A stretch of DNA of 64,000 nucleotides. Source: Protaetiibacter intestinalis. GTDB lineage: Bacteria; Actinomycetota; Actinomycetes; Actinomycetales; Microbacteriaceae. Shown one piece after another: positions 1-64,000 of this stretch; position 1 is the first letter of the stretch, and every line of letters begins with the position of its first letter. Below the pieces are notes generated by a model. It was not told the origin of the DNA. It worked only from the letters and a program-made list of their open reading frames with translations, and did no database searches. The stretch lies in assembly GCF_003627075.1 (NCBI RefSeq), contig NZ_CP032630.1:1054001-1118000 (forward strand), written 5' to 3'. A program made the translations under genes and the position numbers.

Positions 1-756
1 CGTGAAGTACGGCTGGTCCCCCGCATGCGCGCTGTTGTCGACGCGGATCGAGTAGCCGTCGTCGACGATGAGACGCCGGGCCAGGTTCGACGCGGCGATC
101 GCGTTCGCGGCGTCGCCCGCATCCGTCGTCTCGGTCGACTTGACGAGCTCGCCGCCGGCCGAGAGCCAGAGCGAGCCGAAGTTGTACAGCTCGTGGCTGG
201 ATGCCAGGCGGTAGTCGCCGGTCGGCTGCACGAGCATGCCCTCCAAGGCCTCGCGCGCGTCGCCGACGACGGTGTCGGGCAGCGGCGTGGCCGCGGGCAG
301 GCCCGCGCCCGCCTCGACGACCTCGTATGCGGATGCGGAGGTCGCGGTGAGCTGGGTCTGGCCGCCGTACTCGCCCGCGGTGCCGGTGACCTTCACGAGG
401 TCGCCGACCGCCACGGCGGGGTTCAGCTGGTTGAAGTAGACGAAGATGCCGTCGGATGCGCCGGGGGTGGCGTCGGTGTCTCCCCCGGATCCGGCGCTCT
501 GCAGGTAGAGCCCGCGGTAGCCGGATGCGGCGTTGTAGTAGCCCGTGACGACGCCTTCGACGGTGACCGTCTGGCCGCCGAGCGGGGTGGTCGCGCCGGT
601 GCCCTGCACCTCGGCGATCGTGTGGGTGGTGTCGGCCGCGAGCGCGGGGGTCGCGTTCAGCGTGGCGAGCCCGAGGGCGGCGACGGCGGCCGCGGCGACG
701 GCGGTGAGACGGCGCCGGGCGGGGCGCGACGGATCGAGGGTTTCTGGAGTTGTCAT
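1..756 (-). CDS. ExeM/NucH-type extracellular endonuclease, N-terminal part (partial)
   Basis: Leftward gene that runs off the left edge; 252 codons are visible from an ATG at 756. The start shows an Arg-rich n-region, an Ala/Leu-rich hydrophobic core and an AxA cleavage site near residue 40, so the product is exported. After it comes an OB-fold-like region (TIAEVQGTG, then TVEGVVTGYY) followed by GIFVYFNQ and GDLVKVTGTAGEYGGQTQL, the pattern of the N-terminal domain of ExeM/NucH extracellular nucleases. The catalytic endonuclease/exonuclease/phosphatase domain would lie outside the window, so nuclease activity is inferred from the family. It is transcribed away from the padR gene at 1009. 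Confidence 0.75.
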   Translation of the reverse strand, partial: MTTPETLDPSRPARRRLTAVAAAAVAALGLATLNATPALAADTTHTIAEVQGTGATTPLGGQTVTVEGVVTGYYNAASGYRGLYLQSAGSGGDTDATPGASDGIFVYFNQLNPAVAVGDLVKVTGTAGEYGGQTQLTATSASAYEVVEAGAGLPAATPLPDTVVGDAREALEGMLVQPTGDYRLASSHELYNFGSLWLSAGGELVKSTETTDAGDAANAIAASNLARRLIVDDGYSIRVDNSAHAGDQPYFT

Positions 757-955
757 GACGCGCGGTGCTCCGTTGTTCGAAGGGGACAGCGTTGGTCGGG
801 TTACCCCCCGGTTGGGGGCCACCCCCTTGCCTACCCTCCGCCCCCGACGCCGCGCAACCCTTCGCGCATCCGCGTCATCGGGCGTTCATCCGGCGCTCAT
901 CTGCGCAGTGCGTCGCACGGCGGAGATCAGGGTCATCCCCGATGTCCCCGGGATT

Positions 956-970
956 GCATACCGGGTATGC
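956..970. promoter_or_regulatory. Candidate PadR operator upstream of padR-ABC operon
   Basis: Perfect inverted repeat GCATAC-CGG-GTATGC about 40 bases before the padR start, followed by further A/T-rich sequence (ATATACTCGTGATGCAT). Palindromes of this kind before padR genes usually bind the PadR product. The 252-base gap from 757 to 1008 holds no gene and would carry the promoters for both divergent genes. Confidence 0.5.
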
Positions 971-1008
971 ATATACTCGTGATGCATCCGCGATGACGAG
1001 GGAGTGAC

Positions 1009-1605
1009 ATGAGCGTGCGACAGGGCCTGCTGGCCGTGCTCGAACTGGGGCCGAACTACGGCTACCAGTTGCGGGCCGAGTTCGAGCAGCGCACGGGCGG
1101 CACCTGGCCGCTCAACATCGGGCAGGTCTACACGACCCTCGACCGGCTCGAACGCGACGGCCTCGTACGTCGCGGCGCGAGCACCGAGGAGGGACAGCTG
1201 CTCTACGAGATCACGGACGCCGGCCGCGCGGCGACCGCCGACTGGCTCGGGCATCCGGTGACCCGCGAGCGCGCGAGCCGCGACGAGCTCGCCATCAAGC
1301 TCGCGCTCGCGGTCACCCTGCCGGGGGTCGACATCCCGGCGCTCATCCAGACCCAGCGCACCGCGACGCTCGGCGCGCTGCAGGACCTCACGCGCCTCAA
1401 GCGCGAGGACTCCGGCGACCTCGCCTGGGAGCTCGTGCTCGAGTCGATGATCTTCCAGCTCGAGGCCGAGGTGCGCTGGCTCGACCACTCGGAGGCCCGC
1501 CTGGCCCGCGAAGCGCGCACGTCTCGCACCCCCCGTCGGTCGAGTAGCCCGCACAGCGGGCGTATCGAGACCACCGCCGCTGCCGAGACCGAGACCACCC
1601 GATGA
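1009..1605 (+). CDS. PadR family transcriptional regulator
   Basis: 198-residue regulator with an N-terminal PadR winged helix (LLAVLELGPNYGYQLRAEFE, then IGQVYTTLDRLERDGLVRR, residues about 8-60) and a C-terminal dimerisation helix region (about 95-170). The ATG has a GAGGGA ribosome-binding site seven bases upstream. The gene overlaps the ABC ATPase gene by four bases (ATGA), so it most likely represses its own exporter operon through the palindrome at 956-970. The last 20 or so residues are encoded by a dispersed palindromic repeat (1538-1572) that has been read into the frame, so this tail is probably not part of the ancestral fold. Confidence 0.9.
   Translation: MSVRQGLLAVLELGPNYGYQLRAEFEQRTGGTWPLNIGQVYTTLDRLERDGLVRRGASTEEGQLLYEITDAGRAATADWLGHPVTRERASRDELAIKLALAVTLPGVDIPALIQTQRTATLGALQDLTRLKREDSGDLAWELVLESMIFQLEAEVRWLDHSEARLAREARTSRTPRRSSSPHSGRIETTAAAETETTR
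1538..1572. repeat. Dispersed palindrome, GGTCGAG/TCGAGACC family, inside padR
   Basis: Arms GGTCGAGTAGCCCGC and GCGGGCGTATCGAGACC form an imperfect hairpin. The same element, with T or C variation in the arms, occurs at 10311-10338, 10402-10439, 50589-50628 and 50689-50725. This copy lies within the coding end of padR. Confidence 0.8.
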
Positions 1606-2324
1606 CCACCACCCCGCTCCTCCGCCTCGACGGCGTCTCCGTGCAGTACGGCTCGGGTCCCACCGCCGTCACCGCCCTCTCCGGCGTCGACCTCGAGGTG
1701 CACCGCGGCGAGCTCGTGGCCGTCATGGGTGCATCCGGATCCGGCAAGTCCACCCTGCTGACGGTCGCGGGCGGCCTCGTGAAGCCCACCTCGGGCGAGG
1801 TGATCGTCGACGGGCAGTGGCTCAGCAGCCTGAGCGCCGGCCAGCTCGCGACCCTGCGCCGCCGCCACCTCGGCTTCGTCTTCCAGGACTACAACCTGGT
1901 GCCCGCGCTCACCGCGATCGAGAACGTCGCGCTGCCGCTCGAGCTCGACGGCTGGAAGGCCTCGAAGGCGCGCCGCGCCGCCCGCGACGCGCTCTCCACG
2001 GTCGAACTCGCCGAGCAGGCCGACCGCTTCCCCGACGACCTCTCCGGCGGCCAGCAGCAGCGGGTCGCGATCGCCCGCGCGGTCGTCGGCGGCCGCAGCC
2101 TCATCCTGGCCGACGAGCCCACCGGCGCCCTCGACTCGACCACCGGCGAGGTCGTGCTGCGGATGCTGCGCACCCGCGTCGACCACGGCGCCGCCGGCAT
2201 CCTCGTCACCCACGACGCCCGGCACGCCGCCTGGGCCGACCGGATCGTGTTCATCCGCGACGGCCGCATCGTCGACGAGTCGAGCTACCGCGGCGTGGAT
2301 GCCATGGTCGGGGGCCGGGCGTGA
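1602..2324 (+). CDS. ABC transporter ATP-binding protein (MacB/LolD type)
   Basis: 240-residue ATPase with Walker A GASGSGKST (residues 43-51), Q-loop FVFQDYNLVPALT, signature LSGGQQQR (about 147) and Walker B LILADEPTGALD. The LolD/MacB subgroup is shown by the ENVALPLEL segment and the PTGALDSTTGEVVLRML sequence. Its start overlaps padR and its stop overlaps the permease start (GTGA), so the three genes are co-translated. It would power the FtsX-type permease encoded next. Neither the substrate nor the direction of transport can be read from the sequence; in this family an exporter of peptides, drugs or lipids is most common. Confidence 0.93.
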   Translation: MTTTPLLRLDGVSVQYGSGPTAVTALSGVDLEVHRGELVAVMGASGSGKSTLLTVAGGLVKPTSGEVIVDGQWLSSLSAGQLATLRRRHLGFVFQDYNLVPALTAIENVALPLELDGWKASKARRAARDALSTVELAEQADRFPDDLSGGQQQRVAIARAVVGGRSLILADEPTGALDSTTGEVVLRMLRTRVDHGAAGILVTHDARHAAWADRIVFIRDGRIVDESSYRGVDAMVGGRA

Positions 2325-5164
2325 GCTCGCGGGCGGATGCGGCGCTGCCGTCGCGCTCGAAGCGCACCAGCCGGGTGGCGGCGCGGATCGCGTGGCGCAC
2401 GGCACTGCGGCATCCAGGGCGCAGTGCGCTCATCGTGGCGCTCGTGGCCCTGCCGACGATCGGACTCGCGGCCGGCACCGTGCTCATCACCAGCACCGTC
2501 CCGACCACGGACGAGAAGCTCGCCTACGCCCTCGGCCGCACCGAGGCGATGGTGCAGGCGTACTCGCCGCCCGACCCGACGCTCGACCAGTCGCCGACCG
2601 TCGCGGGATGGGCGGAGCGGGACGTCGACGAGAACTACGAGCCCACCGGCTACGACCCCGACGCCGAGGTGCTCGCGCCGGATGCGGTGTTCCCCACGGG
2701 CACCCGTGTGCTCTCGACCTCCGAGGTGAACGCCACCGTGCGCACGGATGCCGGCATCGACGCGGTCACGGTGATCGAGGGCGACGCGGGGGATCCCGCG
2801 CTCGAGGGGCGCTACCACCTGGCCGAGGGGCGGGCGCCGCAGCGCGACGACGAGTTCGCGCTCAGCGGTTCCGCGCTCGAACGGCTCGGCGTCGAGCTCG
2901 GCGGAACCGTACGGATCGTCGCGCCCCGCACGGTCACCGGCACCGTCGTCGGCGTCATCGAGGACCGGGCCCGATCCGGTGACACCGCGACCGTGTTCGC
3001 GCGCGACGGTGCGGTGAGCGACGTCCGCGCGGCCGACGACCCGACGCACGCCTTCTTCTACCTGCCCGACACCGAGCTCGACTGGAGCGCGGTGCGCGAG
3101 CTCAATCAGAAGGGCTGGATCGCCTACTCGCGCCAGGTGGTCGAGCATCCCCCGGCGCCCGGCGACTTCTCCGTGGGCGCCGGCTCCGGCTCGTGGACCG
3201 ACGACATCAACTCCGGCTACATCTCGCTGCTGCTGCTCATCGGCGGCTTCGCCGTGTTCCAGGTGTGCCTCCTCGCCGGAGCCGCGTTCATCGTCGGCAT
3301 GCGCGCCGACCAGCGCTCGCTCGCGACCGTGGCGAGCGTCGGCGGCGACCCGCGGCTCGTCTCACGCATCGTCTCGATGGGCGGCGTCGTGCTCGGCGGA
3401 GTCGGCGGCCTCATCGGGATCGGCCTCGGCGTGCTCGCCGGTTGGGGCTACTACGCGCTGACCGACGACGGCAACGCCGTGACGCTGCCGGGCTTCCACC
3501 CCTGGCCGCTCGCGCTCCTGCCGGTGCTCGCCGTCGGCGTGCTCGCGGGGTGGTTGGCGGCGCTCGCGGCGGCGCGCGGGGCGCGACGGATCGACGTGGT
3601 CGCCGCGCTACGCGGCTCGCGCCGCCCGCAGCCGGCCCACAGGCGCCGCGCCGTCGCAGGAACCGTGGTCGCGCTCGTCGGGGCCGGGCTGCTCGCCGTC
3701 GGCGGGCTGCTGGCGGTGCTCGGCTACTGGCCGCGGTATCAGCTCGACGTCGTCTGGATCGCCATGGCGGTGCTCGTCGGGGGCGCGATCGTGCTGCAGC
3801 TCGGCCTCGCCCTCACGACGCCGGCGCTGCTGGGCGGCGCTGCCCGCATCCTGAGCCGGGTGGGAGACGGCGCACGGCTCGCGAGCCGGGATGCGAGCCG
3901 CAACCACGCGCGCTCGGTGCCCGCGGCGGCCGCGGTCATGAGCACGGTGTGCGTCGCCGTCTTCCTCATGACCTATCTGGCATCCGGTCAGAAGACGATC
4001 GACGACGAGTGGCGGTACGAGGTGCCGATCGGCGACGTGAGCGGAGACCTGGCGCCCGTGGGCCTCTTCGACCCGAGCGACCCCTCCTCCGCGTCCGTGC
4101 GCACCTTCCCCACCGACGACCAGGTCGACGACGTGCGGGCGCTGTTCTCGAGCGTGCTCGGCACCGCCGAGGTGACGGTACTGGAGGCGGTGCTCGACCC
4201 GATGACGTTCGGTGCCGAGCAGCCGGACGCCGAGTGGACGACACCGCACGTGTACGGCGTCTCGCCGTGCGAGCAGTCGACCCCCTCGTGCGTGCCGAGC
4301 TTCCCGTACGAGTTCGGTCGCAACGACCACCTCTACGTGGGCGACGCGAACGACCTGGCCGTCATCCTGGGCCACAAGCCGGACGACGACGCCGCGCGGA
4401 TGCTGGCGGGCGGCGGCGCGATCGCGTTCTGGCCGGAATATGTGGAGGACGGGAAGGTCACGCTCGACACCTGGAGCGACGCGCAGCTGCGCGGGCCGTC
4501 GGAGGGCGACGACCCGCTGCGCTCCGTCACGGTGCCCGCACTGTCGGTCGCGTCGGACTACACCGGGCTCTACGGGGTGCTGCTGTCGCGTTCGGCCGCC
4601 GACCGGCTGGGTCTCGACTACGGGCCGGTGCGCGTCGTCGCCCCCGCGCCGGGCGGTGTCAGCGATCGCCAGTACCAGGCGCTCTGGGCCGGGATGCAAA
4701 CCCTCATCGGCAACGCGAGCGCCCGCTACGAGGCGGGACCGCCCCAGTACGCGGGCGGCTTCGCGTGGGCGATGCTGGGGCTCGTCGCGCTCATCACCTT
4801 CGCCTCCGCATCCGTCGCGATCGGCCTCGCCCGCGCCGACGGCCGGCGCGACGACGAGGTGCTGGATGCCGTGGGCGCCCCGCCGCGCCTGCGCCGTTCG
4901 GTCGCGTTCTGGCAGGCGATCGTGGTCGCCGGCATCGGGACGCTGCTCGGCGCCGCGGTCGGGGTGCTGCCGGTGCTGACGCTCGCCCTCGCGACCCGGC
5001 TCGCCCAGGAGCAGGGCGGATGGACCGGCGGCGGACCGCTGCAGGACTTCGCGGCGCCGTGGCTTCAACTCGGGCTCGCCGTGGTCGGTGTGCCGCTCGC
5101 GATCGCGATCGGCTCGTGGGCGACCGCGGGGCGGCGGCGGGTCGCGGTGCGTCGCGTGGGCTGA
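2321..5164 (+). CDS. FtsX/MacB-type ABC transporter permease
   Basis: 947-residue membrane protein translated from a GTG that overlaps the ATPase stop. It has one N-terminal membrane segment ([20 protein letters not shown]), a large extracytoplasmic domain of about 250 residues, a first FtsX membrane block (about 300-420), a further helix pair, a second extracytoplasmic domain containing a Cys pair ([10 protein letters not shown]), and a C-terminal FtsX block. The second FtsX block carries the usual [19 protein letters not shown] cytoplasmic segment. This duplicated arrangement is typical of the large actinobacterial PadR-linked exporters. Substrate unknown. Confidence 0.9.
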
Positions 5165-5247
5165 GTCCGCGGGTATCACTCGGCGTCGTCGGGCCTCCTC
5201 CCTCGTACGCGGCCGTCCGACCGCGGAACAGAGAGAAAGGCACGACC

Positions 5248-6738
5248 ATGGCCGAATCATGGACGATCGCGCTCGACCGCCTGCGGGTCGTCGACGCCGA
5301 CGAGGACGACTTCTGGAGCGACGGCGACGAGCCGTACCTCATCACGATCGGCTTCCGGTCCCGGTTCCGAACCCCCGGCTCCACGAGCGTCTTCTGGAGC
5401 GGCGTGCTCGACGACGACTGGGCGGACGGCATCGACTCCGGCGAGTCGAAGGCGATCCCCCGCAACCAGGGCACCGTCACCTTCGGCGGCATCGACCGCC
5501 CCACCCAGGCCGAGGTGCTGGCCGGGCAGTTCCCCGAGCTGGTGGGCGCGATCGTGCTGACCTTCGAATCGGATGCGACCCCGTTCAGCGCCATCCGCGG
5601 ACTCGTGAACGACCTCATCGCCGCGGCACGCACCCAGATCACCCGGCTCGTCGAGCAGGGCAACCTCAACCTCGCCAACCCGCAGCCCGACATCGACGCG
5701 GCCGTGCGCAACATCCGCGCCGCCGTCGAGCCGTCGACGCTCGAGGCGATCGGGCTGTTCCTGCAGTCGTGGGGCGACCCCGACGACCTCATCGGGATGA
5801 CGCCGCTCGTGTTCGCGGCCGTCGACACCTCGATGACGCTCCCCATCCCGGTGCTCGCCGACCAGGACCTCAACCTGCGCTTCCACCCGAGCGGCGTCGA
5901 CTACCGTCTCACCGGCGCGGTCAGCCACCGCCCCGACGGGATCGGCTGGGAGTCGCTCGGCGGCATCCTGACCTCCGGGCCGGGTGCGGCATCCTGGGCG
6001 AAGAACCGCCTCGACCTCGTCGGGCGGGGGCAGGACAACGCCGTCTGGCACCGATGGTGGAACGGGTCGTGGCACGACTGGGAGTCGCTCGGCGGCATCG
6101 TCACCTCGGACCCCGCGGCCTCGTCGTGGGGCAAGGGACGCCTCGACATCTGGGCGCGCGGGCAGGACAACGCCCTGTGGCACAAGTGGTTCGACGGCTC
6201 GTGGCACGACTGGGAGTCGCTCGGCGGGGTGCTGACCTCCGGACCCGCCGCGGCATCCTGGGGCAAGGGTCGCGTCGACGTCTTCGCCCGCGGGCAGGAC
6301 AACGCCCTGTGGCACCGCTGGTTCGACGGGCACTGGCACAACTGGGAGTCGCTCGGCGGCGTCATCACGAGCGACCCGGCGGTGGCATCCTGGGGCCCGG
6401 GCCGGCTGGATGTGTTCGCGCGCGGGCAGGACAACGCGCTGTGGCACAAGTGGTTCGACGGCTCGTGGCACAACTGGGAGTCGCTCGGCGGGGTGCTGAC
6501 CTCCGCGCCCGGCGTCGCATCCTGGGGCCCGAACCGTCTCGACATCGTCGCCCGGGGCCAGGACAACGCCGCCTGGCACCGCTGGTGGAACGGCAGCTGG
6601 CACGGCTGGGAGTCGCTCGGCGGCCAGTTCAGCTCGGGGCTCGACGTCGCGTCGTGGGGTGACCACCGGCTCGACGTGGTCGGCCGGGGTCTCGACAACG
6701 CCCTCTGGCACGGCTGGTTCGACAACGGCTGGTCGTGA
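5248..6738 (+). CDS. Lectin-like beta-propeller protein with six tandem repeats
   Basis: 496 residues with no signal peptide; a GAGAAAGG ribosome-binding site supports the ATG. Residues 1-230 form an acidic domain I cannot assign ([16 protein letters not shown] near the start). From residue 234 to the end there are six 44-residue units, each beginning WESLGG and continuing through [19 protein letters not shown] and WFDGSWH. The pattern matches DUF346/PLL-type sugar-binding propellers, which usually have six or seven blades. The units are close to identical in DNA as well (132-base period from 5947), suggesting recent duplication or ongoing homogenisation. Sugar binding is inferred from the family; the biological role is unknown. 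It stands alone after the ABC operon. Confidence 0.8.
5947..6738 (+). repeat. Six tandem 132-base coding repeats
   Basis: Repeat starts (TGG of each WESLGG) lie at 5947, 6079, 6211, 6343, 6475 and 6607. All six units keep the reading frame, and the last is one codon short. They encode the propeller blades of the lectin-like protein. Confidence 0.95.
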
Positions 6739-6753
6739 CCGCCCGAACGAGGC

Positions 6754-6837
6754 GGAGAAATGCAGGAGACCCCCGTCAGCTCCTCTGCCGGTGCGGGCCT
6801 CTGCGGGCGTCGAGCGCGATATCTCCTGCATTTCTCC
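6754..6837. repeat. Inverted repeat with GGAGAAATGCAGGAGA arms
   Basis: Perfect 16-base arms at 6754-6769 and 6822-6837 separated by 52 bases of unrelated GC-rich sequence. It lies between convergent genes, just before a separate hairpin terminator. Confidence 0.85.
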
Positions 6838-6840
6838 AGG

Positions 6841-6878
6841 ACGAGGGGGCGGCATCCCTGCGGATGCCGCCCCCTCGT
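6841..6878. terminator. Bidirectional hairpin terminator
   Basis: A perfect 17-base-pair stem (arms 6841-6857 and 6862-6878) with a four-base loop, between the converging lectin-like and helicase genes. There is no T-tract, as is common in high-GC actinobacteria. Confidence 0.75.
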
Positions 6879-6895
6879 GGCGCTCAGGCTCAGGC

Positions 6896-8971
6896 TCAGC
6901 GGTCGGCGAGCTCGCGGATGATGTCGTCGCCCGGCACGACCGGCGTCCACTCGGCGACGATGTCGGCGCGCTGCAGCAGCTCCTCGGTGCGGCGGCGGCG
7001 GTTGCGCGGCACGAGGGTCACGACGGTGCCCTCCTTGCCGGCGCGGCCCGTGCGGCCCGCGCGGTGCAGGTAGGCCTTGTACTCGTCGGGCGCATCCGCC
7101 TGGATCACGAGCGACACGTCGTCGACGTGGATGCCGCGCGCGGCCACATCCGTCGCCACGAGCGCCTGCACGCGGCCGTTCGCGAACTTGTCGAGGGCAC
7201 GCTGGCGACGCGACTGGGTGAGGTCGCCGTGGATCGACTCGGCGCGGATGCCGGCGTCGTCGAGCAGGTCGGCGAGCTGCTCCGCGAAGGCGCGGGTGCG
7301 CGCGAAGACGAGCTTCTTGCCGGGGCCGGAGGCGAGCTCGACGAGCACCTCCTGCTTGTCGCGCTGGTCGAGCAGCAGCACGCGGTGCTCGATCGTGGAG
7401 CTCGCCTGGTCCTCGCCGGCGACCTCGTGCACGGCCGGGTCCTTCAGGTAGCGCTCGACGATGTCCGCCACACCCTTGTCGAGGGTGGCGGAGAACAGCA
7501 GACGCTGCCCGCCCTCGGCGGTGCGGTCGAGGATCTCGGTGACCGGCTCGGCGAAGCCCAGCTCGCACATGTGGTCGGCCTCGTCGAGCACCGTGATGAC
7601 GACCTTCGAGAGGTCGAGCTTGCCGGATGCGGAGAGGTCCTGGATGCGGCCCGGGGTGCCGATCACGATGTCGACACCGCGCTCGAGCGCGCCGAGCTGA
7701 CGCGCGTAGGGCACGCCGCCGTAGATCTGGGTCGTGAAGAGGCCGACGCTGCGGGCGATCGGCTGCACGGTGCGGTCGATCTGCAGGGCGAGCTCACGCG
7801 TCGGGGCGAGGATGAGCGCGCGCGGGGCGCGGCCGAACTCGCGGCGCTTCTGGTCGCCCGCCTGCATGCGCAGCAGCCGCTCGACGAGCGGGGCGCCGAA
7901 GGCGATCGTCTTGCCGGAGCCGGTGCGGCCGCGGCCGAGCACGTCGCCGCCGGACAGCACATCCGGGATCGTCGCGGCCTGGATGGCGAAGGGGCTCGTG
8001 GCGCCCAGCTCCTCCAGCTCGCGCACGATGTTCTGGCCGAGTCCGAGGTCGCCGAAGGTCATGCCCTCGACGTCGGATGCCAGGGTGGCCTGCGCCTCGA
8101 GACGCTCGAGCACGACGTCCTCCACTTGCGGGCGGGGGGCGCGGTCCTCGCGGTCGCCGAAGTCGCGACGCGGACGGTCGTCATAGTCGCGACGCGGGCG
8201 CTCCTCGTAGCGCGGGCGGTCGTCGCGACGCGGGCGCTCGTCCCGGTACCCACCGCGATCGTCCCGGTACCCGCCGCGGCGGTCGTCCCGCTGCGGCCGG
8301 TCGCCGTACTCGCGACGCGGGCGCGCATCCTTGTCCGTTCGGGAGGACGACACGCCGTCGCGGCCCCGATATCCGTCCCGACGCGGCGCGTCGTCCTCCC
8401 GAACGAAACGCTCGGTGCGGGGGCGGTCGTCGTAGCTGCGCGCCGGACGGTCGTCACGGGCGCGGTCATCGTCACGGCGGGGACGGTCGGTGCCGTAGCT
8501 GTGCCGCTGCGGGCGGTCGCCGGCGAGACGGTGCGGGCGGTCGCCCGCGTGGTTGCTTCGGGAGGATGACACGCCGTCACGGTCGCGGTATCCGTCGCGC
8601 CGCGGCGCGTCGTCCTCCCGAACGAAACGGTCGGTGCGGGGGCGGTCGGTGCGACCCCGGTCGTCGCGGCGCTCGCCGTAGCCGGTGTCGCGCTTGCGGG
8701 CCGCGGGGGCGCGCTCCACCGAGTTGCGCGCGTCCTTGCCGCGCGGCTCCCAGTTGGGGCGGCCGTCCTCGGCGCGCTCCTGGCGCTGCCCGCGCGGACG
8801 CTCGACGCCGCGACCGTTCGCGACCCGCTGCTCGCTCGACCAGCGGGGCTTCTTGCCGCCTCGAGCGGCATCCGCCTCGGGCTTGTAGCCGCGGTGCTTG
8901 GCGGAGGGGCCGCCGACCTTCTTGCTCGTGTTCTTCTTGCCGCCCTGGGCGGCGCGCGCGTTGTACGCCAT
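6896..8971 (-). CDS. DEAD-box ATP-dependent RNA helicase with Arg-rich N-terminus
   Basis: 691-residue helicase. The core carries the Q motif (FGDLGLGQNIVRELEELG..PFAIQ), motif I GRTGSGKT, PTRELA, TPGR, motif II DEAD, motif III SAT and motif VI HRAGRTGRAG. The roughly 290-residue N-terminal extension is rich in Arg, Asp and Gly, resembling the disordered RNA-binding tails of cold-shock helicases; the segment RFVREDDAPRRDGY..RDGVSSSR occurs twice. The usual Arg/Gly tail is at the C-terminus in many homologues, but here it is N-terminal. I chose the ATG at 8971 because it has GGAGA seven bases upstream; an ATG at 8992 has no ribosome-binding site. Likely role: RNA remodelling and ribosome or mRNA-turnover work. 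Confidence 0.92.
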   Translation of the reverse strand: MAYNARAAQGGKKNTSKKVGGPSAKHRGYKPEADAARGGKKPRWSSEQRVANGRGVERPRGQRQERAEDGRPNWEPRGKDARNSVERAPAARKRDTGYGERRDDRGRTDRPRTDRFVREDDAPRRDGYRDRDGVSSSRSNHAGDRPHRLAGDRPQRHSYGTDRPRRDDDRARDDRPARSYDDRPRTERFVREDDAPRRDGYRGRDGVSSSRTDKDARPRREYGDRPQRDDRRGGYRDDRGGYRDERPRRDDRPRYEERPRRDYDDRPRRDFGDREDRAPRPQVEDVVLERLEAQATLASDVEGMTFGDLGLGQNIVRELEELGATSPFAIQAATIPDVLSGGDVLGRGRTGSGKTIAFGAPLVERLLRMQAGDQKRREFGRAPRALILAPTRELALQIDRTVQPIARSVGLFTTQIYGGVPYARQLGALERGVDIVIGTPGRIQDLSASGKLDLSKVVITVLDEADHMCELGFAEPVTEILDRTAEGGQRLLFSATLDKGVADIVERYLKDPAVHEVAGEDQASSTIEHRVLLLDQRDKQEVLVELASGPGKKLVFARTRAFAEQLADLLDDAGIRAESIHGDLTQSRRQRALDKFANGRVQALVATDVAARGIHVDDVSLVIQADAPDEYKAYLHRAGRTGRAGKEGTVVTLVPRNRRRRTEELLQRADIVAEWTPVVPGDDIIRELADR

Positions 8972-9219
8972 CGATGTGTCTCCGGTGTTCATGAGAGTGC
9001 GCCGCGCACGCAGAAACGCGCGTGCGACGAGAACCCGGGCATACGTGGACCGGGGCCGTTTTCCTCGTGGAAGTCCTCACCAGCGGATGCGCTGGTGATC
9101 CGGCCCGCTCGACCTACAAGGTGCATCAGACGCGGCGCAATGCCGCGATTCGTCGAGAGCCGACCCGTCGAGCATAGCGGGTGCCGTATTCCCGCACCCG
9201 AGCATCCGCCGTGAGAGTC
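8972..9219. other. Leader region of the helicase gene
   Basis: About 250 bases without a gene upstream of the leftward helicase. It contains a small hairpin (CACCAGCG at 9078 paired with CGCTGGTG at 9090) and otherwise unremarkable sequence. Cold-shock helicase genes often have long structured leaders, so it may be a 5' untranslated region. I see no known riboswitch pattern. Confidence 0.35.
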
Positions 9220-9297
9220 GTGTCAAACGCTGCAGCGTTCGGCCACGCGCGCCCGACATCGGTGGCGCGGTCGGCCAGGCGCTGCAGCGTTTGACAC
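9220..9297. repeat. Inverted repeat with GTGTCAAACGCTGCAGCG arms
   Basis: Perfect 18-base arms at 9220-9237 and 9280-9297 flanking 42 bases. Each arm contains the smaller palindrome CGCTGCAGCG. The right arm includes TTGACA, which is well placed to be the -35 box of the gene at 9328. Confidence 0.9.
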
Positions 9298-9318
9298 CGT
9301 CACCGTCGGGGTTACGGT
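9291..9318 (+). promoter_or_regulatory. Candidate promoter for the lipoprotein esterase, inside a repeat arm
   Basis: TTGACA at 9291-9296, a 16-base spacer and TACGGT at 9313-9318, nine bases before the ATG at 9328. The transcript would be leaderless or nearly so. Confidence 0.45.
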
Positions 9319-9327
9319 GGTCCGACC

Positions 9328-10317
9328 ATGCGCGCCGCGAACCCGAGACGAGCCGCCCTGGCGGGGCTGTGCCTCGTGACGCTCGCGCTCGGCGGATGCG
9401 CGCCGCAGGGCGCGGAGTCGACCGAGGTCGAGGGGGTGGCGGGCGCCAGCAACCCCGAGCTCGCGACCTACCCCGACGTTCCCGTCGTCGCCGACATCGA
9501 GTACGGGGCGGCAGACGGGCAGCCGCTGCTGCTCGACGCGTGCCTCCCGCCCGACTTCGACGCGCTCACCGACCCCGCCCGCGCCGCGATCGTCGTCGTG
9601 CACGGCGGCAGCTGGGCCCGCGGCTCGAAGGACGACGTGGCGTGGCGCGCGGTGTGCCAGTGGCTCGCCGCATCCGGCTACCCGGCCTTCGCGCTCGACT
9701 ACCGACTCGCGCCCGAGCACCCGTACCCGGCGGCCATCGACGACGTCGGGGCGGCGGTCGAGTGGCTGCGCGACCCCGAGCAGCTCGCCCGCTTCGGCAT
9801 CGACCCGGACCGCATCGGCGCGTTCGGGGGCTCGGCGGGCGGCAACCTCGTGTCGCTGCTCGGCACCCGCGGCACCGGGTCGCTCGACGTCGGCTCGCGC
9901 GTGGCGGCGGTCGTCGAGCTCTCGGGTCCCATCGACCTCACGGGTGTCGCCGTCACCGACGACTTCGTACCGGTGCAGCTCGCCTACCTCGGCTGCGCCA
10001 CCGAGGACGCCTGCCCGGCCGCCGTCGCGGCATCCGCCGACACCTGGGTGGATGCGAGCGACCCGCCGTTCTTCGTCGCCCACTCGACCGACGAGATGAT
10101 CCCGCTCGGGCAGGCGAAGCTCTTCGTGCGCGCGCTGCGGGATGCCGGGGTCGACACCACCTTCGTCACCGTCACCGGCACCCTGCACTCGATCGCCATG
10201 CTCGACGCCGGCCTCAAGCAGCGCATCCTCGACTTCTACGCCCGCACCCTCGCCCCGAAGGAGCTGCCCGTCGCCCCCGCGACGGATGCGGCGGATGCGG
10301 CGCCGCCCGCGGGTTGA
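9328..10317 (+). CDS. Alpha/beta-hydrolase lipoprotein (HSL/esterase family)
   Basis: 329 residues. An N-terminal signal with lipobox LALGGC predicts a lipid-anchored protein on the outer face of the membrane. The hydrolase fold shows the HGGSWARG oxyanion motif, DYRLAPEHPYPAAIDDV and the nucleophile elbow GGSAGG with Ser169, all typical of the hormone-sensitive-lipase/acetyl-esterase group. The acid is probably in DPPFFVAHSTDE and the His in GTLHS. Probable substrates are short acyl esters; the natural one is unknown. The stop codon lies inside a copy of the GGTTGAG palindrome (10311-10338). The downstream hairpin at 10369-10401 should end transcription. Confidence 0.88.
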   Translation: MRAANPRRAALAGLCLVTLALGGCAPQGAESTEVEGVAGASNPELATYPDVPVVADIEYGAADGQPLLLDACLPPDFDALTDPARAAIVVVHGGSWARGSKDDVAWRAVCQWLAASGYPAFALDYRLAPEHPYPAAIDDVGAAVEWLRDPEQLARFGIDPDRIGAFGGSAGGNLVSLLGTRGTGSLDVGSRVAAVVELSGPIDLTGVAVTDDFVPVQLAYLGCATEDACPAAVAASADTWVDASDPPFFVAHSTDEMIPLGQAKLFVRALRDAGVDTTFVTVTGTLHSIAMLDAGLKQRILDFYARTLAPKELPVAPATDAADAAPPAG

Positions 10318-10338
10318 GCAGCGGGCGGGTCGAAACCC
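10311..10338. repeat. Degenerate GGTTGAG/TCGAAACC palindrome at gene end
   Basis: Starts GGGTTGAGCAGCGGGC and ends GGTCGAAACCC. It belongs to the family at 1538 and 50689 but with a decayed centre, and it provides the stop codon of the esterase gene. Confidence 0.6.
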
Positions 10339-10368
10339 GTGCGGACGTGGACCGGTGGGGCCTCACGG

Positions 10369-10401
10369 ACGACGGGCGCCCCGTCGAGGGGCGTCCGTCG
10401 T
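10369..10401 (+). terminator. Hairpin terminator after the esterase gene
   Basis: 14-base-pair stem (10369-10382 with 10388-10401, one G-T pair) and the loop GTCGA. It is directly followed by another copy of the dispersed palindrome. Confidence 0.7.
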
Positions 10402-10439
10402 GGGTCTCGATACACCGCGCTTCGCGCGGCACTCGACCA
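10402..10439. repeat. Dispersed palindrome, GGGTCTCGATAC/ACTCGACC family
   Basis: Arms around ACCGCGCTTCGCGCGG. It is the same element type as at 50589-50628, with a partial extra copy (CTTCGCGCGGCAC) following at about 10453. Confidence 0.8.
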
Positions 10440-10558
10440 GCGGGGGGAGTGGCGGCTTCGCGCGGCACGCGGGCGGCGGGGGCCGCAGACTGCACCCGGC
10501 TGGCGCGCGGGCGCCAAATAAGTACAATCATTGCAGTTTTCTGATCGAGGGGATCCCG

Positions 10559-11164
10559 ATGACCGACTGCCTCGCCGCCACCGGCGCCTCCGACGCCTGG
10601 ATCGTGGTGAGCGCCATCGCTGCCGGCGCCGTCGCGCTCGGGATCACGCTCGCGCTGCTCGTCCGTCGACGCTCACGGCTCGCCCCGGCGGCGCTGCTCG
10701 GCGTGCTGGTGCTCAGCCTGACGACAGGCGGGATGGCGACCTCCCCCGCGGCCCACGCGGCCGACGAGGGCTGCGCGACCGCGGCACCCACCGCGACCGC
10801 GAGCCCGACGCCCACGGCGACCGCGACCGCTCCCGCGCCCGTCACGATCGCCGGCAGCTGGGAAGGCGCGATCAACCCGCCGGGCGGCTACAACCTCCTC
10901 GTCACGATCACCGACGACGGCACCGTCGCATCCGGGGTGCTCTCCTACCCCGAGCTCCTCTGCGAGGCGGAGTGGACGCAGACGGCGCGCAGCGAGACGA
11001 CGGTCACCTTCAGCGAGACGCTCACGGTTCCCGGCGGCTGCGCCGACGACGGGACCGTCGTGCTGACCCTGCTCGACTCGCCGCTCACGCAGCTCGGCTA
11101 CATCTACACCTACTCCGGTGGGATCACGGCCATAGACCAGGGCACCCTGACGCGCACGACGTGA
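10559..11164 (+). CDS. Hypothetical membrane-anchored or secreted protein
   Basis: 201 residues with a GAGGGGA ribosome-binding site. Two hydrophobic N-terminal segments (AWIVVSAIAAGAVALGITLALLV, and PAALLGVLVLSL ending in an AxA-like PAAHA site) precede a Thr/Pro/Ala linker and a small beta-rich C-terminal domain of about 110 residues with paired Cys. The C-terminal domain resembles lipocalin-like or META-type secreted domains in general pattern only, so no function is assigned. The upstream 35 bases are unusually A/T-rich and contain TACAAT at 10522, a likely -10 box. The gene converges on the RND exporter with 13 bases between stops. Confidence 0.7.
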   Translation: MTDCLAATGASDAWIVVSAIAAGAVALGITLALLVRRRSRLAPAALLGVLVLSLTTGGMATSPAAHAADEGCATAAPTATASPTPTATATAPAPVTIAGSWEGAINPPGGYNLLVTITDDGTVASGVLSYPELLCEAEWTQTARSETTVTFSETLTVPGGCADDGTVVLTLLDSPLTQLGYIYTYSGGITAIDQGTLTRTT

Positions 11165-11177
11165 GCCGCGCGCCCCG

Positions 11178-14100
11178 CTACTCCGCGGAAGCGGAGACCG
11201 CGGCGGCCCGCTTCGCCGTGCGACGCTCGCGCGCACCCTCGACGAGGGAGTAGAGCGACGGCAGCACGACGAGCGTCAGCACGGTGGACGAGATGAGCCC
11301 GCCGATGACGACGATCGCGAGCGGCTGCGAGATGAAGCCGGAGTGGCCGGTGAGCCCCACCGCCATCGGGATGAGCGCGAAGATCGTCGCGAGCGCCGTC
11401 ATGAGGATGGGCCGCAGACGCCGGGAGGCGCCGTGCACGATCGCGTCGACCACCCCCATCCCGCGCTCGCGGTACTGGTTGACGAGGTCGACGAGCACGA
11501 TCGCGTTGGTGACGACGATGCCGATGAGCATGAGCAGGCCGATGATCGAGGCGACGCCCAGCGGGATGCCGGATGCCAGCTGCAGCAGGATCGCGCCGGT
11601 GGCGGCGAACGGCACCGACACGAGTAGCAGCAGCGGCTGCCGGAGGCTGCGGAACGTCGCCACCATCACCGTGTAGACGATGAGGATGGCCGCGAGCAGG
11701 GCGAGGCCGAGCTGGCTGAAGGCGTCCTGCTGGTCGGAGGTGACGCCGCCGACGGTCGCCGTGGCGCCGTCGGGCAGCTCGGTGTCGGCGAGCGCGGCGG
11801 TGACGTCGGAGGACGCCGTGCCGATGTCGGCGGTGGCGGGCGTCACCGAGACGGTCGCCGTGCGCACCCCGCGCTGGGTGGAGATGGATGCGGGCCCGTC
11901 GACCTGCGAGACGGTGGCGAGCGCGCTGAGCGGCTGCGGGCCGGCGAGGGTGGGGAGCACGAAGTCCTCGAGCTCCTGCACGCTCGTGGGTGCCGCGGGG
12001 TTGTCGATGTAGACGGAGAGGGTGTTGCCGTCGATCTCGACGGAGCCGACCGCGGCGGGCAGCATCGCCTCGGCGACGATGCCGCCGACCGCCACCTCGG
12101 AGAGCCCCACGGCGGCCGCCTTCTCACGGTCGACCTTGATCTCGATGTAGGGCTGCGTCTCGGAGAGGTTCGACTCCACCTGCTGGGCGACGTCGAGCCC
12201 GCGCATGGCGTCGACGATGCGGTCGTTCGCCTCCTGCAGGGTGTCGGCGTCGGGGGCGGTGATGTCGATGGCGATGTCGTTCGAGAACCCGCCACCGCCG
12301 GATCCGGAGGAGACGGAGATCTCGCCCACGGCATCCGGGTCGAGTCCGTCGATGACGTCCTGCACGTTCGCGCGCAGCTCGTCCTGGTCGAGGGAGTCGT
12401 CGGTCGTGATGGAGAAGGTGGTCGACCCGCCGCCGCCGAAGATCGCGGCGAGCGCGGAGCTGGAGCCGCCGCTCGAGCCGACCGACACCTGCACCGTCTC
12501 GAGCCCGTCGACGTCGTCGAGCGCCGCCTCGAGCTTCTTCGCGGCGGCGTCCTTCGCGTCGAGGCTCGTGCCGGCGGGCATCGTCTGGCTGATGGTGAGG
12601 GTGTTCTGCCCCGAGCCGCCCACGAAGTTGGTGGGCACGAGGGGTGTGAGCGCGAAGGTGCCGACGAGCACGAGCAGCGCGGCGCCGATCGTGATGGCGG
12701 GGTGCGCGACCGTCCAGCGGATGATCGGCAGGTAGCCCCTCTGCAGGGGCGAGGGGCGCTCGAGCTCGTCGTCCGGATGCGCGGGGTCGGCCTCGGCGGC
12801 GTCGTGCGCGTGGTGGGGCTTCACCTTGAGGAACCAGTAGGCGAGCACGGGCACGATCGTGAGCGCGACGAAGAGCGAGGCGAGCAGGGCGATCGTCACG
12901 GTGAGGGCGAACGGCCGGAACAGCTCGCCCGTGATGTCGCCGACGAGCGCGATCGGCAGGAACACGGCGACGGTCGTGACGGTGGAGGCGGTGATCGCGG
13001 TCGCGACCTCCTTCACGGCGGCGAGGATCGCCTCCTTCTTCTGCTCGCCGAGGCCCAGGTGCCGCTTGATGTTCTCGATGACGACGATCGAGTCGTCGAC
13101 GACACGGCCGATGGCGATCGTGAGAGCGCCGAGGGTGAGCACGTTGAGCGAGTAGCCGGTGGCGAGCATCGCGACGAAGGTGATGAGCACCGAGACGGGG
13201 ATGGAGATCGCGGCGACGAGGGTGGAGCGGATCGACAGCAGGAAGATGAAGATCACGACGACCGCGAAGCCGAGGCCGAGCAGACCCTCGGTGGCGAGCG
13301 AGTTGATGGAGCGCTCGATGAAGGGCGCCTGGTCGAACACGACCGTGAAGCCGGTGTCGCCTCCGAGCTGCGCGGCGAGCTCGTCGAGCTGGGCGTTCAC
13401 GGCGCGCGAGACCTCGACCGTGTTGCCGGCGGGCGTCTTGGTGATGGCGATGGTGAGCGAGGGTTCGCCGTTGACGCGCGAGATGCCGGTGATCGGGTTG
13501 TCGACGATCGCGACGTCGGCCACGTCGCCGATCGTGGCGGGGGTGGCGCCGCCGAGCAGCGGCAGTGCGGCGAGGGTGTCGGTGGAGTCGAGCTTGACGC
13601 CCGCCTGCACCGTGAGCGTCTGGTCGCCGTCGTCGACGGTGCCCGCGGCGATGAGGATGCCGTTCGCCGTGAGCGCGTCGCGCACCGCCTGGGTGCTGAG
13701 CCCGTGCGCGGCGAGCTCCGCGGCATCCGGGGTGATGGTGATGCGCTGACCGGTGGCGCCGTAGACGGTCGCGGCGCTCACGCCGTCGAGCTGCTCGATC
13801 GCGGGCACCGTGAGGGTCTCGAGGCGTGAGGCGAGGTCGGCGGTGTCGAGGTCGCTCGTGACGGCGAGCTGCACGACGGGGAAGTCGCCGATCGAGAAGG
13901 TGACGACCTGCGGGTCGACGCCGTCGGGCAGCTGCGACTGGATGCGGCCGACCGCGAGCTCGACCTTCTGCTCGGCGCGGGTCAGGTCGGTGCCGTAGGC
14001 GAAGCTCGCCTGGACGGTGGAGACACCGGCCGAGCTGGTGGCGGAGGTGGAGTCGAGGCCCTCGACGCCCTGGATGGCGGACTCGATGGGCGTGGAGACG

Positions 14101-14288
14101 TCGTTCTCGACGACCGTGGGGCTCGCGCCCGGGTAGGTGGTGACGATCGTCACGTTCGGCAGCGTGAGCGAGGGGAACAGCTCGAGCTTGAGGGCCGTGA
14201 GCGCGTAGCCGCCGAACAGGGCGACGACGATCGTGAGCAGGGCGATGAGTGCGCGGTTGCGCAGGCTGAACACGGAGAGCAGTGACAC
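11178..14288 (-). CDS. RND-family efflux transporter permease
   Basis: 1036 residues, a full-length HAE/RND pump. The first membrane helix (ALIALLTIVVALFGGYAL) is followed by the porter domain opening (LTLPNVTIVTTYPGASPTVVENDVSTPIE), the proton-relay motif GRVVDDSIVVIENIKRH in the fourth helix, a second porter domain and the C-terminal helix bundle ending near GFISQPLAIVVIGGLISSTVLTLVVLPSLY. The start is a GTG with a GGGGGA sequence just before it. There is no adjacent membrane-fusion or outer-membrane partner, as expected for a monoderm, so it probably acts alone in the membrane. Substrate unknown; drugs or lipids are typical. Confidence 0.92.
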   Translation of the reverse strand: MSLLSVFSLRNRALIALLTIVVALFGGYALTALKLELFPSLTLPNVTIVTTYPGASPTVVENDVSTPIESAIQGVEGLDSTSATSSAGVSTVQASFAYGTDLTRAEQKVELAVGRIQSQLPDGVDPQVVTFSIGDFPVVQLAVTSDLDTADLASRLETLTVPAIEQLDGVSAATVYGATGQRITITPDAAELAAHGLSTQAVRDALTANGILIAAGTVDDGDQTLTVQAGVKLDSTDTLAALPLLGGATPATIGDVADVAIVDNPITGISRVNGEPSLTIAITKTPAGNTVEVSRAVNAQLDELAAQLGGDTGFTVVFDQAPFIERSINSLATEGLLGLGFAVVVIFIFLLSIRSTLVAAISIPVSVLITFVAMLATGYSLNVLTLGALTIAIGRVVDDSIVVIENIKRHLGLGEQKKEAILAAVKEVATAITASTVTTVAVFLPIALVGDITGELFRPFALTVTIALLASLFVALTIVPVLAYWFLKVKPHHAHDAAEADPAHPDDELERPSPLQRGYLPIIRWTVAHPAITIGAALLVLVGTFALTPLVPTNFVGGSGQNTLTISQTMPAGTSLDAKDAAAKKLEAALDDVDGLETVQVSVGSSGGSSSALAAIFGGGGSTTFSITTDDSLDQDELRANVQDVIDGLDPDAVGEISVSSGSGGGGFSNDIAIDITAPDADTLQEANDRIVDAMRGLDVAQQVESNLSETQPYIEIKVDREKAAAVGLSEVAVGGIVAEAMLPAAVGSVEIDGNTLSVYIDNPAAPTSVQELEDFVLPTLAGPQPLSALATVSQVDGPASISTQRGVRTATVSVTPATADIGTASSDVTAALADTELPDGATATVGGVTSDQQDAFSQLGLALLAAILIVYTVMVATFRSLRQPLLLLVSVPFAATGAILLQLASGIPLGVASIIGLLMLIGIVVTNAIVLVDLVNQYRERGMGVVDAIVHGASRRLRPILMTALATIFALIPMAVGLTGHSGFISQPLAIVVIGGLISSTVLTLVVLPSLYSLVEGARERRTAKRAAAVSASAE

Positions 14289-14415
14289 GGTTCCCCCGGA
14301 TTGCTGTGGATGCCGCTCGCGCGGCGGGAGGCGCGCACGCCGCTGTGCACTCGCCTCAGTATCCCAGCCGCGTCGCGCCCCTACCTTCCAATCCCCTGAA
14401 CCCCCGCCCCCGGCG

Positions 14416-14474
14416 CTGATTGGTCGGTTTCTGGCCCCAAACCGCAGGTTTGGGGCCAGAAACCGACCGGTCAG
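14416..14474. repeat. Long hairpin repeat, GGTCGGTTTCTGGCCCC family, copy 1
   Basis: A 28-base stem (two mismatches) around the loop GCA, between the RND gene and the MocR gene. A second copy with the same outer stem but a different inner sequence lies at 38513-38571. It may also act as a terminator for the MocR gene. Confidence 0.9.
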
Positions 14475-14484
14475 CGACGACGGG

Positions 14485-15897
14485 TCAGACGACGTGGGCG
14501 AGGTCGGCCTCGGGAAGGCGCGCACCGTGGCGGGTGACGGTCGCCCAGGCTGCGGCGAGGGCGTCGACGCCGCGGTCCAGCTGGTCGGCCGGCATGCCGA
14601 AGGGGATGCGCAGGAAGCGCTCGAAGACGCCGTCGAGTCCGAAGCGCGGGCCCGCGCCGATCACGAGCCCCTCGTTGCGGGCCGCGAGCGCGAGCTGCGA
14701 GCTCACGGGCGCGCCGATGTTCACCCACGCGACGATCCCGCCCTCGACGTGCGGCATCCGCCACTGGGGCAGCTGCGCGCGGATGCGCTTGGCGAGGTGA
14801 TCGCGGCCCTGGCGCAGGTAGGCGCGGCGCCCGGCGAGGATCTGCTCGTAGTCGGGCACCAGCTCGGCGACGACGAGCTGCTCGAGGATCGGGGTGCCGA
14901 GGTCGCTCGCGAAGCGCGTGCGCGCCATCCGCTGGATGAGCTCGCGCTCGGCGCGCACCCACCCGATGCGCAGGCCGCCCCAGATCGACTTGCCGACGGA
15001 TCCGATGATGACGACGTTGCGGGTGACCGGGAACGGGGCGACGCGCGTCTGACCGTCGAGGCCGAGGCCGGTCATCGTCTCGTCGACGATCACCGTGGTG
15101 CCCTCGCGCTCGGCGAGGGCGAGCACGCGCTGGCGGGTGGCGTCGTCCATGGTGCGGCCGGTGGGGTTGTGGAACTCCGGCATGAGGTAGGCGAGCGTGG
15201 GGCTCGTGCGCTGGAAGGCCTGCTCGAGGCCGGCCTCGTCCCAGCCCTCGTCGGTCGTGACGGCGACGGGCACGAGCCGCGCGCCCGCGGCCTTGAGCGC
15301 CGCGAAGGCGTGCGGGTAGCCGGGCGACTCGACGACCGCGCGATCGCCGCGCGAGAGCAGGGTGCGGGCGACGAGGTGGATGGCGGACTGCGCGCCGACC
15401 GTGATCATGAGCTGCTCGGGGTCGGTCGGCAGCCCGCGCTCCGTGTAGCGGTCGGCGATCGCGCGGCGCAGCACGAGCAGGCCGAAGGGGTCGAAGCCGC
15501 TGTCGCCGAGGAAGCTCGGCAGCCGCTCGACGGCGGCCTGGGCGGCCTGGGCGACGGCGGGAAGCGAGGGCAGCGACGCCTTCGAGAAGTCGAGCGGCGC
15601 ATCCACGAGCAGGTCGTCGGCGGTGCCGTCCTGCGGCAGGCGCGCGGTGCTGCCGGAGCCGCGGACGCTCGCGAGGTAGCCGGTGTCGCGCAGCTCGGCG
15701 TAGGCGGCCGACACGGTGGTGCGGCTGAGGCCGAGGTGCGCCGCGAGCTCGCGTTCGGCGGGCAGGCGGGTGCCGAGCGGGATGCGGCCGTCGAGGATGA
15801 GCAGGCGGATGCGGTCCGCGAGCGCCAGGTAGGCGGGACCGCTTCCGCGCCAATCGACCATGAGCAATGCCAATGCGCGCGCCGAGAGGGTGTTCAT
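14485..15897 (-). CDS. MocR-type regulator (GntR winged helix plus aminotransferase-like domain)
   Basis: 470 residues. The N-terminal GntR-type winged helix (about 20-85, with LPAERELAAHLGLSRTTVSAAYAELRDTGYL) is joined to a fold-type I aminotransferase-like domain carrying the PLP lysine in SVGKSIWGGLRIGW. Proteins of this class sense PLP or an amino compound. It is divergent from a YczE-type membrane protein gene, a known association of the MocR family, so that gene is its probable target. A -10 box TACACT six bases before the ATG and a TTGAAC -35 box predict a leaderless transcript. Confidence 0.92.
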   Translation of the reverse strand: MNTLSARALALLMVDWRGSGPAYLALADRIRLLILDGRIPLGTRLPAERELAAHLGLSRTTVSAAYAELRDTGYLASVRGSGSTARLPQDGTADDLLVDAPLDFSKASLPSLPAVAQAAQAAVERLPSFLGDSGFDPFGLLVLRRAIADRYTERGLPTDPEQLMITVGAQSAIHLVARTLLSRGDRAVVESPGYPHAFAALKAAGARLVPVAVTTDEGWDEAGLEQAFQRTSPTLAYLMPEFHNPTGRTMDDATRQRVLALAEREGTTVIVDETMTGLGLDGQTRVAPFPVTRNVVIIGSVGKSIWGGLRIGWVRAERELIQRMARTRFASDLGTPILEQLVVAELVPDYEQILAGRRAYLRQGRDHLAKRIRAQLPQWRMPHVEGGIVAWVNIGAPVSSQLALAARNEGLVIGAGPRFGLDGVFERFLRIPFGMPADQLDRGVDALAAAWATVTRHGARLPEADLAHVV

Positions 15898-15903
15898 GCG
15901 GCC

Positions 15904-15939
15904 AGTGTAGCCGGATTGGACTCTTGTTCAAGGGCCAAT
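15904..15939. promoter_or_regulatory. MocR-yczE divergent control region
   Basis: On the minus strand, TTGAAC (15931-15926) and TACACT (15909-15904), 16 bases apart, form a promoter ending six bases before the MocR ATG. An inverted repeat ATTGG (15915)...CCAAT (15939) overlaps it and is a candidate MocR operator. Confidence 0.6.
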
Positions 15940-15959
15940 TGTGAGGTGGACTGCTCACC

Positions 15960-16604
15960 GTGACCCCGCAACTCATCTGGACTCGCCGCATCGGGCAACT
16001 GCTCGTCGGCCTGTTCCTGTACGGCATCGCCATCGCCATGATGGTGCGCGCCGGCATCGGCGTGGGTCCGTGGGACGTGCTGACCCAGGGCCTCGTCGCC
16101 CAGACCGGCATCTCGTTCGGCGTCATCGTCGTCGCGGTCGGCGCGGTCGTGCTGCTGCTGTGGATCCCCATCCGTCAGAGGCCGGGCGTCGGCACGGTGC
16201 TCAACATCCTGCTCATCGGCCCCGCGGCCGATCTCGGCCTCGCCTGGATCCCGCAGCAGCACGAGTGGTGGACGCAGGGCCTGCTGTTCGCGGCCGGCCT
16301 CGCGCTGCTCGCCGTCGCCACCGGCCTCTACGTGGGCGCCCGCCTCGGCCCGGGCCCGCGCGACGGCCTCATGACCGGCATCCACGCCCGCTGGGGCTGG
16401 CCGATCTGGGCGGTGCGCACCGGCATCGAGGTGACCGTGCTCGTCGTCGGCTGGCTGCTCGGCGGCCAGGTCGGCATCGGCACCGTCGCGTTCGCGCTGC
16501 TCATCGGCCCGATGGTCGGCGTGACGCTCCCCTTCTTCCGGGTTCCGGAGGCGGCACCCGCTGCCGCCGCACCCACCGCATCCGGGGAGGAGGTGACCGC
16601 ATGA
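15960..16604 (+). CDS. YczE/YyaS/YitT-type membrane protein
   Basis: 214 residues with about five hydrophobic segments. The family signature is in GIAIAMMVRAGIGVGPWDVLTQGL and YVGARLGPGPRDGLMTG. Start GTG with GAGGTGG ten bases upstream. Proteins of this family are often encoded beside MocR regulators and are thought to carry small molecules linked to PLP or amino-acid metabolism, though the transported compound is not settled. The C-terminal Ala/Pro tail overlaps the start of a 38-residue open frame (ATGA). Confidence 0.88.
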   Translation: MTPQLIWTRRIGQLLVGLFLYGIAIAMMVRAGIGVGPWDVLTQGLVAQTGISFGVIVVAVGAVVLLLWIPIRQRPGVGTVLNILLIGPAADLGLAWIPQQHEWWTQGLLFAAGLALLAVATGLYVGARLGPGPRDGLMTGIHARWGWPIWAVRTGIEVTVLVVGWLLGGQVGIGTVAFALLIGPMVGVTLPFFRVPEAAPAAAAPTASGEEVTA

Positions 16605-16717
16605 TCGTGCTGCTCTCGCTCGGGGCGTTGTCGCTCTGGGCCATCATCGCCACCGCCGTGATCACCGCCAACGACGGCTACCGCCAGCTGCCCGTCGACC
16701 GGGCGCTGCTGCCGTAG
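16601..16717 (+). CDS. Small single-pass membrane protein (38 residues)
   Basis: A short open frame that starts inside the yczE stop (ATGA overlap) and has a very strong GGAGGAGGTGA ribosome-binding site at the right distance. It encodes one hydrophobic helix (MIVLLSLGALSLWAIIATAV) and a short polar tail NDGYRQLPVDRALLP. A terminator hairpin follows 18 bases after its stop. I do not recognise it. The coupling suggests it is a subunit or partner of the YczE-type protein. Confidence 0.65.
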   Translation: MIVLLSLGALSLWAIIATAVITANDGYRQLPVDRALLP

Positions 16718-16734
16718 GCGGCATCCGAGATCCG

Positions 16735-16771
16735 CGAAGCCCCCGGAGAAGTCAGGTCTCCGGGGGCTTCG
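16735..16771. terminator. Bidirectional hairpin terminator
   Basis: A 15-base-pair perfect stem (16735-16749 with 16757-16771) and a seven-base loop between the convergent yczE operon and the MerR gene. No T-tract. Confidence 0.8.
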
Positions 16772-16777
16772 TCATGC

Positions 16778-17521
16778 TCAGAGCCGCGCCCGGGCATAGG
16801 CGCTGAGCGCATCGCGCACGAACGTCGCGCCCGCGGCGCCGCCGTAGTGGGCGGCGAAGCGCGGGTCGGCGACGTACATGTCGCCGAGCCCCGTGACGTA
16901 CTCCTTCAGGGCGCCCGGGGTGCCCGGGATGCCGGCCAGCCACGCGACGTGGCGGCGGGCGAGCTCCTGCGCCGCCGCCGAGTCGGGGGCGACGCCGGAT
17001 GCCGCCGCCGCGATCCAGTCGGCGCTCAGCGCCTCGAGCTGCTGTCGCCACTCGCGCTTCTCGTCGGCGCTCTTCCCGCGCCACCAGGCGTCGGATCGCG
17101 CGTACGCGTCGGCGCCCCAGCGCTCGGTCACCTCGTCCCGGTACTGCGTGTGGTCGAAGCCGTCGAACATCTGCTCTGCCATCGGTTCCTCACCTCCCTC
17201 CAGGGCGTCGATGGTCGCCTCGACGCTCGTCAGCTGCCGCGCGAGGCGCTCCCGTTCCTGCTCGAGCCACGCGCGGTGGGCGCGCAGTGCGTGCACGTCG
17301 CGCGTCTCGCCGGCGAGCACCTCGGCGATCGCCGGCAGCCCGAGCCCGAGTTCGCGCAACAGCAGCACGCGCTGCAGGCGCACGAGGGCGTCGGCGTCGT
17401 AGCGGCGGATGCCGCCCGCGCCGACGCTGCTCGGGGCGACGAGCCCGAGCTGGTCGTAGTGCCGCAGGGTGCGGCTCGTGACGCCCGCGAGCCGGGCGAC
17501 CTCCTGGATCGTGTGCTCCAT
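16778..17521 (-). CDS. MerR-family regulator with TipAS-type effector domain
   Basis: 247 residues. The MerR DNA-binding domain is at residues 1-75 (IQEVARLAGVTSRTLRHYDQLGLVAPS and GIRRYDADALVRLQRVLLLRELG), followed by a dimerisation helix (LEQERERLARQLTSVEATIDAL) and a TipAS-like C-terminal domain from about residue 120 (FDGFDHTQYRDEVTERWG ... AYARSDAWW ... RHVAWL ... YVADPRFAAHYGG). TipA-type domains bind bulky peptide antibiotics such as thiostrepton or albicidin. The GGGAGGAG site fits the ATG at 17521. The palindrome at 17569-17585 is its probable operator. Confidence 0.92.
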   Translation of the reverse strand: MEHTIQEVARLAGVTSRTLRHYDQLGLVAPSSVGAGGIRRYDADALVRLQRVLLLRELGLGLPAIAEVLAGETRDVHALRAHRAWLEQERERLARQLTSVEATIDALEGGEEPMAEQMFDGFDHTQYRDEVTERWGADAYARSDAWWRGKSADEKREWRQQLEALSADWIAAAASGVAPDSAAAQELARRHVAWLAGIPGTPGALKEYVTGLGDMYVADPRFAAHYGGAAGATFVRDALSAYARARL

Positions 17522-17568
17522 GTTCGGCTCCTCCCGCATCCGTCGTGCCGTCGCCTCCGACGCTAGAC

Positions 17569-17585
17569 GTTGACGCAACGTCAAC
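17569..17585. promoter_or_regulatory. Candidate MerR/TipA operator
   Basis: Perfect inverted repeat GTTGACG-CAA-CGTCAAC upstream of the MerR-type gene. A dyad in the promoter is usual for this family. Confidence 0.6.
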
Positions 17586-17627
17586 CGCAACCCCACGGGC
17601 GGCATCCGGCTTGCGCACATCCACAGA

Positions 17628-17668
17628 CACGATATATCGTGAGTTTGACAAGACGCGATGTATCTCGA
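17628..17668. promoter_or_regulatory. Candidate PadR operator for the DUF4097-PadR pair
   Basis: Perfect palindrome CACGATATATCGTG (17628-17641) followed by TTGACA (17645-17650) and an imperfect second copy CGCGATGTATCTCG (about 17655). Such A/T-rich dyads stand out in this GC-rich sequence and lie just before the operon that ends in padR. Confidence 0.6.
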
Positions 17669-17680
17669 CAGGAGCGGATG

Positions 17681-18481
17681 ATGGCGCAGGAGAAGTGGCT
17701 CGTGGACGGGCCCAAGACGATCGACCTCGAGAACATCCACCGGCTCAAGGTGGGCCTCGTGGGCGGGCACGTCGACATCGTCGCCCACGACGAGCCGGGC
17801 GTGCGCGTCGAGGTGCGCGAGGTGACCGGCCGCGAACTGCTCGTGCAGGTCGACGGCGACCGCCTCGAGATCGACCACCCCCAGCTGCGCTGGGACAACT
17901 GGATCGACGTCTTCAAGAACTTCGGCTCGCGCATCCGCGCCGAGGTGAGCGTGCTCGTGCCGCGCGAGCTCGCGGTGACGCTCGGCGTCGTCTCGGCGGA
18001 TGCGCTCGTCGCCGGCATCGAAGGCGACGCGCAGCTCAACACCGTCTCCGGCGACATCACCGCCGACGCCCTCACCGGCAAGCTCACCGTCAACTCGGTC
18101 AGCGGCGAGATCACCGTGCGCGACCACGCGGGCCCCGTCGGCATCAACACCGTGTCGGGCGACGTCATCGCGAGCGGCGCGATCGCCAAGTTCGACGCCG
18201 ACGGCGTCTCGAGCGAGATCATGCTCGACGCCACCGGCATCCCGGATGCGGTGCGCGTCAACACCGTGTCGGGCGCCGTCACGGCGCGCTTCGACCCCGA
18301 CACCCCCGCGAGCTACACGGTGCAGACCGTCGGCGGCAAGCTGCAGCTCGACGCGCAGTCGATCACCGTCGTCAAGGGCCGCTACACCGCGCGCCACGGC
18401 GTGCTCGACCAGCGCTGGACCGACGTGCGCATCAACACGGTCGGCGGCGACGTCAGCATCCTGCACACGGTGCGCGCATGA
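17681..18481 (+). CDS. DUF4097-type beta-helix (adhesin-like) protein
   Basis: 266 residues with no signal peptide or membrane segment. From about residue 100 there are short repeats of the type INTVSGDITAD, VNSVSGEITV, INTVSGDVIAS and VNTVSGAVTA, the ladder of DUF4097/DUF4098 beta-helix domains. Members are frequent partners of PadR genes in Gram-positive bacteria and are implicated in envelope stress, though their biochemical role is not known. Of two adjacent ATG codons I chose 17681, which is six bases from GGAG. The stop overlaps the padR start (ATGA). Confidence 0.85.
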   Translation: MAQEKWLVDGPKTIDLENIHRLKVGLVGGHVDIVAHDEPGVRVEVREVTGRELLVQVDGDRLEIDHPQLRWDNWIDVFKNFGSRIRAEVSVLVPRELAVTLGVVSADALVAGIEGDAQLNTVSGDITADALTGKLTVNSVSGEITVRDHAGPVGINTVSGDVIASGAIAKFDADGVSSEIMLDATGIPDAVRVNTVSGAVTARFDPDTPASYTVQTVGGKLQLDAQSITVVKGRYTARHGVLDQRWTDVRINTVGGDVSILHTVRA

Positions 18482-19098
18482 CCCCGCCCGTCTTCGCCCA
18501 CGGCCACCTGCGGCTCTACCTGCTGAGCCTGCTCGCCGAGCAGCCGCAGCACGGCTACGAGCTCATCCAGGCCCTCGGCGACCGCTTCGGCGGCACCTAC
18601 GTGCCGAGCGCCGGCACCATCTACCCGCGGCTCGCGAAGCTGCAGGACGAGGGCCTCGTCACGAAGGAGTCCGACGGCCGCCGCAGCGTCTACGCGATCA
18701 CCGATGCCGGTCGCGCCGAGCTGGCATCCCGTCAGGACGAGCTCGACGCGATCGAGACCGACGTGACCGACTCGGTGCGCCGCCTCGCCGACGAGGTGCG
18801 CAGCTCCGTGAGCGACGCCATGCGCTCGCTGCGGGCCGACCTGGCATCCGCCGCCCGTGAGGCGCGCACGACGCCGCAGCACGCCGGGGTGCGCGTCGAT
18901 CCGGGAGCCGACGACCGCTCGGCGGCCCGCCAGCGGCTGCACGAGGCGGATGCGGCGCTCACCGCCTTCCGCGCCGAGCTGCGCAGCGAGCTGCGCGCGC
19001 AGCACGCCGCCGGGCGCCGCATCGAGGAGGCGGTCGGGCTGCTCACGAGCCGTCTCGACGAGGTGCGTCGCGAGGTCACGCGGGCGTTGCGCGGCTGA
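18478..19098 (+). CDS. PadR family transcriptional regulator
   Basis: 206 residues. The PadR winged helix is at residues 5-75 (LYLLSLLAEQPQHGYELIQALGDRFGG, SAGTIYPRLAKLQDEGLVTKE). It is followed by a long, highly charged helical region with heptad-like spacing (VRRLADEVRSSVSDAMRSLRADL and AFRAELRSELRAQHAAGRR) that is longer than in most PadR proteins and likely mediates dimerisation. It is translationally coupled to the DUF4097 gene and probably represses that operon through the dyad at 17628. The convergent gene ends two bases later. Confidence 0.9.
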   Translation: MTPPVFAHGHLRLYLLSLLAEQPQHGYELIQALGDRFGGTYVPSAGTIYPRLAKLQDEGLVTKESDGRRSVYAITDAGRAELASRQDELDAIETDVTDSVRRLADEVRSSVSDAMRSLRADLASAAREARTTPQHAGVRVDPGADDRSAARQRLHEADAALTAFRAELRSELRAQHAAGRRIEEAVGLLTSRLDEVRREVTRALRG

Positions 19099-19100
19099 GC

Positions 19101-19748
19101 TCACCCGGCGGGTGCGAAGGCCACCGGGATGGAGAGGTCCTGCACGCGGTCGCCGAGCGCCGTGTGGTCGTTGCGGGTGTAGATCGCACACGCGTCGACC
19201 GTGCAGTCGTAGCCGTCGCCCACCGGGTCGACGACCTCGAGGTAGGCCGTGAAGGTGCCGGTGGCCGCGTCGTCGAAGGGGCGCGCGCCGAAAAGCTTCC
19301 AGCCCCACTCGTCGTTGATCCAGTTCGACGGCGCCCACTGGATCTCGCCCTCGGAGGTTTGCTGCTCGTCGGTCGACGGCACCCCGCCGAGGCACGGTCC
19401 CGGCTTGATCGAGGGGTCGTCGGGGATCACGCAGATCGCCACGTAGATGCCCTGGCCCGCGTCGTAGCCCGTGCCGCTGACCACGATCCGCTCCCCCACC
19501 GTGAGCGCCGAGGTGTCGACGACGCCGCCCGGGTCGGGTGAGACGACGCTCAGCTCGCGCTCGCGGCCGTCGTCGCCCGTCGCGGTGACGGTGGTCGGCC
19601 AATCCTCGGCGGGCGTCTCCTGGTTGGCCGCACCGCCGTCCTGGTGCAGCAGGATCGGGATGCCGAGCACGGCCGCGGGCACCAACAGCACCACCGCGAC
19701 GGCGCCCGCGATCCACGGCCACCGCCTCCTGCGTCGCGCACTCGTCAC
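19101..19748 (-). CDS. Hypothetical exported protein with Ig-like/neocarzinostatin-like segment
   Basis: 215 residues with an Arg-rich start, one membrane segment (WIAGAVAVVLLVPAAVLGIPILL) and an extracytoplasmic domain. The stretch LTVGERIVVSGTGYDAGQGIYVAICV resembles the neocarzinostatin-like/HtaA-associated beta-sandwich seen in many actinobacterial surface proteins. Four Cys residues in the domain could pair. The start is a GTG with TATGAT six bases upstream and no ribosome-binding site, so it is read as leaderless. Function unknown. Confidence 0.7.
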   Translation of the reverse strand: MTSARRRRRWPWIAGAVAVVLLVPAAVLGIPILLHQDGGAANQETPAEDWPTTVTATGDDGRERELSVVSPDPGGVVDTSALTVGERIVVSGTGYDAGQGIYVAICVIPDDPSIKPGPCLGGVPSTDEQQTSEGEIQWAPSNWINDEWGWKLFGARPFDDAATGTFTAYLEVVDPVGDGYDCTVDACAIYTRNDHTALGDRVQDLSIPVAFAPAG

Positions 19749-19788
19749 CGCACGATCATAGGAGCGCGGGAGGCCAGGTGCGGCCCGC

Positions 19789-19816
19789 TTGACGAGCGGC
19801 GCCGCAAGCGTATGCT
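19789..19816 (+). promoter_or_regulatory. Promoter of the APC transporter gene (leaderless)
   Basis: TTGACG at 19789-19794, 16-base spacer, TATGCT at 19811-19816, eight bases before the GTG at 19825. On the other strand TATGAT (19760-19755) serves the divergent gene at 19748. Confidence 0.7.
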
Positions 19817-19824
19817 TCCCCTCC

Positions 19825-21873
19825 GTGACTGACGAGTCTCGGAGCGAATCCGAGGACACACCCCGATCTCCCAAGCGCTGGCTCATCGGCGATCCGCTGC
19901 CCACCTCGACCCTCGAGGGGCAGTTGCTGCCGAAGCATCTGGCGCTGCCGATCTTCGCGAGCGACCCGCTCTCCTCCGTGGCGTACGCGCCGCAGGAGCT
20001 GCTCATGATCCTGCTGCTCGGCGGGCTCGCCTTCCTCAGCTTCGCGCCCTGGGTGGCGGGCGCGGTCGTGCTGCTGCTCATCGTCGTTGTCGCCTCCTAC
20101 CGCCAGCTCGTGAAGGCCTACCCCTCGGGCGGCGGCGACTACGAGGTCGCGTCGAAGAACCTCGGCGAGAAGGCGGGCGTCGTGGTCGCCGCCGCGCTGC
20201 TCGTGGACTACATCCTCACCGTCGCCGTCTCGGTCGCGTCCGGCGTCGACAACATCATCTCGGCGATCCCCGGGCTCAACGGCTGGCGGGTGGAGCTCGC
20301 CGTCGGCTTCGTCGTGGTGCTCGCCGCCATCAACCTGCGCGGCGTGCGCGAGGCGTCGAAGGCGTTCGCGATCCCCACCTACCTCTTCATCGGCTCGATC
20401 GCCGTCATGCTCGTCACGGCGCTCATCCGCATGGCTCTCGGCGACGCGCCCGTCGCCGAGAGCGCCGGCTGGGATGTGAAGGGCGAGCAGCTCACGCAGG
20501 CCGCCTTCGTGCTGCTCATCCTGCGCTCCTTCGCGAGCGGATGCGCGGCCCTCACGGGCGTCGAGGCGGTCTCGAACGGCGTGCCCGCCTTCCGCCGGCC
20601 CAAGGTGCAGAACGCGCAGCGCACCCTCGTGGCGATGGGCGGAATCGCGATCGTGCTGTTCACCGGGCTCACCGTCGTCGCGCTCGTCACGGGCGTGCAC
20701 TACGCCGAGCGCGCGTGCGACCTCATCGGCTTCACCGACTGCGAGACCGAGCCGCAGCGCTCGCTCATCGCCCAGATCGCCTCCGCGACCTTCGGCAACA
20801 ACACCATCCCGTTCTTCATCGTGCAGGCCGCCACCGCGGCGGTGCTGCTGCTCGCCGCCAACACGGCCTTCAACGGCTTCCCGCTGCTCGGGTCGGTGCT
20901 CGCCACCGACGGCTACGCCCCCAAGGCGCTCGCCACCCGCGGCGACCGGCTCATCTTCTCCAACGGCGTGCTGGCCCTCTCGGCGGTCGCGATCGTGCTG
21001 CTGATCGGCGCGCAGGCGAACGTGACGGCGCTCATCCAGCTGTACATCATCGGCGTCTTCATCTCGTTCACGCTCGGCCAGATCGGCATGGTGCGGCACT
21101 GGTCGCGGATGCTGCGCGAGGGCTGCACCGACCGCGGCTCCGTGTGGCGGGGGCTCGCCATCAACGCCCTCGGGGCGCTCATGACGGCATCCGTGCTCAT
21201 CATCGTGACGGTCACCAAGTTCGTGCACGGGGCGTGGATCGTGTTCGTCGTGATGGCGGTGCTGATCCTGCTGATGATCGGCGTGAACCGCTACTACCGC
21301 GACGTGGACCGGGAGATCGCGGCCGATGCGACGACCGTGTTCGGCTCCTCCGGCGACCACGCGATCGTGCTCGTCGGGCGCATGTCGAAGCCCGTGCTGA
21401 AGGCGCTCGACTACGCGATCGCCGCCCGGCACGAGTCGATCGAGGCGATCCACGTGTCGATCGACGACGCCGCGAGCGAGACGCTCGAGGCGCAGTGGGC
21501 CGAGCACAACATCCACGTGCCGCTCACCGTGATCGGCTCGCCGTACCGCGACATCTCGCTGCCGCTCATCAAGTACATCAAGCAGCACCGCGCGGCCCAC
21601 GGCTCCGAGGTGGTGACGGTGTACCTGCCCGAGTACATCGTGGGGCATTGGTGGGAGGTCGTGCTGCACAACCACAAGGCGCGCCGCATCCGCCACAAGC
21701 TCATGCTCGTGCACGGCGTCGTGGTGGCGCTCGTGCCGTGGCTGCTCGACTCGTCCGACCTCATCTACGGCCGCCGCTCGCGCCCGCTGCCCGGCCAGGA
21801 CCGCCGCGGCGAGCCGGTGCGCCCCCCGATGCGCGCCCCGAACCCCCCGACCCCCACGGGCCGCAAGCGCTGA
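19825..21873 (+). CDS. APC-superfamily permease resembling the KimA potassium importer
   Basis: 682 residues: about 12 membrane segments then a cytoplasmic C-terminal domain of roughly 180 residues. Shared with Bacillus KimA (YdaO), as I recall that sequence, are the opening (FASDPLSSVAYAPQELL), YPSGGGDYEVASKNLGEK, LLVDYILTVAVSVASGVDNI, SFASGCAALTGVEAVSNGVPAF and TRGDRLIFSNGVLAL. KimA is a high-affinity K+ importer controlled by c-di-AMP, so potassium uptake is the best guess, though most databases would call this an amino-acid permease. The start follows the leaderless promoter at 19789. Confidence 0.85.
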   Translation: MTDESRSESEDTPRSPKRWLIGDPLPTSTLEGQLLPKHLALPIFASDPLSSVAYAPQELLMILLLGGLAFLSFAPWVAGAVVLLLIVVVASYRQLVKAYPSGGGDYEVASKNLGEKAGVVVAAALLVDYILTVAVSVASGVDNIISAIPGLNGWRVELAVGFVVVLAAINLRGVREASKAFAIPTYLFIGSIAVMLVTALIRMALGDAPVAESAGWDVKGEQLTQAAFVLLILRSFASGCAALTGVEAVSNGVPAFRRPKVQNAQRTLVAMGGIAIVLFTGLTVVALVTGVHYAERACDLIGFTDCETEPQRSLIAQIASATFGNNTIPFFIVQAATAAVLLLAANTAFNGFPLLGSVLATDGYAPKALATRGDRLIFSNGVLALSAVAIVLLIGAQANVTALIQLYIIGVFISFTLGQIGMVRHWSRMLREGCTDRGSVWRGLAINALGALMTASVLIIVTVTKFVHGAWIVFVVMAVLILLMIGVNRYYRDVDREIAADATTVFGSSGDHAIVLVGRMSKPVLKALDYAIAARHESIEAIHVSIDDAASETLEAQWAEHNIHVPLTVIGSPYRDISLPLIKYIKQHRAAHGSEVVTVYLPEYIVGHWWEVVLHNHKARRIRHKLMLVHGVVVALVPWLLDSSDLIYGRRSRPLPGQDRRGEPVRPPMRAPNPPTPTGRKR

Positions 21874-21876
21874 CGG

Positions 21877-22977
21877 TCAGTAGCCGAGGGTGCTGAGGTA
21901 GGAGACCACCTGACGGGCGATCGTGCGGCCCGCGCGGTTGGCGCCGATCGTGGATGCCGTGGGCCCGTAGCCGGCGAAGAAGACGCCCGCGTTGCGGTAG
22001 GCGGCGCCGCCCGCGACCGTCACGCCGCCCGCCTGCTCGCGCAGCTTGAGCGAGGCGAGGTGCCGCAGCTCCGGACGGAACCCGGTCGCCCAGATGATGG
22101 CATCCGCGTGCTGGGCGGAGCCGTCGGCGAAGACCACGCCATCCGGTTCGATGCGGGTGAACATGGGGCGCTCGGAGAGCAGCCCGCGGTCGATTGCGGC
22201 CTGGATGCGGCGGGTGCGCGGCACGCCCGTCGTCGACACGATCGACGGCAGGGCGCGGCCCTCGCGCGCGGCGGCGTCCTGCAGGGTGACGGCGCGCGTG
22301 CCGCCCTCGATGTTGAGCTCCTGCTCCTCGAGGAACTCGATCGGGCGCCGGGTGACCCAGGTGATGGAGCGCGCCACGTTCTCGAGCTCGAGCAGGAAGC
22401 CGATCGCGCTCGTGCCGCCGCCGACCACCACGACATCCTGGTCCCGGAACTCCTCGGCGTCGCGGTACTCCGTCGTGTTGAGCTGCCGGCCGCGGAAGTC
22501 GTCGCGCCCCGGATACCACGGGATGAAGGGGGCGCCCCAGGTGCCGGTCGCGTTCACGACCACCTGGGTCGAGAAGGTCTGGTCGCCGTAGGCGTCGTCG
22601 AAGGTGACCTCGAAGCCGTCGAGGGTCGCCCGCACGCGGGTGACGTCGGCCGGGCGCACCACCTTGAGGTCGAAGTGCCGCTCGTACTGCGCGTAGTAGT
22701 CGGCGACGACGTCGCGCGCGGGCGCGGTGCGGTCGGCCGTGTCGAAGCTGAGGCCGAGCTCGTCCATGCCGGGGAGGTCGTTCACGCGGTGCGCGTAGCC
22801 GAGTCGCAGCGCCTCCCAGCGGAACTGCCACGCGCCTCCCGCGCCCGGACCCCGGTCGAGCAGCACGAAGTCGTTGCCCGGATCGAGGCCGAGCTTGCGC
22901 AGGTAGTAGGCCACCGAGAGGCCCGCCTGTCCGGCGCCGATGATCACCACGGAGGTGTCGGTCGGCCGGTCAGTCAC
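21877..22977 (-). CDS. FAD/NAD(P)-binding monooxygenase-like oxidoreductase
   Basis: 366 residues. The FAD site GAGQAGLSVAYYL is at the N-terminus, the NADPH site GGGTSAIGFLLEL is in the middle, and ATGFRPEL marks the flavin-monooxygenase (CzcO/YUCCA-like) group. It probably catalyses NADPH-dependent oxygenation of a small molecule; the substrate is unknown. I placed the start at the GTG at 22977 because TAACGT lies seven bases upstream, the spacing seen for other leaderless genes here; a GTG at 22986 is the alternative. It converges on the KimA-like gene with three bases between stops. Confidence 0.85.
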   Translation of the reverse strand: MTDRPTDTSVVIIGAGQAGLSVAYYLRKLGLDPGNDFVLLDRGPGAGGAWQFRWEALRLGYAHRVNDLPGMDELGLSFDTADRTAPARDVVADYYAQYERHFDLKVVRPADVTRVRATLDGFEVTFDDAYGDQTFSTQVVVNATGTWGAPFIPWYPGRDDFRGRQLNTTEYRDAEEFRDQDVVVVGGGTSAIGFLLELENVARSITWVTRRPIEFLEEQELNIEGGTRAVTLQDAAAREGRALPSIVSTTGVPRTRRIQAAIDRGLLSERPMFTRIEPDGVVFADGSAQHADAIIWATGFRPELRHLASLKLREQAGGVTVAGGAAYRNAGVFFAGYGPTASTIGANRAGRTIARQVVSYLSTLGY

Positions 22978-23048
22978 CCGCCCCACGTTACCCGCCGGGC
23001 TCCGGCTGGGGGCAGGAGATCTTCAGCCGCCCGCCCTATCGTCGGGGC

Positions 23049-23456
23049 ATGACCGTGACCCCCGACCCCGACGAGCTCGCCGCGACCCCGGCATCCGCGA
23101 CCGCCGCGGCGGGTCGGATGGTGGGGGCCGCGTTCTCGAGCGGCAAGCGGGCCGCGGGGCGGGCGCGGGAGGCGATCCGCGGCAACCCCTCGGCCGATCG
23201 CGCGTACCGCACGGCGGTCGGCGTCACGGGCGGGGCGACGGTGGCGCTCGGCGTCGTGCTCATGCCGCTGCCGGGCCCGGGAACCCTCATCGCGCTCGGC
23301 GGGCTGGCGATGCTCGGCAGCGAGTTCGAGGGCGCGAGGAAGGTGTCGACGAAGGCCACCGCAGCCGCCAAGACGGCCGCCGCGAAGGTCGCCGAGCGGC
23401 GCGCCCGCCGCTCGTCCTCGACCCCCGCCGACCGGGGCCCGAGCCCCGCTGCGTGA
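23049..23456 (+). CDS. PGPGW-type small membrane protein
   Basis: 135 residues with one hydrophobic hairpin (AVGVTGGATVALGVVLMPLPGPGTLIALGGLAML) containing the PLPGPG motif of the PGPGW family, followed by an Ala/Lys-rich basic tail that may bind acidic partners. Function unknown. TATCGT lies six bases before the ATG, giving a leaderless start. Confidence 0.75.
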   Translation: MTVTPDPDELAATPASATAAAGRMVGAAFSSGKRAAGRAREAIRGNPSADRAYRTAVGVTGGATVALGVVLMPLPGPGTLIALGGLAMLGSEFEGARKVSTKATAAAKTAAAKVAERRARRSSSTPADRGPSPAA

Positions 23457-23514
23457 TAGACTCCCCGCAGATTTTTCCGTCCTATATCGCAGCTCTGAAA
23501 CGAGGGGGTCACGC

Positions 23515-23724
23515 ATGGGGCGCGGCCGTCAGAAGGCAAAGCACACCAAGGTCGCCCGGGAGCTGAAGTACTTCAGCCCGGACACCAACTACAACGCGCT
23601 CGAGCGCGAGCTCGGCGGCAACCCGCGCCTCGAGGAGGACCTCGAGAAGTGGCCGGAGTACGCCGACACCTACGGTGACGACGAGGACGACGACCTCGAC
23701 GAGAGCGACGTCAAGACCGCCTGA
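23515..23724 (+). CDS. DUF3073 family protein
   Basis: 69 residues: a basic start (MGRGRQKAKHTKVARELKYFSP) and an acidic tail (YGDDEDDDLDESDV). This matches DUF3073, a short protein conserved across Actinobacteria and typically found next to purM/purF, as here. Function not established; the charge split suggests nucleic-acid or ribosome contact. An ACGAGGGGG ribosome-binding site supports the ATG. Confidence 0.9.
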   Translation: MGRGRQKAKHTKVARELKYFSPDTNYNALERELGGNPRLEEDLEKWPEYADTYGDDEDDDLDESDVKTA

Positions 23725-23783
23725 GTCGGGTCATCCCCAGACGCGGCTGGACGTGAGGCGGGCTCGGCTGCCACGCTGAGCCG

Positions 23784-24680
23784 GTGACCGATGCGCGAAC
23801 GGGGTTCCGCGACTCCGAGGCCGTTTCGCTGCGCGAGGCCCGCCGCCCACGCGCCTGGGTGCACGCGCTCGTCGCGTTCGGGGTGGGCTCCCTTGGCGTC
23901 ACCGCGCTCCCCTCGATCGCCGTCGCCGCGCTCATGGGCGGCCCCCTGGTTCTGGCGGTGGTGGGCGCCACCACGCTCGTCGTCGGCTTCGCCGTCTTCG
24001 CGGGGCTCGGCATCGCCTTCGTCGGAAGCCGCCGGGCGACCTGGCTCGGCTGCACGGCGATGGCCTGGCTCGCCGGCGCGATCCTCGGATTCCTGGGAGC
24101 GGAGGTGGCGGAGCTGGGCGACGTCTACACCGCGCCCGAGTTCCTGCGCGCCTGCCTCGTCGCCGGGACGGCCGCTGCCGCCTGCGCCTTGCTGGCCCAT
24201 CGGGGCGTCGCCCGGGTGCTCGGCGCGGCCGGCCTCGTGGCCCTCGTCGTCACGATCGGGGTCGTCGCCGCCGGGTTGGCCGCCCCGAAGGTCCCGCCTT
24301 ACCCCGCCATCCCCACCACGACCGTGGTGCCGGGGTATGTCGCCGTCGGCGCACCGGAGGCCCTCGACCTCGACGGCCCCGCGTACTGGGCCGCCTACGT
24401 TCCCGAAGGAGGAGGCGAGATCGCGTTCGCGATCATCGCCCAGCCGGCGCCGGCGTCGGCGCCCTGCATCGAGGACGCGATCCGCGATCCGGCCGACCCC
24501 CGCAGCGTCGACTCGCAGCAGGACTGCGTTCAGGAGGGCGACTTCTGGGTGCGGACGGGTGCGCGTCTGCACGAGGTGTCGCTGGTGGGACCGGACGAGA
24601 TCGTGCGCGCCGTCGCCCCGCTGTCCACCCCTGCCGACGTGCTGCGCGAGGCCGTCGCGAACGCGACGCCCAGGCCCTGA
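23784..24680 (+). CDS. Hypothetical membrane protein
   Basis: 298 residues with about five hydrophobic segments in the first 170 residues (for example HALVAFGVGSLGVTALPSIAVAALM and LVALVVTIGVVAAGLA), then an extracytoplasmic domain of some 125 residues with two Cys (APCIEDAIRDP and DSQQDCVQEG) that could form a disulfide. I recognise no family. It starts at a GTG and is convergent with purM. Confidence 0.6.
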   Translation: MTDARTGFRDSEAVSLREARRPRAWVHALVAFGVGSLGVTALPSIAVAALMGGPLVLAVVGATTLVVGFAVFAGLGIAFVGSRRATWLGCTAMAWLAGAILGFLGAEVAELGDVYTAPEFLRACLVAGTAAAACALLAHRGVARVLGAAGLVALVVTIGVVAAGLAAPKVPPYPAIPTTTVVPGYVAVGAPEALDLDGPAYWAAYVPEGGGEIAFAIIAQPAPASAPCIEDAIRDPADPRSVDSQQDCVQEGDFWVRTGARLHEVSLVGPDEIVRAVAPLSTPADVLREAVANATPRP

Positions 24681-24699
24681 TGCACCGTCGCGGAGAGCC

Positions 24700-25827
24700 T
24701 CAGGAGGCGTAACCGCCGACCAGGCGAACGGCGCCTCCGTCGACGCCCTTGGCGCCCTGCTCGAAGCCGGCGAGGTCGTGGGACGCCGTGGAGACGCGGC
24801 CCGCGACCCACGCGGGCAGGCCGGCCGCCTCGAGGGCGCGCGTGACCGAGCTGGCTGCCGCGGCATCCACCACCGCGAAGAAGCCCACGCCGAGGTTCCA
24901 GGTGGATTCGGTGTCGGCGAGCTCGAGGCCGCCCCAGGAGGCGAGGGTGCGGAACACGGGCTGCGGGCTCCAGGTGGAGCGGTCGAGCTCGACCCAGGCG
25001 CCCTTCGGCAGCACGCGCGCGAGGTTCGCGGCGATGCCGCCGCCGGTCACGTGGGAGAGCGCGTGGATGGCGCCCGGCAGCTGGTCGATGACGGTGAGCA
25101 GCGGCGCGGTGTAGAGGCGTGTCGGCTCGAGCAGCACCTCGCCGACGACGCCGCCGAGCTCGTCCGAGTGGTCGGTGTAGGCGAGGCCGCGCTGGTCGAG
25201 GATGTGCCGCACGAGCGAGAAGCCGTTGCTGTGCAGGCCGGAGCTGGCGATGGCGACCACGACGTCACCGTGCTGCACGCGGTCCGGGCCGAGCACGGCA
25301 TCCGCCTCGACGACGCCCACCGCGGCACCCGCGATGTCGTAGTCGTCTGCGGCCATGAGGCCGGGATGCTCGGCGGTCTCGCCGCCGACGAGCGCGGTGC
25401 CGGTCGCCTCGCAGGCGCGTGCGACGCCCGCCACGAGGGTCGCGATGCGCTCGGGGTGCACCTTGCCGGTGGCGATGTAGTCGGTCATGAAGAGCGGCTT
25501 CGCACCCACCACCACGATGTCGTCGACGACCATCGCCACGAGGTCCTGGCCGATCGTGTCGTGCTTGTCGACCGCGAGTGCGAGCGCGATCTTGGTGCCG
25601 ACGCCGTCGGTGCTCGTCGCGAGCAGCGGACGCGTGTAACCGGTCAGGGCGGTTGCGTCGAAGAGGCCCGCGAAGCCGCCCACGCCGCCCAGCACCTCCG
25701 GGCCGTGCGTGCGGGCCACCGAGGCCTTCATGAGCTCGACCGCGCGGTCGCCCGCCGCGGTGTCGACGCCGGCGGCCGCGTAGCTCGCGTCGCCGTGGGC
25801 GGGGGCGGATGCGGGGGCGCTCGTCAC
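24700..25827 (-). CDS. purM: Phosphoribosylformylglycinamidine cyclo-ligase (AIR synthetase)
   Basis: 375 residues. PurM closes the imidazole ring of FGAM to AIR with ATP in de novo purine synthesis. Visible motifs: ASYAAAGVDTAAGDRAVELMK, the ATP/phosphate segment STDGVGTKIALA, DLVAMVVDDIVVVGAKPLFMTDYIA and VGGETAEHPG. The start is a GTG with TATCCT six bases upstream (leaderless). An N-terminal Ala/Pro-rich extension of about 15 residues is typical of actinobacterial PurM. It is divergent from purF, with a large inverted repeat in between. Confidence 0.96.
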   Translation of the reverse strand: MTSAPASAPAHGDASYAAAGVDTAAGDRAVELMKASVARTHGPEVLGGVGGFAGLFDATALTGYTRPLLATSTDGVGTKIALALAVDKHDTIGQDLVAMVVDDIVVVGAKPLFMTDYIATGKVHPERIATLVAGVARACEATGTALVGGETAEHPGLMAADDYDIAGAAVGVVEADAVLGPDRVQHGDVVVAIASSGLHSNGFSLVRHILDQRGLAYTDHSDELGGVVGEVLLEPTRLYTAPLLTVIDQLPGAIHALSHVTGGGIAANLARVLPKGAWVELDRSTWSPQPVFRTLASWGGLELADTESTWNLGVGFFAVVDAAAASSVTRALEAAGLPAWVAGRVSTASHDLAGFEQGAKGVDGGAVRLVGGYAS

Positions 25828-25900
25828 GTGCCCAGGATACCCGCGGCGGGTCGGGGCCCGGCTCGCCCTCCCCGCATCCGCCGTCGCCCGCGCGCGGTCG

Positions 25901-26027
25901 TCCCATCTCAAGGAGTCGGGCCTCCCGTCTCAAGGAGTCGGTGTGACCGGTGTCGACTGCTGGGGAGGAAGGGGCGGATGCGGATGCGAGCTCCTTGAGA
26001 TGGGAGGCCCGAGTCCTTGAGATGGGA
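25901..26027. repeat. Compound inverted repeat between purM and purF
   Basis: 37-base arms at 25901-25937 and 25991-26027 (two mismatches) around a 53-base centre. Each arm itself contains two copies of the unit C(A/G)TCTCAAGGAG. This fills most of the 307-base purM-purF gap; the remainder holds the two promoters. No purine riboswitch pattern seen. Confidence 0.92.
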
Positions 26028-26134
26028 AGGAGGGGGCGGCATCCGAGGTCATCCGGATTCTCAGGAGGGGGTGTGGGAGGATGGGGCGTACTCATCCGGT
26101 GCGCGCCCCACGAACCCCAGGAGCAGCCCGCAGC

Positions 26135-27592
26135 ATGTGCGGCATCGTCGGCATCGTCTCATCGAGCCCCGTCAACCAACAGGTCTACGACAGCCTGTCC
26201 CTCCTCCAGCACCGCGGCCAGGACTCGACGGGCATCGCCACGTCCGAGGGCTCGATCATCCACATGTTCAAGGCCAAGGGGCAGGTGCGCGAGGCGTACC
26301 GCACGCGCGACATGCGCAGCCTCCTCGGCACCATGGGTCTCGGGCACGTGCGCTACGCCACCCGCGGCGACGCCTCCAAGGAGCAGGAGGCCCAGCCGTT
26401 CTACGTGAACGCGCCCTACGGCATCGTGCTCGTCCACAACGGCAACCTCACCAACACGCGCGAGCTCACCGAGGAGCTCTTCCACACCGACCGTCGGCAC
26501 CTCAACACCAACTCCGACACCGAACTGCTCGTCAACGTGCTCGCCAACGAGCTGCAGTCACAGATCCGCGGCGCCGACCTCGACCCCGACCAGGTGTTCG
26601 ACGCGATCGAGACCCTGCACGAGCGCGTCGAGGGCTCCTACGCGGCCATCGCCCTCATCGCCGGGCACGGGCTGCTCGCCTTCCGCGACCCGTTCGGCAT
26701 CCGTCCGCTCATCCTGGGTCGCCGCTCGGCGGGGCTCGTCGGCGAGGAGTGGGTCGTGGCGTCGGAGTCGCTCGTGCTCGAGCACGGCGGCTACGAGGTG
26801 GTGCGGGATGTGGCCCCCGGCGAGGCCGTGTTCATCACGCGCTCGGGTGAGCTGTACGCGCGGCAGTGCGCGAAGAACCCGCGCCTCATCCCGTGCTCCT
26901 TCGAGTACGTGTACCTCGCGCGCCCCGACTCGATCATGAACGGCATCTCGGTCTACGACGCCCGCCTGCGGCTCGGCGACCGGCTCGCCGACACGATCGC
27001 CAAGTACACGCCCTCGGGCGCGATCGACGTCGTCATGCCGATCCCCGACTCCTCGCGCCCCGCCGCCATGCAGGTGGCGCGCAAGCTCGGCATCGAGTAC
27101 CGCGAGGGCTTCTACAAGAACCGCTACGTCGGGCGGACGTTCATCATGCCCGGCCAGGAGCAGCGCACGAAGAGCGTCAAGCAGAAGCTCAACGCGATGA
27201 GCTCCGAGTTCGCCGGCAAGAACGTGCTCATCGTCGACGACTCGATCGTGCGCGGCACGACCTCGAAGGAGATCGTCGACATGGCGCGTCAGGCGGGCGC
27301 CCACTCGGTCACCTTCACCTCGGCGGCGCCGCCTGTGCGCTACCCGCACGTCTACGGCATCAACATGCCCACACGGGCCGAGCTCATCGCATCCGGGCGC
27401 AAGATCCCCGAGATCGCGACCGCCCTCGGCGCCGACTACCTCATCTACCAGGAGGTCGAGGACATGAAGTCGGCGATCCTCGAAGGCTCGACGATCACCG
27501 ACCTCGAGATGAGCTGCTTCACGGGCGAGTACGTCACCGGCACCGTGACGCCCGAGTACCTCGAGTGGGTCGAGCGCAACCAGCTCAGCTGA
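26135..27592 (+). CDS. purF: Amidophosphoribosyltransferase
   Basis: 485 residues. PurF makes phosphoribosylamine from PRPP and glutamine, the first step of purine synthesis. The N-terminal glutamine amidohydrolase begins MCGIVGIV with the catalytic Cys2, exposed after Met removal with no propeptide, followed by LQHRGQDSTGIA and GHVRYATRG. The C-terminal phosphoribosyltransferase domain has the PRPP loop VLIVDDSIVRGTT (about residue 363). It is regulated in the family by AMP/GMP feedback. It is convergent with the next gene, overlapping it by eight bases. Confidence 0.97.
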   Translation: MCGIVGIVSSSPVNQQVYDSLSLLQHRGQDSTGIATSEGSIIHMFKAKGQVREAYRTRDMRSLLGTMGLGHVRYATRGDASKEQEAQPFYVNAPYGIVLVHNGNLTNTRELTEELFHTDRRHLNTNSDTELLVNVLANELQSQIRGADLDPDQVFDAIETLHERVEGSYAAIALIAGHGLLAFRDPFGIRPLILGRRSAGLVGEEWVVASESLVLEHGGYEVVRDVAPGEAVFITRSGELYARQCAKNPRLIPCSFEYVYLARPDSIMNGISVYDARLRLGDRLADTIAKYTPSGAIDVVMPIPDSSRPAAMQVARKLGIEYREGFYKNRYVGRTFIMPGQEQRTKSVKQKLNAMSSEFAGKNVLIVDDSIVRGTTSKEIVDMARQAGAHSVTFTSAAPPVRYPHVYGINMPTRAELIASGRKIPEIATALGADYLIYQEVEDMKSAILEGSTITDLEMSCFTGEYVTGTVTPEYLEWVERNQLS

Positions 27593-28529
27593 AGCGGGCC
27601 CGCACCTCCGCGGGGAACAGCCCCAGCGGGTACAGCTGCCACTCGCGCGTGGATGCGACGCGCAGCTCGGCGGCGCCGCGGGACACCGCGAACCGGTCGA
27701 ACGCGCGGTAGCGCATCCGCAGCACCTCGCCGCCGCGGGCCACCGTCACGTACTCGTCGTCGAACCCGCTCCAGATCGTCTCGGTGCCGAGCTGCTTGCG
27801 GATCGCCGAGCGGGTGCCCACGATCGCGGTGATCGGCCACAGCACCAGGATCGCGACCGCGACGACGACCGGCACCGGGTCCGCGAACGCGACCGTCAGG
27901 GCACCGCCGGTGACGAGCACCCCCGCCGCGACGGCCAGCAGTGTCGGATGCGTCGCCATGAGCACCACGACCCGCCGCGAGGCGGCGCGGAGGAACCCGC
28001 CGTCGATCGTCGCGTGGTGGGGGAACTGGGCGGGGTCGAGCTGCGGCACGACGCGCGAGGCGATCCCTGCCCGCACCCGCTCCACGGCCTCCGGTGGGCA
28101 CAGTTCGACGGGCAGCAGCAGCGGCGCCGCATCCACCCGGCGGAAGGCCACGAACCGGCCGCGCGGGCGCACATCCCGGAACCGCGCGTACGGGATGAAG
28201 GCGTCGACGTCGGCGTCCGCGAGGCGGAGCACCACCTCGTCATAGCGCACGACGGTCGTGTCGCCTTCGGGGGCGCCGCGACGGGCCGCGCGAAGCGTCT
28301 CGCGGAGGACGACGAGCTGGAGCACGACCATGAGCGCGAGGAAGAGCCCCGCGCCCAGCAGGAACGCCGACTCGAGGAACCCCAGTGCGCCCATGAGCAG
28401 CACCAGCACCGCTCCGAACACGAGGCTGCCGCGCTGGCGCTCGAGGAACATCGCGCGTGCGTACCGCCCCGCGAAACCGGCGTCGGCCGTGTAGTGGAAC
28501 TGGAGTGCGGTGTCGGCCCGGTCGGTCAC
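27585..28529 (-). CDS. Hypothetical membrane protein with YcxB-like repeats
   Basis: 314 residues. Two units of paired membrane helices (VFGAVLVLLMGALGFLESAFLLGAGLFLALMVV and LLAVAAGVLVTGGALTVAF...VAVAILVLWPI), each followed by a soluble beta segment. The segments ending PLLLPVELCPPEAVE and EWQLYPLGLFPAEV are like the C-terminal region of YcxB-type proteins. Function unknown. GTG start with TAGCGT seven bases upstream, leaderless. Its 3' end overlaps purF on the other strand. Confidence 0.65.
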   Translation of the reverse strand: MTDRADTALQFHYTADAGFAGRYARAMFLERQRGSLVFGAVLVLLMGALGFLESAFLLGAGLFLALMVVLQLVVLRETLRAARRGAPEGDTTVVRYDEVVLRLADADVDAFIPYARFRDVRPRGRFVAFRRVDAAPLLLPVELCPPEAVERVRAGIASRVVPQLDPAQFPHHATIDGGFLRAASRRVVVLMATHPTLLAVAAGVLVTGGALTVAFADPVPVVVAVAILVLWPITAIVGTRSAIRKQLGTETIWSGFDDEYVTVARGGEVLRMRYRAFDRFAVSRGAAELRVASTREWQLYPLGLFPAEVRARFS

Positions 28530-28580
28530 CCCTGCGACGCTATTCGAGCCCGTGGCCGGTCGCACACCCCCGTTGCGGCG

Positions 28581-28907
28581 TCAGTCGACCTGCTCGTGCT
28601 CCACGCGCACCGTGCGCGCGCGGCGCTCGCTGCGGCGGTCGAGCGCGAGGCCGATGAGGGCGGCGACGAGCACGCCGGCGGGCACGCCGTAGAGGCAGAA
28701 GTAGGCGAACGTCGCCGCGAAGCCCACGTTCGGGTCGGCCGGGAACAGGCTCGTGAGGATGAGCGTCGCGAAGGCGCCGAGCACGGCGCCGACCAGCAGG
28801 AACACCCCGAGCTTGGGGGCGCGGCGGATGCGGGTCTCGAGCACCTCGGGTGCGGCGGGCGGCTCGGGGGCCGCGGGCACCTCGTCGGGGGTCTCGGGTT
28901 CGCTCAC
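28581..28907 (-). CDS. Small membrane protein
   Basis: 108 residues: a Pro/Glu/Ala-rich cytoplasmic start, two hydrophobic helices (LGVFLLVGAVLGAFATLILTSLF and FAYFCLYGVPAGVLVAALIGLAL) and a basic tail ending VRVEHEQVD. I do not recognise a named family. GTG start with GACAAT six bases upstream, which would make it leaderless. Confidence 0.7.
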   Translation of the reverse strand: MSEPETPDEVPAAPEPPAAPEVLETRIRRAPKLGVFLLVGAVLGAFATLILTSLFPADPNVGFAATFAYFCLYGVPAGVLVAALIGLALDRRSERRARTVRVEHEQVD

Positions 28908-28983
28908 CCCTCCATTGTCGCAGCCTCCGCGGGGGGCATCCTCCGGGCTCTCGCGATCGACGCGCGGGCGGCGTCGCGCGCAG

Positions 28984-29050
28984 GCGGCGGGAGAAGTTGC
29001 TCCCGCCGCGTGGGGTGCGCGCCGCCCGAGCAGGCGGCTGCTCCCGCCGT
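28984..29050. repeat. GGCGGGAG/CTCCCGCC hairpin cluster, copy 1
   Basis: A hairpin with GCGGCGGGAG (28984-28993) and CTCCCGCCGC (29000-29009), followed by a degenerate further copy ending CTCCCGCCG at about 29049. Same family as 42368-42430 and 42551-42636. Confidence 0.75.
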
Positions 29051-29098
29051 GCGGGATGCGGCGCCGGGCGGGCGGGCGGGCGGGGCGAGCGGGCCGGG

Positions 29099-29461
29099 CT
29101 ACGCCCAGCGCAGCGGCAGCACCCCGCGCAGCTCGGCGCGGGTTCCGGATGCCGAGACGCGCGCATCCGCGAGCGCCGCGTCCCAGCCGAGCGCGCCTGT
29201 CGCGAGCGCGAGCCAGGTGACGGCATCCGTCTCGACGACGTTGGGCGGGGTGCCGCGGGTGTGGCGGGGTCCCGGGATCGCCTGCGTCGCGCCGAACGGC
29301 GGCACGCGCACCTCGACCGAGTTGCCCTCGTGGTCGGTGGCGAGCTGCTCGAGCAGGAAGCGCACGGCCGTCGCGAGTGTCTGCCGGTCGTCGGCGCCGC
29401 CCTGCCAGGCGCGCACGGCGGCGCGTCCCGCATCCGCGTCGATCCGCCGCCTCACCGCCAC
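29099..29461 (-). CDS. Sterol carrier family protein
   Basis: 120 residues. The sequence RVPPFGATQAIPGPRHTRGTPPNVVETDAVTWLALATG is the signature of the actinobacterial 'sterol carrier family protein' group, a small domain found beside purine genes. The ligand in bacteria is unknown. GTG start with TAGCGT six bases upstream; divergent from purD only 36 bases away. Confidence 0.8.
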   Translation of the reverse strand: MAVRRRIDADAGRAAVRAWQGGADDRQTLATAVRFLLEQLATDHEGNSVEVRVPPFGATQAIPGPRHTRGTPPNVVETDAVTWLALATGALGWDAALADARVSASGTRAELRGVLPLRWA

Positions 29462-29497
29462 GCCTCGACGCTACCGCGCGCCCGGTAGCCTGTCGGG

Positions 29498-30784
29498 GTG
29501 AAGATCCTCGTCCTCGGATCCGGTGCCCGCGAGCATGCCATCGTCGAAGCCCTGCTGGCCGAAGACGCCGGGCACGAGATCACCGCGGCACCGGGCAACG
29601 CCGGCATCGCCGCCCAGGTGGAGACGGTGTCCCTCGACCCCAGCAACGGCCGCATCGTGGCCGACTACGCGCACGACAACGGCGTCGAGCTCGTCGTGAT
29701 CGGCCCCGAGGCCCCGCTCGTGGCCGGCGTCGCGGATGTGCTGCGCGCGAAGGGCATCCCCGTGTTCGGTCCCGGCAAGGCGGCAGCCGCGCTCGAAGGC
29801 TCGAAGGCCTTCGCGAAGCGCATCATGGATGCCGCGGGCGTGCCCACCGGGCGGGCGGTGCGCGCCACCACGATCGAGGAGCTCGTCGCGGCCCTCGACG
29901 AGCTCGGCGCCCCGCACGTCGTCAAGGCCGACGGCCTCGCCGCCGGCAAGGGCGTGCTCGTCACCGAGGACCGCCAGGCCGCCATCGAGCACGCCGAGTA
30001 CTACCTGCAGCACGGCCCGGTGCTCGTCGAGGAGTTCCTCACCGGCCAGGAGGTGTCGCTGTTCTTCCTCGCCGACGGGCACGACGTCGTGCCGCTCAGC
30101 CCCGCGCAGGACTACAAGCGCGCGCTCGACGGCGACCAGGGCCCCAACACGGGCGGGATGGGCGCCTACTCCCCCCTGCCGTGGCTCACCGCCCGCTGGG
30201 GGTCGGAGGCGGCGTTCGTCGACGAGGTGCTCGACACCGTCGCGCTGCCCACCGTGCGCGCCCTGGAGGCGGAGGGCACGCCCTTCATCGGGCTGCTCTA
30301 CTGCGGCCTCATCGTCGCCGACGAGGGCCACCCGGGCGGCGCCGCCGTGCGGGTCATCGAGTTCAACGCCCGCTTCGGCGACCCCGAGACCCAGGTGGTG
30401 CTGCCGCGGCTCAAGAGCCGCCTCTCGGAGCTGCTGCTCGCGGCCGCGACCGGCGGACTCGGCCGGCTGCCGTATCCGACCTTCTCGGACGAGGCCGCGG
30501 TCGTCGTCGTGCTCGCGAGCGAGGGCTACCCCGAGAACCCGGTGACCGGCCGCGAGCTCACCGGACTCGACGCCGCCGCCGAGGTGCCGGGCGTCACGAT
30601 CGCGCACGCCTCGACGGCCGTCGTCGACGGGCACTACCTCGCGACCGGCGGCCGGGTGCTCGGCGTCGTCGCACGCGGCGAGGACTTCGGCGCCGCCCGA
30701 TCCGCCGCCTACGAGGCGATCGGCCGCATCGGGCTCGAGGGCGGGCAGTTCCGCCACGACATCGCCGAGCGGGTGGCGCGGTGA
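29498..30784 (+). CDS. purD: Phosphoribosylamine-glycine ligase (GAR synthetase)
   Basis: 428 residues, ATP-grasp enzyme that joins glycine to phosphoribosylamine. Seen: MKILVLGSGAREHAIVEAL (N domain), GPEAPLVAGVAD, VVKADGLAAGKGVLVTED in the ATP-grasp region, SPAQDYKRALDGDQGPNTGGMGAYSPLP and FNARFGDPETQVVLPRL. GTG start with TAGCCT six bases upstream, so leaderless. Its stop overlaps the purC start (GTGA), making a purDC operon. Confidence 0.97.
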   Translation: MKILVLGSGAREHAIVEALLAEDAGHEITAAPGNAGIAAQVETVSLDPSNGRIVADYAHDNGVELVVIGPEAPLVAGVADVLRAKGIPVFGPGKAAAALEGSKAFAKRIMDAAGVPTGRAVRATTIEELVAALDELGAPHVVKADGLAAGKGVLVTEDRQAAIEHAEYYLQHGPVLVEEFLTGQEVSLFFLADGHDVVPLSPAQDYKRALDGDQGPNTGGMGAYSPLPWLTARWGSEAAFVDEVLDTVALPTVRALEAEGTPFIGLLYCGLIVADEGHPGGAAVRVIEFNARFGDPETQVVLPRLKSRLSELLLAAATGGLGRLPYPTFSDEAAVVVVLASEGYPENPVTGRELTGLDAAAEVPGVTIAHASTAVVDGHYLATGGRVLGVVARGEDFGAARSAAYEAIGRIGLEGGQFRHDIAERVAR

Positions 30785-31668
30785 GCGCCGACCCGCGCCT
30801 GGAGGCGCTGCGCTGGCGCCACGAGTACTCGGGCAAGGTGCGCGACCTCTACCTCTCGGATGCCGAGCCGGCCCGCGCGCTCGTGGTCGCCTCCGACCGG
30901 GTGAGCGCCTTCGACCACGTGCTCGAGCCGGGCATCCCGGGCAAGGGGGCGCTGCTCACGACGCTGAGCCTGTGGTGGTTCGACAAGCTCGACGTGCCGA
31001 ACCACCTCGCCGGGGCGCGCGGGGGCCTCGCGGAGCTCTCGACGCCGCTCCCGGCGGATGTCGCCGAGCGGGCGATGCTCGTGAAGCTGCTCGACATGTT
31101 CCCCATCGAGGCGGTCGTGCGCGGCTACCTCGTCGGCTCCGGCTGGGCGGAGTACCAGGCGACGCGCTCGGTGTGCGGCATCCCGCTGCCGGACGGCCTC
31201 GCGAACGGCGACCGGCTGCCCGAGCCGATCTACACGCCGGCCTACAAGGCGCCCCTCGGCGAGCACGACGAGAACATCTCGTTCGAGCGCACCGTGGAGC
31301 TCGTGGGCGAGGCGGATGCCGAGGCGATCCGGGCGCTCAGCCTGCGGGTGTTCTCGGCGGCGTCGGCGATCGCCCAGGAGCGCGGCGTGATCCTCGCCGA
31401 CACCAAGTTCGAGTTCGGGCGCGACCCGGAGACGGGCGAGATCACGCTCGCCGACGAGGTGCTCACCTCGGACTCCTCGCGCTACTGGGATGCGGAGCTG
31501 TACGCCGCGGGCGGCCCGCACCGCCTCGACAGCTTCGACAAGCAGATCGTGCGCGACTGGCTCGCCGCGAACTGGGACAAGCAGGGCACCCCGCCCCCGC
31601 TGCCCCCCGAGATCGTCGAGCGCACCGCGGCCCGCTACCGCGAACTCATCCAGCGCCTCACGGCCTGA
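30781..31668 (+). CDS. purC: Phosphoribosylaminoimidazole-succinocarboxamide synthase (SAICAR synthetase)
   Basis: 295 residues. PurC condenses CAIR with aspartate using ATP. Seen: YSGKVRDLYL, VASDRVSAFDHVLEPGIPGKG, the EAVVRGYLVGSGWAEY motif, and LADTKFEFG ... LADEVLTSDSSRYWDAELY, which holds the ADP and metal contacts. Length matches the longer actinobacterial/yeast-like form. Translation is coupled to purD. Tandem inverted repeats begin 23 bases after the stop and may end transcription. Confidence 0.97.
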   Translation: MSADPRLEALRWRHEYSGKVRDLYLSDAEPARALVVASDRVSAFDHVLEPGIPGKGALLTTLSLWWFDKLDVPNHLAGARGGLAELSTPLPADVAERAMLVKLLDMFPIEAVVRGYLVGSGWAEYQATRSVCGIPLPDGLANGDRLPEPIYTPAYKAPLGEHDENISFERTVELVGEADAEAIRALSLRVFSAASAIAQERGVILADTKFEFGRDPETGEITLADEVLTSDSSRYWDAELYAAGGPHRLDSFDKQIVRDWLAANWDKQGTPPPLPPEIVERTAARYRELIQRLTA

Positions 31669-31690
31669 CGCCCGAGCGCTCCCGCCGGTT

Positions 31691-31848
31691 TCGCAACTCA
31701 GGAGATTCCGCTCCACACGCGCCGCATCCCCCTCCAGCACCGCTCTTCTCCTGAGTTGCGAGAACGAGCGGGTTTCGTAACTCAGGAGATCCCGGCGGAT
31801 GGGCGGTCGCATCCGGGGAAACGGCCGGATGTCCTGAGTTGCGAAACC
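31691..31848. repeat. Two tandem inverted repeats with TCGCAACTCAGGAGA-type arms
   Basis: Unit 1: perfect 15-base arms at 31691-31705 and 31747-31761. Unit 2: 17-base arms at 31771-31787 and 31832-31848 (one mismatch). The two units share the arm core AACTCAGGA, but their 41- and 44-base centres are unrelated to each other. Confidence 0.92.
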
Positions 31849-31865
31849 GGCGGCGGGGTCGCGGA

Positions 31866-31885
31866 ATAGTTGTTGGGGCAACTAT
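31866..31885. promoter_or_regulatory. Candidate MarR-type operator before the dioxygenase-like gene
   Basis: Inverted repeat ATAGTTG-TTGGGG-CAACTAT, the form bound by many MarR-family repressors of quinone or catechol response genes. It sits 12 bases before the start codon, over the probable promoter/RBS. No marR gene is adjacent. Confidence 0.6.
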
Positions 31886-31897
31886 GTTGGGGAGGAC

Positions 31898-32779
31898 ATG
31901 ACCGACACCAGCCGCTTCGCCGCCGACACCGCCATGGGCGCGGTGACCCTCAACGTCGCGGACCTCGACGCGATGACGCGCTACTACCGCGACGCGATCG
32001 GACTCGACGTGCTCGACGCATCCGGCCCCCGGGTCGTGCTCGGGCGGGCGGATGCCGCGAACCGGCCCGTCGTGATCCTCGTGCACACCCCCGAGCTGCG
32101 GCACGCCGGACCCCGCGAGGCGGGCCTCTTCCACACCGCGATCGTGTTCGACACGAAGGCCGCGCTCGCCGCCGCCGTCTACTCGGTCGCACAGAAGCAT
32201 CCGGGAACCTTCACCGGCTCCTCCGACCACTACGTCAGCAACGCCTTCTACTTCGACGACCCGGAGGGCAACGGCGTCGAGCTCTACTGGGACCGCGACC
32301 GCAGCGAGTGGAGCTGGGTGCACGGCACGATCGAGATGGGCACCGTCTACCTCGACCCGAACCGCTTCCTCGCCGAGAACCTGAGCGAGGAGGGGATGGC
32401 GTCCCCGCTCCCCGGCGACGCGCGTGTCGGCCACATCCACCTCTCCGTCGGCGACATCGCGCAGGCACGCGCCTTCTACGTCGACCGGCTCGGCTTCGAC
32501 GAGACGATCGCGATCCCGGGGCAGGCGCTCTTCGTGTCGGCGGGGGGTTACCACCACCACATGGCGATGAACGTGTGGAACTCGCGGGGCGCCGGCCGCC
32601 GCCAGCCGACCCTGGGCCTCGGCCGGGTCGACATCGAGGTGCCGGATGCCGACTCGCTCGGCGAGCTCGGCGAGCGTCTCGCGCACTTCGGCGTCGAGTC
32701 CCGCGACGACGGCCGCACGGTGGAGCTCGACGACCCCTGGGCGAACCGCATCCTGGTGACCGTTCCGGGTCGCGGCTGA
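31898..32779 (+). CDS. VOC-family ring-cleavage dioxygenase-like protein (CatE type)
   Basis: 293 residues: two vicinal-oxygen-chelate units, the first from MGAVTLNVADLDAMTRYYRDAIGLDVL and the second from VGHIHLSVGDIAQARAFYVDRLGFDE. YVSNAFYFDDPEGNGVELYWDRD and the YHHHMAMNVW segment match the Bacillus CatE (catechol-2,3-dioxygenase) group. The first unit lacks the early His (TLNV), while the second has HIHLSV, as in two-domain extradiol dioxygenases where only one half binds metal. A GGGGAGG ribosome-binding site supports the ATG. Regulation is probably through the dyad at 31866. Confidence 0.85.
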   Translation: MTDTSRFAADTAMGAVTLNVADLDAMTRYYRDAIGLDVLDASGPRVVLGRADAANRPVVILVHTPELRHAGPREAGLFHTAIVFDTKAALAAAVYSVAQKHPGTFTGSSDHYVSNAFYFDDPEGNGVELYWDRDRSEWSWVHGTIEMGTVYLDPNRFLAENLSEEGMASPLPGDARVGHIHLSVGDIAQARAFYVDRLGFDETIAIPGQALFVSAGGYHHHMAMNVWNSRGAGRRQPTLGLGRVDIEVPDADSLGELGERLAHFGVESRDDGRTVELDDPWANRILVTVPGRG

Positions 32780-32784
32780 ACCGC

Positions 32785-32846
32785 GTGGTGCGGTTTCGGC
32801 CGGGTGGCGGCCGCGAAGCCGCGCCATCCGGCCGAAACCGCACCAC
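32785..32846. repeat. Inverted repeat with GTGGTGCGGTTTCGGCCGG arms
   Basis: 25-base arms at 32785-32809 and 32822-32846 (one mismatch) around 12 bases, between two rightward genes. Confidence 0.9.
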
Positions 32847-32899
32847 CGGCTGAGCGCGTCTGCAGCGAACGTCGAGCCGCGCGCTCCTACACTCGCACC

Positions 32900-33682
32900 G
32901 TGAACGACCCCGTCTACCCGCGCCAGCTGCGGGCGAGCCGCGCCTTCCTCGTGCTGCACGGGCCGCGCATCCTCGGGCAGAAGAAGAAGCTCGAGGCCGA
33001 GGTCGAACGGCTCCCGGATGCCGCGCTCCCCTGGGAGGGCAAGCTCGCCGGCCCCGAGCCGCTGCGGCTGCTCGTCGCGGGAGATTCGACCGCCGCCGGC
33101 ACGGGCGCCGCCACCCAGGACGAGGCGCTGCCCGGATCGCTCGCGCGCGAGCTGCACGCCCGCACCGGCCGCGGCGTCATCTGGCGCTCGGTCGGCGAGA
33201 ACGGGGCCGACACCGGCCAGTTCCTCGAACGGCACCTCACCGACGCGCTCGCCCGGCCGGCCGACCTCGTGTTCGTCACCCTCGGCGCCAACGACGCCCT
33301 GCACGCGCGCTCCGCCCGCGCCTTCGCGCGCGACCTGCGCGAGCTGCTCGAGACGCTCAGCGACCGACTGCCCGAGGCCCGCATCCTGATGTCGAACCTG
33401 CCCGTCTTCATCCGCTTCGAGCTGCTGCCCGAGCCGCTGCGCACGACGCTCTACCGGCACTCGCGCAACCTGGAGCGCGCCGCCCGCACGGTCATCGCCC
33501 GCGACCCGCGCTGGATGATCACCGACCAGGTGCCGCCGCCGTACGGGCCCGACTTCTTCGCGAGCGACCGCTTCCACCCCTCCGCCTCCGGCTACGCCGA
33601 CTGGGCGCGCTGGGCCGTCGAGGACGCGTGGCACCGCGGCCTCTCCGAGATCGCCTCCGCGCCCCGCCCGGCCGAGGCATGA
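32900..33682 (+). CDS. SGNH/GDSL-family hydrolase
   Basis: 260 residues with no signal peptide. Block I is LLVAGDSTAAGTGA with nucleophile Ser63, block III TLGANDALHAR provides Gly and Asn, and block V is FHPSASGYADWARW with the catalytic His (DRFHP). This is the usual SGNH esterase/lipase layout. The substrate is unknown. GTG start with TACACT six bases upstream: leaderless. The stop overlaps the next gene (ATGA). Confidence 0.88.
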   Translation: MNDPVYPRQLRASRAFLVLHGPRILGQKKKLEAEVERLPDAALPWEGKLAGPEPLRLLVAGDSTAAGTGAATQDEALPGSLARELHARTGRGVIWRSVGENGADTGQFLERHLTDALARPADLVFVTLGANDALHARSARAFARDLRELLETLSDRLPEARILMSNLPVFIRFELLPEPLRTTLYRHSRNLERAARTVIARDPRWMITDQVPPPYGPDFFASDRFHPSASGYADWARWAVEDAWHRGLSEIASAPRPAEA

Positions 33683-34287
33683 CGCCCGAGCGGTTCGCCG
33701 CCGAACTGCGCACCCGCGCGGGAACGGCGCGACTGCTCGTGGGCATCGCCGGAGAACCCGGATCCGGCAAGTCGACCCTCGCCCGCCGCACCGCCGAGGC
33801 GCTCGGCGCGGATGCCGTGGTGCTGCCCATGGACGGCTTCCACCTGCCGCAGGCCCGGCTCGTCGAGCTCGGCCGGCGCGAGCGGATGGGCGCCCCCGAC
33901 ACCTTCGACGTCGCCGGCTTCGTGCGGCTGCTCGGCGAGGTGCGGGCGGATGCCGGCCCGGTCGACGCGCCCGGCTTCGATCGCGAGGTCGAGGAGGCGG
34001 TGCCCGGCGCCATCCGCATCGACCCCGGCCACCGCATCGTGCTCGTGGAGGGCAACTACCTGCTGCACGACGAGGGCGGCTGGGAGGCCGTCGCCCCGCT
34101 GCTCGACGTGACCGCCTTCGTGCGCGTCGACGAGGCGCTGCGGATCGCGCGCCTCATCCGGCGCCATCACCGCTTCGGCAAGACGCCCGCCGCCGCCCAC
34201 GCCTGGGCGACCGGACCCGACGAGGCGAACGCGGCCGTCATCCGCCGGACCGCGGACCGTGCCGAACTGCAGGTGGCCGTAGACTGA
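33679..34287 (+). CDS. P-loop nucleoside/nucleotide kinase family protein
   Basis: 202 residues with P-loop GEPGSGKSTLARR (about 25-37), MDGFHLPQARL, DTFDVAGFVRLL and VLVEGNYLLHDEGGW. This is the pattern of the uridine-kinase-like/YggC/fructose-kinase-related family. The phosphate acceptor is not clear from sequence. Translationally coupled to the SGNH hydrolase gene. The promoter for purS (TAGACT at 34280) lies at its 3' end. Confidence 0.85.
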   Translation: MTPERFAAELRTRAGTARLLVGIAGEPGSGKSTLARRTAEALGADAVVLPMDGFHLPQARLVELGRRERMGAPDTFDVAGFVRLLGEVRADAGPVDAPGFDREVEEAVPGAIRIDPGHRIVLVEGNYLLHDEGGWEAVAPLLDVTAFVRVDEALRIARLIRRHHRFGKTPAAAHAWATGPDEANAAVIRRTADRAELQVAVD

Positions 34288-34324
34288 GGGCGTTCCCCCG
34301 CCCCTCGAACTCCGGGAGTCGTCC

Positions 34325-34567
34325 GTGCCCACCATCGTCGTCGAGGTCATGCCGAAGCCCGAGCTGCTCGACCCCGCGGGCAAGGCCACCGCGGGCGCGA
34401 TCGCCAAGAGCTCGTCGACGTTCAGCGGGGTGCGCATAGGCAAGCGCTTCGAGCTGACCGTCGACGGCGAGGTCACGGATGCCGTGCTCGCCGAGGCGCA
34501 GAAGCTGGCCGAGGAGTTCCTCTCCAACCAGGTCATCGAGGACGTCGTCACGGTCAAGGTCGCCTGA
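34325..34567 (+). CDS. purS: Phosphoribosylformylglycinamidine synthase subunit PurS
   Basis: 80 residues, the small subunit that joins PurQ and PurL in the FGAM synthase complex of Gram-positives. The pattern [21 protein letters not shown], then [10 protein letters not shown] and [10 protein letters not shown] is typical. GTG start with a CGGGAG site. Its stop overlaps the purQ start by one base. Confidence 0.95.
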
Positions 34568-35271
34568 TGGCCACCCGCATCGGCGTCGTCACCTTCCCCG
34601 GCTCGCTCGACGACCGCGACGCGCAGCGCGCCGTGCGGCTCGCGGGCGGCGAGCCGGTCGCCCTCTGGCACGGCGACCACGACCTCCAGGGCGTCGACGC
34701 GATCGTGCTGCCGGGCGGTTTCAGCTACGGCGACTACCTGCGCTGCGGCGCGATCGCCGCGCACTCGCCGATCATGGCCGAGGTGGTCTCGGCGGCGAAC
34801 GCCGGGATGCCGGTGCTCGGCATCTGCAACGGCTTCCAGATCCTGGTCGAGTCGCAGCTGCTGCCGGGCGGCCTCATCCGCAACGACCACGGCGACTTCA
34901 TCTGCCGCGACCAGAAGCTGCGCGTCGAGAACGCCTCCACCGCGTGGACCTCCGCGTTCGAGCAGGGTGAGGAGATCGTCATCCCGCTCAAGAACGGCGA
35001 GGGCGGCTACATCGCCACCGAGGAGACCCTCGACCGCCTCGAGGGCGAGGGTCTCGTCGCGTTCCGCTACCTCGACGTGAACCCGAACGGCTCGCTGCGC
35101 GACATCGCCGGCCTCACGAACGAGCGCGGCAACGTCGTGGGTCTCATGCCGCATCCGGAGCACGCCACCGAGCCGGGCTTCGGCCCCGACACGGCGGATG
35201 CCATGCGTTCGGGCGTCGACGGCCTGCGCTTCTTCAGCTCGGTCATCGAGCGCACCCTCGCCGGGGTCTAG
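34567..35271 (+). CDS. purQ: Phosphoribosylformylglycinamidine synthase subunit PurQ
   Basis: 234 residues, class I glutamine amidotransferase that supplies ammonia to PurL. Oxyanion and nucleophile motifs are [17 protein letters not shown] and [13 protein letters not shown] with the catalytic Cys; the His-Glu pair is in LMPHPEHA. Coupled to purS by a TGATG overlap. purL is separated from purSQ by about 4.7 kb here. Confidence 0.97.
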
Positions 35272-35317
35272 CCCGCGCGCTCCCCGGTGTGCCGGACGAG
35301 CTGCTCGAGCACGAGCC

Positions 35318-36316
35318 TCAGCCGGCCATCAGGCCGAGGGTGTCCACGACGCGGTTCGAGAAGCCCCACTCGTTGTCGTACCAGGACGCCACCTTCACGT
35401 GGCGGCCGAGCACGCGGGTCAGCTCGGCGTCGAAGATCGACGACGCCGGGTCGCCCACGATGTCGGTCGAGACGATCGGGTCCTCCGTGTAGCTGAGCAC
35501 GCCGGCGAGGGAACCGGATGCGGCATCCCGGTAGGCGGCCTTCAGCTCGTCGACGGTCACATCCCGTTCGACGGTCACGTTCAGCTCGACGAGCGAGCCG
35601 ACGGCGACAGGCACCCGGATGGCGTAGCCGTCGAGACGCCCCGCGAGCTGCGGCAGCACGAGGCCGATGGCGTTGGCGGCATTGGTGGTCGTGGGGGCGA
35701 TGTTGACCCCGGCCGCGCGGGCGCGACGCAGGTCGCGATGGGGGCCGTCCTGCAGGTTCTGCTCCTGCGTGTAGGCGTGCACCGTCGTCATGAAGCCCGC
35801 CTCGATGCCGGCGACCTCGTGCAGCACGTGCGCGAGCGGGGCGAGGGCATTGGTGGTGCACGACGCGTTCGACACGATGCGGTGCTTCGCCGGGTCGTAG
35901 GTGTCGTGGTTGACGCCGTACGCGATCGTCGCGTCGGCACCGGCGGATGCTGCGCTCACGAGCACCCGCCCCGCGCCCGCCTCGAGGTGGGCGGCCGCGT
36001 CGGCGGCGGCGGTGAAGCGGCCGGTCGACTCGAGTACGAGGTCGACGCCCAGCTCGGCCCACGGGAGCTTCGCGGGTTCGCGCTCGGCGACCACGGCGAT
36101 CCGCTTCCCGTCGACGACGAGGTGGTCGTCGCCCGCGGTGACGGGACGCCCGAGTCGGCCGAGCGTGGAGTCGTAGCGCAGCAGCTGCGCGAGGGTGGCG
36201 GGCGAGGTGAGGTCGTTGACGGCGACGACCTCGAGGTCGGTGTCGCGCTCGAGGAGCGCGCGCAGCACGTTGCGTCCGATGCGGCCGAAGCCGTTGATGG
36301 CGACGCGCGTGGTCAT
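35318..36316 (-). CDS. gap: Type I glyceraldehyde-3-phosphate dehydrogenase, variant
   Basis: 332 residues. The NAD-binding start VAINGFGRIGRNVLRAL and the catalytic SNASCTTN (Cys153) and TVHAYTQEQ (His180) motifs are intact, as is the C-terminal SWYDNEWGFSNR. The phosphate-binding loop, normally PTSTGAAK, reads PTTTNAAN (Asn212 in place of Gly), and the Arg segment reads YAIRVPVAVGS instead of the usual FRVPTPNVS. So it may be a paralogue with altered substrate or cofactor handling rather than the main glycolytic enzyme. A GAAAGGA ribosome-binding site fits the ATG. A GlxA-type regulator gene lies just upstream in the same direction. Confidence 0.9.
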   Translation of the reverse strand: MTTRVAINGFGRIGRNVLRALLERDTDLEVVAVNDLTSPATLAQLLRYDSTLGRLGRPVTAGDDHLVVDGKRIAVVAEREPAKLPWAELGVDLVLESTGRFTAAADAAAHLEAGAGRVLVSAASAGADATIAYGVNHDTYDPAKHRIVSNASCTTNALAPLAHVLHEVAGIEAGFMTTVHAYTQEQNLQDGPHRDLRRARAAGVNIAPTTTNAANAIGLVLPQLAGRLDGYAIRVPVAVGSLVELNVTVERDVTVDELKAAYRDAASGSLAGVLSYTEDPIVSTDIVGDPASSIFDAELTRVLGRHVKVASWYDNEWGFSNRVVDTLGLMAG

Positions 36317-36431
36317 GGGTGGGTCCTTTCGTGGGTGGATCGTTCACCTTCCACGATGAGCCCGCACCGCCCCCGGCACCGTGCGGATGTCGGCCAGCTT
36401 GCGCGAGCTTCGCGCCACCGCGGCGCGACGG

Positions 36432-37379
36432 TCAGGCCGGCACGCGCGCGAAGATGCGGCGGTACTCGCTGGGGCTCGTGCCGAGGATGCGCTGGAAGTG
36501 CAGCCGCAGATTGGCCCCGGTGCCGAGCCCCACCTCGGCGGCGATCTGCTCGACGCCGAAGTCGGTGCGCTCCAGCAGCTCGCGTGCCAGGTCGACGCGG
36601 GCGCGCAGGATCCACTGCAGCGGCGTGTAGCCGGTGTCCTCCACGAAGCGCCGCGAGAACGTGCGCGTCGACACCGCCGCGTGGCGGGCGAGGTCGTGCA
36701 CGGTGAGCGGATCGCCGAGACGCTCGATCGCCCACGCACGGGTGGCCGCGAAGCGGTCGCCGAGATCCTCCGGCACCGAACGCGGCACGTACTGCGACTG
36801 CCCGCCGCTGCGATAGGGGGCGGCGACGAGCCTGCGGGCGGCGACGTTCGACATCCGCACCCCGTGGTCGCTGCGGATGAGGTGCAGGCACAGGTCGATG
36901 CCGGATGCGACCCCGGCCGAGGTGAGCACGTCGCCGCTGTCGATGAACAGCACGCTGCCGTCGACGTCGACCTCCGGATGCAGGCGCGCCAGGTCGGGCG
37001 CGTGCCGCCAGTGGGTGGTGGCACGGCGCCCGTCGAGCAGCCCCGCGGCGGCGACGGCGAAGACGCCCGTGCAGATGGCGGCGATGCGCGCACCGCGGGC
37101 GTGTGCCGCGCGCAGCGCCTCGAGCGCCCGCGGGTCGACGGGGCGCACGGGATCGCGGTAGCCGGGCACGATGACCGTGTCGGCGGTGCGGAGTGCCTCG
37201 ACGCCGTGTTCGACCGCGTAGTTCAGCCCCTCACCGGAGCGCACGATGCCCGGCTCGACGCCGCACATGAGCACGTCGTAGGGCAGCTCGTCGCGCGCCT
37301 GGAAGGTCTGCGCCGGGATGCCGACGTCGAGCGGCTGCGCTCCGTCGAGCACGAGGACGACGACCCGATGCCGCCGCAT
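36432..37379 (-). CDS. GlxA-type AraC family regulator (DJ-1/PfpI plus AraC)
   Basis: 315 residues. Residues 1-185 form a DJ-1/PfpI-like domain (VVVLVLDGAQPLDVGIPAQTF, AAICTGVFAVAAAGLLDGRRATTHW with Cys in the nucleophile elbow position). Residues 215-315 are an AraC DNA-binding domain (DLARHAAVSTRTFSRRFVEDTGYTPLQWILRARVDLARELLE and IAAEVGLGTGANLRLHFQRILGTSPSEYRR). GGAGG fits the ATG. Upstream there is TATCCT (minus strand, 37476-37471) and a small dyad TGGCG-GAAA-CGCCA (37447-37460). The likely target is itself and the variant gap gene downstream. Confidence 0.9.
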   Translation of the reverse strand: MRRHRVVVLVLDGAQPLDVGIPAQTFQARDELPYDVLMCGVEPGIVRSGEGLNYAVEHGVEALRTADTVIVPGYRDPVRPVDPRALEALRAAHARGARIAAICTGVFAVAAAGLLDGRRATTHWRHAPDLARLHPEVDVDGSVLFIDSGDVLTSAGVASGIDLCLHLIRSDHGVRMSNVAARRLVAAPYRSGGQSQYVPRSVPEDLGDRFAATRAWAIERLGDPLTVHDLARHAAVSTRTFSRRFVEDTGYTPLQWILRARVDLARELLERTDFGVEQIAAEVGLGTGANLRLHFQRILGTSPSEYRRIFARVPA

Positions 37380-37501
37380 GCCGCCTCCGTTCCGACCGCG
37401 GGTGCACGGCCCTGGTCAGGTTCGCGGATCCCGCCCGCCGCGCACAGTGGCGGAAACGCCATCCGTCGAAAGGATAGCGCCAAGCATCCCGGTGCGCCGG
37501 G

Positions 37502-37915
37502 TCAGCGCGGCGCGGCGAGCGCGACCGTGAGGGTCGAGCCGAACAGCAGGATGGCGACGGGCAGCCAGATGGCGCGTTCGAGGGCGCTCGGGGTGATGGC
37601 GTTCATGACGATCGCGACGGCCGAGAGGCCGACGACGACCCAGACCGCGACGGGGAGCCAGGCATCCGGCAGCGGAGCCCAGCCGGTGACGCCGGCGCGG
37701 CGCAGCACGACGAGCGCGACGCCGCTCCAGACGATGACGGCAATCGCGCTCGAGACGCGGAGTGCGGTCGAGAGCTCGGCACTCTGTCCGCCGTAGGCGG
37801 CGCGGCCCCACGGGGCGCCGAGGGCGAGCGCGAGCTGGAACGCGACCAGCCCGAGGTACAGCACGGCGGCCACGATCGCGGCGACGCGGGCGATGACGGC
37901 GGGGTCGAACGACAT
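37502..37915 (-). CDS. Small integral membrane protein
   Basis: 137 residues with four hydrophobic helices (IARVAAIVAAVLYLGLVAFQLALAL, SAIAVIVWSGVALVVL, LPVAVWVVVGLSAVAIVMNAI, WLPVAILLFGSTLTVAL). Such four-helix proteins of 130-150 residues are common beside padR-type genes in Actinobacteria. Function unknown. It is divergent from the PadR gene at 37968 and shares the operator region, so it is the likely PadR target. Confidence 0.75.
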   Translation of the reverse strand: MSFDPAVIARVAAIVAAVLYLGLVAFQLALALGAPWGRAAYGGQSAELSTALRVSSAIAVIVWSGVALVVLRRAGVTGWAPLPDAWLPVAVWVVVGLSAVAIVMNAITPSALERAIWLPVAILLFGSTLTVALAAPR

Positions 37916-37931
37916 CCGGAACCTTTCTGGC

Positions 37932-37949
37932 AGATATATCGATATGTCT
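37932..37949. promoter_or_regulatory. Candidate PadR operator
   Basis: AGATATATCGATATGTCT, a dyad with one mismatch, in the 52-base gap between the divergent membrane-protein and padR genes. A half-like site GCAGATATGATG follows at 37951. Confidence 0.65.
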
Positions 37950-37967
37950 AGCAGATATGATGACGGG

Positions 37968-38516
37968 ATGCCACGGGCTACCCAGACCGACCTCGCCGTC
38001 CTCGCCGCACTCAGCGTCGAGCCGATGACCGGCTACGCCCTGCGCGAGGCGATCCTCGCGCACCTCGGCGCCTTCTGGAGCGAGAGCTTCGGGCAGATCT
38101 ACCCCGCGCTCGCGCGGCTGCGTGACGCCGGGCTCGTCGAGGCGGGCGACGGCGACCGCCCCGGATCGTCCGCGTACCGACTCACGGCATCCGGCCGCGC
38201 CCGGCTCGTCGAGCTCATGCGCGAACCGCCCACCCGCACGCCGCCGCGCAACGGCATGCTGCTGCGGCTGTTCTTCGGGGATGCGCTCGGGGCGCGGGCC
38301 TGCCGCGAGCTGGTCGTCGAGTATCGCGGCATCGCGGCGGAACAACTCGCCGCACTCGCCGCGGCCCGGCGCGAGACGGAGGCGGCATCCGATCCGGCGC
38401 ACCGCCCGTACCAGCTCATGACGATCGCGGCGGGCGAGCACACGGCGCGCGCCTCCCTCGCGTGGGCCGACGAGACGATCGCGACCCTCGACGCGCTCAT
38501 CGCCGACGGGCGCTGA
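37968..38516 (+). CDS. PadR family transcriptional regulator
   Basis: 182 residues. The PadR winged helix (LAVLAALSVEPMTGYALREAILAHLGAFW, GQIYPALARLRDAGLVEAGDG) is at residues 9-70, and the Vir-like C-terminal helical domain is at 85-180. It is divergent from a small membrane protein gene and separated only by the dyad at 37932, which it probably binds. No good ribosome-binding site is visible. Its stop codon lies within the hairpin repeat at 38513-38571. Confidence 0.9.
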   Translation: MPRATQTDLAVLAALSVEPMTGYALREAILAHLGAFWSESFGQIYPALARLRDAGLVEAGDGDRPGSSAYRLTASGRARLVELMREPPTRTPPRNGMLLRLFFGDALGARACRELVVEYRGIAAEQLAALAAARRETEAASDPAHRPYQLMTIAAGEHTARASLAWADETIATLDALIADGR

Positions 38517-38571
38517 CTGGTCGGTTTCTGGCCCCATTTCGGTGAAATGGGGCCAGAAACCGACCAGTCAG
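38513..38571. repeat. Long hairpin repeat, GGTCGGTTTCTGGCCCC family, copy 2
   Basis: Perfect stem of about 28 bases with loop GGTG. The outer 23 bases per arm match the copy at 14416-14474, while the innermost part differs (CATTTC against CAAACC) with compensating changes in the other arm. It provides the stop codon of padR and may terminate both convergent genes. Confidence 0.92.
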
Positions 38572-38609
38572 GGCAGATGCAGGTGCACCCGCCGAGCTGG
38601 CCCCGGGGG

Positions 38610-39173
38610 TTACGCCGTGAGCCAGTCGCGGAGGGCGGGCAGCGTCGTCACGCCCTGCGACTCGCAGAAGTGCTGGGCACCCGGCACCACGAGCTCCTCG
38701 GCGGCGAGCCCCGCGACGACCGCGGGCGTCAGCTCGATCGGCACCTCGGGGTCGAAGTCGGAGCGGATGACGAGCCGCCGCCCGGTGCGCGCGGCGAGCT
38801 CGCCGAGCTCGGGCAGCCCCACCGTGAAGGGGTCGAGCTCGGGGTAGATCGGCACCGGGTCGACGAACGAGGCGACGAGCGCGAGTGCACCGAGGCGCGC
38901 ATCCGGCTGCTCGGCGAGCGCCCGGCCGAGCGCGCGCACCGCGGTGATGGTGCCGAGGCTGTGCCCGACGAGCGCCGTCTCCGCGTCGACGGTGCCGAGC
39001 GCGGCGACCGCCGCATCCGTCCAGGCCGCCGCCTCCGGGTGGTCGGTGTCGGGCAGCGCGGGCACCTCGACGGCGACGCCGTGCGGCGCGAGCTCCTCGC
39101 GCAGCCAGCCGAACCAGTGCTTGCCGGGATGCGCGGTGTAGCCGTGCAGGATGACGACGCGGCGAAGGCTCAT
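38610..39173 (-). CDS. RBBP9/YdeN-type serine hydrolase
   Basis: 187 residues, small alpha/beta hydrolase. VVILHGYTAHPGKHWFGWLREEL opens the fold, TALVGHSLGTITAVRAL holds the nucleophile Ser, and GAQHFCESQGVTTLPALRDWL has the catalytic His. The family is the RBBP9/YdeN group, with poorly defined substrates. CACGCT lies six bases before the ATG, in the position of a leaderless -10 box; GGAGG immediately before the ATG is too close to be a normal ribosome-binding site. Confidence 0.87.
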   Translation of the reverse strand: MSLRRVVILHGYTAHPGKHWFGWLREELAPHGVAVEVPALPDTDHPEAAAWTDAAVAALGTVDAETALVGHSLGTITAVRALGRALAEQPDARLGALALVASFVDPVPIYPELDPFTVGLPELGELAARTGRRLVIRSDFDPEVPIELTPAVVAGLAAEELVVPGAQHFCESQGVTTLPALRDWLTA

Positions 39174-39258
39174 GCCTCCAGCGTGCCGGATGCGGGTCCC
39201 CGACCACCGCACGAACGCCGCCACGCCCGCACGAGTTCCCGCCAGCGCGCCGAGGGGA

Positions 39259-39906
39259 CTACGAGGCGAGCGCCGAGAGCAGCAACCACACCCCGACGCC
39301 GAACACGGCGACCGAGGGCAGCACGATCGCCGCGATGAACGCCTGCGAGCGCGCGAAGGTCGTGCCGCGCATCCGCACCGCGACGCCGTTCGCGGCCAGG
39401 TGCTCGGCCCACGCCCGGGCGAGCGCGAACGAGCGGCTCTGCGAGCCGAACAGGCTCGCCACCCCGACCGCGTCCCCGACGAGGGCGAACGCGGCACCGG
39501 CCGCCGAGCCGGCGATCACCGCGGCGCTGCGCATGACCCCGCTCGAGACGACGATCGCCGCGCCCTCGCGGAAGGCCTGGGCCGCCTCGGAGGCGTGCGG
39601 TGCGCCCGCGAGCTCGGCGAGCTGCGCGGTGCTGAACTCGCGCGCGAAGTTGCCGGCGTAGGCCCCCGTCACGAAGACGTGCCGATGCCCATCCGAGGTG
39701 ACGACGAGCGTCGAGAAGCGCGTGAACTCCGCCGACACCCGATCGACGGGCGCACTGAACACGGTCTCCCGCTCGGTGCGGAACGACAGCACGCCGGCGT
39801 CGAGGGTCATGATGCCCGCGGTCACGCTCGCGCCGCGGCGCCAGTACAGTCCGGCGCGCGTCGGCGCGGATGCGGCGGGCACGGCACCGTTCACGGGTTC
39901 GGACAT
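39259..39906 (-). CDS. Hypothetical protein with GRAM-like domain and membrane segments
   Basis: 215 residues. The N-terminal part (RGASVTAGIMTLDAGVLSFRTERETVFSAPVDRVSAEFTRFSTLVVTSDG) looks like a GRAM/PH-type lipid-binding fold. It is followed by an amphipathic or hydrophobic stretch (AAVIAGSAAGAAFALVGDAVGVASLF) and a C-terminal membrane helix (AFIAAIVLPSVAVFGVGVWLLLSAL). Function unknown. TAGCCT lies six bases before the ATG, so leaderless. Confidence 0.65.
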   Translation of the reverse strand: MSEPVNGAVPAASAPTRAGLYWRRGASVTAGIMTLDAGVLSFRTERETVFSAPVDRVSAEFTRFSTLVVTSDGHRHVFVTGAYAGNFAREFSTAQLAELAGAPHASEAAQAFREGAAIVVSSGVMRSAAVIAGSAAGAAFALVGDAVGVASLFGSQSRSFALARAWAEHLAANGVAVRMRGTTFARSQAFIAAIVLPSVAVFGVGVWLLLSALAS

Positions 39907-40006
39907 GCTCGCAGGCTAGCGGAGCCGCCCCCGCGGGATGCGGGATGCCCACGCCGGTAGGATGGCGGTGCTGCCGCATCCGCCCCGCCGCAAGGAGCAC
40001 TCCCCC

Positions 40007-42298
40007 GTGAGCACCCCCTCGACGCACGTCGTCGACACCGTCGAGAACGCCGCCGCCAGCCCGGAGCGGGAGCAGCCGTACGCGGCGCTCGGACTCAAGA
40101 CCGACGAGTACCTGCAGATCCGCGAGATCCTCGGCCGCCGCCCCACGAGCGGCGAGCTCGCCATGTACTCGGTCATGTGGAGCGAGCACTGCTCCTACAA
40201 GAGCTCCAAGGTGTGGCTGCGGCAGTTCGGCCAGAAGGTCACGCCCGAGATGAAGCAGAACCTCATGGTCGGCATGGGCGAGAACGCGGGCGTCGTCGAC
40301 ATCGGCGAAGGCTGGGCGGTCACCTTCAAGATCGAAAGCCACAACCATCCGAGCTACGTCGAGCCGTTCCAGGGCGCCGCGACCGGCGTCGGCGGCATCG
40401 TGCGCGACATCATCTCGATGGGCGCGCGGCCGGTCGCCGTCATGGATGCGCTGCGTTTCGGGTCGATCGACCACCCGGATACGGCCCGCGTCGTGCCCGG
40501 GGTGGTCTCCGGCATCAGCTTCTACGGCAACTGCCTCGGCCTGCCCAACATCGGCGGCGAGACCTGGTTCGACCCGGTGTACCAGGCCAACCCGCTCGTC
40601 AACGCGCTCGCCGTGGGCGTGCTCCGTCACGAGGACCTGCACCTCGCGAACGCGCGCGGCGTCGGCAACAAGGTCGTGCTGTTCGGGGCCCGCACGGGCG
40701 GCGACGGCATCGGCGGCGCGTCGATCCTGGCATCCGAGTCATTCGACGAAGGCGCGGGCCGCAAGCGCCCCGCCGTGCAGGTGGGCGACCCCTTCATGGA
40801 GAAGGTGCTCATCGAGTGCTGCCTCGAGCTGTACCGCGGCGAGCTCGTCGAGGGCATCCAGGATCTGGGCGCGGCCGGCATCTCCTGCGCCACCTCCGAG
40901 CTCGCCTCCAACGGCGACGGCGGCATGCACATCGTGCTCGACGAGGTGCTGCTGCGTGACTCCACGCTCACGGCCGAGGAGATCCTCATGTCGGAGAGCC
41001 AGGAGCGCATGATGGCGGTCGTGGCCCCCGAGAAGCTCGAAGGCTTCCTCGCGGTGACGTCGAAGTGGGATGTCGAGGCGAGCGTGCTGGGCGAGGTCAC
41101 CGACACGGGGCGCCTCGTGATCGAGTGGAAGGGCGAGACGATCGTCGACGTCGACCCGCGCACGGTCGCGGTCGACGGGCCCGTCTACGAGCGGCCGGTC
41201 GCCTACCCGACGTGGATCGACCGGGTGAACGCCGACTCCGCATCCGCCCTCGCGCGGCCCACCGAGGGGCCCGCAGTCAAGGCGCAGCTGCTCGCGCTGC
41301 TCGGCTCGGCGAACCTCGCCGACAAGAGCTGGATCACCTCGCAGTACGACAAGTACGTGCTCGGGAATACGGCGCTCTCCTACCCCGACGACGGCGGCAT
41401 GGTGCGCGTCGACGAGAGCTCGGGCCTCGGCTTCGCGCTCGCGACGGATGCCAACGGCCGCTACTGCTACCTCGACCCGTACCAGGGTGCGCAGCTGGCG
41501 CTCGCCGAGGCGTACCGCAACGTCGCCGTCACGGGCGCGACCCCGGTGGCGGTCTCCGACTGCCTCAACTTCGGCTCCCCCGAGGACCCGGAGGTCATGT
41601 GGCAGTTCTCGCGCGCGGTCGAGGGGCTCGCCGACGGCTGCCTGCAGCTCGGCATCCCCGTCACGGGCGGCAACGTGAGCTTCTACAACCAGACCGGCGA
41701 CGTGCCGATCCACCCGACCCCCGTCGTGGCCGTCATGGGCACGATCGATGACGTCGGGCGGCGCGTGCCGTCCGGCTGGCAGGACGCGGGCGACAACCTC
41801 TACCTGCTCGGCACGACCGCCCTCGAGCTCGACGGCTCCGCCTGGGCGGGCATCGTGCACGGGCACCTCGGCGGACGCCCGCCGGCCGTCGACCTGGACG
41901 CCGAGAAGGAGCTCGCCTCGCTGCTCTCGGCGGCGGCCTACGAGGGTCTGCTCAACGCGGCCCACGACCTCGCCGACGGCGGGCTCGCGATCGCGCTCGC
42001 CGAGGGCGTGCTGCGCTTCGGCGTCGGCGCGCGGGTGTTCCTCGACGAGCTGCTCGTCCGCGACGGCGTGGATGCGGCGACCGCCCTGTTCTCGGAGTCG
42101 ACGGGCCGCGTGCTGGTGGCCGTGCCGCGCGAGGAGGACGTCAAGTTCACCCGTCTGTGCGAGGGCCGCGGCTACCCGGTGATCCGCATCGGCGTGACCG
42201 ACTCCGAGCCCGCGCTCGAGGTGCAGGGACTCTTCACGGCATCCGTCGACGAGCTCGCCTCCACCTTCCGCGAGCCCCTCCGCGCCCGCTTCGCCTGA
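40007..42298 (+). CDS. purL: Phosphoribosylformylglycinamidine synthase subunit PurL
   Basis: 763 residues, the small (Gram-positive) form of FGAM synthase that works with PurS and PurQ. Seen: [17 protein letters not shown] with the catalytic His, [46 protein letters not shown] and [14 protein letters not shown]. The start is a GTG with AAGGAG ten bases upstream, and TAGGAT at 39958 is a likely -10 box. The gene stands alone. Confidence 0.97.
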
Positions 42299-42367
42299 CG
42301 CGCGGGCCGGCGCCCCGCGTCTCGCCCTGCCGCGGCATCCGTCCGCGCCTCCACCCTCGTATCCAGC

Positions 42368-42430
42368 GGCGGGAGCAACCGCATGCGCGGGCGGCAGACC
42401 TGCTGGGCGGCGGGAGCAATTACTCCCGCC
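42368..42430. repeat. GGCGGGAG palindrome cluster, copy 2
   Basis: GGCGGGAGCAACC at 42368-42380 and an almost perfect 22-base palindrome at 42409-42430 (GGCGGGAGCAA paired with TACTCCCGCC). Part of a 375-base stretch without genes (42299-42673) that otherwise holds only GC-rich filler and the next repeat cluster. Confidence 0.85.
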
Positions 42431-42550
42431 ATATGACAGCAATTCCGCCCGCGATGCCCTCGTGAGGAGCCTCGTGCTGGGGTCCCGTGTGAGTCCATCG
42501 CGCGGGCGGGCGCCGCGCGGCGTTCCGCACCGGACGGCGAAACGGGCATC

Positions 42551-42636
42551 CGGCGGGAGCAATTGCTCCCGCCGCCTAAGGGTTTCGCCGCCCGCGCTGC
42601 GGGTTGCTCCCGCCGCTGGTGCGGTTGCTCCCGCCG
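42551..42636. repeat. GGCGGGAG palindrome cluster, copy 3
   Basis: A perfect 22-base palindrome at 42552-42573 and two further half-units GGTTGCTCCCGCC at 42602-42614 and 42623-42635. The half-units can pair with the left half of the palindrome or with the unit at 42368. Confidence 0.88.
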
Positions 42637-42673
42637 GTGAGATGCCGGAGGATGCCGGGCCCGGCGGCCGCGC

Positions 42674-43594
42674 TCAGAGGGGGAAGCGGATGCCGGTCTT
42701 CTGCTCGGCGTCGGCCCACAGGGCGGCGCCGAAGGCGGGGTCGGCGGATGAGGCGACCGGCGTGGTGGGCACGGGCGGACCCGACATCTCGCGCCGCGGG
42801 CCGAAGAACTCGCCGTTCACCGCATCCGGGTCGGCGATGGCGCGCACGGCGGGCCAGGCGCCGCGGTCCTTGCCCTGGCCGACCCAGCCGGTGAGGGTCT
42901 CGAAGATGCGGCCGCCGCGCGGGTCGCGGTCGGTGATGCCGGGGCGACGCTCGGCGTAGCTGTTGGTGGCCCAGCCGGGGTGCGCGAGCAGCGAGAGCCG
43001 CGAGTCGCCCGCCGCCGCGAGCCGCCGCGCGAGCTCGAGGTGGAAGCCCTGCACGGCGTGCTTCGAGAAGCCGTAGGCACGGAACGGCCGGTAGCGCCGC
43101 TCCGACCAGAGGTCGTCGGGTTCGAGCCGCACCATCCGCGTCGAATCCGAGCCGAGGCCGACCACGCGGCCACCCTCCGCGAGCGCCGGGAACAGCAGCG
43201 TCGTGAGCGCGAAGTGGCCGAGGAAGTTGCCGCCGACGGTCGCCTCGAAGCCGTCCTCCGTCGTGAGGCGGTGCCGCGACGCGACCACGCGGCCGGCGTT
43301 GTTGACGAGCCCGTCGAGCGGCCGGAACGCCGCGAGCGCCTCCGCCGCCTCGCGCACCGAGGCGAGCGAGGTGAGGTCGAGCCGCACGTGCGCGAGCTCG
43401 GCGCCCGGCACGCGGGAGCGGATGCTGTCGATCGCGAGCTGCGCCTTCTCGGCCGAGCGCGCGGCGATCACCACGCGCACCCCCGCCGCGGCGAGCTGCT
43501 CGGAGGTGAAGTAGCCGACCCCCGCGTTGCCGCCCGTGACGACGACCGTGCGCCCGGCGAGCGACGGCAGCGCCCGCGGATCCCAGGCGGTCAC
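42674..43594 (-). CDS. Short-chain dehydrogenase/reductase
   Basis: 306 residues, classical-type SDR with the cofactor loop TGGNAGVG, NNAG, and active-site YGFSK (YxxxK) preceded by Ser in GSDST. It resembles retinol-dehydrogenase/WW-domain-oxidoreductase-like bacterial SDRs. The substrate is unknown. It starts at a GTG overlapping the chorismate mutase stop (GTGA), so the two are co-translated. Confidence 0.88.
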   Translation of the reverse strand: MTAWDPRALPSLAGRTVVVTGGNAGVGYFTSEQLAAAGVRVVIAARSAEKAQLAIDSIRSRVPGAELAHVRLDLTSLASVREAAEALAAFRPLDGLVNNAGRVVASRHRLTTEDGFEATVGGNFLGHFALTTLLFPALAEGGRVVGLGSDSTRMVRLEPDDLWSERRYRPFRAYGFSKHAVQGFHLELARRLAAAGDSRLSLLAHPGWATNSYAERRPGITDRDPRGGRIFETLTGWVGQGKDRGAWPAVRAIADPDAVNGEFFGPRREMSGPPVPTTPVASSADPAFGAALWADAEQKTGIRFPL

Positions 43595-43908
43595 GCCTCC
43601 GCGCCGCCGTTGCCGGCGAGACGCTCGTGGTGGTGGATAACCTCGGCGACCACGAAGGTGAACCACTTCTCGGCGAACTCGGGGTCGAGATGCGACTCCT
43701 CGGCGAGCGCCCGCAGCCGCGCCACCTGCACGCGCTCGCGCTCCGGGTCGGAGGCAGGCATCCCGCTCGCCGCCTTCAGCCGCCCCACCTGCTGGGTGAA
43801 CTTGAAGCGCTCCGCGAGCAGGTGGATGAGGGCCGCGTCGATGTTGTCGATGCTCTGCCGGATGCCGGCGAGCACGGCTCCCGGGTCCTCGTGCGGGTCG
43901 GCGGTCAT
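43591..43908 (-). CDS. Chorismate mutase (AroQ class)
   Basis: 105-residue all-helical protein: VLAGIRQSIDNIDAALIHLLAERFKFTQQVGRLKAASGMPASDPERERVQVARL is the AroQ pattern, with conserved Arg, Lys and Asp-Pro-x-Arg-Glu positions for binding chorismate. It would convert chorismate to prephenate for Phe/Tyr synthesis. ATG with TACCCT six bases upstream (leaderless). It is coupled with an SDR gene, which does not by itself suggest a pathway. Confidence 0.9.
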   Translation of the reverse strand: MTADPHEDPGAVLAGIRQSIDNIDAALIHLLAERFKFTQQVGRLKAASGMPASDPERERVQVARLRALAEESHLDPEFAEKWFTFVVAEVIHHHERLAGNGGAEA

Positions 43909-43926
43909 AGCCCGAGGGTACCGGGC

Positions 43927-44574
43927 TCAGGCCGACGGCACCGAGCGGTAGAGCACGGGGCGCTCGCCCCAGTCCTCGAGCCGGCGCTCGAGGCCCGCGC
44001 GCACCTCGGGCCACTCGTCGACGAGCACCGAGAAGATCGCGGCGTCGCGCCACGAACCGTCGGCGCGGCGCTGGTCGCGGCGGGTGATGCCCTCGAACGA
44101 GGCGCCGATCTTCTGGATGGCGGCGCGCGAGCGCTCGTTGATCGCGTCGGCCTGCAGCTTCACCCGGCCGAAGCCGTGGTCGAACAGCAGGCCGAGCATG
44201 AGCAGCTTCGCCTCGACGTTCACCTGGGTGCCCCAGACGCGCGGGTCGTAGGCGGTCCAGCCGATGTGGGCCGACTCCTTCGCCTCGTCGAAGTCGGCCA
44301 TGCTGCTCGCGCCGACCACCTCGCCCGTGTGGGGCCCGGATGCGACGCGCACCACGAAGGTGATGCCGCGTTCGTGGGGGAAGTAGCGGGGCGCCCACTC
44401 GGCGTAGGCCGCCTCATCCGCGGGCAGACCCTCGGGGCCGCCGCCGTAGCCGCCGGCGAAGACCTCCGGATGCCCGAGCGCCCGCCACAGGGCGGGCAGG
44501 TCGGCGGGCGTGTACGGGTCGAGCCGCACATACCGCCCGACGAGGGCCGACTTCTCCGGTCGCGTCGCGGTCAC
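43927..44574 (-). CDS. GNAT family N-acetyltransferase
   Basis: 215 residues of the RimJ/RimL-like type: GRYVRLDPYTPADLPALWRALGHPEVF opens, GEVVGASSMADFDEAKESAHIGWTAYDPRVWGTQVNVEAKLLML holds the central strands and acetyl-CoA loop, and FGRVKLQADAINERSRAAIQKIGASFEGI is the typical C-terminal signature. Target unknown (protein N-terminus or small amine). GTG start with TAGAGT six bases upstream, leaderless. Confidence 0.88.
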   Translation of the reverse strand: MTATRPEKSALVGRYVRLDPYTPADLPALWRALGHPEVFAGGYGGGPEGLPADEAAYAEWAPRYFPHERGITFVVRVASGPHTGEVVGASSMADFDEAKESAHIGWTAYDPRVWGTQVNVEAKLLMLGLLFDHGFGRVKLQADAINERSRAAIQKIGASFEGITRRDQRRADGSWRDAAIFSVLVDEWPEVRAGLERRLEDWGERPVLYRSVPSA

Positions 44575-44601
44575 GCGTCCACTCTACGGATCGAGGGGTT
44601 T

Positions 44602-44640
44602 CGGCGGGGGTGGGGCCAGGCACGACACCCACCCCCGCCG
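44602..44640 (-). terminator. Terminator of the acetate-type symporter operon
   Basis: Perfect 13-base-pair stem (44602-44614 with 44628-44640) and a 13-base loop just after the symporter stop. Confidence 0.8.
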
Positions 44641-44644
44641 GGTC

Positions 44645-46258
44645 TCAATGCTGGACGGCGCCCTCAGCACCGATACCGGTCAGGGAGCGCACCTCCATCT
44701 CCGACTGCTTGGCCGCGTCCTCCGGCTCGCGCTGCGTGAGCGACGCGATCCAGCCGACCAGGAAGGCGAGCGGGATCGACACGATGCCGGGGTTGGACAG
44801 CGGCCAGATGTCGAAGTCGGCCGCCGGGATCATCGCCGTCGGGCCACCCGACACCACGGGCGAGAACACGATGAGCACGATCGACGAGATCAGGCCCGTG
44901 TACATGCTCCACAGCGCCCCGCGGGTGTTGAACTTCTTCCAGAACAGCGAGTAGACGATCGTCGGCAGGTTCGCCGCCGCCGCCACCGCGAACGCGAGCG
45001 CCACGAGGAACGCCACGTTCTGCCCGTTCGCGAGGATGCCGCCGGCGATCGCGACGAGGCCGATCACGACCACCGTGCGACGCGCCACCCGCACCTCCGA
45101 GCCCGGCTCCGCCTTGCCCTTCTTGAGCACGTTCGCGTAGATGTCATGCGCGTAGGACGCGGCGGCCGTGATCGTGAGCCCGGCGACGACCGCGAGGATC
45201 GTCGCGAACGCGATCGCCGAGATGAGTCCCAGCAGAATCGGCCCGCCGAGCTCGAACGCCAGCAGCGGGGCCGCCGAGTTCGCGCCGCCCGGAGCCGCCG
45301 CGATCACCTCCGGCCCGATCATCGCCGCCGCGCCGAAGCCCAGCACGAGGGTGAACACGTAGAAGATGCCGATGAGCCAGATGGCCCACACGACGCTGCG
45401 ACGCGCCTCCTTCGCCGTCGGCACCGTGTAGAAGCGCATGAGCACGTGCGGCAGGGCCGCCGTGCCGAGCACGAGCGCGAGGCCGAGCGACAGGAAGTCG
45501 ACGCGGGTGATGTCCGAGACGCCGTACTTGATGCCCGGGGCCAGGATGTCGGGGTTGCCCGCCGTCGCGACCGCGTGATCCAGCAGCGTCGACAGGTTGA
45601 AGCCGTTGAGCGCGAGCACCCAGATCGTCATGACGCCCGCACCCACGATGAGCAGGAACGCCTTGATGATCTGCACCCACGTGGTGCCCTTCATGCCGCC
45701 CACGAGCACGTAGACGATCATGAGGCCGCCGACCACCGCGATGACGACGCCCTGACCCACCTTGTCGGGGATGCCGAGCAGCAGCGAGACGAGGCCGCCC
45801 GCGCCCGCCATCTGGGCGAGCAGGTAGAAGAAGCACACCACGAGGGTCGTGGTGGCCGCCGCGATGCGCACCGGACGCTGCTTGAGGCGGAATGACAGCA
45901 CATCCGCCATCGTGAAGCGCCCCGTGTTGCGCAGCAGCTCGGCGACCAGCAGCAGGGCCACGAGCCACGCCACCAGGAAGCCGATCGAGTACAGGAACCC
46001 GTCGTAGCCGGTGAGGGCGATCGCGCCGCAGATGCCGAGGAAGGAGGCGGCCGACAGGTAGTCGCCCGCGATCGCGGTGCCGTTCTGCGGGCCGGAGAAG
46101 GAGCGTCCGGCGGCGTAGTAGTCGGCCGCGGTCTTGTTGTTCCGGCTGGCCCGGAACACGATGATCATCGTCACGAGCACGAAGCCGCCGAAGATGGCGA
46201 TGTTCAGCGCCGGGTTGCCGGGCGAGGCGCTCGTCTCGAGCAGCGCGGTGGGGAGCAT
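44645..46258 (-). CDS. Sodium/solute symporter of the ActP (acetate) type
   Basis: 537 residues, about 13 membrane helices. NKTAADYYAAGRSFSGPQNGTAIAGDYLSAASFLGICGAIALTGYDGFLYSIGFLVAWLVALLLVAELLRNTGRFTMADVLSFRL is the ActP/MctC-type SSF signature, and ALPHVLMRFYTVP is also conserved. Members carry acetate, pyruvate or propionate with Na+ or H+. The ATG at 46258 forms TGATG with the DUF485 stop; a GTG at 46261 is the alternative. It is expressed with DUF485, divergently from a LytS/LytTR system that may control it. Confidence 0.9.
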   Translation of the reverse strand: MLPTALLETSASPGNPALNIAIFGGFVLVTMIIVFRASRNNKTAADYYAAGRSFSGPQNGTAIAGDYLSAASFLGICGAIALTGYDGFLYSIGFLVAWLVALLLVAELLRNTGRFTMADVLSFRLKQRPVRIAAATTTLVVCFFYLLAQMAGAGGLVSLLLGIPDKVGQGVVIAVVGGLMIVYVLVGGMKGTTWVQIIKAFLLIVGAGVMTIWVLALNGFNLSTLLDHAVATAGNPDILAPGIKYGVSDITRVDFLSLGLALVLGTAALPHVLMRFYTVPTAKEARRSVVWAIWLIGIFYVFTLVLGFGAAAMIGPEVIAAAPGGANSAAPLLAFELGGPILLGLISAIAFATILAVVAGLTITAAASYAHDIYANVLKKGKAEPGSEVRVARRTVVVIGLVAIAGGILANGQNVAFLVALAFAVAAAANLPTIVYSLFWKKFNTRGALWSMYTGLISSIVLIVFSPVVSGGPTAMIPAADFDIWPLSNPGIVSIPLAFLVGWIASLTQREPEDAAKQSEMEVRSLTGIGAEGAVQH

Positions 46259-46608
46259 CACTTCACCGCCTTCCCGGCCTCGGCGTCATCCCGCAGCTCC
46301 TCGGCGAGCGGGTCGAGCTTCCGGTTGGCGTAGGAGACGTAGACCATCGTGATGATGAAGGTCGTCGCCACCTGCCCGAGCCCGATCAGCAGGCCCACGT
46401 TGACGCTTCCGAACACGGGGATAGCCATGAAGTCGGGGGCGTAGCCCGCGAGCAGCACGTAGGCGAAGTACCAGACCAGTGCGAGGGCCAGTACGGGGAA
46501 TACGAACGATCGATGCCGCTTCTTCAACTGCTGGAAGCGGTCGGATTGCTGGATGCCGGCGAAGTCGACACCCTCCTCCGTGACCGAGCTGGGGGCTTCG
46601 TCGCCCAT
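46258..46608 (-). CDS. DUF485 family membrane protein
   Basis: 116 residues with two membrane helices (FVFPVLALALVWYFAYVLLAGYAPDFM and VNVGLLIGLGQVATTFIITMVYVSYANRKLDPLA), the DUF485 pattern of proteins encoded with ActP-type symporters (like YjcH). Its probable role is as a small subunit of the transporter. Of two adjacent ATG codons the second (46608) has the better distance to GAGGAG. Confidence 0.9.
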   Translation of the reverse strand: MGDEAPSSVTEEGVDFAGIQQSDRFQQLKKRHRSFVFPVLALALVWYFAYVLLAGYAPDFMAIPVFGSVNVGLLIGLGQVATTFIITMVYVSYANRKLDPLAEELRDDAEAGKAVK

Positions 46609-46784
46609 CATCTCTCCTCATCCCGGGCACGCTCCGTTGCGCACCCGTCTCGACGTGATTGCGGAACACTCTGGGGGTTGCGTCCCGGTGACGCGCGGCG
46701 ACACCGCTCGTCGTCGCCGGGCGGCGGTCCGCGTGCGACGAACGGCGCTGTGCCGACGACGAGCGACCGCTTATCGTGGGTCGC

Positions 46785-47978
46785 ATGGCCGAGTCGCTGA
46801 CGAGCGGCCTCGCGATCGCCGTGGCCGTGGCGCTGCTGGCGGTGGCGGGGTATCTGCTGGCGCGCCGTTTCGCGCGGGGGCCGCGCGAACTCGGCACCGA
46901 GGCCGAGCGCACCCGGTTCACGACCCTGCACCTCGCCACCCGCGCCGCCGAGCACCTGCGGGCCGGCCTCGAGGGCGGCGACACGGTGCGCGCCGCGCGC
47001 GACCTGCGGGCCATGCTCGACTGCGACGCGCTCGCCCTCTCCGGTGCGGATGGCGTGCTCGCCGTCGACGGACCGGCCGCGCTCCGCGAGGTGGCCGAGG
47101 GGGTCGTGCGCGCCCACTCCGGGCTCCGGCCGCAGCTGCACCGCGCCGCCGCCGGTCAGGGGCGGGAGGCGCTCGACGCGGTGTCCGCGCCCATCCTGCG
47201 CAGCGGCATCCGGGCCGGCACGCTCGTCGCCTTCGCCCGCGGGGCGCGGCCCGGCCTCGTGCGGGCGACGGGTGAGGCGGCGCGCTGGGTGTCGACCCAG
47301 CTCGAGCTCGCCGAGCTCGACGCCTCCCGCGCCGCGCTCGCCGAGGCCGAGGTGAAGGCGCTGCGGGCGCAGATCAGCCCGCACTTCATCTACAACGCGC
47401 TCACCGCGATCGCCTCGTTCATCCACACCGACCCGGCGAAGGCGCGCGAGCTTGTCGTCGAGTTCGCCGACTTCACGCGCTACAGCTTCCGCCGCCACGG
47501 CGACTTCACGACCGTCGCCGAGGAGCTGCGCAGCGTCGACGGCTACCTGCGGCTGGAGCGCGCCCGCTTCGGCGACCGGCTCGAGGTGACGCTGCAGATC
47601 GCGCCCGAGCTGCTCGCCACGATCATCCCGTTCCTCTCCGTGCAGCCGCTCGTCGAGAACGCCGTCCGCCACGGCCTCGAGTCGGCGGAGCGCGGCGGCC
47701 GGGTCACCATCACGGCGACGGATGCGGGCAGCTGCGCCCTCATCACGGTCGAGGACGACGGGGTCGGCATCGACCCGGAGCTCGCGCGGGCGGTGCTCGC
47801 CGGACGTGCCGGGGGCGAGCACGTCGGGCTGCGCAACGTCGACACGCGCCTGCGGCAGGTGTACGGCGACGACTTCGGGCTCGTCGTCGAGACGAACGTC
47901 GGCGCGGGCACCCTCGTCACCATGCGGGTGCCGAAATCGCAGCCGCTGCGCGCGGGAGAGGAGCGGCTCGCCGGATGA
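46785..47978 (+). CDS. LytS/YpdA-type sensor histidine kinase
   Basis: 397 residues. One N-terminal membrane helix (GLAIAVAVALLAVAGYLLARRF), a GAF-like sensory domain (about 40-180), then the His_kinase region LRAQISPHFIYNALTAIASFIHTDP with phospho-His200, and an ATPase domain (PFLSVQPLVENAVRHGLE, EDDGVGIDPE, GLRNVDTRLRQVYG). TATCGT lies seven bases before the ATG at 46785, giving a leaderless start. Related systems (BtsS, YpdA) sense pyruvate. Here the kinase sits between two SSF symporter operons, so a carboxylate signal is likely. Confidence 0.92.
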   Translation: MAESLTSGLAIAVAVALLAVAGYLLARRFARGPRELGTEAERTRFTTLHLATRAAEHLRAGLEGGDTVRAARDLRAMLDCDALALSGADGVLAVDGPAALREVAEGVVRAHSGLRPQLHRAAAGQGREALDAVSAPILRSGIRAGTLVAFARGARPGLVRATGEAARWVSTQLELAELDASRAALAEAEVKALRAQISPHFIYNALTAIASFIHTDPAKARELVVEFADFTRYSFRRHGDFTTVAEELRSVDGYLRLERARFGDRLEVTLQIAPELLATIIPFLSVQPLVENAVRHGLESAERGGRVTITATDAGSCALITVEDDGVGIDPELARAVLAGRAGGEHVGLRNVDTRLRQVYGDDFGLVVETNVGAGTLVTMRVPKSQPLRAGEERLAG

Positions 47979-48724
47979 CCGAGACCCGCAGCATCAGCGT
48001 GCTCATCGCCGACGACGAGCCGCCCGCTCTCGACGAGCTCGCCTACCTGCTCGGCCAGGATCCGCGGATCGCCGCCGTGCACCGCGCCGCATCCGGTGCC
48101 GAGGCGGTGCGGCTGCTCTCGGAGCGCACCGTCGACGCCGCGTTCCTCGACATCCACATGCCGGGGCTCTCCGGCTTCGACCTCGCCCGCGCCCTCGGTC
48201 GCTTCGAGCACCGCCCCGCGCTCGTCTTCGTGACCGCCGACGAGGACCAGGCGCTCGAGGCCTTCGAGTTCGCCGCCGTCGACTACCTGCTGAAGCCCGT
48301 GCGCGCCGAACGGCTCACCCGCACCCTCGACCGCGTGCTCGACGGGATGCGGGCCGCGCCCGTCACGGGACCGGTGCAGCGCCCCGAGCTGGTCGCCGTG
48401 ACCCTCGGCGCCACGACCCGCATGATCCGCCGCGACGACGTGCGCTACGTGCAGGCGCAGGGCGACTACGCGCGGCTGCACACCGAGGAGTCCAGCTACC
48501 TCGTACGCATCCCGCTCAGCGACCTGGAGAGGCAGTGGGCGGATGCCGGGTTCCTGCGGGTGCACCGCTCCTACCTCGTGCAGCTCGACCACGTGACCCG
48601 GCTGCGCGGCGGCGCGGGCCACGCGACCGTCACCATCGGCGCCGTCGAGCTGCCGGTCTCCCGCCGGCTGCAGCCGGCGCTGCGGGAGGCGCTCGACGCC
48701 CGCCGGCTGCGAGCCGGCACGTGA
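47975..48724 (+). CDS. LytTR-type response regulator
   Basis: 249 residues: receiver domain (VLIADDEPPALDELAYLL, phospho-Asp59 in AAFLDIHMPGLSGFDLA, FVTADEDQALEAFEFAAVDYLLKPV) and a C-terminal LytTR DNA-binding domain (VRYVQAQGDYARLHT, LVRIPLSDLERQW, FLRVHRSYLVQLDHVTRL). Its start overlaps the kinase stop (ATGA). Probable targets are the neighbouring symporter operons. Confidence 0.93.
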   Translation: MTETRSISVLIADDEPPALDELAYLLGQDPRIAAVHRAASGAEAVRLLSERTVDAAFLDIHMPGLSGFDLARALGRFEHRPALVFVTADEDQALEAFEFAAVDYLLKPVRAERLTRTLDRVLDGMRAAPVTGPVQRPELVAVTLGATTRMIRRDDVRYVQAQGDYARLHTEESSYLVRIPLSDLERQWADAGFLRVHRSYLVQLDHVTRLRGGAGHATVTIGAVELPVSRRLQPALREALDARRLRAGT

Positions 48725-49083
48725 GCGAGGCGCCCCGCCCGCAGCGTGTGCGGGTCACCGCCCCCCGCGCCGAAGAGCTCGGGCGCGCGGCATCCGGACC
48801 GGGCCTCGGCGACCCGGGGGCGCTCTACATCCGCTCCCTCATCCGCTCGCAGCTGCGGCTCGCGATCGTCTGCGCCGTCGCGTTCATCGTCGTGCTCGTC
48901 GCCGTGCCGCTCGTGTTCGTGCTCGTGCCGGGGCTGGATGCGGCGAGCGTCGGCGGCGTGCCCGTCTCGTGGATCGTGCTCGGCGCGGGGCTGTTCCCCG
49001 TGCTCATCGCCATCGCCGCGCTCTTCGTGCGCACCTCCGCCCGCAACGAGTCCCGCTACCGCTCGCTCGCGGACGACGCATGA
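48721..49083 (+). CDS. Small two-helix membrane protein of the symporter operon
   Basis: 120 residues: a cytoplasmic start with Pro/Arg, then two helices (LRLAIVCAVAFIVVLVAVPLVFVLVPG and VSWIVLGAGLFPVLIAIAALFV). In position and shape it parallels DUF485 in the facing operon and may be the equivalent subunit for the second symporter. GTG start overlapping the response regulator stop; stop overlapping the symporter start. Confidence 0.8.
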   Translation: MSEAPRPQRVRVTAPRAEELGRAASGPGLGDPGALYIRSLIRSQLRLAIVCAVAFIVVLVAVPLVFVLVPGLDAASVGGVPVSWIVLGAGLFPVLIAIAALFVRTSARNESRYRSLADDA

Positions 49084-50522
49084 GCCCGGGCATCGGATAC
49101 GGCTCCATCGCGGCCGTCACGCTCGTGACGGTGCTCATCGGCTTCTTCGCCGTGCGCATCTCGCGCACCACCTCCGACTTCTACGTCGCGTCCCGCACCG
49201 TGCGGCCGTGGTGGAACGCCTCCGCGATCGGCGGCGAGTACCTCTCGGCGGCGAGCGTGCTCGGGGTCGCCGGCCTCGTGCTGCTGCAGGGCGAGGCGGC
49301 GCTGTGGTTCCCCCTCGGCTACACCGCCGGCTACCTCATGCTGCTGCTGTTCGTGGCCGCCCCGCTGCGGCGCTCGGGGGCGTACACGGTGCCCGACTTC
49401 ACCGAGGCGCGGCTCGAGTCGCGCCTCGCGCGGCGGGTGACCTCGGTGCTCGTCATCGTCATCGGGTGGCTGTACATCGTGCCGCAGCTGCAGGGGGCGG
49501 CCCTCACCGTCGGCATCACGACGGGCCTGCCACGCTGGGTGGGGGCCGTCGCCGTCGCCCTCATCGTCGGGGTGGTCGTGGCGGCGGGCGGCATGCGCTC
49601 CATCACCTTCGTGCAGGCGTTCCAGTACTGGCTCAAGCTCACCGCCGTCGCGGCACCCGTGGTCTTCGTGCTGCTGCTGCAGCCCGGCATCCGGGCGGAT
49701 GCGGAGGCCGTCGCCGCCGCCTTCCCGCCGTTCAGCGTCGGCGGCCCCGGCGAGGTGTACCGCGCCGTGTCGCTGCTCGTCGCCCTGCTGCTCGGCACCC
49801 TCGGACTGCCGCACGTGCTCGTGCGGTTCTACACCAACCCCGACGGCCCGGCCGCCCGGCGCACCACCCTCATCGTGCTGTGCCTGCTGAGCGCGTTCTA
49901 CCTCTTCCCCGTGGCCATCGGGATGCTGGGGCGCGTGTTCCTGCCCGAGCTCGCCGAGGGAGACCCGGATGCGCTCCTCCTGCTGCTGCCGTCGCGCGTG
50001 CTGCCGTCGCCCTACGCGGAGGCGGTGACCGCCCTCGTCATCGCGGGCGCGTTCGGGGCGTTCCTGTCGACCTCCTCCGGGCTCGTCGTGTCGCTCGCCG
50101 GCGTCGTCTCGCAGGAGCTGTTCGCCGGCTCGGTGCGCGGATTCCGGATCGCCGCCGTCGGGTCCGTCGCCGTGCCGCTCGTCGTCGCCGGGATCACCGA
50201 GTCGGCGGGGCTCGCCGGCTCGGTCGGGCTCGTGTTCGCCTTCACCGCCTCCACCCTCTGCCCCGTGCTGCTGCTCGGCATCTGGTGGCGGGGGCTCACC
50301 GCCCGCGGCGCCGTCGCCGGGATGGCGACGGGTGCGGTCGCCTGCGGCACCGCCATCCTCGTCGGGCCGCTCGTGCCCGGCCTCGTGCTGCTCGAGCAGC
50401 CCGCCGCGTGGACGGTGCCGCTCGCGACCCTCACCATGGTGCTCGTCTCGCGCCTCGACCGCCGCCGCATCCCGCGCGGTGTCGACCGCACCCTCGCCCT
50501 GCTGCACCTGCCCGAGCGGTGA
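49080..50522 (+). CDS. Sodium/solute symporter (SSF family), second copy
   Basis: 480 residues, about 13 membrane helices. RTTSDFYVASRTVRPWWNASAIGGEYLSAASVLGVAGLVLLQGEAALWFPLGYTAGYLMLLLFVAAPLRRSGAYTVPDFTEARL aligns with the ActP-type region of the gene at 44645, and LPHVLVRFYTNPDGPAARRT is shared. It is shorter than ActP and so a different subgroup. It is the last gene of a four-gene coupled operon with the two-component system. Carboxylate uptake is inferred. Confidence 0.9.
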   Translation: MSPGIGYGSIAAVTLVTVLIGFFAVRISRTTSDFYVASRTVRPWWNASAIGGEYLSAASVLGVAGLVLLQGEAALWFPLGYTAGYLMLLLFVAAPLRRSGAYTVPDFTEARLESRLARRVTSVLVIVIGWLYIVPQLQGAALTVGITTGLPRWVGAVAVALIVGVVVAAGGMRSITFVQAFQYWLKLTAVAAPVVFVLLLQPGIRADAEAVAAAFPPFSVGGPGEVYRAVSLLVALLLGTLGLPHVLVRFYTNPDGPAARRTTLIVLCLLSAFYLFPVAIGMLGRVFLPELAEGDPDALLLLLPSRVLPSPYAEAVTALVIAGAFGAFLSTSSGLVVSLAGVVSQELFAGSVRGFRIAAVGSVAVPLVVAGITESAGLAGSVGLVFAFTASTLCPVLLLGIWWRGLTARGAVAGMATGAVACGTAILVGPLVPGLVLLEQPAAWTVPLATLTMVLVSRLDRRRIPRGVDRTLALLHLPER

Positions 50523-50552
50523 GACACCGTGCGTCGGGCGCCACCCCTCCCG

Positions 50553-50628
50553 CTGGTTGAGTGCCGCGCGCCGGGCGTCACCCTCCCGCTGGTTGAGTGC
50601 CGCGCGAAGCGCGGTGTATCGAAACCAG
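50553..50628. repeat. Dispersed palindrome (GGTTGAGTGCC family) with partial direct duplicate
   Basis: The complete element is at 50589-50628 (CTGGTTGAGTGCCGCGCG ... GGTGTATCGAAACCAG). A partial copy of its left half lies at 50553-50570 as part of a 26-base direct repeat with a 36-base period. Confidence 0.85.
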
Positions 50629-50659
50629 CGAAGGCGCCCCTCGACGGGGCGCCTTCGCT
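50627..50659. terminator. Bidirectional terminator between symporter operon and purA
   Basis: A perfect 14-base-pair stem (50627-50640 with 50646-50659) and a five-base loop. It is directly joined to the palindrome at 50589-50628. Confidence 0.8.
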
Positions 50660-50688
50660 CGGTGAGGCCTCTGCATCCACGCCTGCAT

Positions 50689-50725
50689 GGGTTTCGATAC
50701 GCCCGCTGCGCGGGCTACTCAACCC
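50689..50725. repeat. Dispersed palindrome, best-preserved copy
   Basis: GGGTTTCGATACGCCCGC and GCGGGCTACTCAACCC form an almost perfect hairpin around TGC. Same family as 1538, 10311, 10402 and 50589. Confidence 0.88.
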
Positions 50726-50738
50726 GCAGAGGGGTGGC

Positions 50739-52022
50739 TCAGAGCAGGTCGTGCCTCACGACGATCGCGTCGCGGCCGGGGCCGACGCCGATCGCCGACA
50801 TGCGCGAGCCGGACATCTGCTCGAGGGCGAGCACGTAGTCCTGCGCGGCCTTCGGCAGCTCGGCGAAGCTGCGGACGCCGGTGATGTCCTCCGACCAGCC
50901 GGGGAGCTCCTCGTAGATGGGCTTCGCGTGGTGGAAGTCGGTCTGGCTCACGGGCACCTCGTCGACGCGCACACCGTCGACGTCGTAGGCGACGCAGACG
51001 GGGATGCGCTCGAGGCCGGTGAGCACGTCGAGCTTGGTGAGCACGAAGTCGGTGACGCCGTTGATGCGGGCCGCGTAGCGAGCGATGGGTGCGTCGTACC
51101 AGCCGGTGCGGCGCGGGCGGCCGGTGGTGGTGCCGAACTCGAAGCCGGCCGAGCGCAGGAACTCGCCCGACTCGTCGAACAGCTCGGTGGGGAACGGCCC
51201 CGAGCCGACGCGGGTCGTGTAGGCCTTCACGACGGCGATGACGCGGTCGAAGCGGTTGGGGGCGACGCCCGAGCCGGTGGCGGCGCCGCCGGAGGTGGCG
51301 TTCGAGGAGGTGACGAAGGGGTAGGTGCCGTGGTCGACGTCGAGCATGGTGGCCTGGCCGCCCTCGAAGAGCACCGTCTTGCCGGCGTCGAGGGCGCGGT
51401 TCAGCTCGAGCGCGGTGTCGACCACCATGGGCCGCAGCCGCTCGACGTACGACAGCAGGTCGTCGACGACCTCGGAGGCCTCGATGGCGCGGCGGTTGTA
51501 GACCTTCAGCAGCAGGTGGTTCTTCTGGTCGAGGGCGCCCTCCACCTTCTGCCGCAGGATGTTCTCGTCGAAGAGGTCCTGCATCCGGATGCCGACCCGG
51601 TTGATCTTGTCGGCGTATGCGGGGCCGATGCCGCGGCCGGTGGTGCCGATCTGACGCTTGCCGAGGAAGCGCTCGGTGACCTTGTCGAGGGTGCGGTGGT
51701 ACTGCGTGATGACGTGCGCGTTGGCCGAGATGAGCAGCCGCGACACGTCCACCCCGCGGGCGCCGAGCGCCTCCAGCTCGCTGAACAGCACCTCGATGTC
51801 GACGACGACGCCGTTGGCGATGACGGGGGTGACGCCGGGGCTCAGGATGCCGGAGGGCAGCAGGTGCAGGGCGTACTTCTGGTCGCCCACGACGACCGTG
51901 TGGCCGGCGTTGTTGCCGCCGTTGAACTTGACCACGTAGTCGACGCGGTCGCCGAGCAGGTCGGTCGCCTTGCCCTTGCCTTCATCGCCCCACTGGGCGC
52001 CGATGAGCACGATCGCGGGCAT
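50739..52022 (-). CDS. purA: Adenylosuccinate synthetase
   Basis: 427 residues. PurA joins IMP and aspartate with GTP on the way to AMP. Seen: [24 protein letters not shown] (catalytic Asp, P-loop-like GDEGKGK), NNAGHTVV with the catalytic His, [37 protein letters not shown] and [20 protein letters not shown]. Full length and well conserved. The GGGAGAAG site supports the ATG. It is divergent from the eccD gene. Confidence 0.97.
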
Positions 52023-52128
52023 AGCTCTTCTCCCTAGGTTCGACGGGGGATTACACCCCAGCCTATCGGAACGAACCCCGTGATCCTGGGCCTATCTCAC
52101 GTGGGGCCGCGTCACTAGGATGACCGAC

Positions 52129-53463
52129 ATGTCGACCCCCGCGGCAGTCACCTCGGTCATCCGGGTCTCCGTCGCGAGCGAGGGTCGGCGGCTGGATGTG
52201 GGCATCCCGAGCCAGGTGGCGATCATCGAGCTGCTGCCGGGGTTCGCCCGCTCGCTCGGGGTGCTCGACCCCTCGCTCACCCACGGCGGGTACGCCCTGC
52301 AGCGCACCGACGGCTCGGCCCTCGACCCCGCGAAGACGTGCGGCGAGCAGGGGGTGCGCGACGGCGACGTGCTGACGCTGCTGCGCGGCGTGCACCTCGT
52401 GCAGCCGAAGGTGTACGACGACGTCGTCGAGACGGTCATCGACGCCACCTCGAGCCAGAACCATCCGTGGACCCCCCGCGACCACGCGCGCACCGCGCTC
52501 GCGGTGAGCCTGTGCCTCGTCGCGCTCGCGGCGCTCGTGCTGGTGCTGTCGGGGCCGGGCGCGCTCGGCTGGATGATCGCCGCCGGTTCGGCGGTGGTGC
52601 TCACGGTGACGGGCATCGTGCTGGGCAGGCTCGGGCAGCCGGACGCGGCGGCCGGGATCGGCCTCGCGGCGGCCGCGCTCGCCGGGGTCGCCGGGTTCCT
52701 CTACGGGCTGGGGCTCACGGAGGAGCTGTGGAGCTGGCCGCTCATGTTCGCCGGCATCGCCGCGGTCGTGGTCGGCATGGCGTCGTTCGCGCTCTCGCTG
52801 CCGCGCGATCCGCACCTCGTGCCGATCGTCGCCGGCGTCGCCGTCGCGATCCCGGCGGTCTTCGTCGCCACGATGGGGGCGGATGCGCTGCTCCCGGTGG
52901 TCGTGCTCGTCGCGGTCGCGGGGTCGTGCGCGGGCCTCATCCCGTGGCTCGCGCTCAGCACGGTGCGCATCAAGGTCATCTCGCCGCAGAGCGATCAGGA
53001 GATCTTCGCGACGCCGGCGCCCATCGACAGCGCCGCGATCGCCGCGCAGGTGGGTTCGGGTCGGCGGATCGCGGTGGCGATCCGGATCGGGCTCGCGCTC
53101 GCGGTGGTGCTGGCGACGCCGCTCGTGGCGGCATCCGGCACCTGGGGTGCGGCGCTCATGGCGGCCGCGTTCGCGGCGATGATGTTCCCCTCGCGGCAGA
53201 CCTACGCCCGTGTCGGGGTGTTCGTCATCATGGCGATCGGCGTGGTGGGGCTCGTGCTGACCGGCATCACGGTGGCCGTCTCGCAGCCGGAACTGCACGC
53301 CGCCCTGCTCGTGATCCTGTTCGCGGCGACGGCGGTGATCGTGGCGCTCACGCTGCTCGCCCCGCGCGCGCGACCCGCGGTCACCCGGATCGCGGACATC
53401 GCCGAGGTGCTCGTGGTCGCCTCCCTCCTGCCGCTCGGCGTCATCACCGCCGGACTGAACTGA
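52129..53463 (+). CDS. eccD: Type VII secretion integral membrane protein EccD
   Basis: 444 residues. The N-terminal ubiquitin/YukD-like domain (SVIRVSVASEGRRLDVGIPSQVAIIELLPGFARSLG ... GVRDGDVLTLL, residues 7-90) is followed by 11 membrane helices from about residue 120. This is the EccD architecture; the membrane part lines the vestibule of the type VII secretion complex. The ATG at 52129 has TAGGAT seven bases upstream and no ribosome-binding site, so it is read as leaderless. The EccB-MycP fusion gene follows ten bases after the stop. Confidence 0.9.
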   Translation: MSTPAAVTSVIRVSVASEGRRLDVGIPSQVAIIELLPGFARSLGVLDPSLTHGGYALQRTDGSALDPAKTCGEQGVRDGDVLTLLRGVHLVQPKVYDDVVETVIDATSSQNHPWTPRDHARTALAVSLCLVALAALVLVLSGPGALGWMIAAGSAVVLTVTGIVLGRLGQPDAAAGIGLAAAALAGVAGFLYGLGLTEELWSWPLMFAGIAAVVVGMASFALSLPRDPHLVPIVAGVAVAIPAVFVATMGADALLPVVVLVAVAGSCAGLIPWLALSTVRIKVISPQSDQEIFATPAPIDSAAIAAQVGSGRRIAVAIRIGLALAVVLATPLVAASGTWGAALMAAAFAAMMFPSRQTYARVGVFVIMAIGVVGLVLTGITVAVSQPELHAALLVILFAATAVIVALTLLAPRARPAVTRIADIAEVLVVASLLPLGVITAGLN

Positions 53464-53473
53464 CCCGCCGCCG

Positions 53474-56062
53474 ATGGCCACCAAGAAGGATCTTCAGGAG
53501 GCCGTCGGCTTCAGTCGGCGTCGCCTGCTGACCGCCTTCACGAGCGGCGCCCCCGGCGGCAAGGAGCTCGAGCCCGCGAAGCCGCTGCGCGCCGTGATCG
53601 CCGGGATCGGCATCGCCGCGGCGGTCGTCGTGGCGGGCCTGTTCTACGGCTTCCTGCGGCCGGGGCTGCCGGAGGGCTGGCAGCAGAACTCGCTCATCGT
53701 GTTGAAGGACACGGGCGGCCGCTTCGTCGCCGTCGACGGCACCCTCTACCCGGTCATCAACACGGCGAGCGCGCGGCTGCTCATCGAGTCGTCGGAGTTC
53801 CGGCTCGTGATGACCGACCAGGCGACCATCTCGGGCGTACCGGTGGGTCCGACGATCGGCATCGTGGGCGCCCCCGACGACCTGCCCGCGGTGGGTTCGC
53901 TGCAGGGCGACGGCTGGACCGCGTGCCCGGCCCCCGACGGCACGGCGGTGGGCATCGCCGCGAGCCCGCTCGCCGAGGCGAGCGACGGCGGTGTCGTCGT
54001 CGAGCTGAACGACGAGGACTACGTGGTCGCGGGCGACCGCCGCTTCGCCGTGCCGGCGTCGGCGCGGGATGCGGTGCTGCGCGCGGTGGGGCTCGACGAG
54101 GCGCGCCCACTGCCGGTCGACGGCCGGTGGCTCAACCTCTTCGCGCCGGGTGACGAGCTCGCGCCGCTCGACGTGCCGGATGCGGGGGATGAGGTGCCGG
54201 GCACCTCGCTCATCGTGGGCCAGGTGGTGCACCCCGACGGCACCCCCGACGACCGGCGGTTCCTGGTGACCTCGGACGGCCGGCTCGCCCCGCTCGGCGA
54301 ACTCGCGTACCAGCTCTACCTGCTGGGCGCGGGGGCCGTGCTCGGCCCCGCCGTCTCGGTCTCCCCCGCCCAGCTCGCGGCGCTCCCGACGGCGGATGCG
54401 CCGGCGGGCGGGGACTGGCCGTCCGGCACGCTCGCCCCCCTCGAGGGCACCGCCTGCGCGCTCCTGCAGCACGACGACACGGGCGACCCCACGACGGTGC
54501 TGGCCGCCGCGGCGGCGGCCCCCGCGGTCGCGCTCGACGCCGACGGGGTGCGCCTGCAGCCCTCGACCGGCGCGCTCGTGCGCGGGGGCGGGGTCGGCTC
54601 CGACAGCCAGGGCGTCGTCACGATCGTCGACGCCACCGGCACGGCGTTCCCCGTCCCGGGTGCCGACGAGGAGGTGCTGGCGCGGCTCGGCTACCTGCCC
54701 GAGCACGTGTCGCGCGTCACCGACCGCTGGCTGCAGTTCCTGCCGTCGGGCCCCGAGCTCACGGTCGCCGCGGCGGGCTCCACCCCCGACACCGGCGAGC
54801 GCGTCGTCGAGCCGCCGTCCGACGAGCCCACCCCCTCGGCCCTCGCCGTCGACGGCCGCACCGCGGCCGCCGACGAGTGCACGCCGGGGGTCGTCGCCTT
54901 CCAGGCCGGCACGCCGACCCCGCTCACCCAGCTGCAGTTGTCGGCGGCGTCGGCGCTCGCGACCGGGCAGGGGGTGCTCGTGGCGGTCGTCGACTCGGGC
55001 ATCGACGCCGCGAACCCGCAGCTCGCGGGTGCGGTGGTGGGCGGAGTGGACCTCGTGGGCGACGGGACCGACCCGCACGGCTTCACCGACGTCAAGGGGC
55101 ACGGCACGGCGGTCGCGGGCATCATCGCCGCGCGCCCCGTGGAGGGCTCGGGCATCGTCGGGGTGGCGCCACAGGCCGAGCTGCTCTCGGTGCGGGTGTT
55201 CCGCGGCGACGACGACCGCTCGGTCGAGGCCGGCTTCGGCCCCGACACCGCGAAGGTGACGGCCGGCATCCGCTGGGCGGTCGCCCACGGCGCCGACGTC
55301 ATCAACCTCTCGCTCAGCCAGCCCGTCGACGACCCGGAGCTCGCGGCCGCCGTGCGCGAGGCGGTCGCCGCGGGGGTCGTGCTCGTCGCGAGCGGGGGCA
55401 ACCGCGACACCGCGGTCGTCACGACCGACGGTCTGCGCTATCCGGCCGCCTACCCGGATGTGCTGGGGGTCGCGGCCGCGGGACTCGACGGGCGCGTCAC
55501 CGAGACGTCGATCCACGGTCCGCAGGTCGACGTCTCGGCGCCCGGCGCCGACGTCTGGAGCACGGCCCCCGGCGCGGGCAACTGCCAGTTCACGAACGCG
55601 ACGGATCCCTCCTCGAGCTACGCGACCGGCTACGCGACCGGCGCGGTCGCCCTGCTGCGCGAGCGCTTCCCCGAGGAGACCCCCGCGCAGCTCGAGTACC
55701 GGCTCATGGTGAGCGCCGCGCGCGCCGACCCCGACACCCGCGACGACCGCGACGGCTGGGGCTTCATCCAGCCGTTCGAGGCGCTCACGGTGCTGCCCGA
55801 TGCCGGTCTGCGCGGCCCCGCCGCCCCCGAGGGCGTGGGGGCGCCCGCCCTCACCCCGGCGGGGGTCGAACTCGCGCCGGATGCGGGCGTGCCGCCCATC
55901 CGGATCACCCGCGAGCTGGCGATCGGCATCGCGAGCCTCAGCCTCGTGGTCGTGGGGGCGATCGTCGTGATCGCGCTCGGACGCCGACGCCCCGAACCGC
56001 AGCCGCCCCCGCGCACGGGTGGCGGGCTGTTCCCGTCGACCACGCCCGACCCGGAGGCGTGA
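53474..56062 (+). CDS. EccB-MycP fusion: type VII secretion core protein joined to mycosin protease
   Basis: 862 residues in one uninterrupted frame. Residues 1-440 are EccB: a short cytoplasmic start, one membrane helix (AVIAGIGIAAAVVVAGLFYGFL, about 40-60) and the marker IVLKDTGGRFVAVDGTLYPVINTASARLL. A Pro/Glu/Ser linker (about 435-475) leads into a subtilisin domain of mycosin type: PLTQLQLSAASALATGQGVLVAVVDSGID with Asp507, DVKGHGTAVAGIIAA with His543, ASGGN for the oxyanion Asn, and PSSSYATGYATGA with Ser715. The usual GTS before the nucleophile reads SSS. A C-terminal membrane helix (LAIGIASLSLVVVGAIVVIAL) and short basic tail end the protein. EccB and MycP are normally separate and touch in the periplasmic-side cap of the secretion complex. 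The mycosin signal peptide is absent and replaced by the EccB anchor. Confidence 0.9.
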   Translation: MATKKDLQEAVGFSRRRLLTAFTSGAPGGKELEPAKPLRAVIAGIGIAAAVVVAGLFYGFLRPGLPEGWQQNSLIVLKDTGGRFVAVDGTLYPVINTASARLLIESSEFRLVMTDQATISGVPVGPTIGIVGAPDDLPAVGSLQGDGWTACPAPDGTAVGIAASPLAEASDGGVVVELNDEDYVVAGDRRFAVPASARDAVLRAVGLDEARPLPVDGRWLNLFAPGDELAPLDVPDAGDEVPGTSLIVGQVVHPDGTPDDRRFLVTSDGRLAPLGELAYQLYLLGAGAVLGPAVSVSPAQLAALPTADAPAGGDWPSGTLAPLEGTACALLQHDDTGDPTTVLAAAAAAPAVALDADGVRLQPSTGALVRGGGVGSDSQGVVTIVDATGTAFPVPGADEEVLARLGYLPEHVSRVTDRWLQFLPSGPELTVAAAGSTPDTGERVVEPPSDEPTPSALAVDGRTAAADECTPGVVAFQAGTPTPLTQLQLSAASALATGQGVLVAVVDSGIDAANPQLAGAVVGGVDLVGDGTDPHGFTDVKGHGTAVAGIIAARPVEGSGIVGVAPQAELLSVRVFRGDDDRSVEAGFGPDTAKVTAGIRWAVAHGADVINLSLSQPVDDPELAAAVREAVAAGVVLVASGGNRDTAVVTTDGLRYPAAYPDVLGVAAAGLDGRVTETSIHGPQVDVSAPGADVWSTAPGAGNCQFTNATDPSSSYATGYATGAVALLRERFPEETPAQLEYRLMVSAARADPDTRDDRDGWGFIQPFEALTVLPDAGLRGPAAPEGVGAPALTPAGVELAPDAGVPPIRITRELAIGIASLSLVVVGAIVVIALGRRRPEPQPPPRTGGGLFPSTTPDPEA

Positions 56063-56068
56063 CCCGCG

Positions 56069-56664
56069 TCAGCGGGTGGTCACGAGGAAGACGATGACCG
56101 CGGCGAGGCCGCCGATCGACACGACGCACGCCCCCGCGAGCACGACGACCGCGGTGACCGCCGCCCGCCGCGAGCTGCGCAGCACCGAGGGCATGGACGG
56201 CGCGCGGAAGCGGGTGGCCTCCGCCGCGGCGGCGATCGGCTGGGCGGTGGCCTGTGCCGCGGCGACCTCGGCGGGGGCGTAGCTCAGCACGGCGCCGGCA
56301 CCCACCGCGCGGGTCGCGGTGCGGCCGAAGCCGGCGGGGACGGGCGCGGGACGCAGCTCGCCGCGGCGGCGCGCCCCGGCCGGGCGGGCGAGCTTGGGGC
56401 CGACGGGGCTCAGCGAGCCCGAGTCGTGCCCGAGGGAGGTCTCGGCGGGTGCCGGCTGCAGCGGGGCGCCCTCCGAGTCGACGGGCACCGCGACGGTGTG
56501 CTCGCCCGTCGTCGAGCCGGAGCGCTCCACGGCGACCGTCGCGTCGTCCTCCCGCTCGACGACCACGGTGTGGTCCTCCGCCTCCGGCTCCTCGTCCGCG
56601 GGCGGCGCGGGCACGGCGCGGTCGACGACGACGGTCTCGTCGTCCTCGTCCCGCTCCGGTGTGC

Positions 56665-56668
<4 letters not shown>
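56069..56668 (-). CDS. Membrane-anchored protein with repeated TVVV motifs
   Basis: 199 residues, acidic N-terminal half without predicted fold, then a linker and one C-terminal membrane helix (AAVTAVVVLAGACVVSIGGLAAVIVFLV). The first half has [26 protein letters not shown] and EHTVAVPV, all with an acidic residue close before the Thr. Similar motifs occur in the FHA protein of the same operon, and the gene overlaps the PP2C gene (ATGA), so it is a candidate phospho-Thr substrate or docking protein. I do not recognise a named family. Confidence 0.75.
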
Positions 56669-62654
<5,986 letters not shown>

Positions 62655-62658
<4 letters not shown>

Positions 62659-63620
62659 GCCGTGCCGTTCTCCTTGGGTGCGGGCACGTCGACGAGGATC
62701 TTGCCGACGACCTGCTCGGCGGTGACCCCGTCGAACTCCGCCTCCGGGTCGAGGATGATGCGGTGCGCGAGCGCCGGGATGGCGACGCGGGCCACGTCGT
62801 CCGGCAGCAGGTAGGTGCGCCCCCGGCTGACCGCCCAGGTGAGCGCGAGCTTGGTGAACGACAGCGCGCCGCGCACGCTCACCCCGAGCCGCACCTCGGA
62901 GGCGAGGCGGGTCTGGTTGACGATCCGCATGAGGTAGTCGATGACGAGCGGGTTGGCGTAGACGCCGCGCGCGAGATCCGTCATCGTGACGATCGTCTCG
63001 AGCTCGACGATGCCCTGCACCGCGGTCTTGCCCGCCGCGACGCCCGTGAGGATGCGGGTCATGGCCGCGTCGTCGGGGTAGCCGACCGAGGTCTTGATCA
63101 TGAAGCGGTCGAGCTGCGCCTCCGGCAGCCGGTAGGTGCCCGCCTGCTCGACGGGGTTCTGGGTCGCGATCACGAGGAACGGGGTGCCCACCGGGCGCGT
63201 CACGCCGTCGGTCGTGACGTTGCCCTCCTCCATGACCTCGAGCAGCGCCGACTGGGTCTTGGGGCTCGCGCGGTTGATCTCGTCGGCGAGCACGACGTTG
63301 GCGAACACGGGCCCCGAGTGGAACTCGAACACACCCTTCTTCTGGTCGAAGACGGTGATGCCGGTGACGTCACCCGGCAGCAGGTCGGGGGTGAACTGGA
63401 TGCGGCTCGAGGTGCCCTTGATCGACTGGGCGAGCGCCCGCGCGAGCGCCGTCTTGCCCGTGCCCGGCACATCCTCGAGCAGCACGTGCCCCTCGCTGAT
63501 CGCCGTCGCGAGCACGAGCTCGATGACGTTGCGCTTGCCGAGGATCGCCTGCTCGACGTTGGCCGCGATGAGGCCGAAGGCCTCGGTGAACCAGTCGGCC
63601 TGCTGCTGGGTGATGGTCAT
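62655..63620 (-). CDS. MoxR-type AAA+ ATPase
   Basis: 321 residues. Walker A DVPGTGKTALARALA (about 49-63), RIQFTPDLLPGDVTG, Walker B VVLADEINRASPKTQSALLEVMEEG, sensor 1 IATQNPVEQAGTYRLPEAQLDRF, and a C-terminal lid. MoxR proteins act as chaperones for metal or complex insertion, together with DUF58 proteins. A GAAAGGA ribosome-binding site supports the ATG. It follows the gene for a large exported protein by 15 bases. Confidence 0.95.
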
Positions 63621-63635
63621 GGTGGTCCTTTCGGG

Positions 63636-64000
63636 TCACGAGGTGCAGGTCACGATGAGGCCGTCGATGGACGAGAAGGTGCCGTAGGCCGCCACCTGGA
63701 ACGACCACGTGTACTTGAAGGTGAGGGGGTCGAAGAGGACGAGGGTCGTGTACACCACGATCTGCCCCGTCGCCGAGGAACTCACCGTCGGGACGGGGGT
63801 GGTCGTCGGGCACAGGCCCGAGTAGAAGGTGATGTCGAACGGCGCGCCGAACTTCGCGGGTGTGATCGCGGCCTGCGGGCCGCACTGGGTCGGATCGGTC
63901 TGGAGGCAGTAGGCAACGGCGTAGGTCGAGTACTTCGACTTGTCGATCTGGAACGACGGGCCGGGAGTGCCGTCACGGTAGTAGACGATCGTGAAGTCGG
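63636..64000 (-). CDS. C-terminal end of an exported beta-rich protein (partial)
   Basis: The last 121 codons of a leftward gene entering from the right edge. The visible part is Thr/Ser/Tyr/Val-rich with few charges, has five Cys (for example VAYCLQTDPTQCG, GLCPTTTP and the final IVTCTS) and strand-like alternation, as in secreted Ig-like or fibre-forming domains. In related actinobacterial loci a large Ig-like or fibronectin-type protein precedes moxR; that identity is an inference here. It is the first visible gene of the coupled operon and could be the cargo or surface structure. Confidence 0.65.
   Translation of the reverse strand, partial: DFTIVYYRDGTPGPSFQIDKSKYSTYAVAYCLQTDPTQCGPQAAITPAKFGAPFDITFYSGLCPTTTPVPTVSSSATGQIVVYTTLVLFDPLTFKYTWSFQVAAYGTFSSIDGLIVTCTS

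Follow-up and report, generated by a model that had tools for sequence, protein, structure and literature searches.

A recurrent fusion of EccB and a mycosin-type protease among the type VII secretion genes of Protaetiibacter intestinalis

The DNA analyzed here, a stretch of 64,000 nucleotides from Protaetiibacter intestinalis that we call the window, contains one gene that encodes both EccB and a mycosin-type (MycP) subtilisin protease of a type VII secretion system (T7SS) in a single reading frame. The joining of these two established T7SS components is genuine and recurrent, and our reading of the surveyed loci found the one-frame form in 12 genomes of four families, the window's genome included. 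We consider it probable that the product of this natural fusion remains uncut and fills two roles, EccB and cap protease, in the T7SSa (ESX-4-like) system of this genome. That neighboring genes for interacting proteins fuse is well known; what stands out here is that a 1:1 chain conflicts with the known 6:3 cap and that the mycosin signal peptide has been lost repeatedly. The features of the gene and its neighbors, in window coordinates, are as follows.

52120..53463, plus strand: eccD; PF08817, PF19053 and TIGR03920 over cut-off; ends 10 bases before the fusion start
53474..56062, plus strand: EccB-mycosin fusion gene; ATG at 53474, TGA ending at 56062, 862 codons plus stop
53480..54790, plus strand: EccB region, residues 3-439, including the N-terminal membrane anchor (PF05108, TIGR03919, hydropathy, PDB profile matches)
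54791..54931, plus strand: linker, residues 440-486 (47 residues), polar, rich in Pro/Ala/Thr/Glu, containing Cys469
54932..55978, plus strand: mycosin-type region, residues 487-835, with the S8 peptidase core at 498-763 (TIGR03921, below cut-off; PF00082)
54992..54994, plus strand: codon of catalytic Asp507 (conserved alignment column)
55100..55102, plus strand: codon of catalytic His543 (conserved alignment column)
55616..55618, plus strand: codon of catalytic Ser715, motif SSS (conserved alignment column)
55904..55987, plus strand: C-terminal membrane helix, residues ~811-838 (hydropathy up to 2.81)
57459..63620, minus strand: opposite-strand neighbors, namely DUF5684-FHA, transglutaminase, DUF58 and MoxR frames (start positions provisional)

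The preliminary description of this DNA had claimed one unbroken frame with EccB followed by a complete subtilisin domain, and Pfam and NCBIfam indeed place both halves within the 862 codons. Residues 3-439 match EccB (PF05108, E 7e-57, 193.6 bits against a cut-off of 27) and the protein passes the NCBIfam EccB model TIGR03919 (179.5 bits, cut-off 154); residues 498-763 match Peptidase_S8 (PF00082, E 1e-43). The profile search that had been proposed as a check therefore assigns the first half of the protein to EccB and the second to a mycosin-type protease. Neither a stop nor a frameshift lies between the halves, and genomes of three other families have the same architecture. Hydropathy gives membrane helices at residues ~35-65 and ~811-838 and none in the linker, in agreement with the C-terminal helix described earlier, and a marginal window at 623, inside the protease core, that is barely over the 1.6 threshold. 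GC3 is 0.96 in the EccB part, 1.00 in the linker, 0.96 over residues 487-790 and 0.92 over residues 791-862, and these high values across the junction indicate that the coding frame continues through it. The opposite strand of 53474-56062 is likewise open in one frame over the whole fusion, and its translation matches relatives in tblastn; the longest listed reverse-strand ORF (53444-55516, minus strand) matched no Pfam family. The open opposite strand is probably an effect of the high GC3, and a trap for gene callers. A promoter and terminator scan of 51900-57500 found none.

A profile built from the window's EccB half and 14 split relatives matched 7 distinct PDB sequences, six of them named EccB and one named "conserved membrane protein", and by analogy with these solved chains the EccB core of the fusion would be extracytoplasmic. 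The protease half is clearly a subtilase. On residues 487-835 the mycosin model TIGR03921 scores 245 bits, below its curated cut-off of 278.75, and is still the top NCBIfam family for that half. A PDB search with the window's protease half as single sequence gave 168 matches, the best 60 of which are all subtilisins or further S8 proteases, none bearing the name mycosin. A 15-sequence mycosin profile (the window and 14 split relatives) matched 204 PDB sequences, with an intracellular subtilisin first, mycosin-1 from rank 3 and mycosin-5 of 7NP7 within the best 60 of the 204. Three things speak for a mycosin: its top rank among the NCBIfam families, the helix at the C-terminus, and homologs encoded beside eccB in relatives. 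With its score below the cut-off, we file the protease half as mycosin-like and predict that it works like a mycosin.

The catalytic residues named in the preliminary description, Asp507, His543 and Ser715, fall in conserved columns of the alignment. Asp, His and Ser are kept in all eight fusions of the tree alignment and the oxyanion Asn643 in seven of the eight; the 61 split mycosins keep Asp in 61, His in 59, Ser in 59 and Asn in 58. A change from GTS to SSS at the nucleophile had also been pointed out. The letters were read correctly, but they are no peculiarity of this protein, since the three residues ending in the catalytic serine are SSS in 4/8 fusions and in 29/61 split mycosins of the clade; the motif is thus ruled out as a mark of altered catalysis or of fusion. 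Two cysteines, Cys469 of the linker and Cys704, are unchanged across the eight aligned fusions.

Our surveys of fused and split forms used EccB models, and the genus, family, order and class samples overlap. Within its own genus the window's genome alone has an EccB match (1/9), and the lack of a match in the other eight implies that the T7SS is accessory in the genus. The match rate was 30/398 genomes in the family (27 over cut-off), 69/396 in the order survey and at least 122/345 in the class survey. The three family matches below cut-off were judged by eye not to be EccB. Other weak matches rejected by eye from the translation were two long, wall-associated-looking proteins (G349, G334) and another membrane protein (G152), and tblastn found no EccB in G535 or G626. 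The preliminary description had suggested a survey of this family, and both forms occur in it: among the 27 loci read (L002-L028, three second EccB places being left out of the count), three carry the fusion, 19 have the two genes in separate frames, and in five the 1.5 kb flank holds no match to mycosin.

Outside the family, the long-framed places of the order survey include fusions in G465, G457, G718, G656 and G737, and one in G602 that is cut by the contig end; short-framed places without a locus were judged on frame length only. Long open EccB frames with no mycosin match in them, and hence unfused, were found in G565, G500 and G597 of the order survey and in G1076, G1014, G861, G1016, G948 and G849 of the class survey. 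In the family f10, 8/47 genomes match, of which five are fused (G457, G718, G656, G1084, G1094), one is broken (G1083) and two have no EccB in tblastn, so that all five intact EccB genes found there are fused. The broken copy (L237), from a genome that is 50% complete, has an open and fused junction; its frame is interrupted within the EccB core and again close to the nucleophile, and these breaks may be sequencing errors. Family f20 has matches in 3/18 genomes, two fused (one of them cut off) and one too short to call. Family f3 has matches in 54/213; the 35 genomes read comprise two fused (G737, which is Schaalia georgiae, and G1219) and 33 unfused, and the other 19 were judged on frame length only. 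Both forms also coexist in the genus g21, where EccB is present in 4/11 genomes, two fused and two split. Among named genomes within the best 80 of 396 relatives, EccB was found in 32/80 and was fused in one, Schaalia georgiae. The closest within the same best 80 of 396 are both split: a Rhodoglobus MAG, with 59% identity in the EccB half and 60% in the mycosin half, and MAG SZAS-4, with 55% and 60%. A Rhodoglobus as nearest named relative agrees with the Microbacteriaceae placement suggested in the preliminary description. One further locus (L235, G1217) has eccB and mycP in the same reading frame with a single stop codon between them, an arrangement near to fusion.

A tree of 69 rows (61 split, 8 fused) requires at least four changes between the fused and split states, and its starred branches alone force four. 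This tree leaves out G1084, G1094, G1219, G602, G1083, duplicate loci and the apparently frameshifted pairs L028, L092 and L132, and two of its fused rows (L061, L065) sit on long branches and are of unsure placement. In a careful 26-row tree the window groups with three f10 fusions at a weak support of 84/81, which is not starred. One shared origin of the window's fusion and the f10 fusions is likely.

The fusions have lost the mycosin signal peptide as well as the stop codon between the genes. In 49/61 split pairs a start codon of mycP shares 4 bases with the end of eccB, so that the frames of the two genes differ. Ahead of the protease domain the split mycosins have a hydrophobic signal peptide, with a best 14-residue hydropathy of at least 1.69 in 59/61, the exceptions being L089 (1.44) and L050 (masked with N). 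Over the linker, the highest 14-residue value is 0.15-1.14 in all 11 fusions measured (the twelfth, the cut-off G602, lies outside the measurement), so the signal peptide is absent; the window's linker reaches 0.75, and its mycosin has no signal peptide of its own. Loss of both stop and signal peptide in the 11 measured fusions would follow if export of the protease now relied on the EccB anchor. An internal restart yielding a separate mycosin was rejected for the window, where residues 435 to ~481 include no ATG, GTG or TTG codon in frame; the nearest in-frame start codons are GTG401, GTG412 and TTG489, and the product of TTG489 would have no signal peptide. The linkers of the other 10 fusions examined do contain in-frame start codons, and an internal restart is possible there.

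We assign the fusion to a T7SSa (ESX-4-like) system because eccD lies 10 bases upstream and a full-length EccC and a WXG100 pair are present in the same genome, which thereby encodes EccC, EccD, EccB and WXG100 proteins. The genome is a single 3.1 Mb contig, 99.99% complete, and the fusion is its only EccB match. The EccC (1,315 aa, genome positions 1131886-1135833) is over the cut-off of both TIGR03924 and TIGR03925, the WXG100 pair lies ~15 kb downstream of the fusion, and the T7SSa genes are spread over ~30 kb from eccD to EccC. A second EccD-like frame in the genome is below the family cut-off. Some of the DUF5684-FHA, transglutaminase, DUF58 and MoxR neighbors have matches close to eccB-mycP in relatives too, several of them split and two fused. 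A 1,975-aa protein with bacterial Ig repeats (L163:3637-9564, minus strand) is encoded beside a Ser/Thr kinase frame, after the fusion and before the WXG100 pair; in two relatives (L071, L072) a protein with 28% identity to it is encoded close to a split eccB-mycP. Elsewhere, at ~2.076-2.081 Mb (L192), there is a second FtsK/EssC-type ATPase frame of ~1,430 aa with two FtsK_SpoIIIE matches, and next comes a frame of 201 aa that ends in a WXG100 domain; together these are possibly a second T7SS-like system. The frame L192:6146-10471 gave no match when scanned and is probably not the ATPase frame. At ~1.96 Mb, away from the EccB/EccC locus, L193:4665-6317 encodes a free-standing mycosin-like S8 protease (P0003) that scores 232.7 bits on the mycosin model, below cut-off, and has a signal peptide and a C-terminal helix by eye. 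In a plasmid search, 308 records matched part of the query and none covered 80% of it.

From the sequence, the following topology, export route and assembly can be proposed for a whole chain with one mycosin domain per EccB. The EccB membrane anchor would act as a signal-anchor for the entire chain, so that the N-terminus would be cytoplasmic, the EccB core, linker and subtilisin domain would be outside, and the second helix would return to the membrane. EccB dimers would form an extracytoplasmic chamber, and the tethered protease domains would cap it, hold the complex together and process cargo. The part of PMC8131196 available to us gives the ESX-5 ratio EccB5:EccC5:EccD5:EccE5:MycP5 as 6:6:12:6:3 and describes a MycP loop that touches the EccB C-terminus in a complex held together by MycP. 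The fusion joins exactly these contacting neighbors, and its recurrence supports the view that EccB and mycosin work as one unit. Several points count against this reading. The ESX-5 architecture, with three MycP and six EccB, would need to change to accommodate a standing 1:1 fusion. The mycosin half scores under the NCBIfam cut-off, the best 60 PDB matches of its single-sequence search name no mycosin, and the profile search ranks mycosins behind an intracellular subtilisin. A free-standing mycosin-like protease is encoded elsewhere in the genome, and the system is accessory in the genus. The preliminary description held that a fusion would fix the stoichiometry of the two proteins. That claim was understated, since a 1:1 chain conflicts with the published six EccB to three MycP of ESX-5 and does not freeze a known ratio. 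A 1:1 supply could end in six domains at the cap, in three docked and three hanging on linkers, or in a cut linker and a restored 6:3. We suggest tentatively, as somewhat short of probable, that fused systems carry one protease domain per EccB, six per hexamer and not three, that the trimer-of-dimers cap is not the sole working architecture, and that the alternative has evolved at least four times.

A rather unlikely but serious alternative is that the chain is cut in its exposed linker, by the mycosin domain or another protease, to give separate EccB and MycP. Fusion would then serve only for co-export and equal supply, and spare mycosin domains would be lost as the usual 6:3 complex formed. 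Such cleavage fits the linkers in being polar and variable in length and sequence among the fusions, and in the pair G216-G167, where dS is saturated, the linker looks less conserved (dN/dS 0.201 against 0.107 for EccB and 0.059 for mycosin) and gaps occupy 17 of its alignment columns. The linker is, however, about as conserved as the domains in the two unsaturated pairs, with dN/dS for EccB, linker and mycosin of 0.115, 0.144 and 0.114 (G718-G656) and 0.209, 0.171 and 0.199 (G737-G1219). In these two close fused pairs purifying selection acts on the linker as well as on the two halves, the window's own fusion being in neither pair. We judge the standing fusion likelier than cleavage on weak grounds, mainly this selection on the linker in two pairs. 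It is improbable that the mycosin half is merely a structural clamp with its protease activity dispensable or lost. According to the available part of PMC5082899 the MycP1 protein is essential and its protease activity dispensable for secretion, and that of PMC5156307 reports that mycosins stabilize the complex, but the catalytic residues kept in all eight aligned fusions count against this reading. That the fusion is an artefact (a lost stop, a base error in the assembly or a decaying gene), as the broken frames of the related, half-complete G1083 might suggest, is scarcely credible for a nearly complete single-contig genome in which GC3 stays high through the junction and the signal peptide is gone along with the stop, which a single base error could not achieve, and when 11 other genomes share the architecture and related fusions are under purifying selection.

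Most structural work on T7SS has been done in mycobacteria, and the fusion is a natural experiment which suggests that beyond that group, too, EccB and mycosin function together as a unit. The published 6:3 cap also gets a non-mycobacterial test, as two proteins joined covalently at 1:1 have to be cleaved apart unless the cap that they form is a different one. The fusion may also be a handier start for structure work because, as stated in the available part of PMC8131196, MycP was absent from T7SS structures before ESX-5.

We found no description of a natural EccB-mycosin fusion in the open-access literature, subscription journals being largely outside the search, and the available portions of PMC11217815, PMC5082899, PMC11004387, PMC4791881 and PMC5156307 are silent on one; fused proteins of this sort may already stand, uncommented, in database annotations. 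The fusion resembles ESX-5, as presented in the accessible part of PMC8131196, in its EccB fold and N-terminal anchor and in its subtilisin domain and C-terminal membrane helix. There MycP caps a chamber built of EccB dimers and the two are separate proteins at 6:3, whereas here they form one 1:1 chain without a mycosin signal peptide. The split eccB-mycP neighbors in Actinomycetes, such as those of the Rhodoglobus MAG (JAODAQ010000002.1, L079), share with the window the eccD-eccB-mycP order and the catalytic residues and are similar to it in the EccB tail and the mycosin start; they differ in being two genes, nearly always in different frames, with a mycosin that has its own signal peptide. 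The ESX-4-type T7SSa, which in the portion of PMC4791881 available to us consists of EccC, EccD, EccB, MycP and two WXG proteins, is matched here in EccB, EccC, EccD, the mycosin-type domain and the WXG100 pair. In contrast to that system, EccB and mycosin are one protein in the window's genome, the genes extend over ~30 kb, and there is an extra, sub-threshold EccD-like frame.
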